From Bacteroidales bacterium (GTDB lineage Bacteria > Bacteroidota > Bacteroidia > Bacteroidales > UBA932), in NCBI GenBank assembly GCA_017473705.1, contig JAFUJQ010000010.1, positions 48,978-112,977 of the forward strand: a stretch of 64,000 nt of DNA. Reading direction: 5' to 3'. The notes beneath the pieces are model-generated. The model ran no database searches. It had not been told where the DNA came from and saw only the letters and a program-made list of their open reading frames with translations. How positions within the stretch are numbered: the stretch's first letter is position 1; every line of letters starts with the position of its first letter. Positions 1-64,000 of this stretch are shown piece after piece. Position numbers and translations under genes: made by a program.

Positions 1-97
1 TTCCATCTTTTGAATTTTTAAATCAAATATGATTTATGTGTCAAATTTATAATTTAAATTGATAAATTCCTAAAGAATCAGTCAATTTATATGTCTT

Positions 98-763
98 TTA
101 ATTCATCATTATAAGTGCGATGGACTTGTGGCTGAATTCAAGCCTGATGTTGTCCTGCGTTGCGACGTTGAGGGTAGCTTTCCACCAGTTGTCGAAAACG
201 ACGTCGTCTGTCTTCCATCTAAGCCCTTCTGACTTTATCCTGAGTGTGTTGTCCGGACTCAGTATGGATATCTGACGACCTTCGCCGCAGTCCATTTCCA
301 CAGTGCCGGTGACAGCCACTATCGTAGCATGATCGGTGATCATCTGCACCTGTATGCCCATCCCTTCCAGATCATATATGCGGGCATATTCCATGAGCAG
401 GGAAATGTTTCCGATGGTATGGTCCTCCCTCTGTCCTGTCGCTCCCAGTATGGTGATGCTTTCTATGTCCTCAAGGTTATCCATGGCCCATCTGAACGCC
501 TTCGTCTGGTCGTTGTGCTCCTGTTCGTCGATCTTTACGATTATGTCTGAATACTTTTTTCTGAGACTTTCAGACAAAGAGTCCATATCTCCGATGACGC
601 GGTCAGGGAGTCTTTCCGTGCCGAATATGGCCTTGCTGTTACGAATGAATTTCTTGAGAGCACCGTCGCAGCAGATGATGAAATCAGCTGTGCGGATCAG
701 GTATCGTGGATACTCGGTCCGTGGAAAACTGCCGTCGCAGATTATGACGATGTTGCTGCCCAT
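98..763 (-). CDS. Thiamine pyrophosphokinase
   Basis: This 221-residue protein should transfer pyrophosphate from ATP to thiamine to make thiamine diphosphate in the cytoplasm. Family motifs are clear: an N-terminal ICDGSFP and CCDGAL, the metal-binding VIGDMDSL near residue 60, HNDQTKAF near residue 83, and ILGATGQREDHTIGN near residue 105. The C-terminal part matches the thiamine-binding beta domain. Length is normal. It lies 7 bases after the permease-Fmt gene and is probably the last gene of the alaS operon. The 97 bases beyond its stop are AT-rich and show no gene. Confidence 0.93.
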   Translation of the reverse strand: MGSNIVIICDGSFPRTEYPRYLIRTADFIICCDGALKKFIRNSKAIFGTERLPDRVIGDMDSLSESLRKKYSDIIVKIDEQEHNDQTKAFRWAMDNLEDIESITILGATGQREDHTIGNISLLMEYARIYDLEGMGIQVQMITDHATIVAVTGTVEMDCGEGRQISILSPDNTLRIKSEGLRWKTDDVVFDNWWKATLNVATQDNIRLEFSHKSIALIMMN

Positions 764-770
764 ATGAATC

Positions 771-3230
771 TTATCTGCCTGTTACCTGTGATGACGTGCC
801 AGTCGAGGTCTTGTAGCTCTGTGGCTCTCTGAATCCGATGAGGAAGTCCTTCACAGCCATTCTCTTCTTGCCTGCAAGCTGGAGCTCTGTAACGGATATC
901 GCTCCGTCTGCTGTCGCGATTGCAAGATATGTCTTGCCGTCCGACAGTATCGTTCCGGGCTCTGTGCCTGTGCTGTGTCCGCACTGGGCAAGCATCGCTG
1001 CGTATTCCTCTCCCTCTACCTTGATGGTCTTGTATATCTTCATCTGGGTGGTCTTCTCATCCTTGACAAGCTCTGTGAATGCGGCAGGGTATGGACTCAG
1101 ACCACGGATGAGGTTGTATATGTCTTTGGTAGATCCTCTCCAATCTATGTGGCATAGTTCTCTGGTGAGTTTCGGTGCAGGCTTCAGGATCTCGGATCCC
1201 TGGATGAAGCTCCTCTGTACACGCAGTTCGACATTGTTCTCTATGAGTGCTTCCACTGTGTTGACAACCAGTGTTGCACCGAGCTCCATAAGCTTGTCGT
1301 GAACCTCTCCTACAGTCTCGTCAGGACCGATCTTGCAGTCATATCTATACATGATGCCGCCGGTGTCCATGCCGTCGTCTATCATGAATGTAGTCACACC
1401 GGTTGTCTTCTCGCCGTTGATCACAGCCCAGTTTATCGGGGCTGCGCCTCGGTACTGAGGAAGCAGTGCTGCGTGGAGGTTGAATGTACCCATCTTCGGT
1501 ATCTCCCATACCACCTTAGGCAGCATCCTGAAGGCTACTACCACGAACAGGTCCGCCTTCCATGCCTTCAGGGCATCAAGGAACTCAGGGTCCTTGAGTG
1601 AAATCGGCTGAAGCACAGGGATGTTGTGCTCCACTGCATATTTCTTGACGGCGCTTTCGTTCACCTTGAGCCCTCGGCCGCTGGCCTTGTCCGCCACGGT
1701 GACGACTCCCACCACATTATATCCGTTCTTTATCAGCTCGTCGAGCGGTGCTACGGCGAACTCTGGCGTACCCATGTATACGATACGGGTCTTCTTGAAA
1801 AATCCCATTATTGCAGCCTTTATTTTCTTGAATCCGTTCCTGATGTTTCCGAGGTTGAAGATTGATGAGTCATTGATCGCCTGCCAGGTCAGATAGAGAC
1901 CGGTAGGGAGCAATATGTATGAAGATATGAACACGCCGTGGAACGGCCCTACGGCGCCGTCACGTGCGAGCTTGGTTCCTGTGATGTCGATCACCCAGTA
2001 GAACACGAAGAAAAGCACTGAGATGATCGCTGGTGTTCCCAGTCCTCCTTTTCTGATGAGCGCTCCGAGAGGGGCTCCGATGAAGAAGAATATGAGACAC
2101 GCAATCGACAAGGCGAACTTCTTGAGAATCTCAATGTCGATAAGCCTGAGTGTGTATGTGTGATGATACCTCTCACGGGAATATGAAGCCAGAGATGTCT
2201 GCAGGTCAGATGCATTGTCCTTGGCTCTCTCATATGCCTGGATCTGCGCCTCAAGCGTCTTCCATCCTTCGTTTTCCTTCCTGATGAAAGGAGATGTCCT
2301 TCCTGCCTTTCCTGCGGAATCCAACTGGGCGTTATATCTCAGGACTCTGGATTTCTGGACAGACTGGATGTTCTTCTGCTTGCCCTCTTCGTTCAAGGCT
2401 CCGATCGAGTCCTGTCCGTGCTGAAGCTGTGCGAGGTTCATTGACTTCACCTGGTCGTTGAAACGGCTTGAGTCTGACTTATGGAAAGCGTAGTTCTCAA
2501 GAGGAATGATGAGTTCCTGTTCTCTGAAGTCGATTTTCTGAAGCGTCAGAGTCGTGTCGCGGTACTTCTTGGTGTTTGTCTCCTCGTAGTTCGCTCCGTT
2601 ATAGAGGGTGAATGTAAGGTAGCTCTTGTCCTTGGACATCTTCATAAGAGCCGAATCTGCAAGCGTGAGGCTGGTGTTTCCTTTGTTCTTGGTATGGTTA
2701 TATACCATCACGCCGTACATCATGTCCGTCTCCTTGTCTCTCTCGTTGACGCGGAGTATGTATCCTTCAATACCGTTGTAGAAGGTGCCGGTCGGGATCT
2801 TGATCTCCTCCTTGGTCTTGCCGATGTCGTCCCTCAGAGTGTAGATCTTGTTGTATGCGACAGGAATGAGGTCGTTGGATATGAAGAATGCTCCGACGCT
2901 TATGACTCCGCATATGATTCCCAGAGGGATGAGCACCCTCTGCAGCGATATGCCGGCGGCCTTGATGGCGAGAAGCTCGTTGTTCTCGCCGAGCGTTCCA
3001 AGGGTCATCATCGACGAAAGGAGGGTTGCCAAAGGAAGTGACAGAGGCAGCAGGGTCGCGCTGCCCCATCCGAGGAATTCAAGTATAACCTTGAGGCTCA
3101 ATCCTTTACCTACCAGTTCGTCGATGTAGAGCCATAGGAACTGCATCATGAGAATGAACACTACGACCAGCAGGATCGCTATGAACGGTCCTACAAAAGA
3201 CTTGATTATGAACTGGTCGAGTTTCTTCAT
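771..3230 (-). CDS. LptF/LptG-type permease fused to methionyl-tRNA formyltransferase (Fmt)
   Basis: One open frame of 819 codons holds two proteins. Residues 1 to about 465 are a YjgP/YjgQ (LptF/LptG) permease: membrane helices near the N terminus, a long periplasmic domain, then more helices from about 365. This family exports lipopolysaccharide precursors. From about residue 475 it is a complete Fmt, which formylates initiator Met-tRNA, with RIVYMGTPEFAV, the formyl-transfer motif FNLHAALLPQYRG and DDGMDTGGI. No stop separates them. An ATG at codon 475 (1806-1808), with AAAGG a few bases upstream, could start a free Fmt of 345 residues, so separate translation is possible. It starts 1 base after alaS ends. 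The two domain calls are firm; whether one fused protein is made is uncertain. Confidence 0.88.
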   Translation of the reverse strand: MKKLDQFIIKSFVGPFIAILLVVVFILMMQFLWLYIDELVGKGLSLKVILEFLGWGSATLLPLSLPLATLLSSMMTLGTLGENNELLAIKAAGISLQRVLIPLGIICGVISVGAFFISNDLIPVAYNKIYTLRDDIGKTKEEIKIPTGTFYNGIEGYILRVNERDKETDMMYGVMVYNHTKNKGNTSLTLADSALMKMSKDKSYLTFTLYNGANYEETNTKKYRDTTLTLQKIDFREQELIIPLENYAFHKSDSSRFNDQVKSMNLAQLQHGQDSIGALNEEGKQKNIQSVQKSRVLRYNAQLDSAGKAGRTSPFIRKENEGWKTLEAQIQAYERAKDNASDLQTSLASYSRERYHHTYTLRLIDIEILKKFALSIACLIFFFIGAPLGALIRKGGLGTPAIISVLFFVFYWVIDITGTKLARDGAVGPFHGVFISSYILLPTGLYLTWQAINDSSIFNLGNIRNGFKKIKAAIMGFFKKTRIVYMGTPEFAVAPLDELIKNGYNVVGVVTVADKASGRGLKVNESAVKKYAVEHNIPVLQPISLKDPEFLDALKAWKADLFVVVAFRMLPKVVWEIPKMGTFNLHAALLPQYRGAAPINWAVINGEKTTGVTTFMIDDGMDTGGIMYRYDCKIGPDETVGEVHDKLMELGATLVVNTVEALIENNVELRVQRSFIQGSEILKPAPKLTRELCHIDWRGSTKDIYNLIRGLSPYPAAFTELVKDEKTTQMKIYKTIKVEGEEYAAMLAQCGHSTGTEPGTILSDGKTYLAIATADGAISVTELQLAGKKRMAVKDFLIGFREPQSYKTSTGTSSQVTGR

Positions 3231-3231
3231 T

Positions 3232-5847
3232 CTATCGTGTGGCTGATTCCAACAATTTGCTTAAAGCTGCTGAAAGTCCATCAACGGACTTGCCGCCTGC
3301 TGTTGCAAGGCCAGGCTGTCCGCCGCCGCCTCCCATGATGAGCTTGGCAGCTTCGCGCACATCTGCGCCTGCGTTGTGACCTGCCTTCACGAGGTCGTCA
3401 GTATACATGAGAAGGAGCTGTGGCTTTCCGCCTGTCTCGAATGCTGCTGCGATCACGAGGTTCTGCGCCTCTTTCTGAAGCATGAACGCTGCATTCTTGA
3501 GCATCACAGGGTCGATAGAGTAGTCGATAGTCACGACATTCACGCCGTTGATCTCCTTGGCAAGCTCCTTGAGGCTGTTCTTGAGGGTGATGGTCTTCTC
3601 CTTGATCACCTCCTCCATCTGCTTCTTGTATGTCTCATTCTCTTCAACCATCTTCTTGATGGCTGCTGCAAGGTCAGGAGCATTGTTGAAGAAGGCCTTT
3701 GCAATGCGGATGGATGTCTCCATGCCGTCAACGATGAGTTCTGCATGAACTCCTGTAGTGGCCTCGATGCGGCGTACACCCGCAGCGATCGCTGACTCTG
3801 ATGTTATCTTGAAGAATCCTATCTGTCCTGTGGCCGCAGCATGAGTACCGCCGCAGAGTTCGCATGACGAACCGAATCTCACAACACGCACCTTGTCACC
3901 ATATTTCTCTCCGAAGAGTGCCATTGCACCCATCTCCTGAGCCTCTTCCATAGTCGCGGCGCGGTTCTCGTCGAGCGGATAGTTGGCCCTGATGAGTGCG
4001 TTCACCCTCTTCTCCACAAGGTCGATCTGCTCTTCTGTGAGCTTCTCATAATGAGAGAAGTCGAAGCGGAAGTACTGGTCGCATACATATGAACCCTTCT
4101 GCTCCACATGTGTTCCGAGGATCTCGCGGAGAGCCTGATGGAGGAGGTGTGTCGCTGTGTGGTTGTTTTCGATCTGGGTTCTTCTCTCGGTGTCCACATG
4201 GAGGCTGAAGCTCTCCGTGCAGTCTGCCGGAATGCGCTCTGCGACGTGGATGGTGAGGTTGTTCTCCTTTATTGTGTTGAGGATGTTGATCTTTTCTCCG
4301 CTTTCTGAAAGGATGTATCCGGTGTCGCCGACCTGTCCTCCCATCTCTGCATAGAAAGGAGTGCGCTCGAACACGAGCTGGAACATGGTCTTGTTCTTTG
4401 CCTTTACAGTGCGGTGGCGTGTGAGCTGGACGCCTTCGAGGTCAGTGTAGTCATAACCGAGGAACTCGATGCTGTCGCAGTGCGCGAACTCCACCCAGTC
4501 ACCTGACTCGATGGCAGTGGCGTTGCGCGCCCTGTCCTTCTGCTTCTGGAGTTCTGCCTGGAATCCCTCGAGGTCGATGGTATATCCCTTTTCAGAAGCG
4601 ATGAGCTCAGAAAGGTCGATAGGGAATCCGAATGTATCATAGAGGACGAATGCGTCTTCGCCGCTGATGACCTTGGTCTCTGCTGACTTGGCCATGATGT
4701 TGTCCATCAGGCGGATGCCTCTGTCAAGAGTGCGGAGGAAAGCCATCTCCTCTTCCTTGATGACGCGCTCGATGAGGGTCTGCTGCTTCACGATCTCCGG
4801 ATAGAATTCGCCCATGTCGTCAACGAGCTGCTGCACGAGACGGCAGAGGAAAGGTTCGTTGAATCCGAGGAATGTGTAGCCGTAGCGCACTGCGCGGCGG
4901 AGGATTCGGCGGATCACATATCCTGCCTTCACGTTTGAAGGGAGCTGGCCGTCAGCGATTGAGAAACTGATTGCACGGATGTGGTCTGCGATCACGCGCA
5001 TCGCGATATCTTCTTGTTCATTCACTCCGTATCTGTGTCCTGAAAGCTCCTCGATCTTGCCGATCATGCCTGTGAACACATCTGTGTCATAGTTTGACTG
5101 CTTGCCCTGAAGTGCCATGCAGAGGCGCTCGAAGCCCATTCCTGTGTCCACGTTCTTGTTAGGGAGAAGCTCAAGCTCTCCGTTCGCCTTGCGGTTGTAC
5201 TGCATGAACACGTTGTTCCATATCTCGATCACGAGGTGGTGGTCCTTGTTCACGAGTGAAGCGCCCGGAACGGCAGCCCTCTCCTCGTCGCTTCTGAGGT
5301 CTATGTGGATCTCGGAGCATGGTCCGCATGGACCTGTGTCACCCATTTCCCAGAAGTTGTCCTTCTTGTTTCCGAGGAGGATCCTGTCCTCCGGAAGATG
5401 TCTCTTCCATGCCTCCATGGCCTCGGTGTCGAGTTTGGTGCCGTCGGCCTCCGATCCCTCGAACACAGTCGCATACAGTCTGTCCTTGTCGAGCTTGTAT
5501 ACTTCTGTGAGGAGCTCCCATGCCCAATCGATCGCCTCGCTCTTGAAATAGTCACCGAAACTCCAGTTTCCGAGCATCTCGAACATTGTGTGGTGATATG
5601 TGTCGCGTCCGACCTCTTCAAGGTCGTTGTGCTTTCCGCTCACGCGGAGGCATTTCTGGCTGTCTGCAACCCTTTTCCATTTAGCGGGGCTGTTGCCGAG
5701 GAACCAATCCTTGAACTGATTCATTCCTGCGTTGGTGAACATGAGTGTAGGGTCGTTCTTCACTACCATCGGTGCCGAAGGCACTATCTGATGGCCCTTT
5801 GAAGCGAAGAAGTCCAGAAAGGCTTTTCTAATCTCTTTTGAAGTCAT
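3232..5847 (-). CDS. alaS: Alanyl-tRNA synthetase
   Basis: This 871-residue class II synthetase charges tRNA-Ala and edits mischarged Ser or Gly. The N terminus has the usual [14 protein letters not shown] start and the class II core ([18 protein letters not shown]). The editing domain carries zinc ligands HTATHLLH and CELCGGTH. The C terminus ends with the glycine-rich [15 protein letters not shown] of the DHHA1 domain. Length is normal for the family. It is the first gene of a minus-strand group with the permease-Fmt and thiamine pyrophosphokinase genes, and is divergent from the M23 peptidase genes. Confidence 0.98.
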
Positions 5848-5908
5848 ATGTTGTCTCTTTTATTCTATTATCAGATCTGTGGCGCGACGACGAAGTCACA
5901 CCAACCTA

Positions 5909-5916
5909 CAAAAGTA
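5909..5916 (-). promoter_or_regulatory. Candidate -7 element for alaS
   Basis: Read on the minus strand this is TACTTTTG, matching the Bacteroidetes TAnnTTTG box, about 60 bases before the alaS start. The nearest TTG upstream is 23 bases away, longer than the usual 19-21, so only the -7 box is convincing. Confidence 0.45.
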
Positions 5917-6010
5917 CAACAAATTTCCGGAATAGCTCGCAATGGACCCCTAAATCTTGACCTTAAATTTTGTTTTATATATTTTTTATAGAAGTGTATG
6001 ATATTTTGAT

Positions 6011-6018
6011 TATCTTTG
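6011..6018 (+). promoter_or_regulatory. Candidate -7 element for the M23 peptidase operon
   Basis: TATCTTTG matches the Bacteroidetes TAnnTTTG box exactly. It ends only 6 bases before the ATG at 6025, so a transcript from it would have almost no leader. No good TTTG lies at the expected distance upstream. Confidence 0.45.
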
Positions 6019-6024
6019 CATGTT

Positions 6025-7038
6025 ATGTCAATAGGTAAAAGATACGTATTTAACAGCAAGACCTTGTCGTACGAGGTGAAGAAACGCTCAAAGAGCTCGC
6101 GTTTCTTCAAGTCGCTTGTGCTTTTTGCGGTAAGCCTGGGTATGGCGGTATTCTATTTCTGGCTGTATGCTTATGTGCTTGATCTTGAGCCGCCTAAGAC
6201 AGCTATTCTCAAAAAGAAGAATGCGGAGCTGTGTTCGAGAGTGGAGATGCTGAACAGGAAACTGGACGAGTCGAGTGAGGCCCTTGCTTCTCTTCAGATG
6301 AGGGATGATGACATATACAGGTCCATATTCGGTATGAACGAGATACCTGCAGAAGTCAGGAATGCGGGTTTCGGAGGTGTGAACCGGTATGCTCATTATG
6401 ACGACGTCGACCCGAACGGCCTTCTCAAGAAGACAGCCGTCAGGCTGGACGTGCTCACTAAGAAGACATATGTCCAGAGCAAGTCGTTCGATGAGGTAGC
6501 CCTGCTTTCGAGGCGTGCCGGCGAAATGGCTTCATGCATTCCGGCGATTCCGCCGATGAATCCGGATCCTGAGATATACAGGTTCACCAGTCCGTTCGGT
6601 TACAGGAGAGATCCTTTCACGGGAAGGTCAAAGAGGCATACGGGAGTGGATTTTGCGATGAAACCCGGCAATCCGATATATTCTACGGGAGATGGAGTCG
6701 TGGAGTCAGTCAAGTTTGAACTTTTCGGATATGGAAACCAGGTCGTGATCGATCACGGGTTCGGATACAAGACAAGATATGCTCATCTCAAGTCGGTCGG
6801 CGTGGCCGAAGGAATGAAGGTCAAGAGGGGAGAGTGCATCGGCCTCAGTGGAAATTCCGGACGTTCGTCCGGTCCTCACCTGCATTATGAGGTGCTGTAC
6901 AAGGGCTCGCATGTGAACCCTGCGAATTATTTCGACCTGTCCATAACTCCTGAGGAGTATGCGACTATGGTTCAGGAGATTGCGGATGCGTCCGAAAGGA
7001 TCACACTGCACCCGTCCCACAAGAAGAAGAGGAGATAG
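6025..7038 (+). CDS. M23 (LytM-type) metallopeptidase, first of a tandem pair
   Basis: This 337-residue protein is a probable cell-wall peptidase acting on the periplasmic side. It has a short cytoplasmic N terminus, one membrane helix at about residues 30-55, a short coiled-coil stretch and a C-terminal M23 domain. The zinc and catalytic motifs look intact: HTGVDFAMKPG for the first His and Asp, and GPHLHYEV for HxH. The ATG at 6025 is preferred; an earlier TTG at 6016 overlaps the -7 box. A second M23 gene follows after 3 bases and is a paralog with the same architecture. Confidence 0.88.
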   Translation: MSIGKRYVFNSKTLSYEVKKRSKSSRFFKSLVLFAVSLGMAVFYFWLYAYVLDLEPPKTAILKKKNAELCSRVEMLNRKLDESSEALASLQMRDDDIYRSIFGMNEIPAEVRNAGFGGVNRYAHYDDVDPNGLLKKTAVRLDVLTKKTYVQSKSFDEVALLSRRAGEMASCIPAIPPMNPDPEIYRFTSPFGYRRDPFTGRSKRHTGVDFAMKPGNPIYSTGDGVVESVKFELFGYGNQVVIDHGFGYKTRYAHLKSVGVAEGMKVKRGECIGLSGNSGRSSGPHLHYEVLYKGSHVNPANYFDLSITPEEYATMVQEIADASERITLHPSHKKKRR

Positions 7039-7041
7039 CAG

Positions 7042-7995
7042 ATGGAAGGAGAGTACACATACGACAAGGAAAAGGTGAGATTCCGCAAGGTGAAGACATC
7101 CGCGTGGAAGTGGTTCCGCCGTGGGTCTATGTTCATTGTGGCCACCATGTCCATGGCAGTTCTTTATTATCTGGTCTTTGCTCTGTTTTTCAGTACCGAC
7201 ACTGAGCGTCGCCTGAAACAGGAGAACGCCATGTATGAGAGTGAGATGCCTGAGCTTGAGCGCAAGGAGCGCCTGATGTCTGACGTGATTGAAAACCTTC
7301 AGCAGCGCGATAACCGCATATATGAAGAGATATTCCACACTTCGGCGCCGGACATGGATCCTCTTGCGTCGCTTGACCTTCAGCTTGCGGGCATCGATTC
7401 CATTCCGGACGGCAATATTGTGAAGTATGCGGAGCGCAAACTTGGACATATGGAGGCCAGTGCGGCTCGCATAGAGGATAACTTCAGGAGGATCATGGAA
7501 GTTGTGAATGACGATGAATTCGTCATGCCTCCTATGACCAATCCTCTCAAGGAGTATGTTTTTGCACAGACCGGAGCATCGGTCGGAGACAAGATAAATC
7601 CTTTCTACAAGGTGAGCATGCGCCACAATGGAATTGATATGATCGCTCCGTCCGGTGAACCTGTGTATGCGGCGGCAGACGGCAAGGTCAAGGAGGTCAT
7701 CAGGTCAAGGAAGGGACTTGGCAACGTGGTCGTGATAGACCATGGCAACGGATATGTGACCAGGTATGCGCATCTGGCCGACATCGAAGTGTCTAAGGGA
7801 AGGTCGGTCAAGCGCGGAAGCCGCATAGGATATGTAGGAGTGTCAGGCAACTCTTTCGCTCCGCATCTGCACTACGAAGTGCTGAAGGACACGCTTGTTC
7901 TTGACCCGGTGAACCATTTCTTTGCGTCAGTGACGCCAGAAGAATATATGAACATGATGATTCTGTCCGTATCCACCGGACAGTCAATGGATTGA
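7042..7995 (+). CDS. M23 (LytM-type) metallopeptidase, second of a tandem pair
   Basis: This 317-residue paralog of the preceding gene has the same plan: basic N terminus, one membrane helix at about residues 30-52, a Glu/Arg-rich coiled coil at about 55-90, and a C-terminal M23 domain. The motifs RHNGIDMIAPSGEPVYAAAD and FAPHLHYEVL keep the zinc-binding His/Asp and the HxH pair, so both copies could be active. The membrane anchor plus coiled coil resembles divisome-linked LytM proteins of the EnvC type. That role is inference. Confidence 0.88.
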   Translation: MEGEYTYDKEKVRFRKVKTSAWKWFRRGSMFIVATMSMAVLYYLVFALFFSTDTERRLKQENAMYESEMPELERKERLMSDVIENLQQRDNRIYEEIFHTSAPDMDPLASLDLQLAGIDSIPDGNIVKYAERKLGHMEASAARIEDNFRRIMEVVNDDEFVMPPMTNPLKEYVFAQTGASVGDKINPFYKVSMRHNGIDMIAPSGEPVYAAADGKVKEVIRSRKGLGNVVVIDHGNGYVTRYAHLADIEVSKGRSVKRGSRIGYVGVSGNSFAPHLHYEVLKDTLVLDPVNHFFASVTPEEYMNMMILSVSTGQSMD

Positions 7996-8002
7996 CGCAA
8001 GT

Positions 8003-8035
8003 GTCATCCGGAGGAACAAAGTGACGTGAGGATCT
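8003..8035. repeat. Dispersed REP-like repeat, copy 1
   Basis: A 33-base intergenic unit starting GTCATCC and ending GACGTGAGGATCT. It is nearly the same as the copy inside purD (49227-49260) and related to the copies at 12811, 16826 and 49441. It lies between the second M23 gene and the MerR gene. Confidence 0.6.
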
Positions 8036-8045
8036 GAATATAGTT

Positions 8046-8363
8046 ATGGAAAAGTATTTTTACACAGTAGGAGAAGTCGCTGAGATCATCGGCGAAAGCG
8101 CATCCCTGGTGCGCTTCTGGGCAAATGAATTCCCTAAGTTCATCAAGCCGCAGAGAAACGCCAAGGGCAACCGTCTTTTCACTAAGGAGGATGTCGAGAC
8201 ATTCAAGCACATCCATCTTCTGGTGAAGATCGAGGGCCTTACTCTTGAAGGTGCCGCGAAGAGGCTCAAGGGCGAGAAGAAGGATGTCATCAACAAGGCA
8301 AAAGTGCTGGAGACCCTCAGAGGCATCCGCCAACAGCTTACAGAAATCCGCCAGGACCTATGA
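8046..8363 (+). CDS. MerR-family transcriptional regulator
   Basis: This 105-residue protein begins with a MerR-type winged helix-turn-helix: YTVGEVAEIIGESASLVRFW, then the wing NAKGNRLFTKEDVE. The rest is a short helical tail that may form the dimer coiled coil; there is no effector domain or cysteine cluster. Short MerR proteins of this form are widespread in Bacteroidales. Its target cannot be told from the sequence. Its stop overlaps the next start (ATGA), so it is probably translated together with the Nif3-like gene. Confidence 0.88.
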   Translation: MEKYFYTVGEVAEIIGESASLVRFWANEFPKFIKPQRNAKGNRLFTKEDVETFKHIHLLVKIEGLTLEGAAKRLKGEKKDVINKAKVLETLRGIRQQLTEIRQDL

Positions 8364-9136
8364 AAGTAAAAGAAATAATATCCGTAATCGAGTCCTTCGC
8401 TCCGCTCTCCATCCAGGAGTCCTGGGACAACAGCGGCCTGTGCGTAGGCTCGCCAGAGGACGAGGTGACCTCTGTCCTCATGGGACTGGATTGCACACCG
8501 CAGCTTGTAGATGAAGCAATTGCGTGTGGAGCCGATATGATCATAACCCACCATCCTCTCATATTCTCGGGATTGAAGAAGATCACTCCTGAAAATCAGG
8601 TCGGCGCGGCTGTGATCAAGGCAATAAGGGCTAGAATAGCGATTTATGCGGCACATACCAGTGCGGACAAGGTCATTGCGGGTGTCAGCGGTGCAATGGC
8701 AGCAAGGCTTGGCCTGGAGGATGTGCAGATTCTCGATGAAGACGGAGAAGGTACAGGACTCGGTGTGGTGGGTAACCTTCCGGAACCGCTTTCCGCAGCG
8801 GAGGTTACCGCCCTGATGAAGGAGAGATTCGGACTGAAGGTCCTCAAGTCTTCAAGACCGCTCGATGGCAAGATCGAAAGGGTGGCCATGTGCGGAGGAT
8901 CAGGCGGTTCCCTCATAGGGGCTGCCAGGAAATCCGGAGCCCAGCTATATGTCAGCGGAGACATTTCATACCATAATTTCTTTACCGAAGATGGCTTCAT
9001 GATCATGGACATAGGACATTATGAGAGTGAAATAGAGATAGTTGACATTTTATTTTCTTTGATAAAGAAAAATTTTCCTACCTTTGCGGTTCGCATTACT
9101 CAGAATTTAAATAGTAACCCGATATATTATTTTTAA
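8360..9136 (+). CDS. Nif3-like dinuclear metal-centre protein (YbgI/DUF34 family)
   Basis: This 258-residue protein belongs to the NIF3/YbgI family of ring-forming cytosolic metalloproteins. Some members act as GTP cyclohydrolase-like proteins, but most are unassigned. Metal-binding motifs are present: ITHHPLIFSGLKK near residue 65, AAHTSADKV near residue 95, and MDIGHYESE near the C terminus. It lacks the central insert found in the longer Bacteroidales forms of about 365 residues. Its start overlaps the MerR stop by 4 bases. Confidence 0.9.
   Translation: MKVKEIISVIESFAPLSIQESWDNSGLCVGSPEDEVTSVLMGLDCTPQLVDEAIACGADMIITHHPLIFSGLKKITPENQVGAAVIKAIRARIAIYAAHTSADKVIAGVSGAMAARLGLEDVQILDEDGEGTGLGVVGNLPEPLSAAEVTALMKERFGLKVLKSSRPLDGKIERVAMCGGSGGSLIGAARKSGAQLYVSGDISYHNFFTEDGFMIMDIGHYESEIEIVDILFSLIKKNFPTFAVRITQNLNSNPIYYF
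9058..9086 (+). promoter_or_regulatory. Candidate promoter for the zinc-ribbon/dnaB genes
   Basis: TTTG at 9058-9061 and TACCTTTG at 9079-9086 match the Bacteroidetes -33 and -7 boxes with a 17-base spacer, slightly short. The site lies inside the 3' end of the Nif3-like gene, about 55 bases before the next start. Confidence 0.5.
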
Positions 9137-9141
9137 GCGAT

Positions 9142-9951
9142 ATGGCTAAAAAGACAAAGAAAATCGAAACACCGATTGACCAGAGAGAGACCTTCGTGTC
9201 GATCCAGAAGAGTTTTGCAGACTCGGATCTCACTGTAGCAGAGAAGCTTAAGACTCTTTACGCTCTCCAGCAGGCAGACACAGACATCGACAAGATCCTC
9301 CAGCTCAGAGGTGAGCTTCCTCTTGAGGTCGAGAACCTCGAGAACGAGATCGCTGAGCTCAAGGCAAAGGCGGCGCGTGTTTCAGAGCAGATTGAGGAGT
9401 TCAACAAGATGATTGCTGAGAACAAGCTGAACATCGCTGAGTGCGATGCTCAGATCGAGAAGTACAAGTCTCAGCTCGACAACATCTCCAACAGCCGTGA
9501 GTACGACTCCCTCAACAAGGAGATCGAGAACCAGGGTCTCCTCAGACAGATTGCTGAGAAGCACATCGGTGAGGCAAAGGAGCGTATCTTCGAGAAGAAG
9601 AACGACCTTGAGATCATCAAGGAGAAGATTGCTGTAAGGACGGCCGACCTCGCAGCAAAGAAGGAAGAGCTTGCAACAATCGTCGAGTCTACAGCAAAGG
9701 AGGAGGAACTCCTCCGCGCAAAGAGAGACGAGTGCGCGGCAAAGATCGATGCAAGAACAATGAGCGCATACGAGCGCATCCGTCAGAGCTGCAACAACCA
9801 CCTTGCAGTGGTTTCAGTGTTCAACGGTGACTCTTGCGGCGGCTGCTTCAACACAATCGCTCCTCAGAGGCTCATCGACATCGCTTCCAACAGGAAGATG
9901 ATCATCTGCGAGCACTGCGGCAGAATCCTCGTAAACCCGGACTTCGAATAG
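9142..9951 (+). CDS. C4 zinc-ribbon coiled-coil protein
   Basis: This 269-residue protein is a long charged coiled coil (about residues 15-205, rich in Lys/Glu/Ala heptads) followed by a C4 zinc ribbon, with CGGC and CEHC pairs near residues 230 and 257. The family occurs in many bacteria next to Nif3-like genes, as here, and is annotated as a possible nucleic-acid-binding protein. Its function is not established. A strong Lys/Glu bias is normal for this architecture. It is followed after 6 bases by dnaB. Confidence 0.85.
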   Translation: MAKKTKKIETPIDQRETFVSIQKSFADSDLTVAEKLKTLYALQQADTDIDKILQLRGELPLEVENLENEIAELKAKAARVSEQIEEFNKMIAENKLNIAECDAQIEKYKSQLDNISNSREYDSLNKEIENQGLLRQIAEKHIGEAKERIFEKKNDLEIIKEKIAVRTADLAAKKEELATIVESTAKEEELLRAKRDECAAKIDARTMSAYERIRQSCNNHLAVVSVFNGDSCGGCFNTIAPQRLIDIASNRKMIICEHCGRILVNPDFE

Positions 9952-9957
9952 TCGGAT

Positions 9958-11472
9958 ATGGCAAAAAAGAAGGAAACAGGAGTAAATCTCGATACATTAG
10001 GGCTTGAGTTGGGCAATAAACCACCTCAAGCCCTTGATGTCGAAGAGGCTGTCCTCGGCGCGCTTCTCATCGAGCCGAACAGCGTCGACGACGCGATGGG
10101 CGAACTGACCCCGAGCTGCTTCTATTCAGAGAAGCACAGGATGATATTCGAGGCCATGCAGACGCTTGTCAAGGAGCATGCCGCGCTGGACCTTCTGTCA
10201 GTTTCCCAGAAGCTCCGCGACAACGGAAAGCTTGACGAGGTCGGAGGCACTGTGTTCCTTGTGCATCTTTCGCAGAAGGTAGGTGCGGCGGCGCATATCG
10301 AATATTACATCAGGATCCTCAAGCAGAAGTGTATCCAGCGTGAGCTGATCACCGCTTCATACAAGATACTGAAATCGTCATATGACGAGTCCATAAATGT
10401 GGACTATCTGATAGACCTCGCCCAGACAAACATCTTCTCCGCAATCCAGAACAATGTGAAGAAGGATGTGCAGGAGATCGGAAATGTCATCAACGATGCT
10501 CTTGAAGACCTTCAGAAACTTCAGGGACAGACCGGCTTGAGCGGCGTTCCGTCAGGATTCGCCTCGCTTGACAAGGTCACCCAGGGCTGGCAGCCTTCTG
10601 ACCTCATCATCCTTGCGGCCCGTCCTTCGATGGGTAAGACCGCATTCGTGCTGAACCTTGCAAGAAATGCAGCTGTAGACTTCAATAAGCCTGTTGCGAT
10701 ATTTTCCCTTGAGATGCCCGCCATCCAGCTGGCAAAGCGTATGATGGTTTCGGAGACAAAGCTCAACGCTGACAAGTTCAAGGGTGGAGAAAAGATCGCG
10801 GACTGGGAGTGGAAGCAGCTGGACATCCAGCTAAAGAGGCTGGTGAAGGCACCTATATATATAGATGATACCCCATCTCTTCCTATCATGGAATTCCGCT
10901 CGAAGGCCAAGAGGCTTGTCAACCAGAAGGGAGTGAAGCTCATCGTGGTAGACTATCTTCAGCTGATGCAGGGACCTGCAGAACTTCGCGGAATGCGTGA
11001 ACAGGAAGTCGCAGCTATCTCGCGTATGCTTAAAGCTACGGCAAAGGAACTGAACGTGCCTATTATCGCACTGTCACAGCTCTCCCGTCAGGCCGAGAAC
11101 AGGCAGGGCAGCAACCGTCGTCCACAGCTCAGCGACCTGCGAGAGTCAGGATCAATCGAGCAGGATGCTGATATGGTGATTTTTATCCATAGATTTGATT
11201 ATCAGGGACTTTCGGAGGACTCAAACGATGTTGGAAGGACACAGATCATCATAGCGAAGCACAGAAACGGTGCAATCGGAGATATCGAGATGAGGTTCCG
11301 TTCTGATGAGGTGCGTTTCGTAGACCTTACCGATACGGTCTATGCTCAGGCCGATGGCGCTGGCGTGGAATCTGCAATGAACAGTGAGCCTGCCCCGATG
11401 CCTCAGGAGGCGCAGCCATACGACGCATATCCGCTAGACGGTGGATTCGGTGGTGAGGGCAGCTTTGTTTAG
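9958..11472 (+). CDS. dnaB: Replicative DNA helicase DnaB
   Basis: This 504-residue protein is the hexameric helicase that unwinds DNA at the replication fork. It has the N-terminal DnaG-interacting domain (PPQALDVEEAVLGALL) and a RecA-like motor domain. Walker A is RPSMGKTAF with Lys227, Walker B is KLIVVDYLQLM, and the arginine-finger region LSDLRESGSIEQDADMV follows. No intein is present. The C terminus has a Pro/Ala/Gly-rich tail of about 40 residues. Confidence 0.97.
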   Translation: MAKKKETGVNLDTLGLELGNKPPQALDVEEAVLGALLIEPNSVDDAMGELTPSCFYSEKHRMIFEAMQTLVKEHAALDLLSVSQKLRDNGKLDEVGGTVFLVHLSQKVGAAAHIEYYIRILKQKCIQRELITASYKILKSSYDESINVDYLIDLAQTNIFSAIQNNVKKDVQEIGNVINDALEDLQKLQGQTGLSGVPSGFASLDKVTQGWQPSDLIILAARPSMGKTAFVLNLARNAAVDFNKPVAIFSLEMPAIQLAKRMMVSETKLNADKFKGGEKIADWEWKQLDIQLKRLVKAPIYIDDTPSLPIMEFRSKAKRLVNQKGVKLIVVDYLQLMQGPAELRGMREQEVAAISRMLKATAKELNVPIIALSQLSRQAENRQGSNRRPQLSDLRESGSIEQDADMVIFIHRFDYQGLSEDSNDVGRTQIIIAKHRNGAIGDIEMRFRSDEVRFVDLTDTVYAQADGAGVESAMNSEPAPMPQEAQPYDAYPLDGGFGGEGSFV

Positions 11473-11478
11473 AACCGG

Positions 11479-12348
11479 ATGACCTGTATAAGAGTAATAT
11501 TGATTCTCCTGTGTGCGAGTCTGGCATTGCAGCCGGCCCGTTCACAGGAGAAAAGTGTTTCTGGAGAGACTTTCTGCATTCCTGTAAGGACTGTGGAGGA
11601 GGAGGAACTGGTCTTTCAGGCAGGGGAGAAGCTGACCTTCACGATGCATTACGAATGGGGAGCGATAAACTCAGATGTCGGCACCGGGACCGTGGTTCTG
11701 GATACCGTAAGATACAACGGCATAAAGGCTTTCCATTGTTCGGTATATGGCAGGACCACAAGACTTTATGACCTTTTCTTCAAGGTGCGCGAGGACTTTG
11801 ATGCGTGGTTTGCATGCGACGGACTGAGACCTCTGAAGTTCACCAGGGATACTCACGAGGGACACTATGTTGCGAAGAATACATACATCTACGACTGGAA
11901 CGCGGTGGAGCCGCATATTGATGCTGACGTATACTCGTCAAGCAGCGGGCAGCGGTACCTGGAACTACCGCTGACGCCATGTACCTATGACCTCCCCTCC
12001 CTGTTTTTCCTTGCGAGGAACATGGACATGGACAATCTGGTTCCGGGAAAGAAATACCCTATGACATTCGCCATAGATGACGATGTGTACAATGTATATT
12101 TCATCCTTTATGGACGCGAGACCATAAAGGTCAAGGGCCTCGGGACCGTGAAGACCATAAAGTTCGCGGCAAGGCTTCTTGCCGGTGAAGTGTTTACAGG
12201 CGAGGAAGATATGATGATATGGGTGACGGATGACGACAACAGGATACCGGTATGCTTCGAGGCGCCGATCCTTGTCGGCACAGCCTCCGGCCGCCTCAAA
12301 TCCTGCAGCGGTCTGAAGCACCCGTTCACAGCATTAATACATAAATAA
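11479..12348 (+). CDS. Secreted DUF3108-type protein
   Basis: This 289-residue protein has an N-terminal signal peptide (residues 1 to about 22, ending ARSQ) and a beta-rich body. The start FQAGEKLTFTMHYEWG and the stretch VREDFDAWF are typical of the DUF3108 family of periplasmic or outer-membrane-associated proteins with no known function. It begins 6 bases after dnaB and ends 5 bases before rseC. I see no catalytic motif. Confidence 0.75.
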   Translation: MTCIRVILILLCASLALQPARSQEKSVSGETFCIPVRTVEEEELVFQAGEKLTFTMHYEWGAINSDVGTGTVVLDTVRYNGIKAFHCSVYGRTTRLYDLFFKVREDFDAWFACDGLRPLKFTRDTHEGHYVAKNTYIYDWNAVEPHIDADVYSSSSGQRYLELPLTPCTYDLPSLFFLARNMDMDNLVPGKKYPMTFAIDDDVYNVYFILYGRETIKVKGLGTVKTIKFAARLLAGEVFTGEEDMMIWVTDDDNRIPVCFEAPILVGTASGRLKSCSGLKHPFTALIHK

Positions 12349-12353
12349 TAGTT

Positions 12354-12770
12354 ATGTCTAAGAAAAACGAAATAACCCACACAGGAAAGATCGTCGAGAT
12401 CACTCCTGATTTCACCACTGTTCAGATAGTGGTTTCATCGGCATGTGCATCATGCCACGCCAAGAGCCTTTGCGGCATGTCAGAGGACGAGGAGAAGATC
12501 ATCATGCTCCCGACTGACCCATATGCGACATATAATGTCGGAGATGAGGTGCAGGTGTATACGAAAATGAGCATGGGATTGAAGGCTGCGTGGATATCTT
12601 ATGTGATTCCATTGGCGATTTTAATGATTTTAATATTATCTTTGTCGGCTGTAATCGAAAGCGAAGCCCTAAGGGCTTTGGCATCGATCGGCGGTGTCGG
12701 CGTGTACTACTTCTTCATCTGGCTGTTCAGGGAAAGGCTGGCCAATGAATTCGTTTTTTACATAAAGTGA
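12354..12770 (+). CDS. rseC: RseC/MucC-family protein (SoxR-reducing system)
   Basis: This 138-residue membrane protein has a short cytoplasmic domain with a cysteine cluster (CASCHAKSLC, residues 31-40) and two membrane helices at about 75-98 and 102-122. RseC works with Rnf-type complexes to keep redox sensors reduced in proteobacteria. In Bacteroidales it sits in front of the rnf genes, as here, and probably helps Rnf assembly or iron-sulfur chemistry. About 100 bases separate it from rnfB. Confidence 0.88.
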   Translation: MSKKNEITHTGKIVEITPDFTTVQIVVSSACASCHAKSLCGMSEDEEKIIMLPTDPYATYNVGDEVQVYTKMSMGLKAAWISYVIPLAILMILILSLSAVIESEALRALASIGGVGVYYFFIWLFRERLANEFVFYIK

Positions 12771-12810
12771 CCCACTGTCACCCGACTGATCATGGCCCCG
12801 TGCCGGCCCT

Positions 12811-12835
12811 GTCATCCCGAGCTTGCCGAGGGATC
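12811..12835. repeat. Dispersed REP-like repeat, copy 2
   Basis: The 25-base unit GTCATCCCGAGC plus TTGCCGAGGGATC lies in the rseC-rnfB gap. Its ends can pair (ATCCC with GGGAT), the usual form of this short palindromic repeat family. Confidence 0.55.
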
Positions 12836-12870
12836 CATAGAATACAACAACTAAACTAATTATAACTGTA

Positions 12871-13776
12871 ATGACACAAACAATTATCTGGACTATTGCA
12901 ATCCTCACCATCCTCGGTGCGGCTCTCGCGGTGGTCCTCTACGTTGTGGCTGAAAAGTTCAAGGTGGAGGAAGACCCGAGGATCGACGAGGTGGAGAAGG
13001 TGTTGCCTGGTGCAAACTGCGGAGGCTGCGGACAGGCAGGCTGCCGTGCATTTGCCCAGCATTGCGTCAAGTCGTCTCCAAATCTGGACAGCTGCTTCTG
13101 TCCTGTGGGAGGCAACGAAGGTATGCAGAAGGTTGCTGCTGTGCTTGGTGTCGAGGTTGCCGCCAAGGAACCTCAGGTCGCTGTGGTACGCTGTAACGGA
13201 ACTTGTGAGAACCGTCCTCGCACCAACGAGTACGGCGGTTATCAGTCATGCCGCGTGAAGGCCACACTCTACAGTGGCGACACCGGATGTTCTTTCGGAT
13301 GTCTTGGATGTGGCGACTGCGTTGCGGCCTGCCAGTTCGGAGCAATCTCTATGGATCCTGCAACAGGTCTTCCTGTAGTTGACGAGGAGAAGTGTACAGC
13401 CTGCGGTGCCTGCGTGAAGGCCTGCCCTAAGGCGATCATCGAGCTTCGCAACAAGGGACGCAGGAACATGCGCGTATTCGTCTCTTGTGTCAACAAGGAC
13501 AAGGGCGGTGTGGCACGCAAGGCCTGCAAGGCTGCCTGCATAGGATGCGGCAAGTGTGCAAAGGTATGTGCCTTCGACGCAATCACAGTGGAGAACAACG
13601 TGGCATACATTGACTTCACAAAGTGCAAGCTTTGCAAGAAGTGTGTTGCGGAGTGCCCTACAGGAGCCATCCACGCAGTGAATTTCCCTGTAATCAAACC
13701 GAAACCAGAAGCTGCACCAGCGGCTCCAAAGCCAGAAGCTGCACCAGCAGCACAGCCTGAAAAGAAGGAGGAGTAG
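12871..13776 (+). CDS. rnfB: Rnf complex subunit B (ferredoxin-oxidizing iron-sulfur protein)
   Basis: This 301-residue subunit passes electrons from reduced ferredoxin into the Rnf ion pump. It has an N-terminal membrane helix (residues 3-25), the 4Fe-4S domain with CGGCGQAGC and CFCP, and several ferredoxin CxxCxxCxxxC motifs: CLGCGDCVAACQ, CTACGACVKACP, CIGCGKCAKVC and CKLCKKCVAECP. The last 25 residues are a Pro/Ala/Lys-rich tail (repeated KPEAAPA). It opens the rnfBCDGEA run; rnfC follows after 4 bases. Confidence 0.97.
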   Translation: MTQTIIWTIAILTILGAALAVVLYVVAEKFKVEEDPRIDEVEKVLPGANCGGCGQAGCRAFAQHCVKSSPNLDSCFCPVGGNEGMQKVAAVLGVEVAAKEPQVAVVRCNGTCENRPRTNEYGGYQSCRVKATLYSGDTGCSFGCLGCGDCVAACQFGAISMDPATGLPVVDEEKCTACGACVKACPKAIIELRNKGRRNMRVFVSCVNKDKGGVARKACKAACIGCGKCAKVCAFDAITVENNVAYIDFTKCKLCKKCVAECPTGAIHAVNFPVIKPKPEAAPAAPKPEAAPAAQPEKKEE

Positions 13777-13780
13777 TACT

Positions 13781-15142
13781 ATGATGAAGACATTTTCAAT
13801 AGGTGGTATCCACCCAAGCGACAGCAAGATTTCAAAGGACTGCAAGATCGAAGTGCTTCCTGTTCCTTCAAAGGTTTTCATTTCAGTTGCGCAGCATCTC
13901 GGTGCCCCTGCTACTCCGATAGTGAAGGCCGGTGACCAGGTGAAGGTGGGCCAGGTGATTGCAGAGCCTGCGGGATTCATTTCAGCTTATGTGCATTCAT
14001 CGGTTTCAGGTACAGTGAAGTCAGTGGGACCTCGCAAGGACCTCGCCGGTAACAATATGATACATATCGAGATCGATGTGGAGGGAGACGAGTGGGTAGA
14101 AGGCGTAGACCTTACTGACACGCTCGTAACAGCGATCCCTGAGGACAACAAGGTAATCCTTGACAAAATCAAGATGTGCGGAGTTGTAGGTCTCGGTGGT
14201 GCTACATTCCCTGCTCACGTGAAACTTTGCCCGCCTCCTGGCAAGAAGGCTGACTGCCTCATCCTGAACGGAGCAGAGTGTGAGCCATATCTTACTTCAG
14301 ACTATCGCATCATGCTTGAGAGAAGCAAGGAGATCGTTGTCGGAGCCGCTATCATGAAGCAGGTTCTCGGCGGATGTCCTGCAGTGATCGGCATTGAGGA
14401 GAACAAGCCGGAGGCCATCAAGGCCATGACAGCTGCCGTAGCTGAGCTTCAGGCATCTGCTAAAGGCTATGAAGGCATCTCTGTGATGACTCTCAAGAAG
14501 AAGTATCCGCAGGGCGGTGAGAAGCAGCTTATCGATGCTGTGATGGGCCGCCAGGTGAAGTCAATGGGCCTTCCTATAGATGTTGGCGCCGTGGTTCAGA
14601 ACGTTGCGACATCTCTCGCTGTATATGAGGCAGTTCAGAAGAACATCCCTCTCATCACCAACGTGATGACAATCACAGGTGACTGCCTTCCTATGGAGAA
14701 GCAGCACAACTACAAGTTCCGCATCGGCATGCCTCTGTCATATATTGCAGAAGTTGCCGGTGGCGTGCCTGAAGAAGCTGCGAAGATCATCAGCGGCGGT
14801 CCTATGATGGGTAAGGCGATCGCCAACATGGACGCAACAACAGTAAAGGGTTCTTCGTCGCTTCTTTATCTTACTGCCGAGCAGACAGTGCGTGGTGTGG
14901 AGTCGGCTTGCATCCGTTGCGGAAAGTGTGCGGAGGCCTGCCCTATGGGCCTTGAGCCGTTCCTTCTCCAGAAGTATGCGCGCAACAGCATGATGGACGA
15001 GCTCGAAGATAATGCTGTACAGGATTGTATAGAGTGCGGATGCTGCCTCTACAGCTGTCCTGCCAACATTCCGCTTCTTGACATCATCCGTCTGGCAAAG
15101 GGCGACGTCATCAAGATTATAAGAGGCAGGGGACAAAGGTAA
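13781..15142 (+). CDS. rnfC: Rnf complex subunit C (NADH/flavin/iron-sulfur subunit)
   Basis: This 453-residue peripheral subunit carries the FMN and NAD site of ferredoxin:NAD oxidoreductase. It has the N-terminal Rnf barrel-sandwich domain, the GLGGATFPAHVK and NGAECEPYL motifs of the Nqo1-like FMN fold, and two 4Fe-4S motifs near the C terminus (CIRCGKCAEACP, CIECGCCLYSCP). It is the short form without the long C-terminal extension seen in some proteobacteria. A 93-base spacer separates it from rnfD, the longest gap among the rnfB-rnfA genes. Confidence 0.97.
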   Translation: MMKTFSIGGIHPSDSKISKDCKIEVLPVPSKVFISVAQHLGAPATPIVKAGDQVKVGQVIAEPAGFISAYVHSSVSGTVKSVGPRKDLAGNNMIHIEIDVEGDEWVEGVDLTDTLVTAIPEDNKVILDKIKMCGVVGLGGATFPAHVKLCPPPGKKADCLILNGAECEPYLTSDYRIMLERSKEIVVGAAIMKQVLGGCPAVIGIEENKPEAIKAMTAAVAELQASAKGYEGISVMTLKKKYPQGGEKQLIDAVMGRQVKSMGLPIDVGAVVQNVATSLAVYEAVQKNIPLITNVMTITGDCLPMEKQHNYKFRIGMPLSYIAEVAGGVPEEAAKIISGGPMMGKAIANMDATTVKGSSSLLYLTAEQTVRGVESACIRCGKCAEACPMGLEPFLLQKYARNSMMDELEDNAVQDCIECGCCLYSCPANIPLLDIIRLAKGDVIKIIRGRGQR

Positions 15143-15235
15143 AACTAAATCCCTCCCATTCACGAGGCCATGGGCGGCCACGGTTTTTACCTTTGTCCCA
15201 TGCCTCCTAAATCGATAACTAATTAAAGTAAAGAT

Positions 15236-16201
15236 ATGGATAAACTATTGGTTTCACCGTCACCGCATCTTCATACGAAGACTTCCACAAAGTCTTTGAT
15301 GCGTGACGTGGTGATCGCTCTGCTTCCTGCAGTGGTTGTCTCTGTCCTCTTCTACGGATGGTCGGAGCTCCTCGTGCTCGGAGTGAGTGTGGCTTCATGC
15401 GTGCTGCTGGAGTACCTTATCACAAGATACATGCTGAAGAAGCCTTGCACAGTGGGAGACTATTCTGCTGTTGTGACTGGTATTCTTCTTGCTCTCAACC
15501 TTCCTGCCACAACACCTTGGTGGGTTGTATTCATCGGAGCCGTTGTCGCTGTAGGCGTGGCAAAGATGACTTTCGGCGGACTTGGTCAGAACCTCTTTAA
15601 CCCTGCAATCGTGGGTCGTGTGTTCCTTCTGATCTCGTTCCCTACCTATATGACAGACTGGACAAGGCCTCAGGGCTTTGTGGGCGGCGGTCTTGACGCG
15701 CTTTCAGGCGCGACACCGCTCGGTCTTGCAAAGGAAGGCGGCGTGGCTGCCATAGAGAGCCTTGACTACATGGACATGCTGTTCTACAACATCGGAGGTT
15801 CTGCTGGTGAGCTTTCTGCAATCGCACTCATCGCAGGATTCATCTACCTCCTTGCGCGTAGAGTCATCAGACCATACATCACTCTCTCTATCCTTGCTAC
15901 AGTGGCCGTCTTCTCGGGCATTTTCTGGGCAATCAACCCTGCCGAGTACACTGACCCTGTATTCAACCTCCTCACCGGTGGTCTCCTCCTCGGATCGATC
16001 TTCATGGCGACCGACTATGTGACTTCTCCTATGAGCAACTGGGGCGGTGTGATCTTCGGTGTCGGCATCGGTGTCATCACAATGCTGATCCGTTACTTCG
16101 GCGCATATCCAGAGGGAGTGTCTTTCGCAATCCTTATCATGAACTCAGTGGTTCCTCTTATCAACAAGGTGTGCCACGCTAAAAAGTACGGGAGGGCATA
16201 G
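15236..16201 (+). CDS. rnfD: Rnf complex membrane subunit D
   Basis: This 321-residue integral membrane protein belongs to the NqrB/RnfD family and has about nine helices. The covalent FMN attachment motif is LSGATPLG with Thr160. It takes part in ion translocation at the cytoplasmic membrane. RnfG starts 3 bases downstream. Confidence 0.97.
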   Translation: MDKLLVSPSPHLHTKTSTKSLMRDVVIALLPAVVVSVLFYGWSELLVLGVSVASCVLLEYLITRYMLKKPCTVGDYSAVVTGILLALNLPATTPWWVVFIGAVVAVGVAKMTFGGLGQNLFNPAIVGRVFLLISFPTYMTDWTRPQGFVGGGLDALSGATPLGLAKEGGVAAIESLDYMDMLFYNIGGSAGELSAIALIAGFIYLLARRVIRPYITLSILATVAVFSGIFWAINPAEYTDPVFNLLTGGLLLGSIFMATDYVTSPMSNWGGVIFGVGIGVITMLIRYFGAYPEGVSFAILIMNSVVPLINKVCHAKKYGRA

Positions 16202-16204
16202 GTC

Positions 16205-16894
16205 ATGGCAGTACAGTCATCATTCAAGAACATGAGCCTTTGTCTGCTCGTGATCTGTCTCGTATGTTCAGCCCTTCTTGCTGGCGTATATGCTCTCACA
16301 AAGGAGCCTATCGACGCTGCTGCAAAGGCGAAGAACGAGGCGGCTATCAAGGAAGTGCTTCCTGAGGTTGCAGTTACAATCGAGGAAGAGAGAACAGTTG
16401 ATTTCGAAGGTTCTTCATACACCTACAACCTTGCTTACGATGAGCTTGGAAACACAGTCGGTTGCGCAATCAACGTGGCTCCGTCAGGTTTCGGCGGTCC
16501 TATAGCAATCAAGGTCGGCTTTGACATCAACGGTGTGATCTGGAATACAAAGGTGCTCTCGCAGGCAGAGACTCCTGGTCTCGGCGCGAAGTGCGTGGAG
16601 CCGGCATTCTCAGACCAGTTCAAGGGATTCGACCCTGCACAGAAGAAACTTGCAGTGAAGAAGGACGGTGGAGATGTTGATGCTATCACAGCATCTACAA
16701 TCACATCCCGCGCATACGCAGAAGGCCTCGCCCTCGCAGTCAAGGTATTCCAGGCCCTCGCGCAGACCCCTATGCCGCTGGAGGCAGATGTCGAAGACTC
16801 TGCCGAAGTCAGCGGAACTGACCCTGTCATTCCGAGCGAAGTCGAGGTAATCGACAAAGTCGCTGAAGCGAACGCGAAAGAATCTATAAAATAA
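16205..16894 (+). CDS. rnfG: Rnf complex subunit G (FMN-binding)
   Basis: This 229-residue subunit has one N-terminal membrane helix and a periplasmic FMN_bind domain. The attachment motif is ITASTITSRA, with Thr165 the likely flavin-bearing residue. The last 25 or so residues (DPVIPSEVEVIDKV onward) lie beyond the FMN domain and are encoded in part by a dispersed genomic repeat (16826-16852), so this tail may be a recent addition. RnfE follows after 13 bases with a good GGAGG ribosome site. Confidence 0.95.
   Translation: MAVQSSFKNMSLCLLVICLVCSALLAGVYALTKEPIDAAAKAKNEAAIKEVLPEVAVTIEEERTVDFEGSSYTYNLAYDELGNTVGCAINVAPSGFGGPIAIKVGFDINGVIWNTKVLSQAETPGLGAKCVEPAFSDQFKGFDPAQKKLAVKKDGGDVDAITASTITSRAYAEGLALAVKVFQALAQTPMPLEADVEDSAEVSGTDPVIPSEVEVIDKVAEANAKESIK
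16826..16852. repeat. Dispersed REP-like repeat inside rnfG, copy 3
   Basis: GTCATTCCGAGCGAAG continuing TCGAGGTAATC matches the canonical form of this repeat family and lies in frame in the 3' end of rnfG, where it encodes VIPSEVEVI. Confidence 0.6.
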
Positions 16895-16907
16895 AGGAGG
16901 AGTAATC

Positions 16908-17498
16908 ATGGGAAAATTTCAGCTTATAACTAAAGGCCTCATCAAGGAGAACCCTACATTCGTTCTTCTTCTGGGTATGTGTCCTACACTGGCTACAACC
17001 ACATCGGCCATCAACGGTATGAGTATGGGACTTGCCACAATGTTTGTCCTCATACTTTCAAACATCGTGATCTCGGCAATTGCTGCATACATTCCTGACA
17101 AGGTTCGTATTCCTGCATACATCGTTGTGATCGCAACATTCGTGACCCTGCTCCAGTTCATCATGCAGGCGTATGTTCCGGATATCTATGAGACTCTCGG
17201 TCTCTTCATCCCGCTCATCGTGGTGAACTGTATCGTCCTCGGACGTGCGGAGGCGTTTGCAAACAAGAACAGCATTCTTGATTCTGCTCTTGACGGCATC
17301 GGCATCGGACTCGGCTTCACATGCTCGCTCACTGTCCTCGGTCTCGTACGCGAGATCCTCGGCAGCGGTTCGGCATTCGGCTTCAAGTTCATCGCCGGTG
17401 ACGGTATCCTCGCATTTGTTCTCGCTCCGGGAGCGTTCCTAGCTTTGGGTTACCTCATCGTGATCTTCAGAAAACTAACTTCAAAGAAGGCAGAATAA
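16908..17498 (+). CDS. rnfE: Rnf complex membrane subunit E
   Basis: This 196-residue protein is a six-helix NqrD/RnfE family subunit of the ion-translocating membrane core. Typical motifs are NPTFVLLLGMCPTLA and the half-channel stretch LIVVNCIVLGRAEAFA near residue 105. It is homologous to rnfA, which follows after 21 bases in the same direction with an AGGAG ribosome site. Confidence 0.96.
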   Translation: MGKFQLITKGLIKENPTFVLLLGMCPTLATTTSAINGMSMGLATMFVLILSNIVISAIAAYIPDKVRIPAYIVVIATFVTLLQFIMQAYVPDIYETLGLFIPLIVVNCIVLGRAEAFANKNSILDSALDGIGIGLGFTCSLTVLGLVREILGSGSAFGFKFIAGDGILAFVLAPGAFLALGYLIVIFRKLTSKKAE

Positions 17499-17519
17499 TC
17501 TAAAAAAGGAGAAATTGTC

Positions 17520-18119
17520 ATGGTAGAATATATACTTATCATCATTTCAGCGATATTCGTAAACAATATCCTGTTGTCACAGTTCCTCGGAATCTGTCCT
17601 TTCCTCGGAGTGTCCAATAAGCTCAGCACCGCTTCGGGCATGTCAATGGCTGTATGCTTCGTCATTACGCTTGCTACAGTTGTAACATACCTCCTGAACA
17701 TGCTTCTCGTGAAGCTAGGTCTTGAGTTCCTGCAGACTATCTCGTTCATTCTCGTGATCGCTGCCCTTGTGCAGATGGTGGAGATCGTGCTCAAGAAGAT
17801 CAGCCCTGCGCTCTACGCGTCTCTGGGTATCTTCCTCCCGCTCATCACCACTAACTGCGCCGTTCTCGGTGTCGCTCTGACAGTTGTGAAGCCATCTGTC
17901 TATGCATCAGCAGCCAGCGGAATGATGAACCTCGGCGAGGCGACCGTATATGCATTTGCTACATCACTCGGCTTCGGCCTTGCGATGATCCTCTTCGCCG
18001 GCCTCCGCGAGCAGCTTTCGCTCAACGATGTGCCTAAGGCTTTCAAGGGCATCCCTATCGCCCTTGTTACGGCAGGTATTCTCGCGATGGCATTCATGGG
18101 CTTCTCAGGACTCGTATAA
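17520..18119 (+). CDS. rnfA: Rnf complex membrane subunit A
   Basis: This 199-residue six-helix protein is the NqrE/RnfA partner of RnfE. Together they form the inverted membrane pair that binds an iron-sulfur cluster at the half-helices. Motifs are NNILLSQFLGICPFLGVS and LPLITTNCAVLGVAL. Its TAA stop shares one base with the next ATG (TAATG), so the small downstream gene is probably translated by re-initiation. Confidence 0.97.
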   Translation: MVEYILIIISAIFVNNILLSQFLGICPFLGVSNKLSTASGMSMAVCFVITLATVVTYLLNMLLVKLGLEFLQTISFILVIAALVQMVEIVLKKISPALYASLGIFLPLITTNCAVLGVALTVVKPSVYASAASGMMNLGEATVYAFATSLGFGLAMILFAGLREQLSLNDVPKAFKGIPIALVTAGILAMAFMGFSGLV

Positions 18120-18313
18120 TGACAGCGAAAGAGTTGCTTGACAAAGCAGAAGAACTGAGGCGTCACTGCCGCTTTGGAGATGCGATCAACTTCTACAGGG
18201 CGGCAGCGGATGCCCCGGATGCTTCGGAAGAGATAAAACGTAAATCCCTGGCATCGGTCGAATTGATGCAGGAGATAAACGGTTTTGTAAACACCGACCT
18301 TATGAACCCATAG
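18119..18313 (+). CDS. Small helical TPR-like protein at the end of the rnf operon
   Basis: This 64-residue soluble protein reads as three amphipathic helices. The stretch ELLDKAEELRRHCRFGDAIN, followed by FYRAAADAP, resembles a single tetratricopeptide repeat. It overlaps the rnfA stop by one base and its 3' end is part of the operon terminator, so it belongs to the rnf transcript. I do not know its function. A small chaperone or docking partner for Rnf is possible but unproven. Confidence 0.7.
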   Translation: MTAKELLDKAEELRRHCRFGDAINFYRAAADAPDASEEIKRKSLASVELMQEINGFVNTDLMNP

Positions 18314-18330
18314 GGGCGGTGTTTTGTTTT
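18289..18330 (+). terminator. Rho-independent terminator of the rnf operon
   Basis: AAACACCG (18289-18296) pairs with CGGTGTTT (18317-18324), followed by a T-rich run. The left arm is inside the last codons of the small TPR-like gene. Confidence 0.75.
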
Positions 18331-18333
18331 TTT

Positions 18334-18440
18334 GTGCTCGGTGGTCGTTTTGTCTGACGACCAGGCACGGCAATGTGCTATATATTGCATCAGTTGATGA
18401 TTCGTGTGCTCGGTGGTCGGTAATAATGACCACCGAGCAC
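18334..18440. repeat. Two direct and one inverted copy of a 13-base unit
   Basis: GTGCTCGGTGGTCG occurs at 18334-18347 and again at 18406-18419. Its inverse complement GACCACCGAGCAC lies at 18428-18440, making a perfect 13-bp hairpin with a 9-base loop. The first copy also pairs weakly with CGACC and GCAC just downstream. No gene is seen here. It lies between the rnf terminator and the purE leader. Confidence 0.7.
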
Positions 18441-18492
18441 ATTTGTTATGACAATATGCCTTGGGCAACATTAATTTCTGCAAAACTTTCTC

Positions 18493-18500
18493 TATATTTG
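18493..18500 (+). promoter_or_regulatory. Candidate -7 element of purE
   Basis: TATATTTG matches the TAnnTTTG box. It would give a leader of about 170 bases before purE. No clear TTTG lies at the expected distance upstream. Confidence 0.4.
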
Positions 18501-18563
18501 TAACTTGGTTTACTTTGGATCGAAACAGCCATACAACCTTGGATAATTAGATCAAAGCGAAGG

Positions 18564-18579
18564 TAAGTCCTAGGACTTA
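18564..18579. promoter_or_regulatory. 16-bp perfect palindrome in the purE leader
   Basis: TAAGTCCTAGGACTTA is a perfect palindrome about 100 bases before purE, in the inferred leader. It could be an operator for a dimeric repressor or a small RNA hairpin. I recognise no known purine riboswitch around it. Confidence 0.5.
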
Positions 18580-18679
18580 GGATAGGGGTAACGTAGACAT
18601 GTTTTCATATTTCTGCACCCCACTCGGCCTTAAGCAACAGAGCTGAAGACATATAAATAATAGATAAACGTTGGAAAAT

Positions 18680-19147
18680 ATGAAAGTAGCTGTAATCATG
18701 GGCTCGACCAGCGACCTTGACATCATGTCGCAGGCAATCACAGTCCTCGAAGACCTCGGAGTTGAGGTGGTCAAGAAAGTAATCAGCGCACACAGGACAC
18801 CTGATCTCATGTGCGAGTTTGCAAAATCGGCGAAGGCGAACGGCATCGGAGCCATCATCGCCGGAGCGGGCGGAGCCGCTCACGTGGCAGGCGTAGTTGC
18901 AGGTATGACCACAGTGCCGGTGATCGGAGTTCCTATCCAGACCAAGGCTCTCGGAGGAATGGATTCTCTTCTTTCCATCGTGCAGATGCCAGCAGGCATC
19001 CCAGTAGCCACAATGGCCATCAACGGAGCCAAGAACGCAGGCCTTTTCGCAGCGCAGATCCTTGCATTGACAGATGCAGAGCTCTCTGCAAGACTTGACG
19101 AGTTCAGAAGACAGCAGACACAGAAAGTTCTAGACGCAACAATCTAA
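18680..19147 (+). CDS. purE: 5-(carboxyamino)imidazole ribonucleotide mutase
   Basis: This 155-residue cytosolic enzyme converts N5-CAIR to CAIR in purine synthesis. Motifs are VIMGSTSDLD at the N terminus, SAHRTPD near residue 40, GAGGAAHVAGVVA near residue 70 and the substrate loop GGMDSLLSIVQMP. The ATG at 18680 is preferred to a TTG at 18671 because family members begin MKVAVIMGS. No purK is in the window. PurL follows after 3 bases. Confidence 0.96.
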   Translation: MKVAVIMGSTSDLDIMSQAITVLEDLGVEVVKKVISAHRTPDLMCEFAKSAKANGIGAIIAGAGGAAHVAGVVAGMTTVPVIGVPIQTKALGGMDSLLSIVQMPAGIPVATMAINGAKNAGLFAAQILALTDAELSARLDEFRRQQTQKVLDATI

Positions 19148-19150
19148 CAT

Positions 19151-22100
19151 ATGAGCAACTATCGCATTTTCGTAGAAAAGTACCCTGAATTTCAGGTGGA
19201 GGCACGCAGCCTTCTGAGCGAGCTGAACGAGAATCTTCAGCTCAGCCTCGGATCGCTGCGTCTGCTTAATGTGTACGACCTCTTCGGCTTCTCGGAGAAC
19301 CTGCTTGAGAAGAGCCGCTACAGCGTGTTCGGAGAGATCGTTACAGACAGCGTGACTGATGAGTGTGACCTCTCAGGAGCTAAATACATCGCCGTGGAGT
19401 ACCTTCCAGGCCAGTTTGACCAGCGCGCGGCATCGGCTGTAGACTGCGTGCGCCTCATCGATCCTTCGGCAAAGGTGAGCATCAAGAGCTCTAAGCTCAT
19501 AATCCTCCCTGCCGACACGACTGAAGAGGTGATAGCCAGAATCAAGAAATATTACATCAATGCAGTGGAGTCACGCGAGAAGGACCTCGCGAAGCTTACT
19601 GCCCTGGAGCAGCCTGAAGTAGCACCTGTACCTGTACTTGAGGGACTTACAGCCCTGACAGAGGAAGATCTTGCTCCATACTGCAAGAAGATGGGTCTTG
19701 CCATGAATGCTGATGACCTTCGCGAGGTCGTGAAGTACTTCAAGGCTGAAGGCCGCGATCCATATGAGACAGAGCTCCGCATCCTTGATACATACTGGAG
19801 CGACCACTGCCGCCACACAACATTCACTACAGAACTTGAGGATATCAATGTAGAAGAGTCATTCCTCAAGGACGAGATCGACGGCACTCTCAATCTCTAC
19901 ATGAAGATCCGCAAGGAACTCGGTCGTGAGCACAAGGGCCTGAACCTCATGGATATGGCAACCGTAGGAGCCCGTTACCTCAAGGCAAAGGGCCTTCTGG
20001 ACGACATGGAGGTCAGCGAGGAAAACAATGCCTGCAGCATATATGTAGATGTAGACATCGTTGACGACGAAGGAGAGATGACCACTGAGAAGTGGCTCCT
20101 TCAGTTCAAGAACGAGACACATAACCATCCGACAGAAATCGAGCCGTTCGGCGGAGCGGCGACCTGCCTTGGCGGCGCCATCCGCGACCCGCTCTCAGGC
20201 CGTGCATACGTATATCAGGCGATGCGCGTGACAGGAGCAGGCGATATCTATCTCCCTGTGTCTGAGACAATGGCAGGTAAACTGCCTCAGAGCATCATCA
20301 GCCGCAAGGCTGCTCATGGTTATTCAAGCTATGGCAACCAGATAGGTCTTGCAACAACACACGTTCGTGAGATCTATCACGAGGGATATGTGGCAAAACG
20401 CCTCGAAGTTGGTGCTGTCGTAGGAGCCGTCAAGGCTGACAGCGTGCGCCGCGAGAGCCCGGCTCCGGGCGATGTGGTCCTCCTTCTCGGAGGCCGCACA
20501 GGCCGTGACGGAGTCGGTGGAGCGACAGGTTCGTCAAAGGAACACACCGAGGAGTCTCTCGAGACTTGCGGAAGTGAGGTGCAGAAGGGAAACGCCCCAG
20601 AGGAGAGAAAGCTCCAGAGGCTTTTCCGCCGTCCTGAGGTGACAAAACTCATCAAGAAGTCGAACGACTTCGGAGCCGGCGGAGTCAGTGTTGCGATCGG
20701 CGAGCTGACCGACGGTCTTGACATCTACCTTGACAGAGTGCCTGTGAAATATAACGGACTCAACTCTACAGAACTGGCTATCAGCGAGTCTCAGGAGCGT
20801 ATGTCTGTCGTTATCGAGGCAAAGGACAAGGAGACCATGATGGCATATTGCGCAAGCGAGAATGTAGAGGTGACTCATGTTGCGGATGTCACTGATAGAG
20901 GCCGCATGCGCATGTTCCAGGGCGACAGGATTGTGGTGGACCTTTCAAGGGAGTTCATTGATAGTGCCGGAGCAAAGCATTATGCAAAGGCGACAGTGGG
21001 TGCTGTGGAACAGAAGAATCCGTTCGAGCGTGAGGTTCCTGGTGACAACCTTCGCGACAAGGTGTTCCACAATCTTCAGGATCCTAATGTGACTTCGCAG
21101 AAGGGCCTCATCGAGATGTTCGACTCGACAATCGGCCGTTCTACAGTCCTCATGCCGTTTGGAGGTATGCTTCAGACGACGGAGACTCAGGTTTCAGTGC
21201 AGAAGCTTCCGACTGACGGATATACAGACACAGCGTCTATCATGGCGTTTGGATATAATCCGTTCATAGCAAGCTGGAGCCCATACCACGGAGCTGCATA
21301 TGCAGTGGTCGAGGCTTGTGCAAAGGTCGTTGCGGCAGGTGCTTCATATGAGAAGATGCGTTTCTCTTACCAGGAATATTTTGAGCGCATGACTGACCGC
21401 AAGTCGTGGGGTAAACCGCTTTCAGCGCTCCTCGGAGCACTGAAGATGCAGGTGGAGTTCGGTCTTCCGTCAATCGGAGGAAAAGACTCTATGAGCGGAA
21501 CATTCGAGAATATCAATGTGCCTCCTATGCTCATGGCCTTCGGTATCACTACGGTCGATGCAGGCCAGGTGATTTCTCCTGAACTCAAGTATGAAGGCAA
21601 CAAGCTCTATCTCATCAAGCATACTCCGCTCGCGAACCATATGCCTGACGTAGAACAGCTCAAGGCCAACTGGAACTACATCCACGAGCAGATCCAGGCA
21701 GAGAACATCGTTTCCGGATATGCTCTCGGATTCGGAGGTCTGGCTGAGGCGATATGCAAGATGTCCTTCGGTAACGGCCTTGATGCGAAGGTCAACTATG
21801 ACGAGAAGGAACTCTTCAACTATGGCTACGGATCCATCCTCGTTGAGGCCGAGGAGGAACTTGACTGGCCGAACGCTATCCTCATTGGAGAGGTTACTGA
21901 CGGCGAGGATAGCGAACTCACTATCAATGGCAAGAAGTTCGACATCTTTGAGCTCATGGCTGTGAACGGAGCGAAGTTCGCAGAGGTCTATCCTGACACT
22001 GCAGAAGCATATCACAAGAAGCTTGTTCCTGCAGGAATGCAGGGCGTGAAGCCTCTCAAGGTCAAGAGGTCTGAGATGAAATATAAGGGCGAGCCTGTAG

Positions 22101-22909
22101 AGAAGCCGATAGCATATCTGCCTGTATTCCCAGGTACAAACTGTGACTATGACTCGGCAAAGGCATGGCGCAATGCCGGAGCGGAAGTACGCATGAGCGT
22201 GTTCTGCAACCTGACTGAAGACGATATCTTCAGGTCTATAGCTGAAATGAAAAAGAATATCGACGAATGTCATATCCTCATGCTCTGTGGCGGATTCTCT
22301 GCAGGAGACGAGCCGGACGGAAGCGGTAAGTTCATTGCCAATGTGCTCAACAATAAGGATATAGCAGAGGCTATCCACGCTCTCATAGATCGTGGAGGTC
22401 TCATCCTCGGCATCTGCAACGGATTCCAGGCACTCGTGAAGTCGGGACTTCTCCCTTATGGTCGTCTCGGCCAGGTGACAAAGGGCAGTCCTACGCTCTT
22501 CCGCAATGACATCAACCGTCACATCTCGCAGATGGTGACGACTCGTGTTGCGACAACCAATTCTCCATGGCTCAAGGACTTCGCCATCGGTGACCTCCAT
22601 ACTATCGCAGTGAGTCACGGCGAGGGTAAATTCGTTGTGAATGAGGAGCTTGCGAAGGAACTGTTCGCTAACGGACAGGTGGCTTTCCAGTATGTGGATC
22701 CTCTCGAGGAGGAGCCTACTATGGAGTCTCCATATAATCCGAACGGATCATATTATGCGATTGAGGGTATCATCAGCCGCAACGGACAGATCCTTGGAAA
22801 GATGGGACATACCGAGCGTTTCGAGGAGAATCTCTTCAAGAATATTGACGACGATACTCGCGAGCAGCCATTGTTCCATAATGCAGTAGAATACTTTAGA
22901 GGTGAATAG
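19151..22909 (+). CDS. purL: Phosphoribosylformylglycinamidine synthase, large single-chain form
   Basis: This 1252-residue enzyme makes FGAM from FGAR, ATP and glutamine. It is the long form in which the synthetase and glutaminase are joined. The N-terminal PurS-like and linker regions (DTYWSDHCRHTTF near 215) precede two AIRS-like halves (FKNETHNHPTEIEPFGGAAT near 320; GKDSMSGTF). The C-terminal class I glutaminase has FPGTNCDYD, nucleophile Cys1089 in GICNGFQAL, and the HGEGKF histidine. Length is normal for this form. PurF begins 1 base after its stop. Confidence 0.98.
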   Translation: MSNYRIFVEKYPEFQVEARSLLSELNENLQLSLGSLRLLNVYDLFGFSENLLEKSRYSVFGEIVTDSVTDECDLSGAKYIAVEYLPGQFDQRAASAVDCVRLIDPSAKVSIKSSKLIILPADTTEEVIARIKKYYINAVESREKDLAKLTALEQPEVAPVPVLEGLTALTEEDLAPYCKKMGLAMNADDLREVVKYFKAEGRDPYETELRILDTYWSDHCRHTTFTTELEDINVEESFLKDEIDGTLNLYMKIRKELGREHKGLNLMDMATVGARYLKAKGLLDDMEVSEENNACSIYVDVDIVDDEGEMTTEKWLLQFKNETHNHPTEIEPFGGAATCLGGAIRDPLSGRAYVYQAMRVTGAGDIYLPVSETMAGKLPQSIISRKAAHGYSSYGNQIGLATTHVREIYHEGYVAKRLEVGAVVGAVKADSVRRESPAPGDVVLLLGGRTGRDGVGGATGSSKEHTEESLETCGSEVQKGNAPEERKLQRLFRRPEVTKLIKKSNDFGAGGVSVAIGELTDGLDIYLDRVPVKYNGLNSTELAISESQERMSVVIEAKDKETMMAYCASENVEVTHVADVTDRGRMRMFQGDRIVVDLSREFIDSAGAKHYAKATVGAVEQKNPFEREVPGDNLRDKVFHNLQDPNVTSQKGLIEMFDSTIGRSTVLMPFGGMLQTTETQVSVQKLPTDGYTDTASIMAFGYNPFIASWSPYHGAAYAVVEACAKVVAAGASYEKMRFSYQEYFERMTDRKSWGKPLSALLGALKMQVEFGLPSIGGKDSMSGTFENINVPPMLMAFGITTVDAGQVISPELKYEGNKLYLIKHTPLANHMPDVEQLKANWNYIHEQIQAENIVSGYALGFGGLAEAICKMSFGNGLDAKVNYDEKELFNYGYGSILVEAEEELDWPNAILIGEVTDGEDSELTINGKKFDIFELMAVNGAKFAEVYPDTAEAYHKKLVPAGMQGVKPLKVKRSEMKYKGEPVEKPIAYLPVFPGTNCDYDSAKAWRNAGAEVRMSVFCNLTEDDIFRSIAEMKKNIDECHILMLCGGFSAGDEPDGSGKFIANVLNNKDIAEAIHALIDRGGLILGICNGFQALVKSGLLPYGRLGQVTKGSPTLFRNDINRHISQMVTTRVATTNSPWLKDFAIGDLHTIAVSHGEGKFVVNEELAKELFANGQVAFQYVDPLEEEPTMESPYNPNGSYYAIEGIISRNGQILGKMGHTERFEENLFKNIDDDTREQPLFHNAVEYFRGE

Positions 22910-22910
22910 T

Positions 22911-24308
22911 ATGTGTAAGTGTAACAAATTCAGGGATGACAAGCTGCATCATGAGTGTGGTGTGCTTGGCATATATGGTGTTGAGGATGCAGCAGGCCTG
23001 GCTTATTATGGCCTGCACGCCCTTCAGCACAGAGGACAGCAGGGCTGCGGCATTGTGTCTGTGGCCTCTGACGGACAGTTCCATAGGGTAAAGGGAGACG
23101 GTCTGGTGTCTGAGGTGTTCAACGAGCAGAAGCTGGCAAAGCTGCCTGGCAAGATGGCCATAGGTCATGTTCGCTACAGCAATGCCGGATGCAAAGGTAC
23201 GGAGAACATCCAGCCTTTCCTCTTCCATCATAATTCAGGTGACTTTGCGATGGCCAACAACGGTCAGATCGTGAACTATAATCAGCTCCGCCAGGATCTT
23301 GAAGACAGGGGAAGTCTCTTCCAGTCATCTTCGGATGCTGAGGTGCTCGCCCACCTGATCAAGAAGCAGGGAACAGACAAGCATCTTCCTCGTATTCATT
23401 CGCTCAAGAACGCCCTCAACATGCTTGACGGCGCATTCTCCTTCCTGGTGATGACAGGACGACGCATTTATGCGTGCCGCGACAAGTACGGATTCCATCC
23501 CCTTGCAATCGGCAAGCTTGGTGACGGATATGTTGTTGCCAGCGAGACCTGTGCGTTCGATGTGCTTGGAGCTGAGTATATACGCGATGTGGAACCTGGC
23601 GAGATCGTGACTCTCGATCACCACGGTATCCGCAGCCAGTTCTATTCAGAGCCTAAGCGTCATGCGTTGTGTGCGATGGAGTATGTATACTTTGCGCGTC
23701 CTGACAGCGATATCGAAGGATGTAATGTGCATAACTATAGAAAAGAGTCAGGAAGAATTCTTTTCCAGGAGGCGCCAGCCGATGCTGACATCGTCATCGG
23801 AGTGCCTGACTCGAGCCTCAGCGCCGCTCAGGGCTATGCAGAGGCCAGCGGCCTTCCATATGAGATGGGACTCATCAAGAGCAAGTATGTAGGCCGTACG
23901 TTCATCCTCCCTACCCAGTCCATGCGTGAGAAGGGCGTCAAGATGAAGCTGTCGCCTGTGAAGACCATCGTCAAGGGCAAGAGGGTAGTGCTGGTGGACG
24001 ATTCGATCGTTCGTGGAACTACGTCTCTGAAGATCGTCAAGATGCTTCGCGAGGCAGGTGCGGCAGAGGTGCATGTGCGCATAGCAAGCGCGCCGCTCAA
24101 ATATACATGCTACTATGGCGTGGATGTGCATACACCTCAGGAACTCATAAGCAACAGCAACAGTGTGGAGCAGGTCTGCAAGCTCATAGACGCAGACTCG
24201 CTAGCATTCCTTTCGCACAAGGGAATGCTTGCGGCGGGCCGTCGCGACGACCTGTGCCTGGCATGCTTCAACCATGAGTATCCTACAGATCTGTATATAG
24301 AGGATTAA
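22911..24308 (+). CDS. purF: Amidophosphoribosyltransferase
   Basis: This 465-residue enzyme catalyses the first committed step of purine synthesis, making phosphoribosylamine from PRPP and glutamine. The glutaminase nucleophile is Cys16 in HECGVLGIYG, exposed after removal of a short propeptide. Other motifs are LQHRGQQGCGI, RYSNAG and the PRPP loop VLVDDSIVRGTT. The ATG at 22911, 1 base after purL, is preferred to a GTG at 22902 inside purL. The C-terminal Cys-rich stretch DDLCLACFNHEYPT is typical of the family. Confidence 0.97.
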   Translation: MCKCNKFRDDKLHHECGVLGIYGVEDAAGLAYYGLHALQHRGQQGCGIVSVASDGQFHRVKGDGLVSEVFNEQKLAKLPGKMAIGHVRYSNAGCKGTENIQPFLFHHNSGDFAMANNGQIVNYNQLRQDLEDRGSLFQSSSDAEVLAHLIKKQGTDKHLPRIHSLKNALNMLDGAFSFLVMTGRRIYACRDKYGFHPLAIGKLGDGYVVASETCAFDVLGAEYIRDVEPGEIVTLDHHGIRSQFYSEPKRHALCAMEYVYFARPDSDIEGCNVHNYRKESGRILFQEAPADADIVIGVPDSSLSAAQGYAEASGLPYEMGLIKSKYVGRTFILPTQSMREKGVKMKLSPVKTIVKGKRVVLVDDSIVRGTTSLKIVKMLREAGAAEVHVRIASAPLKYTCYYGVDVHTPQELISNSNSVEQVCKLIDADSLAFLSHKGMLAAGRRDDLCLACFNHEYPTDLYIED

Positions 24309-24320
24309 TCTTATTCAGAG

Positions 24321-25112
24321 ATGGGAGTAGTAAGGGGCGCTCTGCTGTTTCTGCTGACTTGGACGTTGTCCAGCTGTTGCCCAGAGGAGAAATCTTCGCT
24401 GACGCTGGTCCAGTACAATGTCGGTGTGTTCGACAAACATGACAGCAGTGGCACTGAAGTCATTGCCCGTGCAGTCAAGGAGATGGGTGCCGATGCAGTC
24501 ACTTTGAACGAGCTTGACAGCTGTGCTGTACGCACGGGAGGTGAGTATCAGCTTGAGGCGTTCGCCCGTAGCATGGGAGGATGGAATCATCACTTCGCAC
24601 CGGCGATGCCTTTTCAAGGCGGAGCATATGGTGTGGGCATCGCATCCGATCCTTCGCTGAAGATTGTCCGTACTGACAAGGTCGCGCTCCCTCGCATGAA
24701 TGGTTACGAGCCTCGCGCAATGTCGGTGGTTGAGTATGAGAACTTCATACTTGCATCTGCTCATCTGGACTTGACTCTGGAGCCTCAGCTGGCTCAGGTC
24801 AAGGTCATCAACCATTATATGGACAGCATATACAGGGATGCCGACAAGCCGATATTCATCGGAGGTGATTTCAATTGTGAGCCGGGCAGCGAACCGATTG
24901 TCATGATGGAGAAGACCTGGACTCTCCTGTCACCGGTTGCATATACCTATCCTTCTGACGAGCCTCGTAAATGCATAGACTACATTTTCGCAAGGCCGCA
25001 GGGCCGGAAAATCACCGTGCGGAGGGCAGAGGTGCCGTCAGGTCTCGAGTCTGTAGGTCTGGATATTGCTTCAGACCATCTGCCGGTGACTGTAACCTTG
25101 GAGATTGAATGA
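24321..25112 (+). CDS. Endonuclease/exonuclease/phosphatase (EEP) family lipoprotein
   Basis: This 263-residue protein has a hydrophobic N terminus ending in SSCC, a likely lipobox, and an EEP (DNase I-like) domain. Catalytic landmarks are present: QYNVG, NELD, SAHLDL, GGDFNCEPG, DYIF and SDHLPV. Such enzymes hydrolyse phosphodiester or phosphomonoester bonds in nucleic acids, lipids or sugars; the substrate here is unknown. It lies 12 bases after purF and 3 bases before the transporter gene, in an insertion between purF and purM. It is a relative of the two EEP proteins in locus 1. Confidence 0.82.
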   Translation: MGVVRGALLFLLTWTLSSCCPEEKSSLTLVQYNVGVFDKHDSSGTEVIARAVKEMGADAVTLNELDSCAVRTGGEYQLEAFARSMGGWNHHFAPAMPFQGGAYGVGIASDPSLKIVRTDKVALPRMNGYEPRAMSVVEYENFILASAHLDLTLEPQLAQVKVINHYMDSIYRDADKPIFIGGDFNCEPGSEPIVMMEKTWTLLSPVAYTYPSDEPRKCIDYIFARPQGRKITVRRAEVPSGLESVGLDIASDHLPVTVTLEIE

Positions 25113-25115
25113 TCA

Positions 25116-26129
25116 GTGGGTGTAAAGAAGGTAATAAAGGACTGGATACTTCCGATTGCAATGGTGACCGGTGCTTCGTTGTACCTTTTATACTACATGA
25201 TGCCTGAACCGGTGCATCGTGCCGGCCCTTTCCTGAGCAGGATGGTGGGCATCGTCCAGCCTTTGCTGATTTTCGCGATGCTTTTCCTGACCTTCTGCAG
25301 AATAGAACCGAAGGAACTGAAACCCCATAGATGGCATTGGTGGCTGCTGCTGATCCAGGGCGGACTTTTTACACTTCTTGGCCTGGGCGTTGTCCTGATT
25401 TCCAGACACGTCCCTGGCGGAGCGCAGGATGCAAGAGTGCTTATGGAAAGCGCCATGCTGTGCCTCATATGCCCGACTGCCACGGCTGCTGCGGTCGTTA
25501 CCCGCAAGCTGGGAGGGGATGTGCCAGGCATCACGACATACATAGTCCTGATAAACATCCTTGCAGCCGTGCTGGTGCCATTGATTGTTCCTCTTATCCA
25601 GCCAATGGCCGGAATGACCTTCTGGGAGGCATTCAGCCTGATACTTGCCAAGGTTCTGCCACTGCTCATGCTGCCATGCTTCTGCGCATGGCTGGTGCGA
25701 TATCTCATGCCGAATCTGCACAGGAAACTGCTCCAGTGGGAGGACCTTCCGTTTGATATCTGGGTGGTTGCCCTCGTGCTGGCTATATCGGTGACTACTA
25801 AGGCGATAGTCCGAAGCGAAATGAGTTGGTCCTTGATAGGTCTGATGTCGTTTGTCTCGCTCGTTTGCTGCGCCTTCCAGTTCGCGGCCGGACGCTATGT
25901 AGGAGGAAAGTACAGACCAAGGAGACAGAACGTAAGTCCGGAGGTCGAACAGCGAGGCAGGGAGGTGCGCAAGGTGACGGCCGGCCAGTCCCTCGGTCAG
26001 AAGAATACGGTCTTCGCCATTTGGCTGGGCTATACCTTCATGACCCCGGAGACAGCCATTGTCGGAGGATTATACAGCATCTGGCACAACGTATACAATT
26101 CTTGGCAGTTATATAGTTCCTATGTTTGA
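25116..26129 (+). CDS. Bile acid:sodium symporter (BASS)-like transporter
   Basis: This 337-residue membrane protein has about nine or ten helices, with the pseudo-repeat and the polar stretch CLICPTATAAAVVTRKLGGD expected of the BASS superfamily. The C-terminal conserved segment GYTFMTPETAIVGGLYSIWH is present. The substrate is unknown; relatives carry bile acids, organic acids or pantoate. The start is GTG at 25116 because no in-frame ATG fits. Its stop codon abuts the predicted left end of the IS110-family element. Confidence 0.75.
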   Translation: MGVKKVIKDWILPIAMVTGASLYLLYYMMPEPVHRAGPFLSRMVGIVQPLLIFAMLFLTFCRIEPKELKPHRWHWWLLLIQGGLFTLLGLGVVLISRHVPGGAQDARVLMESAMLCLICPTATAAAVVTRKLGGDVPGITTYIVLINILAAVLVPLIVPLIQPMAGMTFWEAFSLILAKVLPLLMLPCFCAWLVRYLMPNLHRKLLQWEDLPFDIWVVALVLAISVTTKAIVRSEMSWSLIGLMSFVSLVCCAFQFAAGRYVGGKYRPRRQNVSPEVEQRGREVRKVTAGQSLGQKNTVFAIWLGYTFMTPETAIVGGLYSIWHNVYNSWQLYSSYV

Positions 26130-26142
26130 AATCCAAATAAAG
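26129..26142 (+). repeat. Candidate left inverted repeat of the IS110-family element
   Basis: AAATCCAAATAAAG, exactly complementary to 27714-27727. It overlaps the last base of the BASS-type stop codon. Confidence 0.45.
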
Positions 26143-26148
26143 TTTGAG

Positions 26149-26232
26149 TGAGCTTTTCAAGCTCATGAGGAGCGCTCAACGGGGCCGTCGGCCCCGGCCG
26201 CTAAGGCTTAACCCCGAGAAGTTTTTCATGAG
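26149..26232 (+). other. Structured 5' noncoding region of the IS110-family element
   Basis: Three nested or adjacent hairpins can form: TGAGCTT/AAGCTCA (26149-26165), GGGGCC/GGCCCC (26181-26195), and an outer CTCATGA (26162-26168) with TCATGAG (26226-26232). IS110-group elements carry their bridge RNA here, so this is the alternative location for such an RNA. No guide match was found. Confidence 0.45.
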
Positions 26233-26253
26233 TTTGTTTCAAGAGAAAGAAAA

Positions 26254-26315
26254 AAGCTATCGTATTTTGGTTACTTTGTAAAAGCAAAAAACCGTAACCA
26301 TTAATACAATAGCTT
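26254..26315 (+). promoter_or_regulatory. Long hairpin ending at the transposase start codon
   Basis: AAGCTATCGTATT and TTGGTTAC (26254-26274) pair with GTAACC and AATACAATAGCTT (26294-26315) to form a stem of about 20 bp with a 19-base loop. The ATG follows directly at 26316, so the ribosome-binding region is inside the stem. In read-through mRNA this would hide the start. Confidence 0.7.
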
Positions 26316-27395
26316 ATGAAGAAAGGACAAAGAAAGCAAATTAGCTTCAAAGGTCAAAGGATTTTTATAGGAATTGACGTTCATTTGAAGAGCTGGAGTG
26401 TAACCATAGCATCTGAGCACGCTGTTCTGAAAAGGTTCACTCAATCCCCAAGTCCGGAAGCGCTATACAGCTTCTTGACAAGAGAGTATCCAGATGCGGA
26501 GTATAAGTCCGTTTATGAAGCAGGATTCTGTGGCTTTTGGATACACGAAAGATTAATGGAACTCGGCATTGACAACATCGTGGTCAATCCAGCCGATGTT
26601 CCGACCACAACAGGTGAGAAGCTTCGCAAGACTGATGCGATAGATAGCGTAAAGCTTGCAAGAACCCTTCGAGCCGGAGAACTTAAAGGGATATACATCC
26701 CTGACAAGGTCTCGCTTGAGATACGTTCATTGATAAGATTGAGAGACTCGATAACAAAGGATCAGACCCGTCAGAAGAACCGCATCAAGTCCCACCTGCG
26801 CTATCTTGGTATAGAGATTCCTCAGGAGTACTGCGAACGCGGCCGCTGCTGGAACAAGAGTTTCGTGGCATGGCTTCGCAGTGTAGAGTCGGCATGTGAG
26901 TATGGCAAGCAGACTCTGGATCAGCTTATATGTCAGTATGAGGATCTTCGCAAGCGTCGCCTGGAGATGATCCGACTACTGCGCAGACTGTCGAGGACTG
27001 AAAGGTTCTCGGAACCGCTGGGATGGCTGATGTCAGTGCCAGGAATCGGTCAACTGACCGGAATGACATTTATGTCTGAGATAGATGACATCTCGCGCTT
27101 TAAGAATGCGGATCAGTTAGCCTCCTATATCGGAATGATACCGATGTGTCATTCAAGCGGTGAACACGACGGAACAGGAGATATAACATTGCGCTGCCAT
27201 TCCAAACTCAGGGCTGTGCTCATAGAAGCTGCCTGGGTGGCAATCAGACAGGATGCTGCTATGACACAAGCCTATATAGAATACTGTCGCAGGATGAAGC
27301 CAAGCAAAGCGATAATCAAGATAGCTAGAAGGCTGGTAAATAGGATCTACTTTGTGATGAAACATAAAAAGAAGTATGTCAACAACGTTGCATAA
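26316..27395 (+). CDS. IS110-family transposase (DEDD / Tnp20 recombinase)
   Basis: This 359-residue recombinase has the two domains of the family. The N-terminal RuvC-like DEDD domain has Asp21 in IGIDVHLKSW, Glu68 in YEAGFCGFW, and Asp107/Asp110 in KTDAIDSVKLAR. The C-terminal Transposase_20 domain has PGIGQLTGMTFMSEI and the catalytic-serine region CHSSGEHDG (Ser280/Ser281). A coiled coil links them. Length is normal and the frame is unbroken, so it may be active. IS110 enzymes insert via a serine intermediate guided by an element-encoded bridge RNA. Confidence 0.95.
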   Translation: MKKGQRKQISFKGQRIFIGIDVHLKSWSVTIASEHAVLKRFTQSPSPEALYSFLTREYPDAEYKSVYEAGFCGFWIHERLMELGIDNIVVNPADVPTTTGEKLRKTDAIDSVKLARTLRAGELKGIYIPDKVSLEIRSLIRLRDSITKDQTRQKNRIKSHLRYLGIEIPQEYCERGRCWNKSFVAWLRSVESACEYGKQTLDQLICQYEDLRKRRLEMIRLLRRLSRTERFSEPLGWLMSVPGIGQLTGMTFMSEIDDISRFKNADQLASYIGMIPMCHSSGEHDGTGDITLRCHSKLRAVLIEAAWVAIRQDAAMTQAYIEYCRRMKPSKAIIKIARRLVNRIYFVMKHKKKYVNNVA

Positions 27396-27400
27396 TAGAT

Positions 27401-27573
27401 TTTTATCCTTTAGAGTAAACAAACTTTCCCGGGAGAGAGTACTTTTTCATGTTTGCGGCTTTGGAGTCCGCTCTAAATAGTTTGTACCTCCCACCTTTGT
27501 AAACTGATACAGGAACCTGCGGCGCTGCAAGACAGATGTCCGCTTTGGAAAGTTTGTTTACCGAAGGATTAAA
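27401..27573 (+). ncRNA. Candidate bridge RNA of the IS110-family element
   Basis: A 173-base segment closed by a long stem: 27405-27429 pairs with 27547-27569, including an unbroken TAAACAAACTTTCC match. Inside are two domains. Domain 1 is GGGAG..GTAC (27430-27441) pairing with GTACCTCCC (27484-27492), holding a GCGG/CCGC hairpin. Domain 2 (about 27500-27546) has CAGG/CCTG and GCGG/CCGC pairs. Two looped domains on one stem is the bridge-RNA plan. Domain 1 carries ATGTTTG (27449-27455), identical to the 7 bases just left of the inferred left end. A MITE-like palindrome is the alternative. Confidence 0.5.
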
Positions 27574-27713
27574 TTCGAGTCTCTGAATTTCGGCCCTCCG
27601 CCAAGGGACGATTAGTGAATATGCACTATTATCAAAAGCATCATATTGTTGCGTTTGATATAAAATATTGAATATTAATAATATATAAGTTAACCAAAAA
27701 TTAATGAATCCAA

Positions 27714-27727
27714 CTTTATTTGGATTT
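27714..27727 (-). repeat. Candidate right inverted repeat of the IS110-family element
   Basis: CTTTATTTGGATTT, the complement of 26129-26142. It also takes part in a local hairpin, AATCCAA with TTGGATT (27707-27726), so a small terminator or chance match remains possible. The stretch between the candidate RNA and this point is AT-rich and shows no gene. Confidence 0.4.
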
Positions 27728-27782
27728 TAACTGGAAAGACATGAACACGTTCATGATAATGCGAAATTATAGGTATTTTTAG

Positions 27783-27790
27783 TATCTTTG
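27783..27790 (+). promoter_or_regulatory. Candidate -7 element of purM
   Basis: TATCTTTG matches the TAnnTTTG box 26 bases before the purM ATG. It lies outside the inferred right end of the insertion element, so purM can be transcribed independently of purF. No clear -33 box is seen. Confidence 0.5.
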
Positions 27791-27816
27791 CGCGTCAAAT
27801 AAAAACCATTCCCAAT

Positions 27817-28986
27817 ATGAGCAATCAGAGATATATGCAGCGCGGTGTGTCAGCATCCAAGGAGGATGTGCATAACGCCATCAAGAACATTGACAAAGGA
27901 ATATTCCCAAAGGCATTCTGCAAGATCATTCCTGACATCCTCGGAGGAGATCCGGAATATTGCAACATCATGCACGCAGACGGTGCCGGAACAAAATCAT
28001 CACTTGCATATCTCTATTGGAAGGAGACTGGCGACCTGAGCGTGTGGAAAGGCATCGCACAGGATGCGTTAATCATGAATATCGACGACCTTCTCTGCGT
28101 CGGCGCAGTGGACAATATCCTTGTTTCGTCGACCATCGGCCGTAACAAGCTTCTCGTGCCGGGCGAAGTGATCAGCGCGATCATTAACGGCACAGACGAG
28201 CTCCTCGCAGAACTCCGTGAGATGGGTGTGGGAGTATATGCGACAGGCGGCGAGACCGCAGATGTGGGTGACCTCGTGCGCACCATCATCGTGGACTCGA
28301 CAGTGACCTGCCGAATGAAGCGCAGCGATGTCATCGACAACGCCAATATCCGTCCCGGTGACGTGATTGTAGGCCTTGCTTCATATGGCCAGGCTACATA
28401 TGAGAAGGAATACAACGGTGGAATGGGCAGCAACGGTCTTACCAGCGCCCGTCACGACGTATTCTCTAAATATCTTGCAGAGAAATATCCTGAGAGCTAT
28501 GACAAGCAGGTTCCTGAGGATCTTGTCTACAGCGGTGGCCTGAAGCTTACAGACTCTGTTGAAGGCTCGCCGATCGATGCTGGAAAGCTCGTGCTTTCAC
28601 CGACCCGCACATATGCTCCGGTTGTGAAGAAACTTCTTGATGCGCTCAGACCTCAGATTCATGGCATGGTACACTGCTCGGGAGGCGCCCAGACCAAGAT
28701 TCTCCACTTTGTGGGCGACAATATCCGTGTAATCAAGGACAATCTTTTCCCAGTGCCACCTCTCTTTAAGACCATTCATGAGCAGAGCGGCACAGACTGG
28801 GCAGAGATGTACAAGGTGTTCAACATGGGACACCGTCTTGAAGTATATCTCTCGCCTGAGCATGCAGAAGAAGTCATCGCTATATCAAAGAGTTTCGGCA
28901 TAGACGCACAGGTAGTCGGCCGCGTTGAGGAGTGCGACCACAAGGAACTCATCATCAGATCAGAATTCGGAGAATTCATCTATTAA
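27817..28986 (+). CDS. purM: Phosphoribosylformylglycinamidine cyclo-ligase (AIR synthase)
   Basis: This 389-residue enzyme closes FGAM to AIR with ATP. It has the two-domain AIRS fold: MHADGAGTKSSLAYLYWKET near residue 50, NIDDLLCVGAV near residue 90, GVYATGGETADVGD near residue 140, then GLASYGQAT and MVHCSGGAQTK in the second half. It is longer than the Escherichia coli enzyme, as is usual for the Bacteroidota form. PurH begins 13 bases downstream. The insertion element separates it from purF. Confidence 0.92.
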   Translation: MSNQRYMQRGVSASKEDVHNAIKNIDKGIFPKAFCKIIPDILGGDPEYCNIMHADGAGTKSSLAYLYWKETGDLSVWKGIAQDALIMNIDDLLCVGAVDNILVSSTIGRNKLLVPGEVISAIINGTDELLAELREMGVGVYATGGETADVGDLVRTIIVDSTVTCRMKRSDVIDNANIRPGDVIVGLASYGQATYEKEYNGGMGSNGLTSARHDVFSKYLAEKYPESYDKQVPEDLVYSGGLKLTDSVEGSPIDAGKLVLSPTRTYAPVVKKLLDALRPQIHGMVHCSGGAQTKILHFVGDNIRVIKDNLFPVPPLFKTIHEQSGTDWAEMYKVFNMGHRLEVYLSPEHAEEVIAISKSFGIDAQVVGRVEECDHKELIIRSEFGEFIY

Positions 28987-28999
28987 AAAAATAATATCA

Positions 29000-30550
29000 A
29001 TGAGAGCGCTTTTTAGTGTAAGTGATAAGACAGGCGTGGTAGAATTCGCCAGTCAGTTGGTAGAGTTCGGTTGGGAGATCATCGCAACCGGAGGAACCAT
29101 GAAGCTTCTGCAGGATGCAGGACTTAAAGTAATCAACATCAGTGAGATCACAGGTTTCCCAGAGATCTGTGACGGTCGCGTAAAGACCCTGCACCCAAAG
29201 GTCCACGGAGGCCTTCTCGGACGTCGCGACCTCGACAGCCACATCGCTCAGCTTAAGGAGAATGGCATCGAGTTCATCGACATGGTATGCGTGAACCTCT
29301 ATCCGTTCAAGCAGACCATTTCAAAGCCAGACGTGACCATGGAGGATGCAATCGAGAACATCGACATCGGAGGCCCTTCAATGCTTCGCTCTGCGGCAAA
29401 GAACTGGAGCGCAGTGACAGTAGTCTGCAACCCTGAGAACTACGCTAAGATCATCGCTGAGATCCGTGAAACCGGAAACACAACAAAGGAGACTCGTCTC
29501 CAGCTTTCTGCTGAGGCATACACCCACACAGCCGAGTACGACATGATGATCGCTACATACATGCGCAAGGCAGCCGGTCTCAACGAGAAACTCTTCCTGG
29601 AGTACGACCTCAAGCAGTCTCTCCGTTATGGCGAGAATCCACACCAGAGCGCGAAGTTCTACGCAACTCTCGACACAGTGCCTTACTCGCTCGCAACTGC
29701 TGAGCAGCTCAACGGTAAGGAACTTTCATACAACAACATCCAGGACGCAAATGCGGCGCTCAACATCGCCCGCGAGTTCGACGCTCCGTTCTGCGTAGGT
29801 CTCAAGCACATGAACCCATGTGGAGCAGCTATCGGAACAGACGTTGTTGATGCTTGGAAGAAGGCTTACGAGGCAGACAAGGTCAGCATCTTCGGCGGCA
29901 TCGTAGCTGTAAACCGTGAGGTCAACAAGGAGGTTGCAGAGCTCATGAAGCCTATCTTCCTCGAGATCATCATGGCTCCAAGCTTCACTGACGAGGCTCT
30001 TGAGGTTCTCTGCACAAAGAAGAATCTCCGTCTTCTCAAGGTTGACATGAGCAAGGAGCAGGGCGGCCACAATATGTATGTGAGCATGAACGGCGGCATC
30101 CTTGTTCAGGAGCAGGATATCGAGACCAAGACAGTAACAGCAGATATGTGCGTGACTGAGGCCAAGCCGACAGAGGCTCAGCTCACAGACCTCGATTTCG
30201 CTTGGAGAATCGTTAAGCACGTGAAGTCAAACGCAATCGTTGTCGTAAAGGATGGCGCGACCCTCGGAGTCGGCGCAGGCCAGATGAACCGTGTAGGTTC
30301 GGCAAAGATCGCTCTCGAGCAGGCAGAGGCTGCTCTCAAAGAGGCAGGTAAGGACATACGTCAGGAAGGTCTCGTCCTGGGATCTGACGGATTCTTCCCA
30401 TTCGACGACACTGTAACTCTCGCAGCTGAGTACGGCATCAAGGCGATCGTTCAGCCAGGCGGCAGCGTTCGCGACGAAGACTCAGTGAAGAAGTCAAACG
30501 AGTGCGGCATCACAATGCTATGCACCGGAATGCGCCACTTCAAGCATTAA
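29000..30550 (+). CDS. purH: Bifunctional AICAR transformylase / IMP cyclohydrolase
   Basis: This 516-residue enzyme carries out the last two steps to IMP. The N-terminal MGS-like cyclohydrolase domain has [20 protein letters not shown] and [13 protein letters not shown]. The transformylase domain has [12 protein letters not shown], the catalytic KHMNPCGAA near residue 270, and [14 protein letters not shown]. The ATG at 29000 gives the canonical [12 protein letters not shown] start. It needs 10-formyl-tetrahydrofolate, supplied through folD, 19 kb downstream. Confidence 0.97.
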
Positions 30551-30551
30551 T

Positions 30552-30960
30552 ATGAATTTCAGATCAATACTCAACTTAGTGCTGGCGGCAATCCCGTCAG
30601 CACTATTGCTATCTGCATGCAGTCAGGCGCAGCAGAGGCCTCTTGCGGAAGAAATCCTCTTCCAGACTGCAGCTCCGGACACTGTTCCGTATAGAATCCC
30701 GGCAACCATAGACTGCGGCCGTGGGCATATATTATAAAGAAGTGAAAGGTGGTGAGAACTCTGAACAGATGGCTGCCAACTGGTGTGGACCATACAGAGT
30801 TACAGAGAAGCCGTCTGCTTACTCTACAATGATCCATCTCCAGAACAGGAATATCGGATTCTATTACGAAGAGTGCGACAGCCTGAACACCTACGGCTAC
30901 GACATGGTGTACAAGGAACTTCCGCTTGACAGGATTACATCTGGAAATTACGTCAAGTGA
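30552..30960 (+). pseudogene. Remnant of a GH33 sialidase (both ends kept, centre deleted)
   Basis: Two short frames are left. 30552-30737 encodes a lipoprotein signal (LLLSACSQ) and the N-terminal sialidase motif VPYRIPATIDCGRGHIL. 30721-30960, in another frame, encodes the C-terminal sialidase end: YYKEVKGGE, EKPSAYSTMI, NIGFYYEE and GYDMVYKELPL. Sialidases are usually over 400 residues, so some 300 or more codons, including the Asp boxes, appear to have been lost in one deletion near 30720-30735, which also shifted the frame. It is not functional. Confidence 0.8.
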
Positions 30961-30982
30961 TAATGCATTAGAAAAATCTTTA

Positions 30983-30990
30983 TATCTTTG
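30983..30990 (+). promoter_or_regulatory. Candidate -7 element of the ECF sigma gene
   Basis: TATCTTTG matches TAnnTTTG exactly and ends 7 bases before the sigma factor ATG, so the transcript would be nearly leaderless. No TTTG at the expected distance. Confidence 0.5.
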
Positions 30991-30997
30991 CTTTAAT

Positions 30998-31567
30998 ATG
31001 AAAGATGATAAATCATTGATAGCCCGCTTGAATATGTCTGACAAGGCTTCTTTCGAAGTCTTGTATGACAAGTATGTGGGCATGGTCTATGGTTTTATCA
31101 ATTCTGTTCTGAAAAACGAGACGTTGGCAGAAGATCTTACTCAGTGGTGCTTCATGCAACTTTGGGAACACAGACAAACTATTTCAGCAGAGCGCAATCT
31201 TCCTGCATGGTTGTATGTAACTGCCCGCAATGCCGCATATAAGGAAATGCGCAGGCAGCTTGCTGCCGCCCGTTGCATAGACTCGTTTCCCAACGGCAGC
31301 GATGTCAATGGCTTTGAAGAAGCTGTCGGTTGTGATGCTCAGGTCATCATGCAGGAGATGAATAAAGTCATTGATACGCTTCCTGAATCAAGAAGACGTA
31401 TTTTCATCATGAAGACGGTAGAGGGCAAGTCTATAGCACAAATTGCCGAAGAAATGAATATCTCCCCTAAAACGGTTGAGACTCAGATATATAGAGCGAA
31501 ATCAACCTTAAAGGAATATGTTTCCAAATTACTCTATCTCGCTATAATCCTGACATTCCAGTTATAA
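30998..31567 (+). CDS. ECF RNA polymerase sigma factor (FecI-like)
   Basis: This 189-residue sigma-70 family protein has region 2 (SFEVLYDKYVGMVYGFI, ETLAEDLTQWCFMQLWEH) and region 4 (LPESRRRIFIMKTVEGKSIA, then QIAEEMNISPKTVETQIYRA). The ATG at 30998 is preferred to upstream starts that lie in the sialidase remnant. Next to a FecR-type anti-sigma and a SusC with an STN domain it forms the classic trans-envelope switch: substrate at the transporter signals through the anti-sigma to release this factor. It probably drives locus 1. Confidence 0.93.
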   Translation: MKDDKSLIARLNMSDKASFEVLYDKYVGMVYGFINSVLKNETLAEDLTQWCFMQLWEHRQTISAERNLPAWLYVTARNAAYKEMRRQLAAARCIDSFPNGSDVNGFEEAVGCDAQVIMQEMNKVIDTLPESRRRIFIMKTVEGKSIAQIAEEMNISPKTVETQIYRAKSTLKEYVSKLLYLAIILTFQL

Positions 31568-31627
31568 ATTGCATTTTTTTTAGATGTTGTTGTAAGGTTT
31601 TTCATATAAGTGGATACATTATATAGT

Positions 31628-32581
31628 ATGGATAAATATTCACTTTTGGAAAAGTTCTTTAGTGGACAGTCTACTGAAGAAGAAAATAATGTTCTGTCCA
31701 AGATCTTTAAGGATGGTGGAGAGGATATCTTTGATGAGTATTGCCGTAGGAAGTGGGCAGAGAATGACTGTCGGATTCCTACATCAGTGAAGGCTAGAAT
31801 AAGGCAGAGCCTTTTCACCAAGATGCCACGAGTGAAATGGAGACGTGTCATCGCATCTGCATCTGCTGTTCTTGCGGCTGCAGTCATTCTTTTCATGTGT
31901 ATGCTTTGGAGCAGACCTTCTGAAAATGCTGCTCCGGAAATATTCGAGATCGTTGCAGAGCGCGGTCAAAAGAGTTCTGTCACTCTTCCGGACGGAAGCC
32001 GCGTCATGATCAACTCAGCCAGTACAATATCCTATACTTCGGACTACAATGTGAAGGAGAGGAATGTGTTCCTTTCCGGTGAAGCCTATTTTGATGTCGC
32101 CTCAAACGCAGACATTCCATTTGTCGTACATGCTGATAAGGTTTCTGTCACAGCATTGGGAACAGAATTCAATGTAAAGGCTTATGCAGAGGATCCATAT
32201 GTCGTGACAACTCTTGTCGAAGGAGGCGTCAGGACAGAGGCTGGAACTCAGTATGAACTGCTGATCCGGGCGCAGGAGGCAATCTACAATAAGGAGGCAG
32301 ATGTCCTTTTGGCTTATGACGTGAAGGATATATCTCGTGCAGTGCCATGGATCCGCAATGAACTGTTGTTCGAGAATGAGTCTCTTGCTGATATTGCTGT
32401 GACCCTTGAAAGAATGTACAATGTCACTATAGTATTCGAGGATGAAGCTGCAAAAGGATATTCTTATACTGGTCTGATCCGAAACAATTCGCTTCAGAAC
32501 GTCCTGGAACTGATTTCCAGCACATCCCCAGTCGGATACAAGATGAACTCCGGCATTATAAGATTCTACATGAAACACTAA
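31628..32581 (+). CDS. FecR-family anti-sigma factor
   Basis: This 317-residue inner-membrane protein has a cytoplasmic N-terminal part (residues 1-72), one membrane helix (about 74-94), a FecR domain (VTLPDGSRVMINSASTISY, FLSGEAYFDVA, VTALGTEFNVKAY) and a C-terminal DUF4974 domain that would contact the STN domain of the SusC partner. The ATG at 31628 is preferred to a GTG at 31610. It lies between the sigma gene and susC, as in known Bacteroides systems. Confidence 0.93.
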   Translation: MDKYSLLEKFFSGQSTEEENNVLSKIFKDGGEDIFDEYCRRKWAENDCRIPTSVKARIRQSLFTKMPRVKWRRVIASASAVLAAAVILFMCMLWSRPSENAAPEIFEIVAERGQKSSVTLPDGSRVMINSASTISYTSDYNVKERNVFLSGEAYFDVASNADIPFVVHADKVSVTALGTEFNVKAYAEDPYVVTTLVEGGVRTEAGTQYELLIRAQEAIYNKEADVLLAYDVKDISRAVPWIRNELLFENESLADIAVTLERMYNVTIVFEDEAAKGYSYTGLIRNNSLQNVLELISSTSPVGYKMNSGIIRFYMKH

Positions 32582-32599
32582 ACACCCAAAATAGAAAAT

Positions 32600-35500
32600 A
32601 TGAAACACAACATCTTGAGACTTTCTGTCTGTGTGCTGCTTGCCTTCATCGGCATTTCTGCATTTGCACAGGTTACGGTGGAGATCAATGACCTTCCGCT
32701 GACAGATGCTCTGAAACGTCTTGAAGAACAGAGTGGATATTCGTTCTTCTATAGCAATGCCTTGCCGGATAGAAATACTCCGGTGTCTGTAAAGGCGCAT
32801 GACAAGGACATTACCTACGTAATGGATAGAATCCTGGAGGGACTGAGTGTCTCTTACGAGCTGAAGAGTGACAAGCAGATCGCTTTATATGCCAAGCCTC
32901 AGGATTCTAAAACCAATTCTTTATCCCGAGTGGTGACCGGTGTGGTACGTGATACTGATGGATATCCGGTCATTGGAGCCGGAGTCATGGTGGTCGGTCA
33001 GACTTATGGAACTGTAACTGATGAAAATGGAAAATGGACTCTGGAACTGGATAATGGCGATGTCGATCTGGAGTTCTCTGCAATGGGATATCAGGCAGTG
33101 ACATTATCTACTAAAGGAAAGAATGAGATGACTGTCGTCATGTCGACAGACACTCAGTTCCTCGACGAGGTCGTTGTGGTCGGTTACGGTACTCAGAAGA
33201 AGGTCAATCTCACAGGTTCCGTGTCCATGGTCAGCAGTGAAGATATGGCTTCACGCCCTTCTTCCAGCCTTGCTTCAGGACTTCAGGGTATGCTTCCGGG
33301 AGTAACCGTAGTCAATTCTTCGGGACAGCCAGGTGCCTCAAACACAACTATCCGTGTCCGTGGTATCGGTACAATCGGCAACGCCAATCCGCTCATTCTC
33401 ATTGATGGAGTTGAGGGTGATATATCTGCTGTGAATCCTGAGGATATCGAGAGCGTGTCTGTGCTTAAGGATGCTGCTTCAGCTGCTATCTATGGCGCCC
33501 GTGCGGCAAACGGAGTCCTTCTGGTAACTACAAAGAAGACACAGTCATCGGGTTCAGAGCGTACAAAGGTTACATTCGGAGCGTATTTCGGTTTCCAGAC
33601 TCCGACCTGTCTCCCTGAAATGTGCGATGCTTTGGAATTCATGACTTTGGACAACGAAGCACGTGCGAATGTCGGAACAGCTGCAGCATGGACTGACACC
33701 GAGTTCAAGAAGGTGGAATCCGGCAGTGATCCTAACTATTTCGCAAATACGGACTGGATTTCTGAAGTGTTGAACAGATATGCACCTCAGCAGAGCTACA
33801 ACCTTACATTGAGCGGTGGCGTCGGATCAAGCGGCTACATGCTCTCATACAGATATTTCGATCAGGATGGTCTCACAGTAGGTTCTTCTACAGGTGAACA
33901 GAGACACAACATCCGATTCAAACTTGATACAAAGCTTATCGACAGACTCACGCTGTCGTCAAATGTCAGCTACACATCACGCAAGGTGACTTCTCCTGTC
34001 AATTCGCTTACAAGCGGCGGTGGTGCCATTTACACAGCAATGCGAATTGCTCCTAACGCTCCTGTCAGATATACAGATGGTACATGGGCATATGGCGGAG
34101 GTAACACCAACCCGGTGGCGATTCTCCAGGATGGCGGCCGCTCTCTTGATGCAATAGATGAATTTTCTGTTCAGGAGACATTGAAGCTGGACATCATCAA
34201 GGGATGGAGTGTGAGCGCAACATATAACCTTACATCGATAAACGGTCTGAGAGATATCCTTAAGAAGACAATCCGCTTTGTCAATCCTGAAGATCAGTCA
34301 GTATTCGACTATGCGTCTCCAAACTCACTCAAGAATATTGATCTTAAGAATACCCAGCAGACATTTATTCTTCAGTCAAACTTCGACTTTACTTTTGGCA
34401 AGAACAACTTGAGTGGAGTTGTCGGTATGTCCCAGGAGTGGTATGAGGGCAGAAGCTTCAACGCATCCAGAACAAATCTCTCGACAGAAAAAGAACCTAC
34501 TCTGAATCTTGGTGATGCAGGCACAATGAGTAATGAGGGCTCATATTCAAGCTGGGCTTTGCGTTCAGGATTTGCACGCGTAAGTTATAACTACGATGAA
34601 CGCTACCTTGTTGAGGCGAATCTTCGTTACGACCTTTCATCACGTTTCCACAAGGACAACCGAGGTGGATTGTTCCCATCGGTTTCTGCCGGTTGGCGTC
34701 TATCTGAGGAGCCTTTCATGTCTTTCGCAAAGCCTTATTTTGACAACATCAAGTTCAGAGCGTCATGGGGTATGCTTGGCAACCAGTATGTGGGATCTTC
34801 AGACTATCCATATCTGTCTATTCTGCAGTCATTCACAGACGGACTTTCACTCATCGGATCTTCTGCAACAACAGGATATGTACAGTCGACACTGGCCAAT
34901 CCAGACCTTACATGGGAGCAGATCAAGATGTTCGATGTCGGATTCGACCTGGCAATGCTTGACAATCGTCTTACAATGACATTCGACTGGTACAACAAGA
35001 ACACAGAAGGAATCCTTCTCAAACTCAACTACCCGGCTCAGATCGGTGCAACACCTTCAGAGCAGAATGTCGGCAAGGTGAACAACCGTGGTTGGGAGCT
35101 CGACCTCAACTGGAGAGAGCAGAGAGGTGACTTCTACTATGGTGTCGGTTTCAATCTGTCGGATGTCCAGAACAAGATCGTCGACCTTGGTGGCAATGCT
35201 CCTGATTTGAGCGGCTATCAGGTACGCGTGGTAGGCAGCCCTATCGATGCATTCTATGGTTATGTGGCTGACGGCCTTATGACTCCTGAAGACTTCAAGA
35301 TCAGCGATACCCAGAACCACAACTACAGTCTTCCAAAAGTGCCGGTAATCCTTGGCAATGACTATCAGCCAGGCGACATCAAGTACAAGGATATCAGCGG
35401 TCCTGACGGAGTTCCGGACGGACGTATCACTCCTGAGTATGACAAGGTGATTCTAGGCAGCAACATTCCGCGTTACACATATAGCGCAAGAGGAGATTTC

Positions 35501-35956
35501 GGCTGGAAAGGTATTGATTTCAGCTTTGTAATCCAGGGTGTGGGCAAGTGTGACGGTTATCTTGAGGGAACAGCCCGTCATGCACTCCAGGATATGGCGG
35601 CCTATCCGCAGAAGGTTCACCTTGAGCGTTACAATGTGGTGACAAATCCAAATCCGAATGCTTCATATCCGCGCTTGACATACAACACAGGTTTCAACCA
35701 GACAACGTTCTCGACTTATTGGATGGAAGATGCTTCATATCTGCGTCTCAAGAATATCCAGTTGGGTTATACTTTCCCTGAAAAATGGATGAAGAAGGCC
35801 CGCATTGACAATCTTAGAGTCTATGTTTCTGCTGACAACCTTTTGACAATCAGCAACTTCTTCTATGCGTACGATCCTGAGACACCGGTTTCCAAGGGTG
35901 GTTACTATCCTCAGGTGAAGACGGCTGTCATTGGACTTAACGTAACATTCAAATAG
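32600..35956 (+). CDS. SusC-like TonB-dependent transporter with STN domain (locus 1)
   Basis: This 1118-residue outer-membrane transporter has a signal peptide (residues 1-24, ending SAFAQ), an STN signalling domain (about 26-100, VTVEINDLPLTDALKRL), a carboxypeptidase-like domain (about 113-195), a plug (GYGTQKKVNLTGSVSMVS, VRGIGTIGNANPLILIDGV) and a 22-strand barrel ending in ...NVTFK. The STN domain is what talks to FecR. With the SusD that follows after a few bases it should import oligosaccharides by TonB energy. Confidence 0.95.
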   Translation: MKHNILRLSVCVLLAFIGISAFAQVTVEINDLPLTDALKRLEEQSGYSFFYSNALPDRNTPVSVKAHDKDITYVMDRILEGLSVSYELKSDKQIALYAKPQDSKTNSLSRVVTGVVRDTDGYPVIGAGVMVVGQTYGTVTDENGKWTLELDNGDVDLEFSAMGYQAVTLSTKGKNEMTVVMSTDTQFLDEVVVVGYGTQKKVNLTGSVSMVSSEDMASRPSSSLASGLQGMLPGVTVVNSSGQPGASNTTIRVRGIGTIGNANPLILIDGVEGDISAVNPEDIESVSVLKDAASAAIYGARAANGVLLVTTKKTQSSGSERTKVTFGAYFGFQTPTCLPEMCDALEFMTLDNEARANVGTAAAWTDTEFKKVESGSDPNYFANTDWISEVLNRYAPQQSYNLTLSGGVGSSGYMLSYRYFDQDGLTVGSSTGEQRHNIRFKLDTKLIDRLTLSSNVSYTSRKVTSPVNSLTSGGGAIYTAMRIAPNAPVRYTDGTWAYGGGNTNPVAILQDGGRSLDAIDEFSVQETLKLDIIKGWSVSATYNLTSINGLRDILKKTIRFVNPEDQSVFDYASPNSLKNIDLKNTQQTFILQSNFDFTFGKNNLSGVVGMSQEWYEGRSFNASRTNLSTEKEPTLNLGDAGTMSNEGSYSSWALRSGFARVSYNYDERYLVEANLRYDLSSRFHKDNRGGLFPSVSAGWRLSEEPFMSFAKPYFDNIKFRASWGMLGNQYVGSSDYPYLSILQSFTDGLSLIGSSATTGYVQSTLANPDLTWEQIKMFDVGFDLAMLDNRLTMTFDWYNKNTEGILLKLNYPAQIGATPSEQNVGKVNNRGWELDLNWREQRGDFYYGVGFNLSDVQNKIVDLGGNAPDLSGYQVRVVGSPIDAFYGYVADGLMTPEDFKISDTQNHNYSLPKVPVILGNDYQPGDIKYKDISGPDGVPDGRITPEYDKVILGSNIPRYTYSARGDFGWKGIDFSFVIQGVGKCDGYLEGTARHALQDMAAYPQKVHLERYNVVTNPNPNASYPRLTYNTGFNQTTFSTYWMEDASYLRLKNIQLGYTFPEKWMKKARIDNLRVYVSADNLLTISNFFYAYDPETPVSKGGYYPQVKTAVIGLNVTFK

Positions 35957-35965
35957 CATATGGTT

Positions 35966-37663
35966 ATGAAAAAAATGATATACATACTTCTGTCGGTGGC
36001 AGCGATGGTCTCTTTTTCATCATGCAATGATGACTTCCTTGACCGTATGCCAAAGGATGAAATGACAGACGATAACTTCTGGCAGACTGAAGAGCATCTT
36101 GTCCAGGTGGCAAATACATTCACTGCCGCCCTTCAGGGAAAATATTGGCTGAACATTACTGAAATCATGGCAGATAGTGCGCCATGGGCTGTAACCACAG
36201 CGTTCCGTACAATTGGAGCCGGTAACTTTACAACAGAGACGTCTCAGATCAACTCTTTGTGGGTGACTGCCTACACCGGTATCGGTCGAGTAAACTATTT
36301 CCTCAACAACTACAACCGTGCTGAAACAGTAAAGGAGGAGCTCCGAGAGCGATATGCGGCAGAGGCATATTTCTACAGAGCATACAACTACTGGGTGCTT
36401 ACGAGCTATTTCGGTGATGTTCCATATATTACAGATGAGCTCAGCGTTGAGTCTCCGGATGTATACCGCGGAAGAGATCCAAGAAAGACTGTCATCGAAA
36501 ATGTGACAAAAGACCTTGAGGACCACTATAAGAACCTTCCCGAGTACATTCCTGCAGCATCTTCTGAGTTCGGTCGAGTATCACAGTGTGCAGCACTTGC
36601 ACTCCTCTCGAGAATCTATCTCTACAATGGTATGTACGAGGAGGCAGCCGACGCAGCTGAGAGAGCAATGAACAACTCTTACCATGAGCTTTATTCAACC
36701 GGTAATCCTGATGTCGACTATGTAAACCTCTTCAATTACACAGGTCGTGCATCGCGCAATGCGGCAAACAAGGAGACACTCCTTGCGTTCGTGTACAACT
36801 ACGATCTTGGTGAGGCAGCAAGACAGTCACACAACCTTTCAAGAGAGTGCTGGGTGCCAGGTGACTATGCCCGCTTCGTACCGACAAACAGCATGATTGA
36901 GGCATATCTGACAAAGGATGGACAGATCTGGGATCCTTCTACAGTAGATACATATGAAGATGTGTTCAAGGACAGAGATCCACGAATGGTTCAGTCAATC
37001 CTTGCTCCAGGCACTCCATGGGAAGGCGGTAAGAGCGGTGACCTCTTGAGCACTGATGACAAGATCTATACATATCCGCTTCTGACAAACAACAAGACTG
37101 CAGCTATGACATATTCCGGATATTACATGAGAAAATATGTAGAGCCTTCTACAGTCAAGTATGTCGGTCATGATGACAACGACCTTGTTATGCTCCGCTA
37201 CGCTGAGGTGCTCCTCAACTATGCAGAGGCTAAGGAAATGCTTGGACAGCTTACTCAGGCTGATCTTGACAAGTCGATCAATCTGCTCCGCGATCGCGTC
37301 GGAATGGTGCATATGAAACTTTCACAGCTCCCTGCCGGCTCGGACATCAGGACTGAAATCCAAAGAGAGCGTCGTATCGAGCTCTTCTTCGAGGGACACC
37401 GCTATTTCGACATCATCAGATGGAAGCAGGGACATATTCTTGGAGAGGATCTTCTTGGCGTAAACAAGAGATGGCTTGACCAGAGCAGACTTGCGGTGGA
37501 CCTTAACAAGGACCTTACATGGCAGACAAAGGACGGACAGCAGTATCTCCTTATCGAGACAGGACGTACTTTCAATCCGGATAAGCATTACCTGCTCCCT
37601 ATCCCATTCAAGCAGATGCAGCTCAATCCTAATCTTGCCCCTCAGAACCCAGGTTGGAACTAA
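35966..37663 (+). CDS. SusD/RagB-like surface glycan-binding lipoprotein (locus 1)
   Basis: This 565-residue lipoprotein is the lid partner of the SusC above. The signal ends at the lipobox SFSSCNDDFL. SusD features are the helical TPR-like body (AEAYFYRAYNYWVLTSYFGDVPYI), LRYAEVLLNYAEAKE, and the C-terminal RRIELFFEGHRYFDIIRWK and YLLPIPFKQMQLNPNLAPQN. Two in-frame ATGs (35960 and 35966) are possible; the second gives a standard signal peptide. The EEP gene follows after 3 bases. Confidence 0.94.
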   Translation: MKKMIYILLSVAAMVSFSSCNDDFLDRMPKDEMTDDNFWQTEEHLVQVANTFTAALQGKYWLNITEIMADSAPWAVTTAFRTIGAGNFTTETSQINSLWVTAYTGIGRVNYFLNNYNRAETVKEELRERYAAEAYFYRAYNYWVLTSYFGDVPYITDELSVESPDVYRGRDPRKTVIENVTKDLEDHYKNLPEYIPAASSEFGRVSQCAALALLSRIYLYNGMYEEAADAAERAMNNSYHELYSTGNPDVDYVNLFNYTGRASRNAANKETLLAFVYNYDLGEAARQSHNLSRECWVPGDYARFVPTNSMIEAYLTKDGQIWDPSTVDTYEDVFKDRDPRMVQSILAPGTPWEGGKSGDLLSTDDKIYTYPLLTNNKTAAMTYSGYYMRKYVEPSTVKYVGHDDNDLVMLRYAEVLLNYAEAKEMLGQLTQADLDKSINLLRDRVGMVHMKLSQLPAGSDIRTEIQRERRIELFFEGHRYFDIIRWKQGHILGEDLLGVNKRWLDQSRLAVDLNKDLTWQTKDGQQYLLIETGRTFNPDKHYLLPIPFKQMQLNPNLAPQNPGWN

Positions 37664-37666
37664 TAT

Positions 37667-38449
37667 ATGAAACGTATACTACTAGTAATAGCTTCGCTTT
37701 GCCTGCTGTGCGTGTCTGATCTGTATGCTCAGAAGACTGTCACCCTCAGGGTGATGTCCATGAACATCAGACAGGGCGGAGAGTATGCCGGCAACAAGTC
37801 TGAGCCGTACTCAGAACTGATAAACAAGTATCAGCCGGATGTGGTTGCTCTGCAGGAGGTAGACTATAAGACTACACGCAACGGCAAGAGGGACTGGCTC
37901 AATGAGGTTGCCATGCAGACAGGTATGTTCCCGTATTTCTGCAAATCGATTACTTATCAGGGCGGAGGATTCGGAACAGCGCTTCTTTCCAAATATCCTT
38001 TCTATAAATGTGAGAAGACTATTTTCTCACATAAGGATACAAGAGAGGACAGATCGACAGGATGGATTTATGTCCAGCTCCCTTGTGGAGAATCTGTGAG
38101 AGTCGGCGTAGTTCATCTTTCGCTTGAGACATCACAATTGACAATTCAGCATTTTGCGTCCATCAATAAGGCATTCTTTGCAGAGGATACAACGACCCCG
38201 TCTCTTTTGATAGGAGACTACAACGCCGCAAATGGAAGCGATGCCATCAATTATGTGAAGAACAAATGGCAGGATGTTATTCCTGATCTGGGATTTACCA
38301 TCCCGACTTCAGGACCTACAACCCAGCTTGATTATGTGATGGGCTATCCTAAAGGGGCCTGGACATGCACAAGTCATGAGGTTATTGCCAGAGAAGATAT
38401 GTCGGACCACTGTTTCATCGTAGCTGATGTTCAGATAACAATCGAGTAA
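37667..38449 (+). CDS. Secreted EEP-family hydrolase, first copy in locus 1
   Basis: This 260-residue protein has a signal peptide ending near DLYAQ and an EEP (DNase I/sphingomyelinase-like) domain. Landmarks for the metal site are MSMNIRQG, LQEVD, GVVHLS, IGDYNAANG, QLDYVMG and SDHCF. It should hydrolyse a phosphodiester or phosphomonoester outside the cytoplasm. It is placed between SusD and another lipoprotein, so a role in substrate breakdown is likely. The substrate class is unknown. Confidence 0.85.
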   Translation: MKRILLVIASLCLLCVSDLYAQKTVTLRVMSMNIRQGGEYAGNKSEPYSELINKYQPDVVALQEVDYKTTRNGKRDWLNEVAMQTGMFPYFCKSITYQGGGFGTALLSKYPFYKCEKTIFSHKDTREDRSTGWIYVQLPCGESVRVGVVHLSLETSQLTIQHFASINKAFFAEDTTTPSLLIGDYNAANGSDAINYVKNKWQDVIPDLGFTIPTSGPTTQLDYVMGYPKGAWTCTSHEVIAREDMSDHCFIVADVQITIE

Positions 38450-38450
38450 T

Positions 38451-39254
38451 ATGAGGAGAGTGCTTGAAATACTGGCTCTGTTGCCGACAATGTTCCTTCT
38501 GCTCTCTTGTGAGGGTAACGACCCTACCCCAGGCCCAGGCCCGGATCCCGGAAAAGAAGATGTCCTCACACCTCCGGAAGAGGTGAAGTCGGCGAATGTA
38601 TTCGTTGTGGATATGTTCTCTACATTAGAAGATGATGGTGACTTCTTTGCGATGAGAGATGTCGCTTCCGCCACGCAGCATATCGCAGGGCAGTCAGGAA
38701 AGAGACCGCTCATATATATGTTTGACCGCGCAGACTTCAAAGTTGGAAAGTCGCATCCGCTGAATAAACTGTCATATACTGCAAACATATATCAGCTCTT
38801 TGCTCAGCATGAGCCGACATCTGCTGATGTCACTAAAGGAACGGCTATGGCTACGCAGTATCCTGTCAATTTGTATGACGGACTTGCTGAGGATGGCGCT
38901 TATATGTCTGGACTTAAAATCTCGGCTCCGCTTACAACCACTACACCGGTCTGCATCTACACGTCAAGAATCAGCTCTTTGGATCAGATGAAGCAGATCT
39001 ACGATGCTAAATCGATGAAACTCCTCAATGATGGTGTCATCGTGGCATTGGTAGATAATGCCATCAAAGCAGAGGTTGTCAAATATGTGGAGCAGACAAT
39101 GTCGCTCAGAGCTGCAACTTATGGCAGTGGCGACACTAAGCTTGATCTATTGGTGGTCGTGCCTCCCGCATATGTCTGCAGATCTATTGAGAGCGGAAAG
39201 ACAGCCAATCTTCCATATTATAGAGTTTCAATTGAAAAATGGCTTTGGGAATGA
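38451..39254 (+). CDS. Uncharacterised lipoprotein between two EEP genes
   Basis: I do not recognise this 267-residue protein. It has a lipoprotein signal (MFLLLSCEGND), a Pro/Gly/Asp linker (PGPGPDPGKED) and a mixed alpha/beta domain with FVVDMFSTLEDDGDFFAMRD near residue 55 and LLVVVPPAYVCRSIESGK near the end. No catalytic signature is clear. It starts 1 base after the first EEP gene and its stop overlaps the second EEP start (ATGA), so the three are probably translated together and may form one surface unit. Confidence 0.75.
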   Translation: MRRVLEILALLPTMFLLLSCEGNDPTPGPGPDPGKEDVLTPPEEVKSANVFVVDMFSTLEDDGDFFAMRDVASATQHIAGQSGKRPLIYMFDRADFKVGKSHPLNKLSYTANIYQLFAQHEPTSADVTKGTAMATQYPVNLYDGLAEDGAYMSGLKISAPLTTTTPVCIYTSRISSLDQMKQIYDAKSMKLLNDGVIVALVDNAIKAEVVKYVEQTMSLRAATYGSGDTKLDLLVVVPPAYVCRSIESGKTANLPYYRVSIEKWLWE

Positions 39255-40024
39255 AACGGATAATTACTCTCATCAGTATTCTATTTGCTTCGGCTGCTGT
39301 AATGTCGGCAGCGGAAAAAGGCGATACGCTTAAGCTGATGACATATAACCTCAGATTTGGCGAGCTGGCTTCGATGGAGCAGATTGCCGAATACATTTCG
39401 TCGCAGCAGCCTGACATCGTTGCTCTCCAGGAGTGCGATTGGGCAACAAACAGGACAAGGGCGCCTCATCAGAACGGAGTGAAGTTCGTCAACGAACTGG
39501 CTTATCATACAGGAATGTTCGGCATCTACGGCAAGTCAATCAATTATGCCGGGGGATATTACGGCATCGGTCTTCTGAGCAGATATCCTATCCTGCGATA
39601 TGAGAGAGTGCTTCTTCCGAATGACGGCAAGACAGAACAGAGAAGCATGCTTGTCGCTGACATAGAGCTTCCTGATGGACAGGTAATCACGTTTGTGAAT
39701 ACACATCTTGAAGTGAAGACAGCCCAGATGCGTATCGAGCAGGTTCAGTTCATCAACGAGTACTTGAAGGATTGCCCTAATCAGCTTTTCCTTGCAGGTG
39801 ATATGAATGCGATCCCTGACACTGAGGAGATGGAGATGCTGCGTCAGGGATGGACAGATCTTACAGACAGAGTGTTCACATACTCAACTTCAAAGCCTCA
39901 GATCAAGATAGACTACATCTATGCAAAACCAGCTGAGAACGTCGAGCTTCTCGGTACTGCGGTCAAGGAGGGAGTAATGCTCTCAGACCACTTTCCAGTG
40001 ATTTCAACAATAGTTTTACACTAA
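39251..40024 (+). CDS. Secreted EEP-family hydrolase, second copy in locus 1
   Basis: This 257-residue protein has a signal peptide (ends near VMSAA) and an EEP domain with all usual sites: MTYNLRFG, LQECD, VNTHLEV, LAGDMNAIPD, IDYIY and SDHFPV. It resembles typical EEP hydrolases more closely than the first copy. The start at 39251 overlaps the preceding stop; an ATG 12 bases earlier is possible. Two different EEP enzymes in one locus suggest two phosphoester bonds or two substrate sizes. Confidence 0.86.
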   Translation: MKRIITLISILFASAAVMSAAEKGDTLKLMTYNLRFGELASMEQIAEYISSQQPDIVALQECDWATNRTRAPHQNGVKFVNELAYHTGMFGIYGKSINYAGGYYGIGLLSRYPILRYERVLLPNDGKTEQRSMLVADIELPDGQVITFVNTHLEVKTAQMRIEQVQFINEYLKDCPNQLFLAGDMNAIPDTEEMEMLRQGWTDLTDRVFTYSTSKPQIKIDYIYAKPAENVELLGTAVKEGVMLSDHFPVISTIVLH

Positions 40025-40051
40025 TAAATAACCTTTTTAAATCAAAATTTT

Positions 40052-41326
40052 ATGAAAAAAATCTTTTTCGCGCTTGCTGCTGCAGCATTGGTAGCAGTAT
40101 CATGCAACAAGGAAGGCGGTGACGACAACAAGGTGAAACCGCTTGAGGCAACTCTCGAACTCACAACATCTGTAGCTGAACTCCCTTATGGAGAGCCTGC
40201 AGAGATCCTCGGTACAGTGACTACAACTGCGACTTTGGATTCTTTCACTCTTACAGCTGTGCAGAAAGTTGGTGAGGAGTACTCTGCAGTCGGTGAGGCT
40301 CAGGTTTTCGCGGCTGAGGGCAACGACATGAAGGTCGAGTACTTTGCTGACTCTAAGGACATGACTGACCTTGAGGTTGTTCTTAAGGCTGGTGCTCAGG
40401 AGGCTAAGTTCTACTTCTCTGCAACAGCAGTCGGTGAGCTTAAGGGTACTTTCTGGATGAATGATGCTGTTATGATGGCTGCAACTCCTAAGGTTGGTAC
40501 AAACGACAACGATCCTGATACTTATCCGGTTGCTGGAACAGGTGCAGGTTCTGACATCCCTTCATTCTTCTCAATGAAAGGTGCAGAGGTTAATGGTGAG
40601 GTTAAGCATATCCTCTCATTGAACGATGCACGTGAAGTAGGTGGTGTTGACGTGAGCATGTCTTGGGTAAACGTCCTTATGAACACATCAAACAACGCTT
40701 TCATCGGTGGCCAGAGAGGTCTTGCATTCGTAAGATGTAACTCTCTTACTGCAGGTACAGTAGGCCGTCAGTGCGATGTTTACGAGGTTGACGGTAAGAA
40801 GATCGACACAGAAAAAACTGACAACGCATTCGGTATTTCAGCTATCAGAGGTAGCTGGGCAGGTGACCGCTACAACGAGGAAGAGTATAAGTTTGTTGAC
40901 AAGCTTTTCCTTGATGTGAACAAGGCAGAGACTAAGCTTGAGAAGATGAAGGCTTTCTGGGCTTTCAACCAGATCCAGGCTGTTCTTGACAATGCAACCC
41001 TCGGAGTTGAGGAGAATCCTACAAACCTTTCTAACAAGAACATGTACCGTCGTTATGTAGAGGCTGGTCAGACTTCTGCCAAGGAGGCGATTACTGAAGA
41101 GTTCAGAGCAGGTGACTACTTTATCATCCGTACAAACGCTGGTACAGCAGATGCTCCTCAGTACATCTATGGTATCATCCAGGTTCTCCAGCTTCCTGAT
41201 GATGCATACACATTCACTCTTGAGAGCGAGAAGGTTCCTGGTAAGATGTGTATGGATATCGAGAAGACAGCTGAACTCTATGAGAAGCCAGCTTACTTCT
41301 CTATCAAGACTCAGTGCGTAAGATAA
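40052..41326 (+). CDS. SusE/F-position surface lipoprotein (locus 1)
   Basis: This 424-residue lipoprotein has a signal ending VAVSCNKEGG with acidic residues after Cys, as in surface-exported lipoproteins of Bacteroidetes. The N-terminal third looks like an Ig-like beta domain; the rest is unique to me. Its position after SusC/SusD suggests a glycan-binding protein. Codon use is unusually even (many GCT/GGT/CTT codons), a possible sign of high expression. A strong terminator-like hairpin follows. Confidence 0.72.
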   Translation: MKKIFFALAAAALVAVSCNKEGGDDNKVKPLEATLELTTSVAELPYGEPAEILGTVTTTATLDSFTLTAVQKVGEEYSAVGEAQVFAAEGNDMKVEYFADSKDMTDLEVVLKAGAQEAKFYFSATAVGELKGTFWMNDAVMMAATPKVGTNDNDPDTYPVAGTGAGSDIPSFFSMKGAEVNGEVKHILSLNDAREVGGVDVSMSWVNVLMNTSNNAFIGGQRGLAFVRCNSLTAGTVGRQCDVYEVDGKKIDTEKTDNAFGISAIRGSWAGDRYNEEEYKFVDKLFLDVNKAETKLEKMKAFWAFNQIQAVLDNATLGVEENPTNLSNKNMYRRYVEAGQTSAKEAITEEFRAGDYFIIRTNAGTADAPQYIYGIIQVLQLPDDAYTFTLESEKVPGKMCMDIEKTAELYEKPAYFSIKTQCVR

Positions 41327-41343
41327 TTTTACTTTTTATAATC

Positions 41344-41384
41344 AGGTAGGTCCGGTGTGTCCGGACCTACCTTTGATATTTTTC
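41344..41384 (+). terminator. Terminator or mRNA-stabilising hairpin inside locus 1
   Basis: AGGTAGGTCCGG (41344-41355) and CCGGACCTACCT (41361-41372) form a perfect 12-bp stem with loop TGTGT, followed by TTGATATTTTTC. It ends just before the first GH89 start. It may lower transcription of the downstream enzymes or protect the upstream mRNA. Confidence 0.75.
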
Positions 41385-41385
41385 T

Positions 41386-43512
41386 ATGAAGGCATTTAAA
41401 TTGACTGTAACTATACTTGCGGCTCTTATGCTGTTCGGCTGCAAGCAGGCAACATCAGAAACTGTAAAGGTTGCTGAAGAAGTGATATGTAGGACAATCG
41501 GCACCGTAGAAGGTATTGTTCTTGAAGAAGTTCCATCAGTTGACGGCAAGGATTGTTATGAGATCGATGCAAAGGATGGAAAGCTTCTCATCAAGGGAAG
41601 CAGTCCGTCTGCAATCTGCTATGCCTTCAATAAATATCTCCGCTATGCCTGCGGATCAATGGTGACTTGGGGAGGAGAGAATCTGAACCTTCCCGAGACC
41701 TGGCCGGATTGGCAGGAAAGCGCAATGTCGCCATATCAGTTCCGCTACTTCCTTAATGTCTGCACATTCGGATACACCACCCCATATTGGGATTGGGAAC
41801 GTTGGTCGGAGGAACTTGACTGGATGGCTCTCCATGGCGTCAACATGCCTCTTGCAAGTGTTGCGAGTGAGGCTATTGCACGTCGCGTATGGGTGAAGAT
41901 GGGTCTTACTGAAGAAGAAGCTGATGCATTCTTCACCGGCCCTGCACATCTCCCATGGCATAGAATGGGTAATCTGAACGTGTTTGACGGTCCCCTTGAC
42001 AGCGAGTGGCATGAGGACCAGATTGCGCTTCAGCATAAGATCCTTGACAAGATGCGTTCTCTCGGAATGGAGCCCGTCGCTCCTGCTTTTGCCGGATTTG
42101 TTCCGCCGGCATTCATGGAGAAGCATCCTGAAATAAAGGCAAATCAGCTTACATGGGGTGGCTTTGACATCTCGTGCAATGCATGCGTTCTCGCTCCTGA
42201 CTCTCCGTATTTCCAGGAGATCGGCAAACTGTTCATCCAGGAATGGGAGGCTGAGTTCGGAGACGCAAAATACTATCTCTCGGATAGTTTCAATGAAATG
42301 AAACTTCCTGTCGATAAGGATGATGTCGCAGGAAAGCACTCTCTTCTCGCTCAATACGGCGAGGCGATCTACAACTCGATAGCAGCAGGTGATCCTGATG
42401 CGGTGTGGGTTACGCAGGGATGGACATTCGGCTACCAGCATGATTTCTGGGATCCGGAGAGTCTCAAGGCTCTTCTGTCACGAGTTCCTGATGACAGACT
42501 TATCATTGTCGATCTCGGAAACGATTATCCGAAATGGGTATGGCACACTGAGCAGACCTGGAAGGTCCAGGAAGGATTCTATGGAAAGAAGTGGATCTAC
42601 AGCTATGTGCCTAACTTCGGAGGAAAGGTACTTCCTACAGGAGACCTTTCGATGTATGCAACCGGTTCGGTTGAGGCTCTCAATTCTCCATACAGCGAGA
42701 ATCTGGTTGGCTTCGGATCCGCTCCGGAAGGACTTGAAAACAACGAGGTGGTCTATGAACTTCTCGCAGATATGGGATGGACCGCTGAAAATATAGACCT
42801 TGACCAGTGGCTGCGCACATACTGTCTGTCACGATACGGTTACTGGGACGAGGGAATGCAGGAGGTGTGGACACTGCTGCACAAGTCGGTGTACAGCTCG
42901 CTGTATTCTTACCCTAGATTCACATGGCAGACTGTGGTTCCGGACCAGCGCCGCAAGAGTCTCCATGACATAAATGACGACTTCGGTAAAGCTACAGAGC
43001 TTTTCCTTAGCTATGCGGACAAATGTGCTGATTCTCAGCTTTATATGAATGATGCTGTCGAGTTTGCTGCCCTCTATATCGCAGAACTTGCTGACAGACA
43101 TTATGATCAGGTACTCGCAGGAGTTGATGCCCAGGCTAATCTTGAAAAGACCGTAGAACTCCTCAAGGTTGTGGACGGCCTCCTTGCTACTCATCCGGAT
43201 TATAGCTTGGAGATGTGGGTGGACTACGCTCGCTCACATGGTGCAGATGAGGCAAAGAAAGATCAGTATGAGGCGAACGCCAAGCGTCTCATCACAACAT
43301 GGGGTGGCTGGCAGGAAGATTACGCGGCACGCTTCTGGGCAGGTCTTGTAGGAGACTACTACATACCTAGAATCCAGATCTACGCAGCTGAGGGAGCCGA
43401 GGCTGTCGATGCATGGGAGGAGAACTGGATCATGACTCCATGGGAAAGCACTGAAAAGGCTTATGGCAACCCTGTGGAAATAGCATTGGAAACTATTCGC
43501 AATAACAGATAA
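41386..43512 (+). CDS. Alpha-N-acetylglucosaminidase, GH89 (first copy)
   Basis: This 708-residue lipoprotein (FGCKQAT lipobox) belongs to GH89, the family of human NAGLU. It removes terminal alpha-linked GlcNAc, for example from class III mucin or heparan-type chains. It has the N-terminal NAGLU domain, the central TIM barrel (YRYFLNVCTFGYTTPYWDWE-like core from about residue 125) and the helical C-terminal domain. By alignment with human Glu316 and Glu446 the acid/base is Glu304 (DSFNEMKLP) and the nucleophile Glu448 (GSAPEGLENNEVVY). Its last base is the first base of the next gene. Confidence 0.95.
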   Translation: MKAFKLTVTILAALMLFGCKQATSETVKVAEEVICRTIGTVEGIVLEEVPSVDGKDCYEIDAKDGKLLIKGSSPSAICYAFNKYLRYACGSMVTWGGENLNLPETWPDWQESAMSPYQFRYFLNVCTFGYTTPYWDWERWSEELDWMALHGVNMPLASVASEAIARRVWVKMGLTEEEADAFFTGPAHLPWHRMGNLNVFDGPLDSEWHEDQIALQHKILDKMRSLGMEPVAPAFAGFVPPAFMEKHPEIKANQLTWGGFDISCNACVLAPDSPYFQEIGKLFIQEWEAEFGDAKYYLSDSFNEMKLPVDKDDVAGKHSLLAQYGEAIYNSIAAGDPDAVWVTQGWTFGYQHDFWDPESLKALLSRVPDDRLIIVDLGNDYPKWVWHTEQTWKVQEGFYGKKWIYSYVPNFGGKVLPTGDLSMYATGSVEALNSPYSENLVGFGSAPEGLENNEVVYELLADMGWTAENIDLDQWLRTYCLSRYGYWDEGMQEVWTLLHKSVYSSLYSYPRFTWQTVVPDQRRKSLHDINDDFGKATELFLSYADKCADSQLYMNDAVEFAALYIAELADRHYDQVLAGVDAQANLEKTVELLKVVDGLLATHPDYSLEMWVDYARSHGADEAKKDQYEANAKRLITTWGGWQEDYAARFWAGLVGDYYIPRIQIYAAEGAEAVDAWEENWIMTPWESTEKAYGNPVEIALETIRNNR

Positions 43513-45773
43513 TGAGGAAACTTTTAGTAGCAATCGCTGCACTGGTGATGGTATCGTGCAGCAATTATCCGAAGAGCGCAGCTGACGTTGAACTGGATCA
43601 GCAGATCAAGGCTGCTGAGGCATTGGTAGGCCGTGTCACAGCTGGCCGTCAGGGTGAATTTGTCGTAAATATCGTGCCGGAACAGGTTGACGGCAAAGAC
43701 TGGTTTGCCTACTATGCCAAGGACGGAAAGGTCGTACTTGAAGGAAACGATGGCGTAAGCGTAGCAAGTGCGCTCAATCACTATCTCAAGGAGAACTGCG
43801 GCTGGCACCTCACGTGGTGCGGCAAGCAGGATGTGCTTCCTGAAGTGCTTCCTCTTCCTCAGGATAAGGTGAAGCGTACGTCACCATATAAATACCGCTA
43901 CTATCTGAACTACTGTACGTTCAATTATACCATGAGCTGGTGGGATTTCGACCGCTGGCAGCAGGAGATCGATTTCATGGCTCTCAACGGCATCAACATG
44001 CCGCTTGCTCTTACAGGTCAGAACTCAGTATGGCAGAGGGTGTATAAGAAACTCGGCTTCACCGACGAGGACCTCGCAGGCTTCTTCAGTGGCCCTGCAT
44101 ACTTCAACTGGTTCTGGATGGGTAATCTGGACGGTTGGTGCGGACCTCTTCCACAGAGCTTCATGGATGATCATGAACAGCTTCAGAAGCAGATTCTTGC
44201 TGCAGAGCGCTCTCTTGGAATGACCCCTATTCTTCCAGCATTCACAGGACACGTGCCTCCATCTTTCCAGGAAAAGTTCCCGGATGCGAAGGTGAGGACA
44301 ACTGAATGGGTAAACTTCCCTGAGGTGTCTATACTTGATCCAGGTGAGGAACTGTTTACTCAAATTGGAAAGATGTTCATCGAGGAGCAGGTGAAACTGT
44401 ATGGTACAGATCATTATTATAGTGCAGACACTTTCAACGAGAATACTCCTCCTACCAATGATCCTCAGTACTTGAACGACATCAGTGCAAAGGTGTTCAG
44501 CGCCATGAATGATGTTGATCCGGAGGCTGTTTGGGTGATGCAGGGCTGGCTGTTTTACCATGAGAGAGATTTCTGGGGAGAGAATGAAATCCAGGCTCTT
44601 CTCGGTGCTGTGCCTGATGACAAGATGATCATTCTAGACCTTTGGAGCGAGCGCCATCCTGTTTGGAACCGCACAAATGCATATTACGGCAAGCCATGGA
44701 TCTGGTGCATGCTTCATAACTTCGGACAGAATATCAACATGTCCGGTAATGTAACAAGCGTGGCGAACGATCCTGCTGCGGCTCTCAATGACCCTACGTC
44801 GGGAAATATGTCCGGCATCGGTCTTACCATGGAGGGCATTGAGCAGAATCCGATGGTCTATGCGCTCATGCTTGAAAATGTCTGGCGTGACCAGCCTGTC
44901 GATAAGGATGAATTCCTTAAGACCTATCTTACCCAGAGGTATGGCTCTTTCAACGAGACTGCCTTCAAGGCCTGGCAGATCATAATGTCGTCGGCCTATG
45001 AGAACACCGTCAACAACGGTGGTCAGGAGTCCATCCTCACCGGCCGTCCGTCATTCAAGGAAAATCCAGGTGGAACTACCAACACCAAGGCTCATTATGA
45101 GAAGGAGGACCTGATCAAGGCTTGGCAGATGCTTGTGTCGTGCAGTCAGGAGTTTGCAGGCAGTGACGGCTATCGCTATGATCTTGTAGATGTCACTCGT
45201 CAGGTGTTGGCGGATTATGCTTCTGTTCTTCAGCAGAATGCTGCAGGAATGTATGAGGCAGGCAATGTGGAAGGCTTCAAGGCGGCATCGGCAGAATTCC
45301 TGGCCTTGATCAAAGACATGGATGCTCTCCTTGGAACAAGAAGCGAGTTCCTTCTCGGAAGATGGCTTAAGTCGGCCCGCGCAATAGGCCACACTCAGCA
45401 GGAAAAAGACCTTTACGAGCGAAATGCCCGCAATCTCATCACTCTTTGGGGCAATAAGGACTGCCGCATCAGGGATTATGCGTGCCGTCAGTGGAACGGA
45501 ATGATGGGAGGCTTCTACTATCCGAGATGGGAACGTTTCTTTACATTCGTCGAGGCTGCAATGGTAGAAGGTGTTCCATATGACGAGGATAAATTCGTCA
45601 GCGAAAGCAAAGACTGGGAGTGGGGATGGCTGAGTGGTCATGAAGAATACATTTCCGAGCCGTTTGGCAGTGAAATTGAAGAATGCCTGAAGATATGGAA
45701 CAAGTATTCAAAGTCTATCCTTCATCTTGAGGATGACTTCGAGTATGAGGCAGAAGTAGAGGCGTATGTATAA
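43512..45773 (+). CDS. Alpha-N-acetylglucosaminidase, GH89 (second copy)
   Basis: This 753-residue lipoprotein (VMVSCSNY lipobox) is a second GH89 with full architecture: NAGLU N-terminal domain, TIM barrel (YLNYCTFNYTMSWWDFDRW) and C-terminal helical domain. The acid/base is Glu310 in ADTFNENTPP and the nucleophile Glu441 in GLTMEGIEQNPMVY. It differs from copy 1 around the active site (Thr-Met instead of Ala-Pro before the nucleophile), so specificity may differ. Its 3' end overlaps the glycerate kinase start by 8 bases. Confidence 0.95.
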   Translation: MRKLLVAIAALVMVSCSNYPKSAADVELDQQIKAAEALVGRVTAGRQGEFVVNIVPEQVDGKDWFAYYAKDGKVVLEGNDGVSVASALNHYLKENCGWHLTWCGKQDVLPEVLPLPQDKVKRTSPYKYRYYLNYCTFNYTMSWWDFDRWQQEIDFMALNGINMPLALTGQNSVWQRVYKKLGFTDEDLAGFFSGPAYFNWFWMGNLDGWCGPLPQSFMDDHEQLQKQILAAERSLGMTPILPAFTGHVPPSFQEKFPDAKVRTTEWVNFPEVSILDPGEELFTQIGKMFIEEQVKLYGTDHYYSADTFNENTPPTNDPQYLNDISAKVFSAMNDVDPEAVWVMQGWLFYHERDFWGENEIQALLGAVPDDKMIILDLWSERHPVWNRTNAYYGKPWIWCMLHNFGQNINMSGNVTSVANDPAAALNDPTSGNMSGIGLTMEGIEQNPMVYALMLENVWRDQPVDKDEFLKTYLTQRYGSFNETAFKAWQIIMSSAYENTVNNGGQESILTGRPSFKENPGGTTNTKAHYEKEDLIKAWQMLVSCSQEFAGSDGYRYDLVDVTRQVLADYASVLQQNAAGMYEAGNVEGFKAASAEFLALIKDMDALLGTRSEFLLGRWLKSARAIGHTQQEKDLYERNARNLITLWGNKDCRIRDYACRQWNGMMGGFYYPRWERFFTFVEAAMVEGVPYDEDKFVSESKDWEWGWLSGHEEYISEPFGSEIEECLKIWNKYSKSILHLEDDFEYEAEVEAYV

Positions 45774-46902
45774 TAAAGTCGTAATAGCATCGGATTCTTT
45801 CAAAGGATCCCTGACTTCGCTGGAGGTTGCGCAGAGTGTCGCAAAGGCTGTCAAGGAGTCACATCCTTTATGCGAAGTCGTGGAGGTTAATGTCGCTGAC
45901 GGCGGCGAGGGTACAATGGATGCTCTTCAGCATACATTGGGGGGACGAAAGGTGACTCTTGAGGTGTCGGACCCTCTCGGCCGTCCTGTAAACGCTTCAT
46001 ATGTCATTTTGGATGATGGCAATACCGCTGTCCTGGAGATGTCTGCAGCCAGCGGTCTTACGCTATTGACGCCGGAAGAAAGGAATCCGTCAAAGACGTC
46101 TACTGTCGGCACAGGCGAACTGATACGCGATGCATTGGACAAGGGCTGTCGCAAGTTTCTTGTCGGCATAGGCGGCAGCGCTACGAATGATGCCGGAATG
46201 GGTATGATGTACGCTCTGGGTTTCCGTTTCAAGGATGCATCAGCAGTAGAGCTGCCGCCGGTAGGTGGCTCAATGATAAAAGTCGCTTCGATAGATATGA
46301 CAGGTCGTCATCCGGGCTTGTCCGAAGCGCACTTCGTGGTAGCGTGTGATGTGAAGGCTCCATTATATGGTCCGGAAGGTGCTGCATATGTGTTTGGCCC
46401 GCAGAAGGGTGCCGACAAGGATATGGTTGAGGCGCTTGATATGGGGCTGCGCCATTTTGCAGAGGTGTCTGCTGCAGCAACAGGATATGATTTCTCTTCG
46501 CTTGATGGATCAGGTGCTGCCGGAGGACTTGGTTTTGCATTCAGACAGTACTTTGCTGCCCGCTTAGAGAGAGGAGTGGAGATGGTGCTTGATGCAATCC
46601 ATTTCGATGAACTTCTCAAAGGAGCGGATTTGGTGATAACAGGAGAAGGAAGGGTGGACAGCCAGACGTTGACAGGCAAAACTCCGTTCGGAGTGGCTCA
46701 GCGTGCGCTTCGTCAGGGAATCCCTGTCGTTGCAATAGGCGGCTCTGTAACACTTGACCATGAGCAGGCTCAGTCTGCCGGCTTTAAAGATGTAGTGCAG
46801 ATAACACCAGCAGGCATGCCTCTCGAAGAGGCGATGAAACCAGAGGTAGCTGCGGAAAACATTTATCAGACAATAAAATCATTATTGAGAAAATATGAAT
46901 AG
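45766..46902 (+). CDS. Glycerate kinase (GlxK/GarK family)
   Basis: This 378-residue cytosolic kinase phosphorylates D-glycerate to 2- or 3-phosphoglycerate. Family motifs are ASDSFKGSLTSLEVAQ at the N terminus, VADGGEGTMDAL near residue 45, GIGGSATNDAGMGMMYALG near residue 140, and GAAGGLGFAFRQYF and GEGRVDSQTLTGKTPFGVA in the second half. Its start lies inside the second GH89 gene and its end overlaps the permease start by 8 bases, so expression is coupled to the glycosidases. Confidence 0.94.
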   Translation: MYNKVVIASDSFKGSLTSLEVAQSVAKAVKESHPLCEVVEVNVADGGEGTMDALQHTLGGRKVTLEVSDPLGRPVNASYVILDDGNTAVLEMSAASGLTLLTPEERNPSKTSTVGTGELIRDALDKGCRKFLVGIGGSATNDAGMGMMYALGFRFKDASAVELPPVGGSMIKVASIDMTGRHPGLSEAHFVVACDVKAPLYGPEGAAYVFGPQKGADKDMVEALDMGLRHFAEVSAAATGYDFSSLDGSGAAGGLGFAFRQYFAARLERGVEMVLDAIHFDELLKGADLVITGEGRVDSQTLTGKTPFGVAQRALRQGIPVVAIGGSVTLDHEQAQSAGFKDVVQITPAGMPLEEAMKPEVAAENIYQTIKSLLRKYE

Positions 46903-48148
46903 TGCAATAGCTGCGCTGATCGGTCTGGCTTTGGCCATTGTACTGATCATCAAGAAATTGTCCCCTGTCTATAGCCTTATGATAGGTGCCCTTGCCGGCG
47001 GTCTTTTGGCCGGATGGGGCTTGGAGCAGTCTATCTCCCTTATGCTTGGAGGCGTCAAGGATATTACTCCGGCAATTCTGAGGATTCTGGCTGCAGGTAT
47101 TCTGTCTGGAGTGCTGATCAAGACCGGAGCTGCGGCTTCCATTTCACACACCGTAGTAAAGGCTTTGGGACGCAGGCATGTATATATGGCGGTAGCCTTC
47201 TCGACTATGCTTCTGACAAGCGTTGGAGTGTTCATTGACGTTGCAGTCATAACAGTCGCTCCGATTGCTTTGATGCTTGCCCGCAGACTTTCATTGTCGC
47301 GCGCATCATTGCTTCTGGCAATGGTCGGAGGAGGCAAGTGCGGCAACATAATGTCCCCAAATCCGAATACAATCATCGCAGCTGAGAATTACGACACAAT
47401 GCTTTCCTCAGTGATGGCGGCTGGAATTATTCCTGCTCTCATCGGACTTGTTGTTACCGTCTATCTGATCGTGCCTCTGATGCACAAGAAAAATGATGGT
47501 TCTGATTTTGTCGAGGAAGTAGAGGAGGGAACGCTTCCGCCTTTCTGGGCTAGTATTCTAGGTCCGGTAGTCGCAGTTGTCCTGTTGGCTTTAAGACCGA
47601 TTTGCGGCATCAGCATTGATCCTGTTGTTGCCTTGCCGGTAGGTGGCATAGTGGGCCTGATTGCTACAAACTCGTGGAAAAGATCATCCGAGTGCATTTC
47701 ATATGGTCTTGAGAAGATGTCTACAGTCGCAATTCTCCTTATCGGAACAGGTACGCTTGCAGGTATAATCAAGGCCTCTGAGATCAAGGATGTACTGATT
47801 GCCATGCTTTCCGGTTGGGAGGCTGGTGGTGTGATAATGGCTCCTCTATCCAGTGCGCTTATGTCAGCTGCGACGGCTTCTACTACAGCCGGAGCCACAA
47901 TTGCGTCTGCTTCTTTCGCTCAGACTGTGCTTGGGGCTGGTGTTGCTGCAGTTTGGGGCGCAGCGCTGACAAACGCCGGTGCGACTGTTCTGGATCACCT
48001 TCCACATGGCTCATTCTTCCATGCAACCGGCGGCTCTGTCGGAATGCAGATCAAGGAGAGGATGCGTCTTATCCCATATGAAACACTGATCGGCCTTCTG
48101 TTGACCTTACTTTCTTTGGCATTATACTATATCTGCACATTGTTTTAA
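46895..48148 (+). CDS. GntP-family permease (probable glycerate or sugar-acid importer)
   Basis: This 417-residue inner-membrane protein has about twelve helices and the GntP pattern: LMIGALAGGLLAGWGLEQSI near residue 30, GGGKCGNIMSPNPNTIIAAE near residue 150 and STTAGATIASASFAQTVL in the C-terminal half. GntP proteins import gluconate, glycerate or related acids. Placed directly after and overlapping glycerate kinase, glycerate is the most likely substrate. It ends locus 1; the purD promoter lies within its last bases. Confidence 0.85.
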   Translation: MNSAIAALIGLALAIVLIIKKLSPVYSLMIGALAGGLLAGWGLEQSISLMLGGVKDITPAILRILAAGILSGVLIKTGAAASISHTVVKALGRRHVYMAVAFSTMLLTSVGVFIDVAVITVAPIALMLARRLSLSRASLLLAMVGGGKCGNIMSPNPNTIIAAENYDTMLSSVMAAGIIPALIGLVVTVYLIVPLMHKKNDGSDFVEEVEEGTLPPFWASILGPVVAVVLLALRPICGISIDPVVALPVGGIVGLIATNSWKRSSECISYGLEKMSTVAILLIGTGTLAGIIKASEIKDVLIAMLSGWEAGGVIMAPLSSALMSAATASTTAGATIASASFAQTVLGAGVAAVWGAALTNAGATVLDHLPHGSFFHATGGSVGMQIKERMRLIPYETLIGLLLTLLSLALYYICTLF

Positions 48149-48169
48149 TCCTTAAAATTGATATATTTG
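48140..48169 (+). promoter_or_regulatory. Promoter of purD
   Basis: TTG at 48140-48142 and TATATTTG at 48162-48169 match the Bacteroidetes -33 and -7 boxes with a 19-base spacer. The leader would be about 12 bases. The -33 box is inside the end of the permease gene. Confidence 0.65.
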
Positions 48170-48188
48170 TGGATTAAAATATAACCAA

Positions 48189-49439
48189 ATGAAGAAAGTT
48201 TTAGTTATCGGCGGCGGTGGACGCGAACATGCAATTGTTGATGCCCTCAGCCGTTCTCCTCAGGTAGGAAAGATCTATTGTGCTCCTGGTAATGCCGGCA
48301 TATCTGCTCAGGCTGAGTGTGTTGCAATCAAGGACACTGACGTGGAAGGTCTTAAGGCGTTTGCTCTTGAGAATGGCATCGATCTCGCTGTCGTAGGCCC
48401 TGAGGTGGCTCTCGCAGCAGGTGTTGTAGATGCATTCAAGTCAGCAGGCCTCAGAATCTTCGGTCCGTCGAAGGCAGCAGCTACAATCGAGGCCAGCAAG
48501 GACTTCGCAAAGCAGCTCATGGCAAAGTATCAGATCCCTACAGCCGCTTTCGAGACATTCGAGGACTATGATGCAGCTCTCGAGTATGTGAAGAAGGGTT
48601 CGTTCCCTGTAGTTCTCAAGTATGACGGACTCGCAGCCGGAAAGGGTGTGGTGATTCCAGAGACTCTTGAGGAGGCAGATGCTACCCTCAAGGATATGCT
48701 CCTGGACGACAAGTTCGGCAAAGGAAAGGTAGTTGTCGAGGAGTTCCTTACGGGTCCGGAGTTCTCGTTCATGTGCTTTGTGGACGGCAATGATGTCTAT
48801 CCTATGACACTTTCTCAGGACCACAAACGTGCATACGAAGGTGACAAGGGCCCTAATACAGGCGGCATGGGAGCATATTCTCCTGTCCCTATAATTACTG
48901 ATGAAGATCTCGAATTCTCTCTTGAGAAGGTCATGAAGCCTACAGCTGCAGCTATGGTTTCGGAGGGCTGTCCTTTCACCGGAGTCCTCTATGGAGGTCT
49001 CATGAAGACCCCTCAGGGACCGAAGGTGATTGAGTTCAACTGCCGTTTCGGCGATCCGGAGACAGAGGTTGTGCTGCCTCGTCTCGATACAGACATATAT
49101 GACATCTTCTCTGCAGTGGCAGACCATGCGCCTATGCCTGCAATCGAGTGGAAGAAAGAGGTGACAATGGGCTTCGTAATGGCCTCCAAGGGCTATCCTG
49201 GCTCATACGACAAGGGATACGAAATCGTCATCCCTGAGGAGCGAAGCGACGTGAGGATCTACCACATGGGCACAACCCACAAAGACGGTAAATACTGCAC
49301 CTCCGGCGGCCGCGTCCTCATGGTAGTCGGCTTCGGCGCAGACCTCCAGGAGGCACACGACAAGGCCCTCGCTGCCGTAGAATCAATAAAATGTGAAAAT
49401 CTTTTCTATCGCCGTGATATCGGTTGGCGTGTTCTATAG
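48189..49439 (+). CDS. purD: Phosphoribosylamine-glycine ligase (GAR synthetase)
   Basis: This 416-residue ATP-grasp enzyme joins glycine to phosphoribosylamine, the second step of purine synthesis. Motifs are VLVIGGGGREHAIV at the N terminus, GPSKAAATIEASKDFAKQLM near residue 95, LKYDGLAAGKGVV near residue 140, and GVLYGGLM and NCRFGDPETEVVL near residue 285. A dispersed repeat encodes IVIPEERSDVRIY near residue 348 (49227-49260), in the C-terminal domain. It is separated from the other purine genes by locus 1. Confidence 0.97.
   Translation: MKKVLVIGGGGREHAIVDALSRSPQVGKIYCAPGNAGISAQAECVAIKDTDVEGLKAFALENGIDLAVVGPEVALAAGVVDAFKSAGLRIFGPSKAAATIEASKDFAKQLMAKYQIPTAAFETFEDYDAALEYVKKGSFPVVLKYDGLAAGKGVVIPETLEEADATLKDMLLDDKFGKGKVVVEEFLTGPEFSFMCFVDGNDVYPMTLSQDHKRAYEGDKGPNTGGMGAYSPVPIITDEDLEFSLEKVMKPTAAAMVSEGCPFTGVLYGGLMKTPQGPKVIEFNCRFGDPETEVVLPRLDTDIYDIFSAVADHAPMPAIEWKKEVTMGFVMASKGYPGSYDKGYEIVIPEERSDVRIYHMGTTHKDGKYCTSGGRVLMVVGFGADLQEAHDKALAAVESIKCENLFYRRDIGWRVL
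49227..49260. repeat. Dispersed REP-like repeat inside purD, copy 4
   Basis: A 34-base unit, starting GTCATCCCTGAGGAGCGAAG and ending GACGTGAGGATCT, is almost the same as copy 1 at 8003-8035 but here lies in frame inside purD and encodes VIPEERSDVRI. Confidence 0.65.
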
Positions 49440-49440
49440 T

Positions 49441-49476
49441 TGTCATTTCGATCGGACGAAGTGAGTGGAGAAATCT
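49441..49476. repeat. Dispersed REP-like repeat, copy 5
   Basis: TGTCATTTCGATCGG continuing ACGAAGTGAG and ending GGAGAAATCT lies in the purD-folD gap. The outer ends pair (ATTTC with GAAAT), the stem typical of this repeat family. Confidence 0.6.
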
Positions 49477-49485
49477 GATTATTAT

Positions 49486-50334
49486 ATGATTATATCAGGA
49501 AAAGAACTTTCAGTAAAGCTGAAAGATGAAATGAAGGCCCAGGTTGCCACATTTCCGGAAAAATACGGACGCGTTCCGCACCTTGTAGTGATCCTCGTAG
49601 GAGAGGACCCGGGCAGCGTCTCATATGTAACAGGCAAGGCAAAGGCATCGGAGTATGTCGGAATCAGGAATACGACCATCCGCAAGCCGGATACCATATC
49701 GGAGGCGGAGCTTCTCGCCATCATTGAGGATCTCAACGCTGACGACACAGTAGACGGCATCCTCGTGCAGCTTCCTCTTCCGAAGCACATCAGCGAGGAC
49801 AAGGTCATCGCGACAATAGCCAAGGAGAAGGATGTAGACGGATTCCATCCTCTCAATGTCGCAGCTCTCTGGCAGAAGCAGGAATGCACTCTTCCATGCA
49901 CTCCGAAAGGCATAATCAAGATGCTCAAGGTGGCTGGTGTCGAGATCAAGGGCAAGCGTGCCGTGGTAATAGGACGAAGCAACATCGTAGGCCTTCCGGT
50001 AGCGAAGCTCCTCCTCGACGAGAACGCGACTGTGACCATAGCGCACAGCCGCACAGTCGATCTCCCGACCGTGACACGCAATGCGGAGATTCTTGTGGTT
50101 GCCATAGGACGTCCTAAGTTTGTGACTGCCGACATGGTTTCGGAAGGAGCGGTTGTCATAGACGTAGGAGTCAACCGTGACCCTGATACCGGCAAACTCT
50201 GCGGTGACGTAGACTATGCCGCGATAGAGCCGAAAGCGTCGGTCATCACCCCGGTTCCGGGAGGCGTCGGCCCGATGACCATCACATGCCTCATGGAAAA
50301 TACCATAGAGTGCTTTCTCCGCAAGATGAAATAG
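49486..50334 (+). CDS. folD: Methylenetetrahydrofolate dehydrogenase / cyclohydrolase
   Basis: This 282-residue bifunctional enzyme interconverts methylene-, methenyl- and 10-formyl-tetrahydrofolate with NADP. Motifs are VILVGEDPGSVSYVTGKAKA with the catalytic Tyr and Lys, GILVQLPLPKH near residue 80, VVIGRSNIVGLPVAKLL for the nucleotide site, and PVPGGVGPMT near the end. The ATG at 49486 is preferred to a GTG at 49465 that lies in the repeat. Its formyl-folate product feeds PurH and Fmt, both in this window. Confidence 0.96.
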   Translation: MIISGKELSVKLKDEMKAQVATFPEKYGRVPHLVVILVGEDPGSVSYVTGKAKASEYVGIRNTTIRKPDTISEAELLAIIEDLNADDTVDGILVQLPLPKHISEDKVIATIAKEKDVDGFHPLNVAALWQKQECTLPCTPKGIIKMLKVAGVEIKGKRAVVIGRSNIVGLPVAKLLLDENATVTIAHSRTVDLPTVTRNAEILVVAIGRPKFVTADMVSEGAVVIDVGVNRDPDTGKLCGDVDYAAIEPKASVITPVPGGVGPMTITCLMENTIECFLRKMK

Positions 50335-50335
50335 C

Positions 50336-50441
50336 CTGGCGCTTAAGTCTCTGAGTGATAGTATTTTGCTGAAAGCTCGTGCTCCCCATGGGGAGCACGA
50401 GCTTTCAGCAAAATACTGATAGATAACGATTTAGGCGCCAG
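50336..50441. repeat. 58-bp perfect palindrome with outer imperfect arms
   Basis: 50360-50417 is a perfect inverted repeat with 29-base arms and no spacer; the centre is CTCCCCATGGGGAG. Outside it CTGGCGCTTAAG (50336-50347) pairs imperfectly with TTAGGCGCCAG (50431-50441), giving a cruciform or a very long RNA hairpin directly after folD. It can serve as a bidirectional transcription barrier but has no T-run. Confidence 0.85.
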
Positions 50442-50486
50442 CGTATATTTTGCCTTTATTAAGTATGGAAACTGATGGATTTTTTA

Positions 50487-50494
50487 TAAATTTG
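50487..50494 (+). promoter_or_regulatory. Candidate -7 element of locus 2
   Basis: TAAATTTG matches TAnnTTTG 40 bases before the SusC start. The -33 position reads TATG, a poor match, which may mean an activator is needed. Confidence 0.4.
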
Positions 50495-50534
50495 TCTCCA
50501 CTAACCAAATTCATTATTAACTAATTTCTACCGT

Positions 50535-53525
50535 ATGAGAAAATATCTGACTATGGTGGTGCTGCTTCTATTGGGCATGACAGCTTATGCCCAGCAGCAT
50601 TCTGTAAAAGGTACGGTGGTGGATCAGAACGGACAGCCTGTCATAGGCATGACCGTCCTGGAACAAGGTACCCAGAACGGTACCGTCACCGACATTGATG
50701 GTAACTGGCAGCTGACCGTCTCTTCCGGAGATGTGACGCTGGAGTTCAATGCACTCGGCTATACGACTGTTACAGAGCCTGTGAACAATCGTGCAGTCAT
50801 TTATGTGGAATCGGCAGAAGAAGCCATAGCGCTCGATGCTGTCATTGCCATCGGATATGGTACAGCAAGAAAGCGTGACCTTACGACTGCTGTTTCCGTT
50901 GTTACGACAGATGACCTTAACCTTCGTCCTGTAACTGAGGCTTCCGGCTTTATCCAGGGTAAGGTTGCAGGTGTGACCGTTCAGCAGACAAGCGGTCTTC
51001 CTGGAAGCGGTATGACTGTACGCGTCCGTGGTGCTACATCAATCAATTCTACGAATGACCCTCTCTATGTCGTTGATGGTGTTCCTGTAGGTACCGGTAA
51101 CTATGCCATTGCATATCTCGCCCCTCAGGATATCGAGACAATGCAGATCCTCAAGGATGCGTCATCTGCTGCAATCTATGGATCACGTGCTGCCAATGGT
51201 GTCGTTCTCATCACAACCAAGCAGGGTAAGAAGAGCAAGGGCCCTCAGATCACATTCAATGCATCAGTGGGTCTTGCAAATGTTGCCAAGACTTATGACG
51301 TTCTGAATGTGGCTGAATATAAGGAGCTCATGGATGAGATCGGAGCGATCCATCTTCCTGACGGTCTGAAGGACGAGACTGACTGGTTTGCCGAGACCTA
51401 TAAGACCGGCATCAATCAGAACTATCAACTCTCTGTGGCTAACGGTAATGAGAAGATGCGTTATTATATCGGAGCAGGATATACCAATGAAGAAGGTATT
51501 CTTCCTGTTGCATACAGTGACAGATTCAATATGAAGGCAAGTTTTGACTCAGACCTCTTCAAGTGGATCAATGTGGGAGTCAACATGGCCTACTCTCATT
51601 ACAAGAGCAATGGCATCATTTCCGGTACAGGTTCCAACCGTGCAGGTGTCGTTCTCTCAGTAGTAAATACTCCGACTTATACAAAGCCATGGAGCGATAA
51701 GGCCGGCGAGGAAGGATGGTACTGGACAGAGTTTTATGGAGCAAACCTTACAACTCCTGCAGAAAACCTTGCAAGAACAGAAAACAACTACTCTCAGACC
51801 GACCGTCTCCTGCTCACTGGACACGCGACCATCAAGTTCCACAAGAATCTGAATTTCAAGTCAACGGTGACCATGGACCGCAGATGGGTGCACAGCTTCA
51901 GTTTCCTTGATCCTATAAAGACTTCATATGGCCGCACTCAGCATGGAGAGGCTTCTTCTACAAGGTCCGATGATATGAGGATGGTCTATGACAATATCCT
52001 TACATATAACAACGAGTGGAATGCCAAGCATGTCCTTGAAGTAATGGCCGGTACATCCGCAACAACATCAAGATGGGAGAATCTCTCCGGATCAAGGACT
52101 CATTTCTCTCCTGACTATAACAATGCCATATTCGGCATCAACGGCGGTAACAAGGGTGGTCTCAGAGGTCAGTCTCAGGGATTCGCAAGATGGGCGATCA
52201 TGTCATATCTCGCGCGTGCATCATATAATTATGACAGCAAATATTACATTACTGCCACATTCCGTGCTGATGGAACATCAAAGCTTGCACCGGGGGCACG
52301 TTGGGGCTTCTTCCCATCAGTCTCTGCTGCATGGAGACTCTCAGGAGAGAATTTCCTGAAGGATGTCACCTGGATAGATGACCTCAAGCTCCGTGCAGGA
52401 TGGGGACAGCAGGGTAACCAGGAAGGCCTCAGTGACTATGCTTGGGTACGTACATATAATACGAATTATTATGACTGGACTGTTGACCAGAATGCTGATG
52501 CAGTTCCAACATTGGGCTCAGTGGCAAACGGAGGAAGCCAGAAGCTGACTTGGGAGACAACGACTCAGGCAAATGCCGGAATCGACTGGACAATCCTCGG
52601 CAATCGTCTCACATTCGCCTTGGACGCATACTACAAATATACAAGAGACCTTCTCCTTACCGTAGACCTCGTCGAGCCTAATCCTGACATGATCTACAAT
52701 GCAGCCGAGATGTCAAACTGGGGCCTCGAGTTCGCAGTAAACTCTGTCAATATCGAGCGTAACGGCTTCAGATGGTCTACTGACTTCAACATCTCAATGA
52801 ACCGCAACATGGTCGAGAAGCTTCTGCTTACCAGCGTGTTCTATTATGGTTCGACTTCAGAGGTGCATAGCGAGAGAGTCATCAGGATGGTTGAGGGAAT
52901 GCCTCTTTCAAGCTTCTGGGGATTCGTTTCAGAAGGCGTTGATCCGGAGACTGGAATGATCAGATATAAGGATCTTGACAATAACGGAACAATCAACTCT
53001 TCAGACAAGACTTATATCGGAAATGCCAACCCTCTCTTCACAGCAGGTATGACCAATACATTCAACTGGAAGAACTTTACGTTCAGCTTCCTTCTTACCA
53101 GCTCGGTCGGAAACGACATCTACAATGCTTCCAAGATCGAGATGGTGGGAATGTATAACGGAGCCAACCAGATCAAGGATGTTGTAAGACGCTGGAGAGT
53201 ACCTGGACAGATTACTGACATACCTAAGGCGGGAGCCGATGCGATTGACAACCTCAAGGCATCTACAAGATGGATAGAGGACGGTTCGTACCTCAAGGTC
53301 AAGAACATCACTCTCTCATATGACATCAAGCATCCTGCTCTCAGGAAAGCGAACATCTCACGTATCCAGCCATATGTGACACTTGACAATATGATCACAT
53401 TGACAGGATACTCGGGATATGACCCTGAGATGAGCCAGTGGTCAAGTGCTACATCTATGGGTATTGACTGGGGTACTTACCCATGTGTCAAGACCGTGCT
53501 TTTCGGAGTAAATGTGGAATTCTAA
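50535..53525 (+). CDS. SusC-like TonB-dependent transporter (locus 2)
   Basis: This 996-residue outer-membrane transporter has a signal peptide ending TAYAQ, a carboxypeptidase-like domain (about 22-100), a plug (IGYGTARKRDLTTAVSVVT, VRGATSINSTNDPLYVVDGV) and the barrel ending in GVNVEF. Unlike the locus 1 protein it lacks an STN domain, so it is not tied to an anti-sigma factor. SusD follows after 13 bases. Confidence 0.95.
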   Translation: MRKYLTMVVLLLLGMTAYAQQHSVKGTVVDQNGQPVIGMTVLEQGTQNGTVTDIDGNWQLTVSSGDVTLEFNALGYTTVTEPVNNRAVIYVESAEEAIALDAVIAIGYGTARKRDLTTAVSVVTTDDLNLRPVTEASGFIQGKVAGVTVQQTSGLPGSGMTVRVRGATSINSTNDPLYVVDGVPVGTGNYAIAYLAPQDIETMQILKDASSAAIYGSRAANGVVLITTKQGKKSKGPQITFNASVGLANVAKTYDVLNVAEYKELMDEIGAIHLPDGLKDETDWFAETYKTGINQNYQLSVANGNEKMRYYIGAGYTNEEGILPVAYSDRFNMKASFDSDLFKWINVGVNMAYSHYKSNGIISGTGSNRAGVVLSVVNTPTYTKPWSDKAGEEGWYWTEFYGANLTTPAENLARTENNYSQTDRLLLTGHATIKFHKNLNFKSTVTMDRRWVHSFSFLDPIKTSYGRTQHGEASSTRSDDMRMVYDNILTYNNEWNAKHVLEVMAGTSATTSRWENLSGSRTHFSPDYNNAIFGINGGNKGGLRGQSQGFARWAIMSYLARASYNYDSKYYITATFRADGTSKLAPGARWGFFPSVSAAWRLSGENFLKDVTWIDDLKLRAGWGQQGNQEGLSDYAWVRTYNTNYYDWTVDQNADAVPTLGSVANGGSQKLTWETTTQANAGIDWTILGNRLTFALDAYYKYTRDLLLTVDLVEPNPDMIYNAAEMSNWGLEFAVNSVNIERNGFRWSTDFNISMNRNMVEKLLLTSVFYYGSTSEVHSERVIRMVEGMPLSSFWGFVSEGVDPETGMIRYKDLDNNGTINSSDKTYIGNANPLFTAGMTNTFNWKNFTFSFLLTSSVGNDIYNASKIEMVGMYNGANQIKDVVRRWRVPGQITDIPKAGADAIDNLKASTRWIEDGSYLKVKNITLSYDIKHPALRKANISRIQPYVTLDNMITLTGYSGYDPEMSQWSSATSMGIDWGTYPCVKTVLFGVNVEF

Positions 53526-53538
53526 CAATCTGACAGAT

Positions 53539-55059
53539 ATGAAAATCATTAGATATATGACAGTCTTTGCATCTGTCCTTGCCGTTTCGGCCTGCAATCT
53601 GGATCTTTTTCCTGAAACCGGCTATAGCGAGGGCAATGTGAAGGTTGAAGAAAGTACAAGCTCTCAGTACAATACCAGAGAGGATATGAAGGGCCTCAGG
53701 GATGCTCTTTATAACAGTGCTACTAAAGGAAACACTCTGCAGGAAGGTATATTCCTGGACGGAATGGTGTATGGCGAGTGCCGTGCTGACAACGCCTATG
53801 GCGGAAATCCTGGTACCGGTGAGCTTATGGCCATAGAGGCAAACAAGCAGGACGGTGAGAACAAGAATGTCGTGAGAGACTGGGATTACTATCAGATCGC
53901 AGTAAAGGATGCCAATCAGCTCATCCTCAACATTGACAGAATCCGTGAAACAGATCCTACCCTGACAGAGCAGGAACATTATCAGTGGAAGGCTGAGGCC
54001 ATCTGCTGGAAGGCATATGCCCTCTTCCAGATGTCTTATATCTGGGGTGACATTCCGGTACAGAACAAGCTTCTTCCTCCTATCACAGATGAGAATGTGG
54101 AAGAAGTGTACTTTGACATGTATCCTCCAAGAGTGCCTAAGGAAGAAGTGTTTGACCAGCTCATCGAGGACCTGACATTCGCATGCCAGTATGCTCCGGA
54201 TCTTGATCCTGCAAACAAGTATCTCTTCTCAAAGGCTTTCGCTCATGGTCTCCTTGCCCGCGTATATGCAGAGAAGACAAGACGCGACTGGAACAAGGTG
54301 ATCGAGAACTGCGAAGCAGTCGAGGCCATGAACCTCAAGCTTGTGGATGACTATGGCCAGATGTGGGCATACGATGAGAATGATGTGGTAAGGAATACTT
54401 CAGAGTCGATATTCGAGATCACATGGACACGCGAGAGCGGACAGTGGGTGTGGATGATGTTCCACAGGAACGCATACAGCCCTAATGACAGCTACACATG
54501 GATCAAGTGGATCACTCCTTCAAGAGACCTTATCGCAGCATATGATGCGGAGGGTGATACTGAAAGAAAGAATGCATCCATCATCTTTGATGAGTGTTCT
54601 TGGTCCAACTACTATCCTGCAGATGAATATGCATTCATGCATAAGTGCCCGACCAATGCTTCAAGTACAATCCTGATGCGTCTTGGAGAGATCTACCTGC
54701 TTCACGCTGAGGCTCTCTGCATGACAGGCGACCTTAACGGAGCGACTGAATATGTGAACAAGATCCGCCGTCGTGCAGGCATCAAGGAGATCGCTGTGCC
54801 TTCAAGCCAGGAGGCTATGCTTGATGCAGTTCTTCATGAGCGCCGTCTTGAGCTTGCATTTGAAGGATTCCGCTTCTGGGACCTTGTGCGTCACGATAAG
54901 GCAAAGGAAGTTCACGATGCAATGAGTGATCCGTCTTCACCAAGGTATGACAGATATTTCCAGCCAAGGAAGCCTTTGACAGACGAGACCATCCTTATGC
55001 CGATTCCTGCAGCAGTGATGGAACTTAATCCAAGTCTTGTTCAGAATCCTGGATATTAA
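53539..55059 (+). CDS. SusD/RagB-like surface glycan-binding lipoprotein (locus 2)
   Basis: This 506-residue lipoprotein has the lipobox LAVSACNLDLFP. SusD features are the helical body (AEAICWKAYALFQMSYIWGD), LMRLGEIYLLHAEALCMTGD, ERRLELAFEGFRFWDLVRHD and the C-terminal ETILMPIPAAVMELNPSLVQ. The ATG at 53539 gives the signal peptide; an upstream in-frame ATG lies in the SusC coding end. It caps the SusC barrel and binds the oligosaccharide. Confidence 0.94.
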   Translation: MKIIRYMTVFASVLAVSACNLDLFPETGYSEGNVKVEESTSSQYNTREDMKGLRDALYNSATKGNTLQEGIFLDGMVYGECRADNAYGGNPGTGELMAIEANKQDGENKNVVRDWDYYQIAVKDANQLILNIDRIRETDPTLTEQEHYQWKAEAICWKAYALFQMSYIWGDIPVQNKLLPPITDENVEEVYFDMYPPRVPKEEVFDQLIEDLTFACQYAPDLDPANKYLFSKAFAHGLLARVYAEKTRRDWNKVIENCEAVEAMNLKLVDDYGQMWAYDENDVVRNTSESIFEITWTRESGQWVWMMFHRNAYSPNDSYTWIKWITPSRDLIAAYDAEGDTERKNASIIFDECSWSNYYPADEYAFMHKCPTNASSTILMRLGEIYLLHAEALCMTGDLNGATEYVNKIRRRAGIKEIAVPSSQEAMLDAVLHERRLELAFEGFRFWDLVRHDKAKEVHDAMSDPSSPRYDRYFQPRKPLTDETILMPIPAAVMELNPSLVQNPGY

Positions 55060-55074
55060 TAGCTTGCCAATATT

Positions 55075-56661
55075 ATGAAGATATCTAAATTATTCCTTTC
55101 CGGCATTCTGGCCTGCCTTTGCGCATGCAACTGCAGCACTGACAAGCCTGATGGCGGACAGACAGACGAGCCTGTAAATCCTGATCCGAAACCCGAGGTG
55201 GTGGATAAGGATGTAGTGGCCTATGTCACTACAGCAGACAGTCGTCATCAGTTCGAGAAGTCTACATTCGACTTCGGCAAGCCTGGCAGCATGTCTCCAT
55301 ATCAGGTGATGTATGACAAGTCTGATCTCAAGCCATGGACTGTGGATGGATTCGGACTTGCAGTGACAACGGCGTCCTGCTATAACCTTCTGAAGATGAA
55401 CCAGACCGACAGGACTGCCTTCCTCGAGGAGACGTTCTCTCGAGAAAAGGGTGCCGGCATGAGCCTTATCCGCGTTTCGATCGGAGCGTCAGACTTCTGC
55501 CTGGCGGACAATTACACATGGTGCGACAAGGCAGGCCTTGAGAATTTTGCTGTTCACGCAGAGGATAAGGACAATCTGTTCCCGATTCTCAAGGAGATCT
55601 ATGCCATCAATCCTGATGTGAAGATCATCGGTTCTCCATGGTCATGCCCACAGTGGATGAAGTGTCAGATGCCGGGCGGCAACAACTGGGATGTATCCAA
55701 GTTCAATGTCCCTGTAACCAACGAAACTACATATAATTCATGGACCGGAGGTCGTCTTAAGCCTTCGTGCTATGATGATTATGCGGAATATTTCGTGAAA
55801 TGGATCCAGACGATGGAGGCTGAGGGATTTGATATTCATGCAATTACAATGCAGAACGAACCTTTGAATCCTGGAAACTCGATGTCATTGGTAATGCCAT
55901 GGCAGGATCAGAAGGAGTTCGTCAAGGTACTTGGACCGGCAATGGAGAAGGCCGGGCTGTCTGATGTCAAGATCCTTCTTTTCGATCACAACTACAATTA
56001 TGATGACAAGGAAGGCCAGGACAACTATCCTCTCAACATCTATAGCGATCCGGAGGCGGCAAAATATGCTGATGGTTCTGCTTGGCATGCCTACGGAGGA
56101 AGTGTGACTGAACTTGATGAAATACATAAGACCTATCCGGACAAGGATATATACTTCACGGAAGCATCTATCGGAACATGGATAGGAGGCTATGAGGACA
56201 GGTGGAATTTCAACTTCCTCTCCAACTGTCTTGTGAATGACTTCTCGTCAATGTTCCTCGGCACCCTCAAGAGGGGAGGAAGCGGCGTGACTCTGTGGAA
56301 CCTCATGCTTGACGACAAGAGAGGACCTTACAGCATGCATGACGGCTCATGCAAGACATGCTACGGCGGCGTGACCATCAACTCTGCAGACTATAAGACA
56401 ATCGTCAAGAACAGTCACTGGTTTGACTGTGCGCATGCTTCTGTTGCAATCAAGCCTGGCGCGCGAATGATGTCTTATGATGGATTCAGTCTCCCTTCAG
56501 GTATGGAAATGCAGATGTATCTCAATCCTGACAATACTGTAGGCGTCATCATCTGCAACAATTCAGGTGCTGAGCAGCAGTTTGTGTTCTCCAACACAAA
56601 GTTCACTGTGAAGTATACAGTTCCTGCCAAATCGATAGCTTCGCTTCTCTGGCAGGAATGA
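55075..56661 (+). CDS. GH30-family glycoside hydrolase (probable endo-beta-1,6-glucanase)
   Basis: This 528-residue lipoprotein (LCACNCSTD) is a GH30 enzyme with a TIM barrel and a side beta domain. Conserved stretches include VDGFGLAVTTASCYNLLKM and SPWSCPQWMK. The acid/base is Glu262 in MQNEP and the nucleophile Glu363 in YFTEASIGTW. The sequence pattern and its place beside SusC/SusD and a SusE/F-like protein resemble GH30_3 enzymes of beta-1,6-glucan loci in Bacteroides. GH30 also contains glucosylceramidase and xylanase types, so the substrate is inference. Confidence 0.88.
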   Translation: MKISKLFLSGILACLCACNCSTDKPDGGQTDEPVNPDPKPEVVDKDVVAYVTTADSRHQFEKSTFDFGKPGSMSPYQVMYDKSDLKPWTVDGFGLAVTTASCYNLLKMNQTDRTAFLEETFSREKGAGMSLIRVSIGASDFCLADNYTWCDKAGLENFAVHAEDKDNLFPILKEIYAINPDVKIIGSPWSCPQWMKCQMPGGNNWDVSKFNVPVTNETTYNSWTGGRLKPSCYDDYAEYFVKWIQTMEAEGFDIHAITMQNEPLNPGNSMSLVMPWQDQKEFVKVLGPAMEKAGLSDVKILLFDHNYNYDDKEGQDNYPLNIYSDPEAAKYADGSAWHAYGGSVTELDEIHKTYPDKDIYFTEASIGTWIGGYEDRWNFNFLSNCLVNDFSSMFLGTLKRGGSGVTLWNLMLDDKRGPYSMHDGSCKTCYGGVTINSADYKTIVKNSHWFDCAHASVAIKPGARMMSYDGFSLPSGMEMQMYLNPDNTVGVIICNNSGAEQQFVFSNTKFTVKYTVPAKSIASLLWQE

Positions 56662-56702
56662 CCTGCTCCGAGCGACGAAATACACTTTAAAAGTAAAAAG
56701 AA

Positions 56703-58721
56703 ATGAATAGAATTTTCAAAATAGCAGCATTGGCTCTTGCAGGAGGACTTGCAATCGCATCCTGCCAGAAGACGCCGGAGTACATCACGACTGATGTCGG
56801 TCCGGAAATGACCGTCAACAGCTGGACTGAGTCAACCTATATGGGTGCCGACATCAAGTTCTCTGTAGATGTGAAGGATAGTGATTTTGCGCTGTCTACA
56901 TTGAAGGCAAAACTTATGTATGACGAGACAGAAGTAAGCAACATCACCATCAGAACCAAGGAAAATGGAACATATGAGGGTGCAATTCCGGCTCCTCTTT
57001 TCAAGGATATTCCGAATGGTATCGCTTCTCTCATTTTCACATCGCAGAACGTAGGTCTGGGATTGTCATATGATACTGTATATGTAGCCTTGAAGCGTCC
57101 TGATTTTGAAACCCTTACCCTCAAGTCTGAGGATGGCGAAGATTATACCCTCGCCAAAGTGGGAGAAGTCGGATATAAATATGAACTCACAGATGTCTTC
57201 CCTGAGAAGATCAAGGCTTTTGTCGTGACGCCAGCCATAAATGACGAGGGTGATGTGATTTCTCTCGGATGGGACGGCTCCGCTCTTGCTGCAGGATATC
57301 CTGTTCCGGTACCTTTCACTGCGGGAATGGCAGGAAAATATACCATCTCGGTAGACCTTATGGCTCTTACCGCATCTCCTCTCGGATCAGGCAGCGTGAT
57401 TTCTGTGAGCGAATACAAGCAGGGACAGGTAATGGATTTCGGCGGTATGGTTGATTTCAACAACTGGACCCTCGATTACGATTACTTTGTCGTGAATGAA
57501 GACTTCACAGAGGCGACGTTCCGTGCTGTTGACGGATATTATCAGCTCTCTTACGATGTTGAGAACATGTGGGTGAAGGTTGAGCCAGTGGATGCTCAGG
57601 GTGAACTTCTGTCACTTTCAGCTGACGGCTCTGGTGCTCCTTGGGCTATCGGTGCAAACATCGGCAAGCCAAAGATCGGTCCGGGCTGGAATACAACTGA
57701 CGGAGCTTATCCGCTTGCTCAGGTTGCAGACAAGGTATACCAGATCACATTCACAGCTCCTGGTCAAATGGCAGTTTCCGGAGCAGACTTCAAGTTCTTC
57801 CATCAGAAGGGATGGGGAGGCGAGTTTAAGAAGGAAAACTATGCTGAGATCAATCTCGCTCCAGCATTTGACATGACCGACAGCGGTAATATCCAGGGCA
57901 AGGCTCTCGAGGGTGGAAAGAGCTATAAGATCACTCTTGACCTTACAGGTGGTGTGAATGCTGCCAAGGTTTCATACGAAGAGGTTGTTGTGCCTGTAAA
58001 CATGCTTGACATCCAGGTGAACGGCGTCGGCGCCCTCAAGATGTCCAATACAGTCTACAAGGTTATGGCAGTTGAGGTCGAGCAGAACAGCATCATCTCA
58101 TTCTCAGGAATTGACAATCCACTCGACTGGTATGTTGATCCGGATCACTTCACTATTACGGCTGAAGGACTGAAGTTCAAAGCAGTTTCAGGATATTACT
58201 CATTTGAGCTTGACCTTGCCAACCAGTTCGTGACTGTACGCAGAGTCAAGGCTGACGGAAAGGCTGCAACATATGCTGACGAGGGAGCCATCACATTTAT
58301 GGGCTGGGGTGTAGGTCATCCATGTAATGCAAATCCACTTGCATGGGATAGTGGACAGCTTATCACTCTTGCTGAGGTTGAAGACGGTGTATACCAGTTC
58401 ACAGGTGTTGCAGGAGAAGGCACTTCAACTACAATGGGCGAGCGCTGGCAGTATGATTCAGAGCTTTCATTCAAGTTCTTCGGCCAGGCTGGCTGGGGTG
58501 CAGAGTGGGGCACAGTAACTCTTACAGAAGAGGCTCAGAAGTGGCTTGGAATATACGGCAACGTCGAGCTCCTCGGTAAGGACAGAAAGGCCGACGATTC
58601 AGGTTGGGAGACGCGTTACCCGCTCGAACTCGGTGCGACTTACGTAATGACAGTTACTGATTGTACACCGCTTGACGGAGACAACAAGTTCAATTGTACA
58701 ATAGACTTCAGAAAACTCTAA
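56703..58721 (+). CDS. SusE/F-like surface glycan-binding lipoprotein with duplicated domain
   Basis: This 672-residue lipoprotein (LAIASCQKTP) has an N-terminal Ig-like region and at least two related beta modules. Module A (about residues 240-420) has GYYQLSYDVENMWVKVE and FKFFHQKGWGGEF; module B (about 440-640) has GYYSFELDLANQFVTVR and FKFFGQAGWGAEW. The aromatic-rich repeats suggest glycan-binding sites. It follows GH30 in the same operon and probably holds the substrate at the cell surface. Confidence 0.85.
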   Translation: MNRIFKIAALALAGGLAIASCQKTPEYITTDVGPEMTVNSWTESTYMGADIKFSVDVKDSDFALSTLKAKLMYDETEVSNITIRTKENGTYEGAIPAPLFKDIPNGIASLIFTSQNVGLGLSYDTVYVALKRPDFETLTLKSEDGEDYTLAKVGEVGYKYELTDVFPEKIKAFVVTPAINDEGDVISLGWDGSALAAGYPVPVPFTAGMAGKYTISVDLMALTASPLGSGSVISVSEYKQGQVMDFGGMVDFNNWTLDYDYFVVNEDFTEATFRAVDGYYQLSYDVENMWVKVEPVDAQGELLSLSADGSGAPWAIGANIGKPKIGPGWNTTDGAYPLAQVADKVYQITFTAPGQMAVSGADFKFFHQKGWGGEFKKENYAEINLAPAFDMTDSGNIQGKALEGGKSYKITLDLTGGVNAAKVSYEEVVVPVNMLDIQVNGVGALKMSNTVYKVMAVEVEQNSIISFSGIDNPLDWYVDPDHFTITAEGLKFKAVSGYYSFELDLANQFVTVRRVKADGKAATYADEGAITFMGWGVGHPCNANPLAWDSGQLITLAEVEDGVYQFTGVAGEGTSTTMGERWQYDSELSFKFFGQAGWGAEWGTVTLTEEAQKWLGIYGNVELLGKDRKADDSGWETRYPLELGATYVMTVTDCTPLDGDNKFNCTIDFRKL

Positions 58722-58771
58722 GTCATGGAAAACAGGCGTGTTGCCTGATCAGGTGAGCGCCAATGCATTAT

Positions 58772-58808
58772 ACAATCAAGGGTCGGAAACATTCCGACCC
58801 TTGATTGT
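58772..58808. terminator. Bidirectional terminator between convergent genes
   Basis: ACAATCAAGGGTCGGAA (58772-58788), loop ACA, then the perfect complement (58792-58808) gives a 17-bp stem. It lies between the SusE/F-like gene (plus) and the MFS gene (minus) and can stop transcription from either side. Confidence 0.85.
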
Positions 58809-58836
58809 GCAGTAAAGCGTTTGGGATTGCACGGTT

Positions 58837-60210
58837 CTATTTCACTGGCTCGTCCAGCCTGAGCTCCGGATGCTTGCGCGACGAGCGTGCAAGCATTATG
58901 GCTACGGCAATGGCTATTATGCCGAGGAATATGAATACATATTCCGCCTTGATGGCTGCTGCCACTTCCTGGGCATGGTTGCCGGCTTCGGTGATGGTCT
59001 TGGTGAATATCTTTCCCACATAGATCGGAACTGCCCACATACCCATGTTCTGCACCCAGTAGATGAGCGAGTATGCCGTTCCGAGGTTCTTCTCGGGGAT
59101 GATCTTAGGAACAGACGGCCACATTGCAGACGGCACGAGCGAATATCCTATGCCCAGCAGGGCTATTGCTATGTAAGCATATGCCGGTACGCCCTGAGGG
59201 GCGAATGTGATGATGAGATGTGATATCAGGACAAGCGCGGCTCCGACTGTCATCCATGTGGTGGCTTTCCCGACCTTGTCCACCAAGGCTCCGAAAAGGG
59301 GAGTGAACAGGATGGTGAAGAACGGAATCATGGCAAGCAGTACGGTCGCTATGTCGAGATTGACTCCGAAGAGAGGCAGCAGTATCGACACACCGAACTT
59401 CTTGAACCTGATCACGCAGCAGTAGAATGTCACGCACAGAATGGCGATCATCAGGAATCGTGGATTGCTCAGCACCTTCCATATGTCGGAGAATCTGAAC
59501 TTGTCCTCCTCAGCTGTCTCCACCTTGTCGGTCTCTCCGGTTTCCTTGTCAAACCTTGCATCCATGGCCACGAAAACAGCCCAGAGGATGGCTCCGACAG
59601 CGAGCACTGCGAGCCCTATGAGCGCAGGTCTGTTGGTTTCTGTGAGTGTATATATCTCTCCAAGAGCCTTCTGTTTCACGATCATAGGGGCTATGAGGAT
59701 GGCTGTGGCCGTGCCGAAGCGGGCTATCGCCAGCTGGAGTCCCATGGCCAGGGCCATGTTGCGTCCCTTGAACCATTTGGCGATGGATCTGGTCACAGAA
59801 ACTCCGGCTATCTCGCTTCCGAGTCCGAACAGCATGCATCCGACATATGCTATGGTAAGCGAAGTCTTCGGAGCGAATCCTGCCGAGATCGCGAATGTCA
59901 CAAGGGCTGCGCCGCCGACCATCATTCCTACGAAGATGGATCCCACAAGACGTACGCCGAACTTGTCAAGCAGCGCTCCGCATATGATCAGGCCACCCCA
60001 GATGCACAGGAACGAATATCCGCTGGAATAGAAGCCGTAGTCTGCCATGTTCCAGCCCAATTCGATACTTTCCGGATGCTTGAAAAGCTCCGAAAGCGAC
60101 GAGAACATGTCGTCGAAGAAGTACGACGCGAACATAGGAACAACAAGGCACGCCAGCACAAGCCAGCATGCCCACCTGTTGTCCCGAAGAGTTTTCTTCA
60201 GTGTTGACAT
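58837..60210 (-). CDS. MFS transporter, second of a tandem pair
   Basis: This 457-residue inner-membrane protein has twelve helices of the major facilitator type. The inter-helix motifs GALLDKFGVRLVGSI and FGALVDKVGKATTWM flank the two halves, and IAKWFKGRNMALAMG is the signature that follows helix 5. The C terminus is short and basic. Its start codon shares one base with the upstream MFS stop (TAATG). The substrate is unknown; coupling to locus 2 is possible from location only. Confidence 0.9.
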   Translation of the reverse strand: MSTLKKTLRDNRWACWLVLACLVVPMFASYFFDDMFSSLSELFKHPESIELGWNMADYGFYSSGYSFLCIWGGLIICGALLDKFGVRLVGSIFVGMMVGGAALVTFAISAGFAPKTSLTIAYVGCMLFGLGSEIAGVSVTRSIAKWFKGRNMALAMGLQLAIARFGTATAILIAPMIVKQKALGEIYTLTETNRPALIGLAVLAVGAILWAVFVAMDARFDKETGETDKVETAEEDKFRFSDIWKVLSNPRFLMIAILCVTFYCCVIRFKKFGVSILLPLFGVNLDIATVLLAMIPFFTILFTPLFGALVDKVGKATTWMTVGAALVLISHLIITFAPQGVPAYAYIAIALLGIGYSLVPSAMWPSVPKIIPEKNLGTAYSLIYWVQNMGMWAVPIYVGKIFTKTITEAGNHAQEVAAAIKAEYVFIFLGIIAIAVAIMLARSSRKHPELRLDEPVK

Positions 60211-61562
60211 TATTTCTTGATGTTAGGAAGCTCGAGACCGTATCCCTTCTTCTTGTCCTCGACCTTGAGGAAGAATGACATGATGAACGCGAGCACTCCG
60301 AATGATGCGAAGATGCACATAGGGGCGACATAGCCGCCTGTAGACTTGAGGACTACGCCGATAAGGAGCGGAACAAGGCAGAGGCCGATGTTCTGGATCC
60401 AGAAGATGAGAGAGTATGCGCTTCCGAGGATTACAGGGTCGATGATCTTCGGCACTGAAGGCCAAAGGGCCGCCGGAACAAGTGAGAATGACACTCCGAG
60501 CACGACGATGAGAAGGAGAGCGAACCATTTGTTAGGGAATACAGGAAGGAGGAATGCAAAGCTCAGGTGGCATGCGATCATGATGATTGCGCCGAGCATG
60601 AGCATTGTCGCTCCCTTGCCCTTGTTGTCAAGGAATGCACCGAGGAACGGTGTGAGCACCATCGCAAGGATCGGGAACCATCTGAAGAGGTCCGCAGCCT
60701 CGGTTGTAGGGATGTTCAGTGTGACTTCAAGGAAGTTTGTCGCATATCTCTGGAATGGGAAGATAGCCGAGTAGTAAAGCACGCAGAGAAGGGCCACAAG
60801 CCAGAACATCTTGCTGCTGAATATCTTGCCGAGGTCACTCACCTTGAACTCCTCGCTTGACTCTCCGCCTGCCACAATGCCTTTCTGGGTGTCAAGCTTC
60901 TTGTCCATTACTGAGAATACAATGAAGTTGATGAGTCCTATGAGCAGGAGAACCACGCAGAAGAGGATAGGAGCCTCCACGTTGCCGAATTTGTCTGCCA
61001 GACGAGGAGAGACAGAGAGGACCGCAAATACGCCCAGACGTGCGATTGCCATCTCAAGACCCATTGCGAGCGCCATTTCCTTACCCTCGAACCATTTTGC
61101 TATCGCCTTGGAAACTGTGATTCCGGCCATTTCGCATCCGCATCCGAAGATCATGAATCCCAGTGAAGCAATCTTTGCGCTGCCCGGCATGGCTGTCCAC
61201 CATGAGTTGAGCCACTCGCAGAATGCAGTCGCTTGGAACCATTCAGTGATGCCGATGTACTTGATTGTCGCTCCGACAACCATGAGGGCTGTGGAGAGGA
61301 TACCGGTGAAGCGTACTCCCATCTTGTCCAGAATGATTCCGGCCAGGATGAGGAAGCCGAACACGTTGAGCATGTACTCGGATGCTGCGTATGATCCGAA
61401 TACCGAGCTGTCCCATCCTCTTGAAGACTCGATGAGGGACTGGAGAGGGGACATCACGTCCACGAACATGTACGCAAAGAACATTGCGAGAGCAATGAGG
61501 ATCAGCGCTGCCCATCTTGCGGCAAAGCTGTCATTAAGGTACTTCTTGATAGTCTGTGTCAT
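60210..61562 (-). CDS. MFS transporter, first of a tandem pair
   Basis: This 450-residue twelve-helix MFS protein is a paralog of the next gene: GIILDKMGVRFTGIL, IAKWFEGKEMALAMGLEMAI and FLGAFLDNKGKGATM match in the same order. The ATG at 61562 (MTQTIKKYL) is preferred to an earlier start that lies in the promoter. Tandem paralogs with overlapping stop and start may act together, as a heteromeric pair or as two specificities. It is divergent from dxs. Confidence 0.9.
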   Translation of the reverse strand: MTQTIKKYLNDSFAARWAALILIALAMFFAYMFVDVMSPLQSLIESSRGWDSSVFGSYAASEYMLNVFGFLILAGIILDKMGVRFTGILSTALMVVGATIKYIGITEWFQATAFCEWLNSWWTAMPGSAKIASLGFMIFGCGCEMAGITVSKAIAKWFEGKEMALAMGLEMAIARLGVFAVLSVSPRLADKFGNVEAPILFCVVLLLIGLINFIVFSVMDKKLDTQKGIVAGGESSEEFKVSDLGKIFSSKMFWLVALLCVLYYSAIFPFQRYATNFLEVTLNIPTTEAADLFRWFPILAMVLTPFLGAFLDNKGKGATMLMLGAIIMIACHLSFAFLLPVFPNKWFALLLIVVLGVSFSLVPAALWPSVPKIIDPVILGSAYSLIFWIQNIGLCLVPLLIGVVLKSTGGYVAPMCIFASFGVLAFIMSFFLKVEDKKKGYGLELPNIKK

Positions 61563-61594
61563 ATTTGTATGTTTTATTCTGATCTGTCGAAATC

Positions 61595-61625
61595 TTTGCA
61601 AAGATAGTGTTTTTTAGTACCTTCG
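61595..61625 (+). promoter_or_regulatory. Promoter of dxs (plus strand)
   Basis: TTTG (61595-61598) and TACCTTCG (61618-61625, one mismatch to TAnnTTTG) are 19 bases apart. Transcription would begin near 61632, which favours the ATG at 61649 over 61634 as the dxs start. Confidence 0.6.
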
Positions 61626-61629
61626 CAAA
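61599..61629 (-). promoter_or_regulatory. Promoter of the MFS pair (minus strand)
   Basis: On the minus strand TTTG (61629-61626) and TATCTTTG (61606-61599) match the -33 and -7 boxes with a 19-base spacer. It overlaps the dxs promoter almost completely. Confidence 0.65.
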
Positions 61630-61648
61630 TTCAATGGCAGCACAGACA

Positions 61649-63553
61649 ATGGAAAACACGACATACAGGATTCTTGAAAATGTCAACTCCCCGGCAGACA
61701 TAAAGGGGATGAGCCTTGACGAACTGAAGGAGCTCTGCGAGGAGATCCGTCAGTATATGATCGAATGCTGTTCGGTCAATCCCGGCCATCTCGGCTCAAG
61801 CCTCGGAGCCGTGGAGCTTGTCGTCGCTCTCCATTATGTGTATGATGCTCCTCAGGACAAGATCGTCTTCGATGTGGGCCATCAGGCATATGCCCACAAG
61901 ATCATCACAGGCCGTCGCGAAGCGTTCAGGAAAAACAGGATGAAGGACGGCATCAGCGGTTTCCCGAAGCGTTCTGAGAGTGAATACGATGCATTCGGTG
62001 TCGGTCATTCTTCGACATCCATCTCAGCTGCTCTCGGTTTTGCAGAAGCATCCAAGATGCAGGGCCTGCCGCATAAGGCCATAGCCCTGATAGGCGACGG
62101 CTCCCTTACGGGTGGCCTTGCCTTTGAGGGCCTGAACAATGCCGGAGCCAGCAAGGCTGACCTGCTTGTCATCCTGAACGACAACAACATTTCCATAGAC
62201 AGGAATATCGGTGCCCTGCATGATTATCTTCTGAAAATAACGACTGACCCAAGATACAATGAGATGAAGAAGCGTGTCTGGGACGGACTTGGTGAGGGCA
62301 GGTTCCGGAAAATGATCCATAAGGTGGTCTCTACTACCAAGTCACATATGGTCAGCGAAAGTGGCGGAGACCTTTTCCAGGCAATGGGTTTCAGATATTT
62401 CGGCCCGATAGACGGCAACGACATCGGACAGCTGATAGACACTCTGCAGAAACTCAAGGACATCGGTGGACCTCTTCTTCTGCACACCCTTACCAAGAAA
62501 GGCAAGGGATATGCCCCTGCGGAGGCCAATCAGACGGTATGGCATGCGCCGGGACAGTTCGATCCGGAGACCGGAGAACGCATAAAGAACGATAAAGGCG
62601 TACATCGTTATCAGGATGTTTTCGGCAAAGTTCTTCTGGATCTCGCACGAATGAACGAAAGAGTGGTCGGAATAACCCCTGCAATGGCTTCCGGCTGTGG
62701 AATGAGCATGCTTGCAAAAGAACTCCCGTCACGCTTTTATGATGTGGGCATCGAAGAGGAACATGCGGTGACATTCTCAGCTGGCCTGGCTGCCGGAGGC
62801 ATGAAGCCTTTCTGTAATATATACTCGTCGTTCTCCCAGAGGGCGTTCGACCAGATCATACATGATGTCGCTCTTCAGAATCTTCCGGTAGTGCTTTGTC
62901 TGGACAGGGGAGGTCTTGTGGGAGAAGACGGCGCGACTCATCATGGCTGCTATGACATGTCCATTTACCGATGCATTCCAGGAGCAGTGATCGCGGTTCC
63001 TAAGGATGAGCTCGAACTCAAGAATATGATGTATTCAGCAATGCAGGCTGAGTATGGGCCATATATTATAAGGTATCCTCGCGGCTATGGCGAGGGAGTG
63101 GAATGGGAGAGTGCCGGTTTCACGGAACTGGCGACAGGAAAAGGCGAGAAGTTGCGTGATGGTGAAAAGATAGCTGTCATAGCTGCAGGTCCGTTTGCAT
63201 ACAGGGCTCTTGAAGCAGCGTTGCAGATCGAGTCGGAGTACGGGTGGTCCCCAGCCATATATAATATAAGGTATATAAAGCCGGTTGATAAGGATATCCT
63301 GGCTGAAGTGGCTCGCGGATTCGACAGGGTGGTCACTGTCGAGGATGGAACAGTGATCGGAGGTCTCTATGGAGCTGTGGCTGAATATATGTCAAACCTG
63401 GATGATCCCCTGCCGGTGAGCCCAGTAGGAATACAGGACAGATATATAGGGCAGGGCACGCAGGCCGAGCTCCGCGAGGAGTGTGGACTGACCGCGGAGG
63501 CCATCAGGAGGGAAATTTTGAGACAAAACGAAAAAATCATAAAAAAAGATTGA
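61649..63553 (+). CDS. dxs: 1-deoxy-D-xylulose-5-phosphate synthase
   Basis: This 634-residue thiamine-diphosphate enzyme condenses pyruvate and glyceraldehyde 3-phosphate, the first step of the MEP isoprenoid pathway. Motifs are VNPGHLGSSLGAVEL and DVGHQAYAHKI near the N terminus, the TPP/Mg motif GDGSLTGGLAFEG with NDNNISID, IEEEHAVTFSAGLAAGG with the Glu that activates TPP, and DRGGLVGEDGATHHG. The start at 61649 fits family members and the promoter; 61634 would add five residues. Its cofactor depends on the thiamine pyrophosphokinase at the other end of the window. Confidence 0.97.
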   Translation: MENTTYRILENVNSPADIKGMSLDELKELCEEIRQYMIECCSVNPGHLGSSLGAVELVVALHYVYDAPQDKIVFDVGHQAYAHKIITGRREAFRKNRMKDGISGFPKRSESEYDAFGVGHSSTSISAALGFAEASKMQGLPHKAIALIGDGSLTGGLAFEGLNNAGASKADLLVILNDNNISIDRNIGALHDYLLKITTDPRYNEMKKRVWDGLGEGRFRKMIHKVVSTTKSHMVSESGGDLFQAMGFRYFGPIDGNDIGQLIDTLQKLKDIGGPLLLHTLTKKGKGYAPAEANQTVWHAPGQFDPETGERIKNDKGVHRYQDVFGKVLLDLARMNERVVGITPAMASGCGMSMLAKELPSRFYDVGIEEEHAVTFSAGLAAGGMKPFCNIYSSFSQRAFDQIIHDVALQNLPVVLCLDRGGLVGEDGATHHGCYDMSIYRCIPGAVIAVPKDELELKNMMYSAMQAEYGPYIIRYPRGYGEGVEWESAGFTELATGKGEKLRDGEKIAVIAAGPFAYRALEAALQIESEYGWSPAIYNIRYIKPVDKDILAEVARGFDRVVTVEDGTVIGGLYGAVAEYMSNLDDPLPVSPVGIQDRYIGQGTQAELREECGLTAEAIRREILRQNEKIIKKD

Positions 63554-63557
63554 AAAG

Positions 63558-63589
63558 TTTTGCAGAATTCAAAAATATGTCTACCTTTG
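63558..63589 (+). promoter_or_regulatory. Promoter of the tRNA array
   Basis: TTTTG (63558-63562) and TACCTTTG (63582-63589) are 19 bases apart, a full match to the Bacteroidetes housekeeping promoter, about 48 bases before the first tRNA. This is the best promoter match in the window. Confidence 0.8.
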
Positions 63590-63637
63590 CAATCCCTTTA
63601 GGAAACAAACCTCCGAAGAGGGAACCAAAACAATATT

Positions 63638-63711
63638 GCCGATGTAGCTCAGTTGGCCAGAGCACGTGATTTGTAATCTCGGGGTCGTGGGTTCGATTCC
63701 CTCCATCGGCT
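63638..63711 (+). tRNA. tRNA-Thr (anticodon TGT)
   Basis: Acceptor GCCGATG pairs with CATCGGC and the discriminator is T. The T-loop is GTTCGATTC and the anticodon loop TTTGTAA reads TGT. CCA is not encoded. Confidence 0.95.
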
Positions 63712-63733
63712 CAAAAGTTCTTGAAAGAATTTT

Positions 63734-63816
63734 GGGAGAATACCAGAGTGGCCAAATGGGGCAGACTGTAAATCTGCTGGTTTATACCTTCGGTGGTTCG
63801 AATCCATCTTCTCCCA
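63734..63816 (+). tRNA. tRNA-Tyr (anticodon GTA)
   Basis: Acceptor GGGAGAA pairs with TTCTCCC, discriminator A. The anticodon GTA is at 63768-63770. It has the long variable arm expected of bacterial tRNA-Tyr. Confidence 0.95.
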
Positions 63817-63818
63817 CT

Positions 63819-63852
63819 AAAAGCCCGAAAGAAAAACGATCGGGCTTTTACT
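63819..63852 (+). terminator. Terminator-like hairpin inside the tRNA array
   Basis: AAAAGCCCGA (63819-63828) pairs with TCGGGCTTTT (63840-63849), then ACTTT. It lies between tRNA-Tyr and tRNA-Gly, so it may end part of the transcription or act as a processing signal. Confidence 0.7.
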
Positions 63853-63859
63853 TTGAAAA

Positions 63860-63932
63860 GCGGAAGTAGCTCAGTCGGTAGAGCATCAGCCTTCCAAGCT
63901 GAGGGTCGCGGGTTCGAACCTCGTCTTCCGCT
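63860..63932 (+). tRNA. tRNA-Gly (anticodon TCC)
   Basis: Acceptor GCGGAAG pairs with CTTCCGC, discriminator T. The anticodon loop CTTCCAA reads TCC at 63893-63895, and the T-loop is GTTCGAACC. Confidence 0.95.
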
Positions 63933-63940
63933 CAAACTAC

Positions 63941-64000
63941 GCCAGTGTAGCTCAGGGGTAGAGCGCTTCCTTGGTAAGGAAGAGGTCGTGAGTTCAATTC
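63941..64000 (+). tRNA. tRNA-Thr (anticodon GGT), cut by the window end
   Basis: It begins GCCAGTGTAGCTCAGGGG; the anticodon stem CTTCC/GGAAG encloses TTGGTAA, reading GGT. The acceptor 3' half is outside the window. In Bacteroidota this array is normally followed by tuf. Confidence 0.88.

Follow-up and report, generated by a model that had tools for sequence, protein, structure and literature searches.

A predicted bridge RNA in the 3′ noncoding end of an IS1111-type insertion sequence from Bacteroidales

IS1111 elements and the present locus

The bridge RNA (seekRNA) mechanism of IS1111 elements has been known since 2024. Elements of this group have subterminal inverted repeats of 7 to 17 bp, and bridge RNAs were predicted in 93.0% of its members (PMC11208160). 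The predominant seekRNAs copurified from IS1111 elements are 82 to 96 nt long, and the guides are ordered with the top-strand match 5′ of the bottom-strand match (PMC11187229). We analyzed a 64,000-nt stretch of DNA from a Bacteroidales bacterium (hereafter, the window), in which a sequence-only reading had proposed that the noncoding DNA 3′ of an IS110-family transposase gene specifies such an RNA. The window element shares with the IS1111 seekRNA elements ISEc11, ISPa11, ISKpn4, and ISPst6, as these are described in PMC11187229, a downstream noncoding region, subterminal repeats, and two target matches, that to the top strand lying 5′ of that to the bottom strand; it differs from them in its Bacteroidales origin, its target, its long closing stem, and in that its RNA is predicted only. 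Like the bridge RNA of IS621, an IS110-group element, the window RNA would have a target loop and a donor loop with two guide strands each, the two transposases are related, and both elements rebuild a promoter across the circle junction (predicted in our case). However, the IS621 RNA lies in the left end and the window RNA in the right end, with its donor nucleotides at the multiloop, an arrangement reported for many IS1111 members (PMC11208160). ISPpu9 also carries small RNAs, Asr9 and Ssr9, beside an IS110-family transposase gene, and these are described, unlike the RNA predicted here, as regulators of transposase expression (PMC8450116).

We estimate a probability of roughly 95% that the 3′ noncoding DNA specifies a bridge RNA (seekRNA) belonging to an insertion sequence of the IS1111 type, a reading backed by fold, covariation, 3′ location, and linkage to the transposase. 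An RNA of about 170 nt from the right end would bind the DEDD transposase. In the target loop, the 5′ strand would pair to the right of the cut, on the top strand, and the 3′ strand to the left of it, on the bottom strand, and the second loop would pair with the circle junction formed by the ends of the excised element. The transposase would then exchange strands at the A|G step, and the element would enter between TATATA and GACATGAA. Expression, transposase binding, and recombination are steps that we infer from the literature. The claim of a "new programmable recombinase-RNA pair" holds, as a prediction, for the pair; the kind of system is already known and only the member is new, no description of it having been found among open-licence PMC papers. 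With its relatives, mostly from Bacteroidales, the locus adds a natural collection of RNA-guided recombinases, and about thirty pairs of guide and insertion site offer material for deriving targeting rules.

The insertion sequence, its ends, and its circle junction

By its domain content, the encoded protein (Table 1) is an IS110-family (DEDD) transposase. It matched NF033542, "IS110 family RNA-guided transposase," with 215.6 bits against a cut-off of 140 (1e-63), as well as PF01548 (4e-16) and PF02371 (3.3e-24). At residue 273 it reads GMIPMCHSSG as compared to the IS1111 motif GL-P----S(t)G, so that G--P----SG is present and M replaces L. The best PDB matches, which cover the C-terminal part only, were ISCro4 (9t56, E of 1.9e-8) and IS621 (8wt6, E of 2.2e-7). 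The 3′ location had been taken to fit the IS1111-like branch, and the element bears this out: the noncoding region is longer downstream (342 nt) than upstream (200 nt) of the transposase gene, which is the IS1111 layout, and subterminal repeats are present, which at 19 nt with one mismatch are slightly beyond the published range (16 nt without mismatch).

Table 1. Coordinates of features in the window and of the antisense segment in related loci
Feature	Positions	Strand	Description
Left target half	26110–26116	+	TATATA plus G common to element; uninterrupted site in L066
IS1111-type insertion sequence	26116–27737	+	1,622 bp; left end 200 nt, right end 342 nt
Left-end donor half	26116–26121	+	GTTCCT, complementary to guide G3
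−7 box	26121–26128	+	TATGTTTG, fits Bacteroides TAnnTTTG
Left subterminal inverted repeat	26126–26144	+	19 nt, 18 matching right repeat
Transposase ORF	26316–27395	+	359 aa; DEDD_Tnp_IS110 and Transposase_20 domains; G..P....SG motif
Bridge RNA (seekRNA) region, predicted	27402–27575	+	Covariance model R1, 182.2 bits (window copy itself part of the model's alignment)
Closing stem, 5′ arm	27405–27429	+	Fold; covariation (helix 1)
Target-binding domain, predicted	27431–27492	+	Outer stem, internal guide loop, GCGGC/GUCCGC tip; helices 2–4
Guide G1, predicted	27446–27454	+	TTCATGTTT; complementary (one G-U) to A + GACATGAA right of element
Guide G2, predicted	27474–27480	+	TAAATAG; 6/7 match to left target TATATAG; pairs with other strand
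Guide G3, predicted	27511–27516	+	AGGAAC, complementary to left-end GTTCCT (donor)
Donor-binding domain tip hairpin, predicted	27519–27543	+	GCGGC/GUCCGC; helix 5
Guide G4, predicted	27546–27552	+	TGGAAAG = right end TGGAAA + first base of left end
Closing stem, 3′ arm	27547–27569	+	Fold; covariation (helix 1)
Right subterminal inverted repeat	27712–27730	+	19 nt, pairs with left repeat, one mismatch
−33 box	27719–27722	+	TTTG; 20 nt from TATGTTTG after ends join in circle
Right-end donor half	27732–27737	+	TGGAAA
Right target half	27738–27745	+	GACATGAA
Target for the window element's circle junction as donor, predicted			TATATAGACATGAA
Antisense segment in relatives	L012:3775–3925	−
	L008:3757–3907	−
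	L053:2802–2952	−
	L028:1131–1281	+	Others also

The element ends were set by the conserved termini of relatives and by an element-less site in the relative L066. Because the termini are constant among relatives (left, AG|TTCCTATGTTTG-like; right, CTGGAAA-like or CATAGAAG), the window element was placed between the coordinates given in Table 1. The neighboring gene occurs without the element in same-genus genomes, from which 12 relatives were cut out, 4 omitted for length, and 8 aligned. The empty site in L066, the best of these 8, reads TTATATAGGGC and the window TTATATA|GTTCC, the two being alike up to TATATAG; the other 7 differ in this stretch. The upstream gene ends in ...WQLYRAGKQ-stop in L066 and in ...WQLYSSYV-stop in the window, indicating that insertion replaced its last codons and that its stop codon now lies inside the element. 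To the right of the insertion point, the 8 aligned relatives show no conservation, and the right junction is therefore based on the relatives' termini. The exchange point is A|G, from which the true position may be offset by 1 to 2 nt, and the core could not be narrowed further in this alignment. When the element's own genome was searched for unoccupied target-like sites, the pattern proved too short to be informative.

Only once the element has circularized would the left-end −7 box and the right-end −33 box come together. In Bacteroides fragilis, the promoter consensus consists of a −33 TTTG and a −7 TAnnTTTG, and the same source reports the −33 motif as not found in Flavobacterium johnsoniae (PMC7366714). 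When ends were joined for the 26 elements having both, TTTG-N20-TATGTTTG was present in 15, all of them with one TTTG at spacing 20 and four with a second TTTG elsewhere. Five of the remaining 11 have a variant −7 box and six have no TTTG; read by eye, ten of the 11 retain TTG in that position. Closure of the circle would assemble a Bacteroides-type promoter at the junction, from which expression would follow.

RNA fold, predicted guides, and alternative explanations

Folding reproduced exactly the long closed stem that had been drawn by eye from complementary arms (27405–27429 with 27547–27569), and the two inner hairpin domains claimed with it were found at 27431–27492 and 27519–27543, together with a small third hairpin. 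The stem starts 10 nt past the transposase stop codon. The minimum free energy of 27401–27573 is −56.4 kcal/mol compared to a shuffle mean of −39.3 (SD 3.9), which corresponds to a z of −4.35, with 0 of 200 shuffles as good. Thermodynamic folding of the longer stretch 27396–27730, suggested as a check, gave a z of −3.81 and 0 of 100 shuffles as good. The tips of the target and donor domains are alike (TGCGGC...GTCCGC) and look as if they had been duplicated. An Rfam search of the RNA returned one chance match only, with an E of 0.99 and 16.6 bits as compared to a gathering score of 40; with nothing above threshold, a known Rfam family was rejected, and the present set would supply an Rfam-type model for a family unmatched by Rfam 15.

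The structure is conserved. Covariation among relatives, another check suggested, is present in the RNAs of both clades examined. In clade A (20 RNAs, 35-pair structure), 91.8% of cells are paired versus 38 to 52% when the structure is slid, 11 of the 35 pairs changed on both sides, and 0 of 500 shuffles were as good on four of five measures; the "further pair types" measure was not above shuffles (110 of 500), and pairing in helix 3, part of the target stem, reached just 67.5% of cells. In clade B (11 RNAs), the transposases of which are about 44 to 48% identical, 94.9% of cells are paired, 17 of 27 pairs changed on both sides, and 0 of 500 shuffles were as good on all five measures, with the RNAalifold structure having been derived from the same alignment used to test it.

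The 3′ arm of the closing stem is able to pair with either the 5′ arm or a middle arm (∼27499–27505). The helix of the middle and 3′ arms is paired in 89.9% of cells in clade A, without covariation there; in clade B the middle helix covaries and the outer helix, 83.5% paired, does not. Clade A favors the 5′-arm pairing and clade B shows covariation for the middle arm, a pattern that may reflect either one fold or a switch. In the predicted fold, 5′-arm/3′-arm pairing buries the donor guide G4 in the closing stem.

For the target loop, we scored each element's right flank against the strand that precedes the first tip on its 5′ side (G1) and its left flank against the strand that follows this tip on its 3′ side (G2). 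The positions of the guides and the patterns used to cut them out had been picked or adjusted by eye before the permutation tests. The window G1 scored 8 (p = 0.0034 against random window 16-mers) and the window G2 scored 5 (p = 0.054), which is weak alone. Over the element set, G1 scored 6.30 against its own flank and 3.89 against those of others (27 elements), and G2 scored 5.40 and 3.63, respectively (25 elements), with 0 of 20,000 permutations as good in both cases. The match is most striking in L051, L050, and L010 for G1 and in L055 and L064 for G2. L013 is an outlier (score of 3) that was kept in the counts. Before these counts, L009 and L049 (duplicates of L008), L026 (internal deletion), L006 (contig end, guides of L007), L029 and L059 (contig ends), and L057, L060, L061, and L062 (no motif found by the script) were dropped and rows with identical guides collapsed; L002, L019, and L031, which are distant or partial, never entered. 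Permutation within clades, on the earlier set plus three further elements with rows of identical flanks collapsed, again gave 0 of 20,000 for G1 (32 right flanks) and for G2 (28 left flanks). By clade, the counts per 20,000 were 0 (A-main), 131 (A-Alistipes), and 0 (B) for G1, and 164, 11,699, and 0 for G2; G2 is thus not significant in the Alistipes subclade, where the sites share (T)AAAG. The covariance model later yielded eight elements, of which seven reached p ≤ 0.033 for G1 and one, L090, gave a poor fit (p = 0.12). The 32-element set already includes L090, L092, and L093, and six of the eight share G1 with an earlier element, so that the novelty there lies in the sites. Left out of these eight were L094 (the L010 element), L098 (a degenerate remnant), and L095, L096, L097, L099, and L122, in which the guide or right flank lies past the contig edge. 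Across the element set, the target loop matches both flanks, which is the decisive evidence for its predicted guide function, and the order of the guides, G1 (top-strand match) 5′ of G2 (bottom-strand match), is that of IS1111.

L013 (3770–4132) has two tandem copies of the right-end tail at a distance of 149 bp; of the two, the outer one alone is followed by a flank fitting the guide (score of 7).

The corresponding donor test, in which the ends are low in diversity and the script cut the G3 of the Alistipes subclade wrongly, gave 234 of 20,000 permutations as good for G3 against the left end (21 elements) and 128 of 20,000 for G4 against the right end (8 elements). Ends and donor guides partly covary (GGGAA/GGGAAG, ATAGAA/ATAGAAG, GTTCT/AGAAC). 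A match of the donor loop to the element's own ends is moderately supported by these data, more weakly than that of the target loop. This difference, the sequestration of G4 in the closing stem, and the short length of the predominant published seekRNAs (PMC11187229) would suit an RNA that, like those of 82 to 96 nt, serves targeting only, the donor ends being read mainly by protein via the subterminal repeats; both donor strands nevertheless match the ends and partly covary with them, and we consider a targeting-only RNA unlikely, though it keeps appreciable weight beside a bridge RNA with two loops.

Loop strands that vary with the flanking insertion sites find no account in a terminator, and the window copy has no U-run. 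For these reasons we rejected as very improbable the view that the fold serves the 3′ UTR of the transposase mRNA as a terminator or stability hairpin and nothing more, even though it is stable and lies directly after the stop codon, and six of 20 clade-A RNAs (L007, L008, L016, L022, L023, and L046) have at least five U residues at or near the stem end. In those six, the stem may double as a terminator.

The bridge-RNA reading is also consistent with the distribution of the RNA, which is linked to the transposase. The element's own genome (2.35 Mb in 171 contigs, 71% complete) has one transposase of the window type and a distant one of 27% identity. Covariance model R1 matched two places there, the window and a contig-edge fragment, and it matched in 18 of 350 same-genus genomes. 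Full-length matches adjoin a transposase gene or its 3′ part at a contig end, the exception being L098, a degenerate remnant without a transposase hit; short matches sit at contig edges. The same palindrome occurring genome-wide without a transposase had been named as what would point to a MITE, and no second full copy without a transposase is present in the own genome. A MITE or dispersed palindrome that chances to adjoin a transposase gene would explain the long palindromic fold and the second match in the genome, but with only two R1 places there, one at a contig edge, and full-length matches in own and same-genus genomes accompanying a transposase save in the L098 remnant, it is refuted as the main reading and retains almost no probability.

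Transposase matches were found in 13 of 299 family genomes at 1e-30 and in 15 of 393 order genomes at 1e-60 (own genome counted in each). Fourteen loci lie in named genomes of Alistipes, Dysgonomonas, Bacteroides, Parabacteroides, Prevotella, and Bacteroidales and in three MAGs labelled Clostridiales, Actinomycetota, and "bacterium." This distribution suggests an Alistipes-like gut bacterium as the host. Close relatives were absent from plasmids at 1e-40 and from phages at 1e-20, and of 8 stretches in viral contigs, 0 were confirmed; at 1e-6, 1,527 plasmid records contain distant IS110-type relatives, all below 60% identity.

The contig-edge fragment in the own genome (L004/L005, contig C167) is a second RNA of another subtype, 77% identical and cut by the contig end. 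Its guide differs and its right flank, TTTCGATTTA, matches that guide, indicating two differently aimed elements in one genome. In L017, which shares a contig with L030 and L035, the transposase gene is broken (five pieces by tblastn) and the RNA region is still 93% identical.

Start-codon sites and a second conserved segment

Two testable ideas arise from the element set: that guides are directed against start codons, and that the end holding the bridge RNA also encodes a second RNA in antisense orientation. CAT is present in G1 of 11 elements of the main clade-A group for which the right flank is known (L007, L008, L011, L012, L013, L014, L016, L024, L046, L123, and the window). As cut by the script, 10 of the 11 have an ATG 3 to 8 bases into the right flank, and the eleventh, L013, has one at base 6 beyond its duplicated right-end tail; none of the five elements without CAT (L025, L010, L017, L027, and L121) has such an ATG, a pattern that was sought after the flanks had been seen. 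The ATG opens at least 50 codons in 7 of 10 (L007, L024, L014, L011, L012, L046, and L123) as compared to a baseline of 7.7% in random 16-nt windows; the frame closes after 13 codons in the window, 10 in L008, and 12 in L016.

We tentatively propose, at somewhat under even odds, that this clade aims its bridge RNA at translation starts, with the guide CAU pairing with AUG, and that many relatives carry an antisense RNA as a possible regulator. If so, CAU/AUG pairing would land the element a few bases upstream of open reading frames, and the antisense RNA could regulate the guide RNA or transposition.

The second conserved, RNA-like segment lies in the right end of many relatives, antisense to the transposase gene (Table 1); the window element is without it, and the segment had no Rfam match above threshold. 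Its motif occurs 9 times in 149 order genomes, in all 9 cases beside a CATAGAAG right end; one of the nine loci reaches the transposase and the others end near contig edges. The segment is located 65 to 81 nt from the right end in 18 of 18 rows, some of which are copies within one genome, and a TAnnTTT box is found ∼23 nt upstream of AGG in 17 of the 18. A closing stem of at least 7 pairs is present in 10 of 11, and the inner hairpin covaries, with 97.7% of cells paired.
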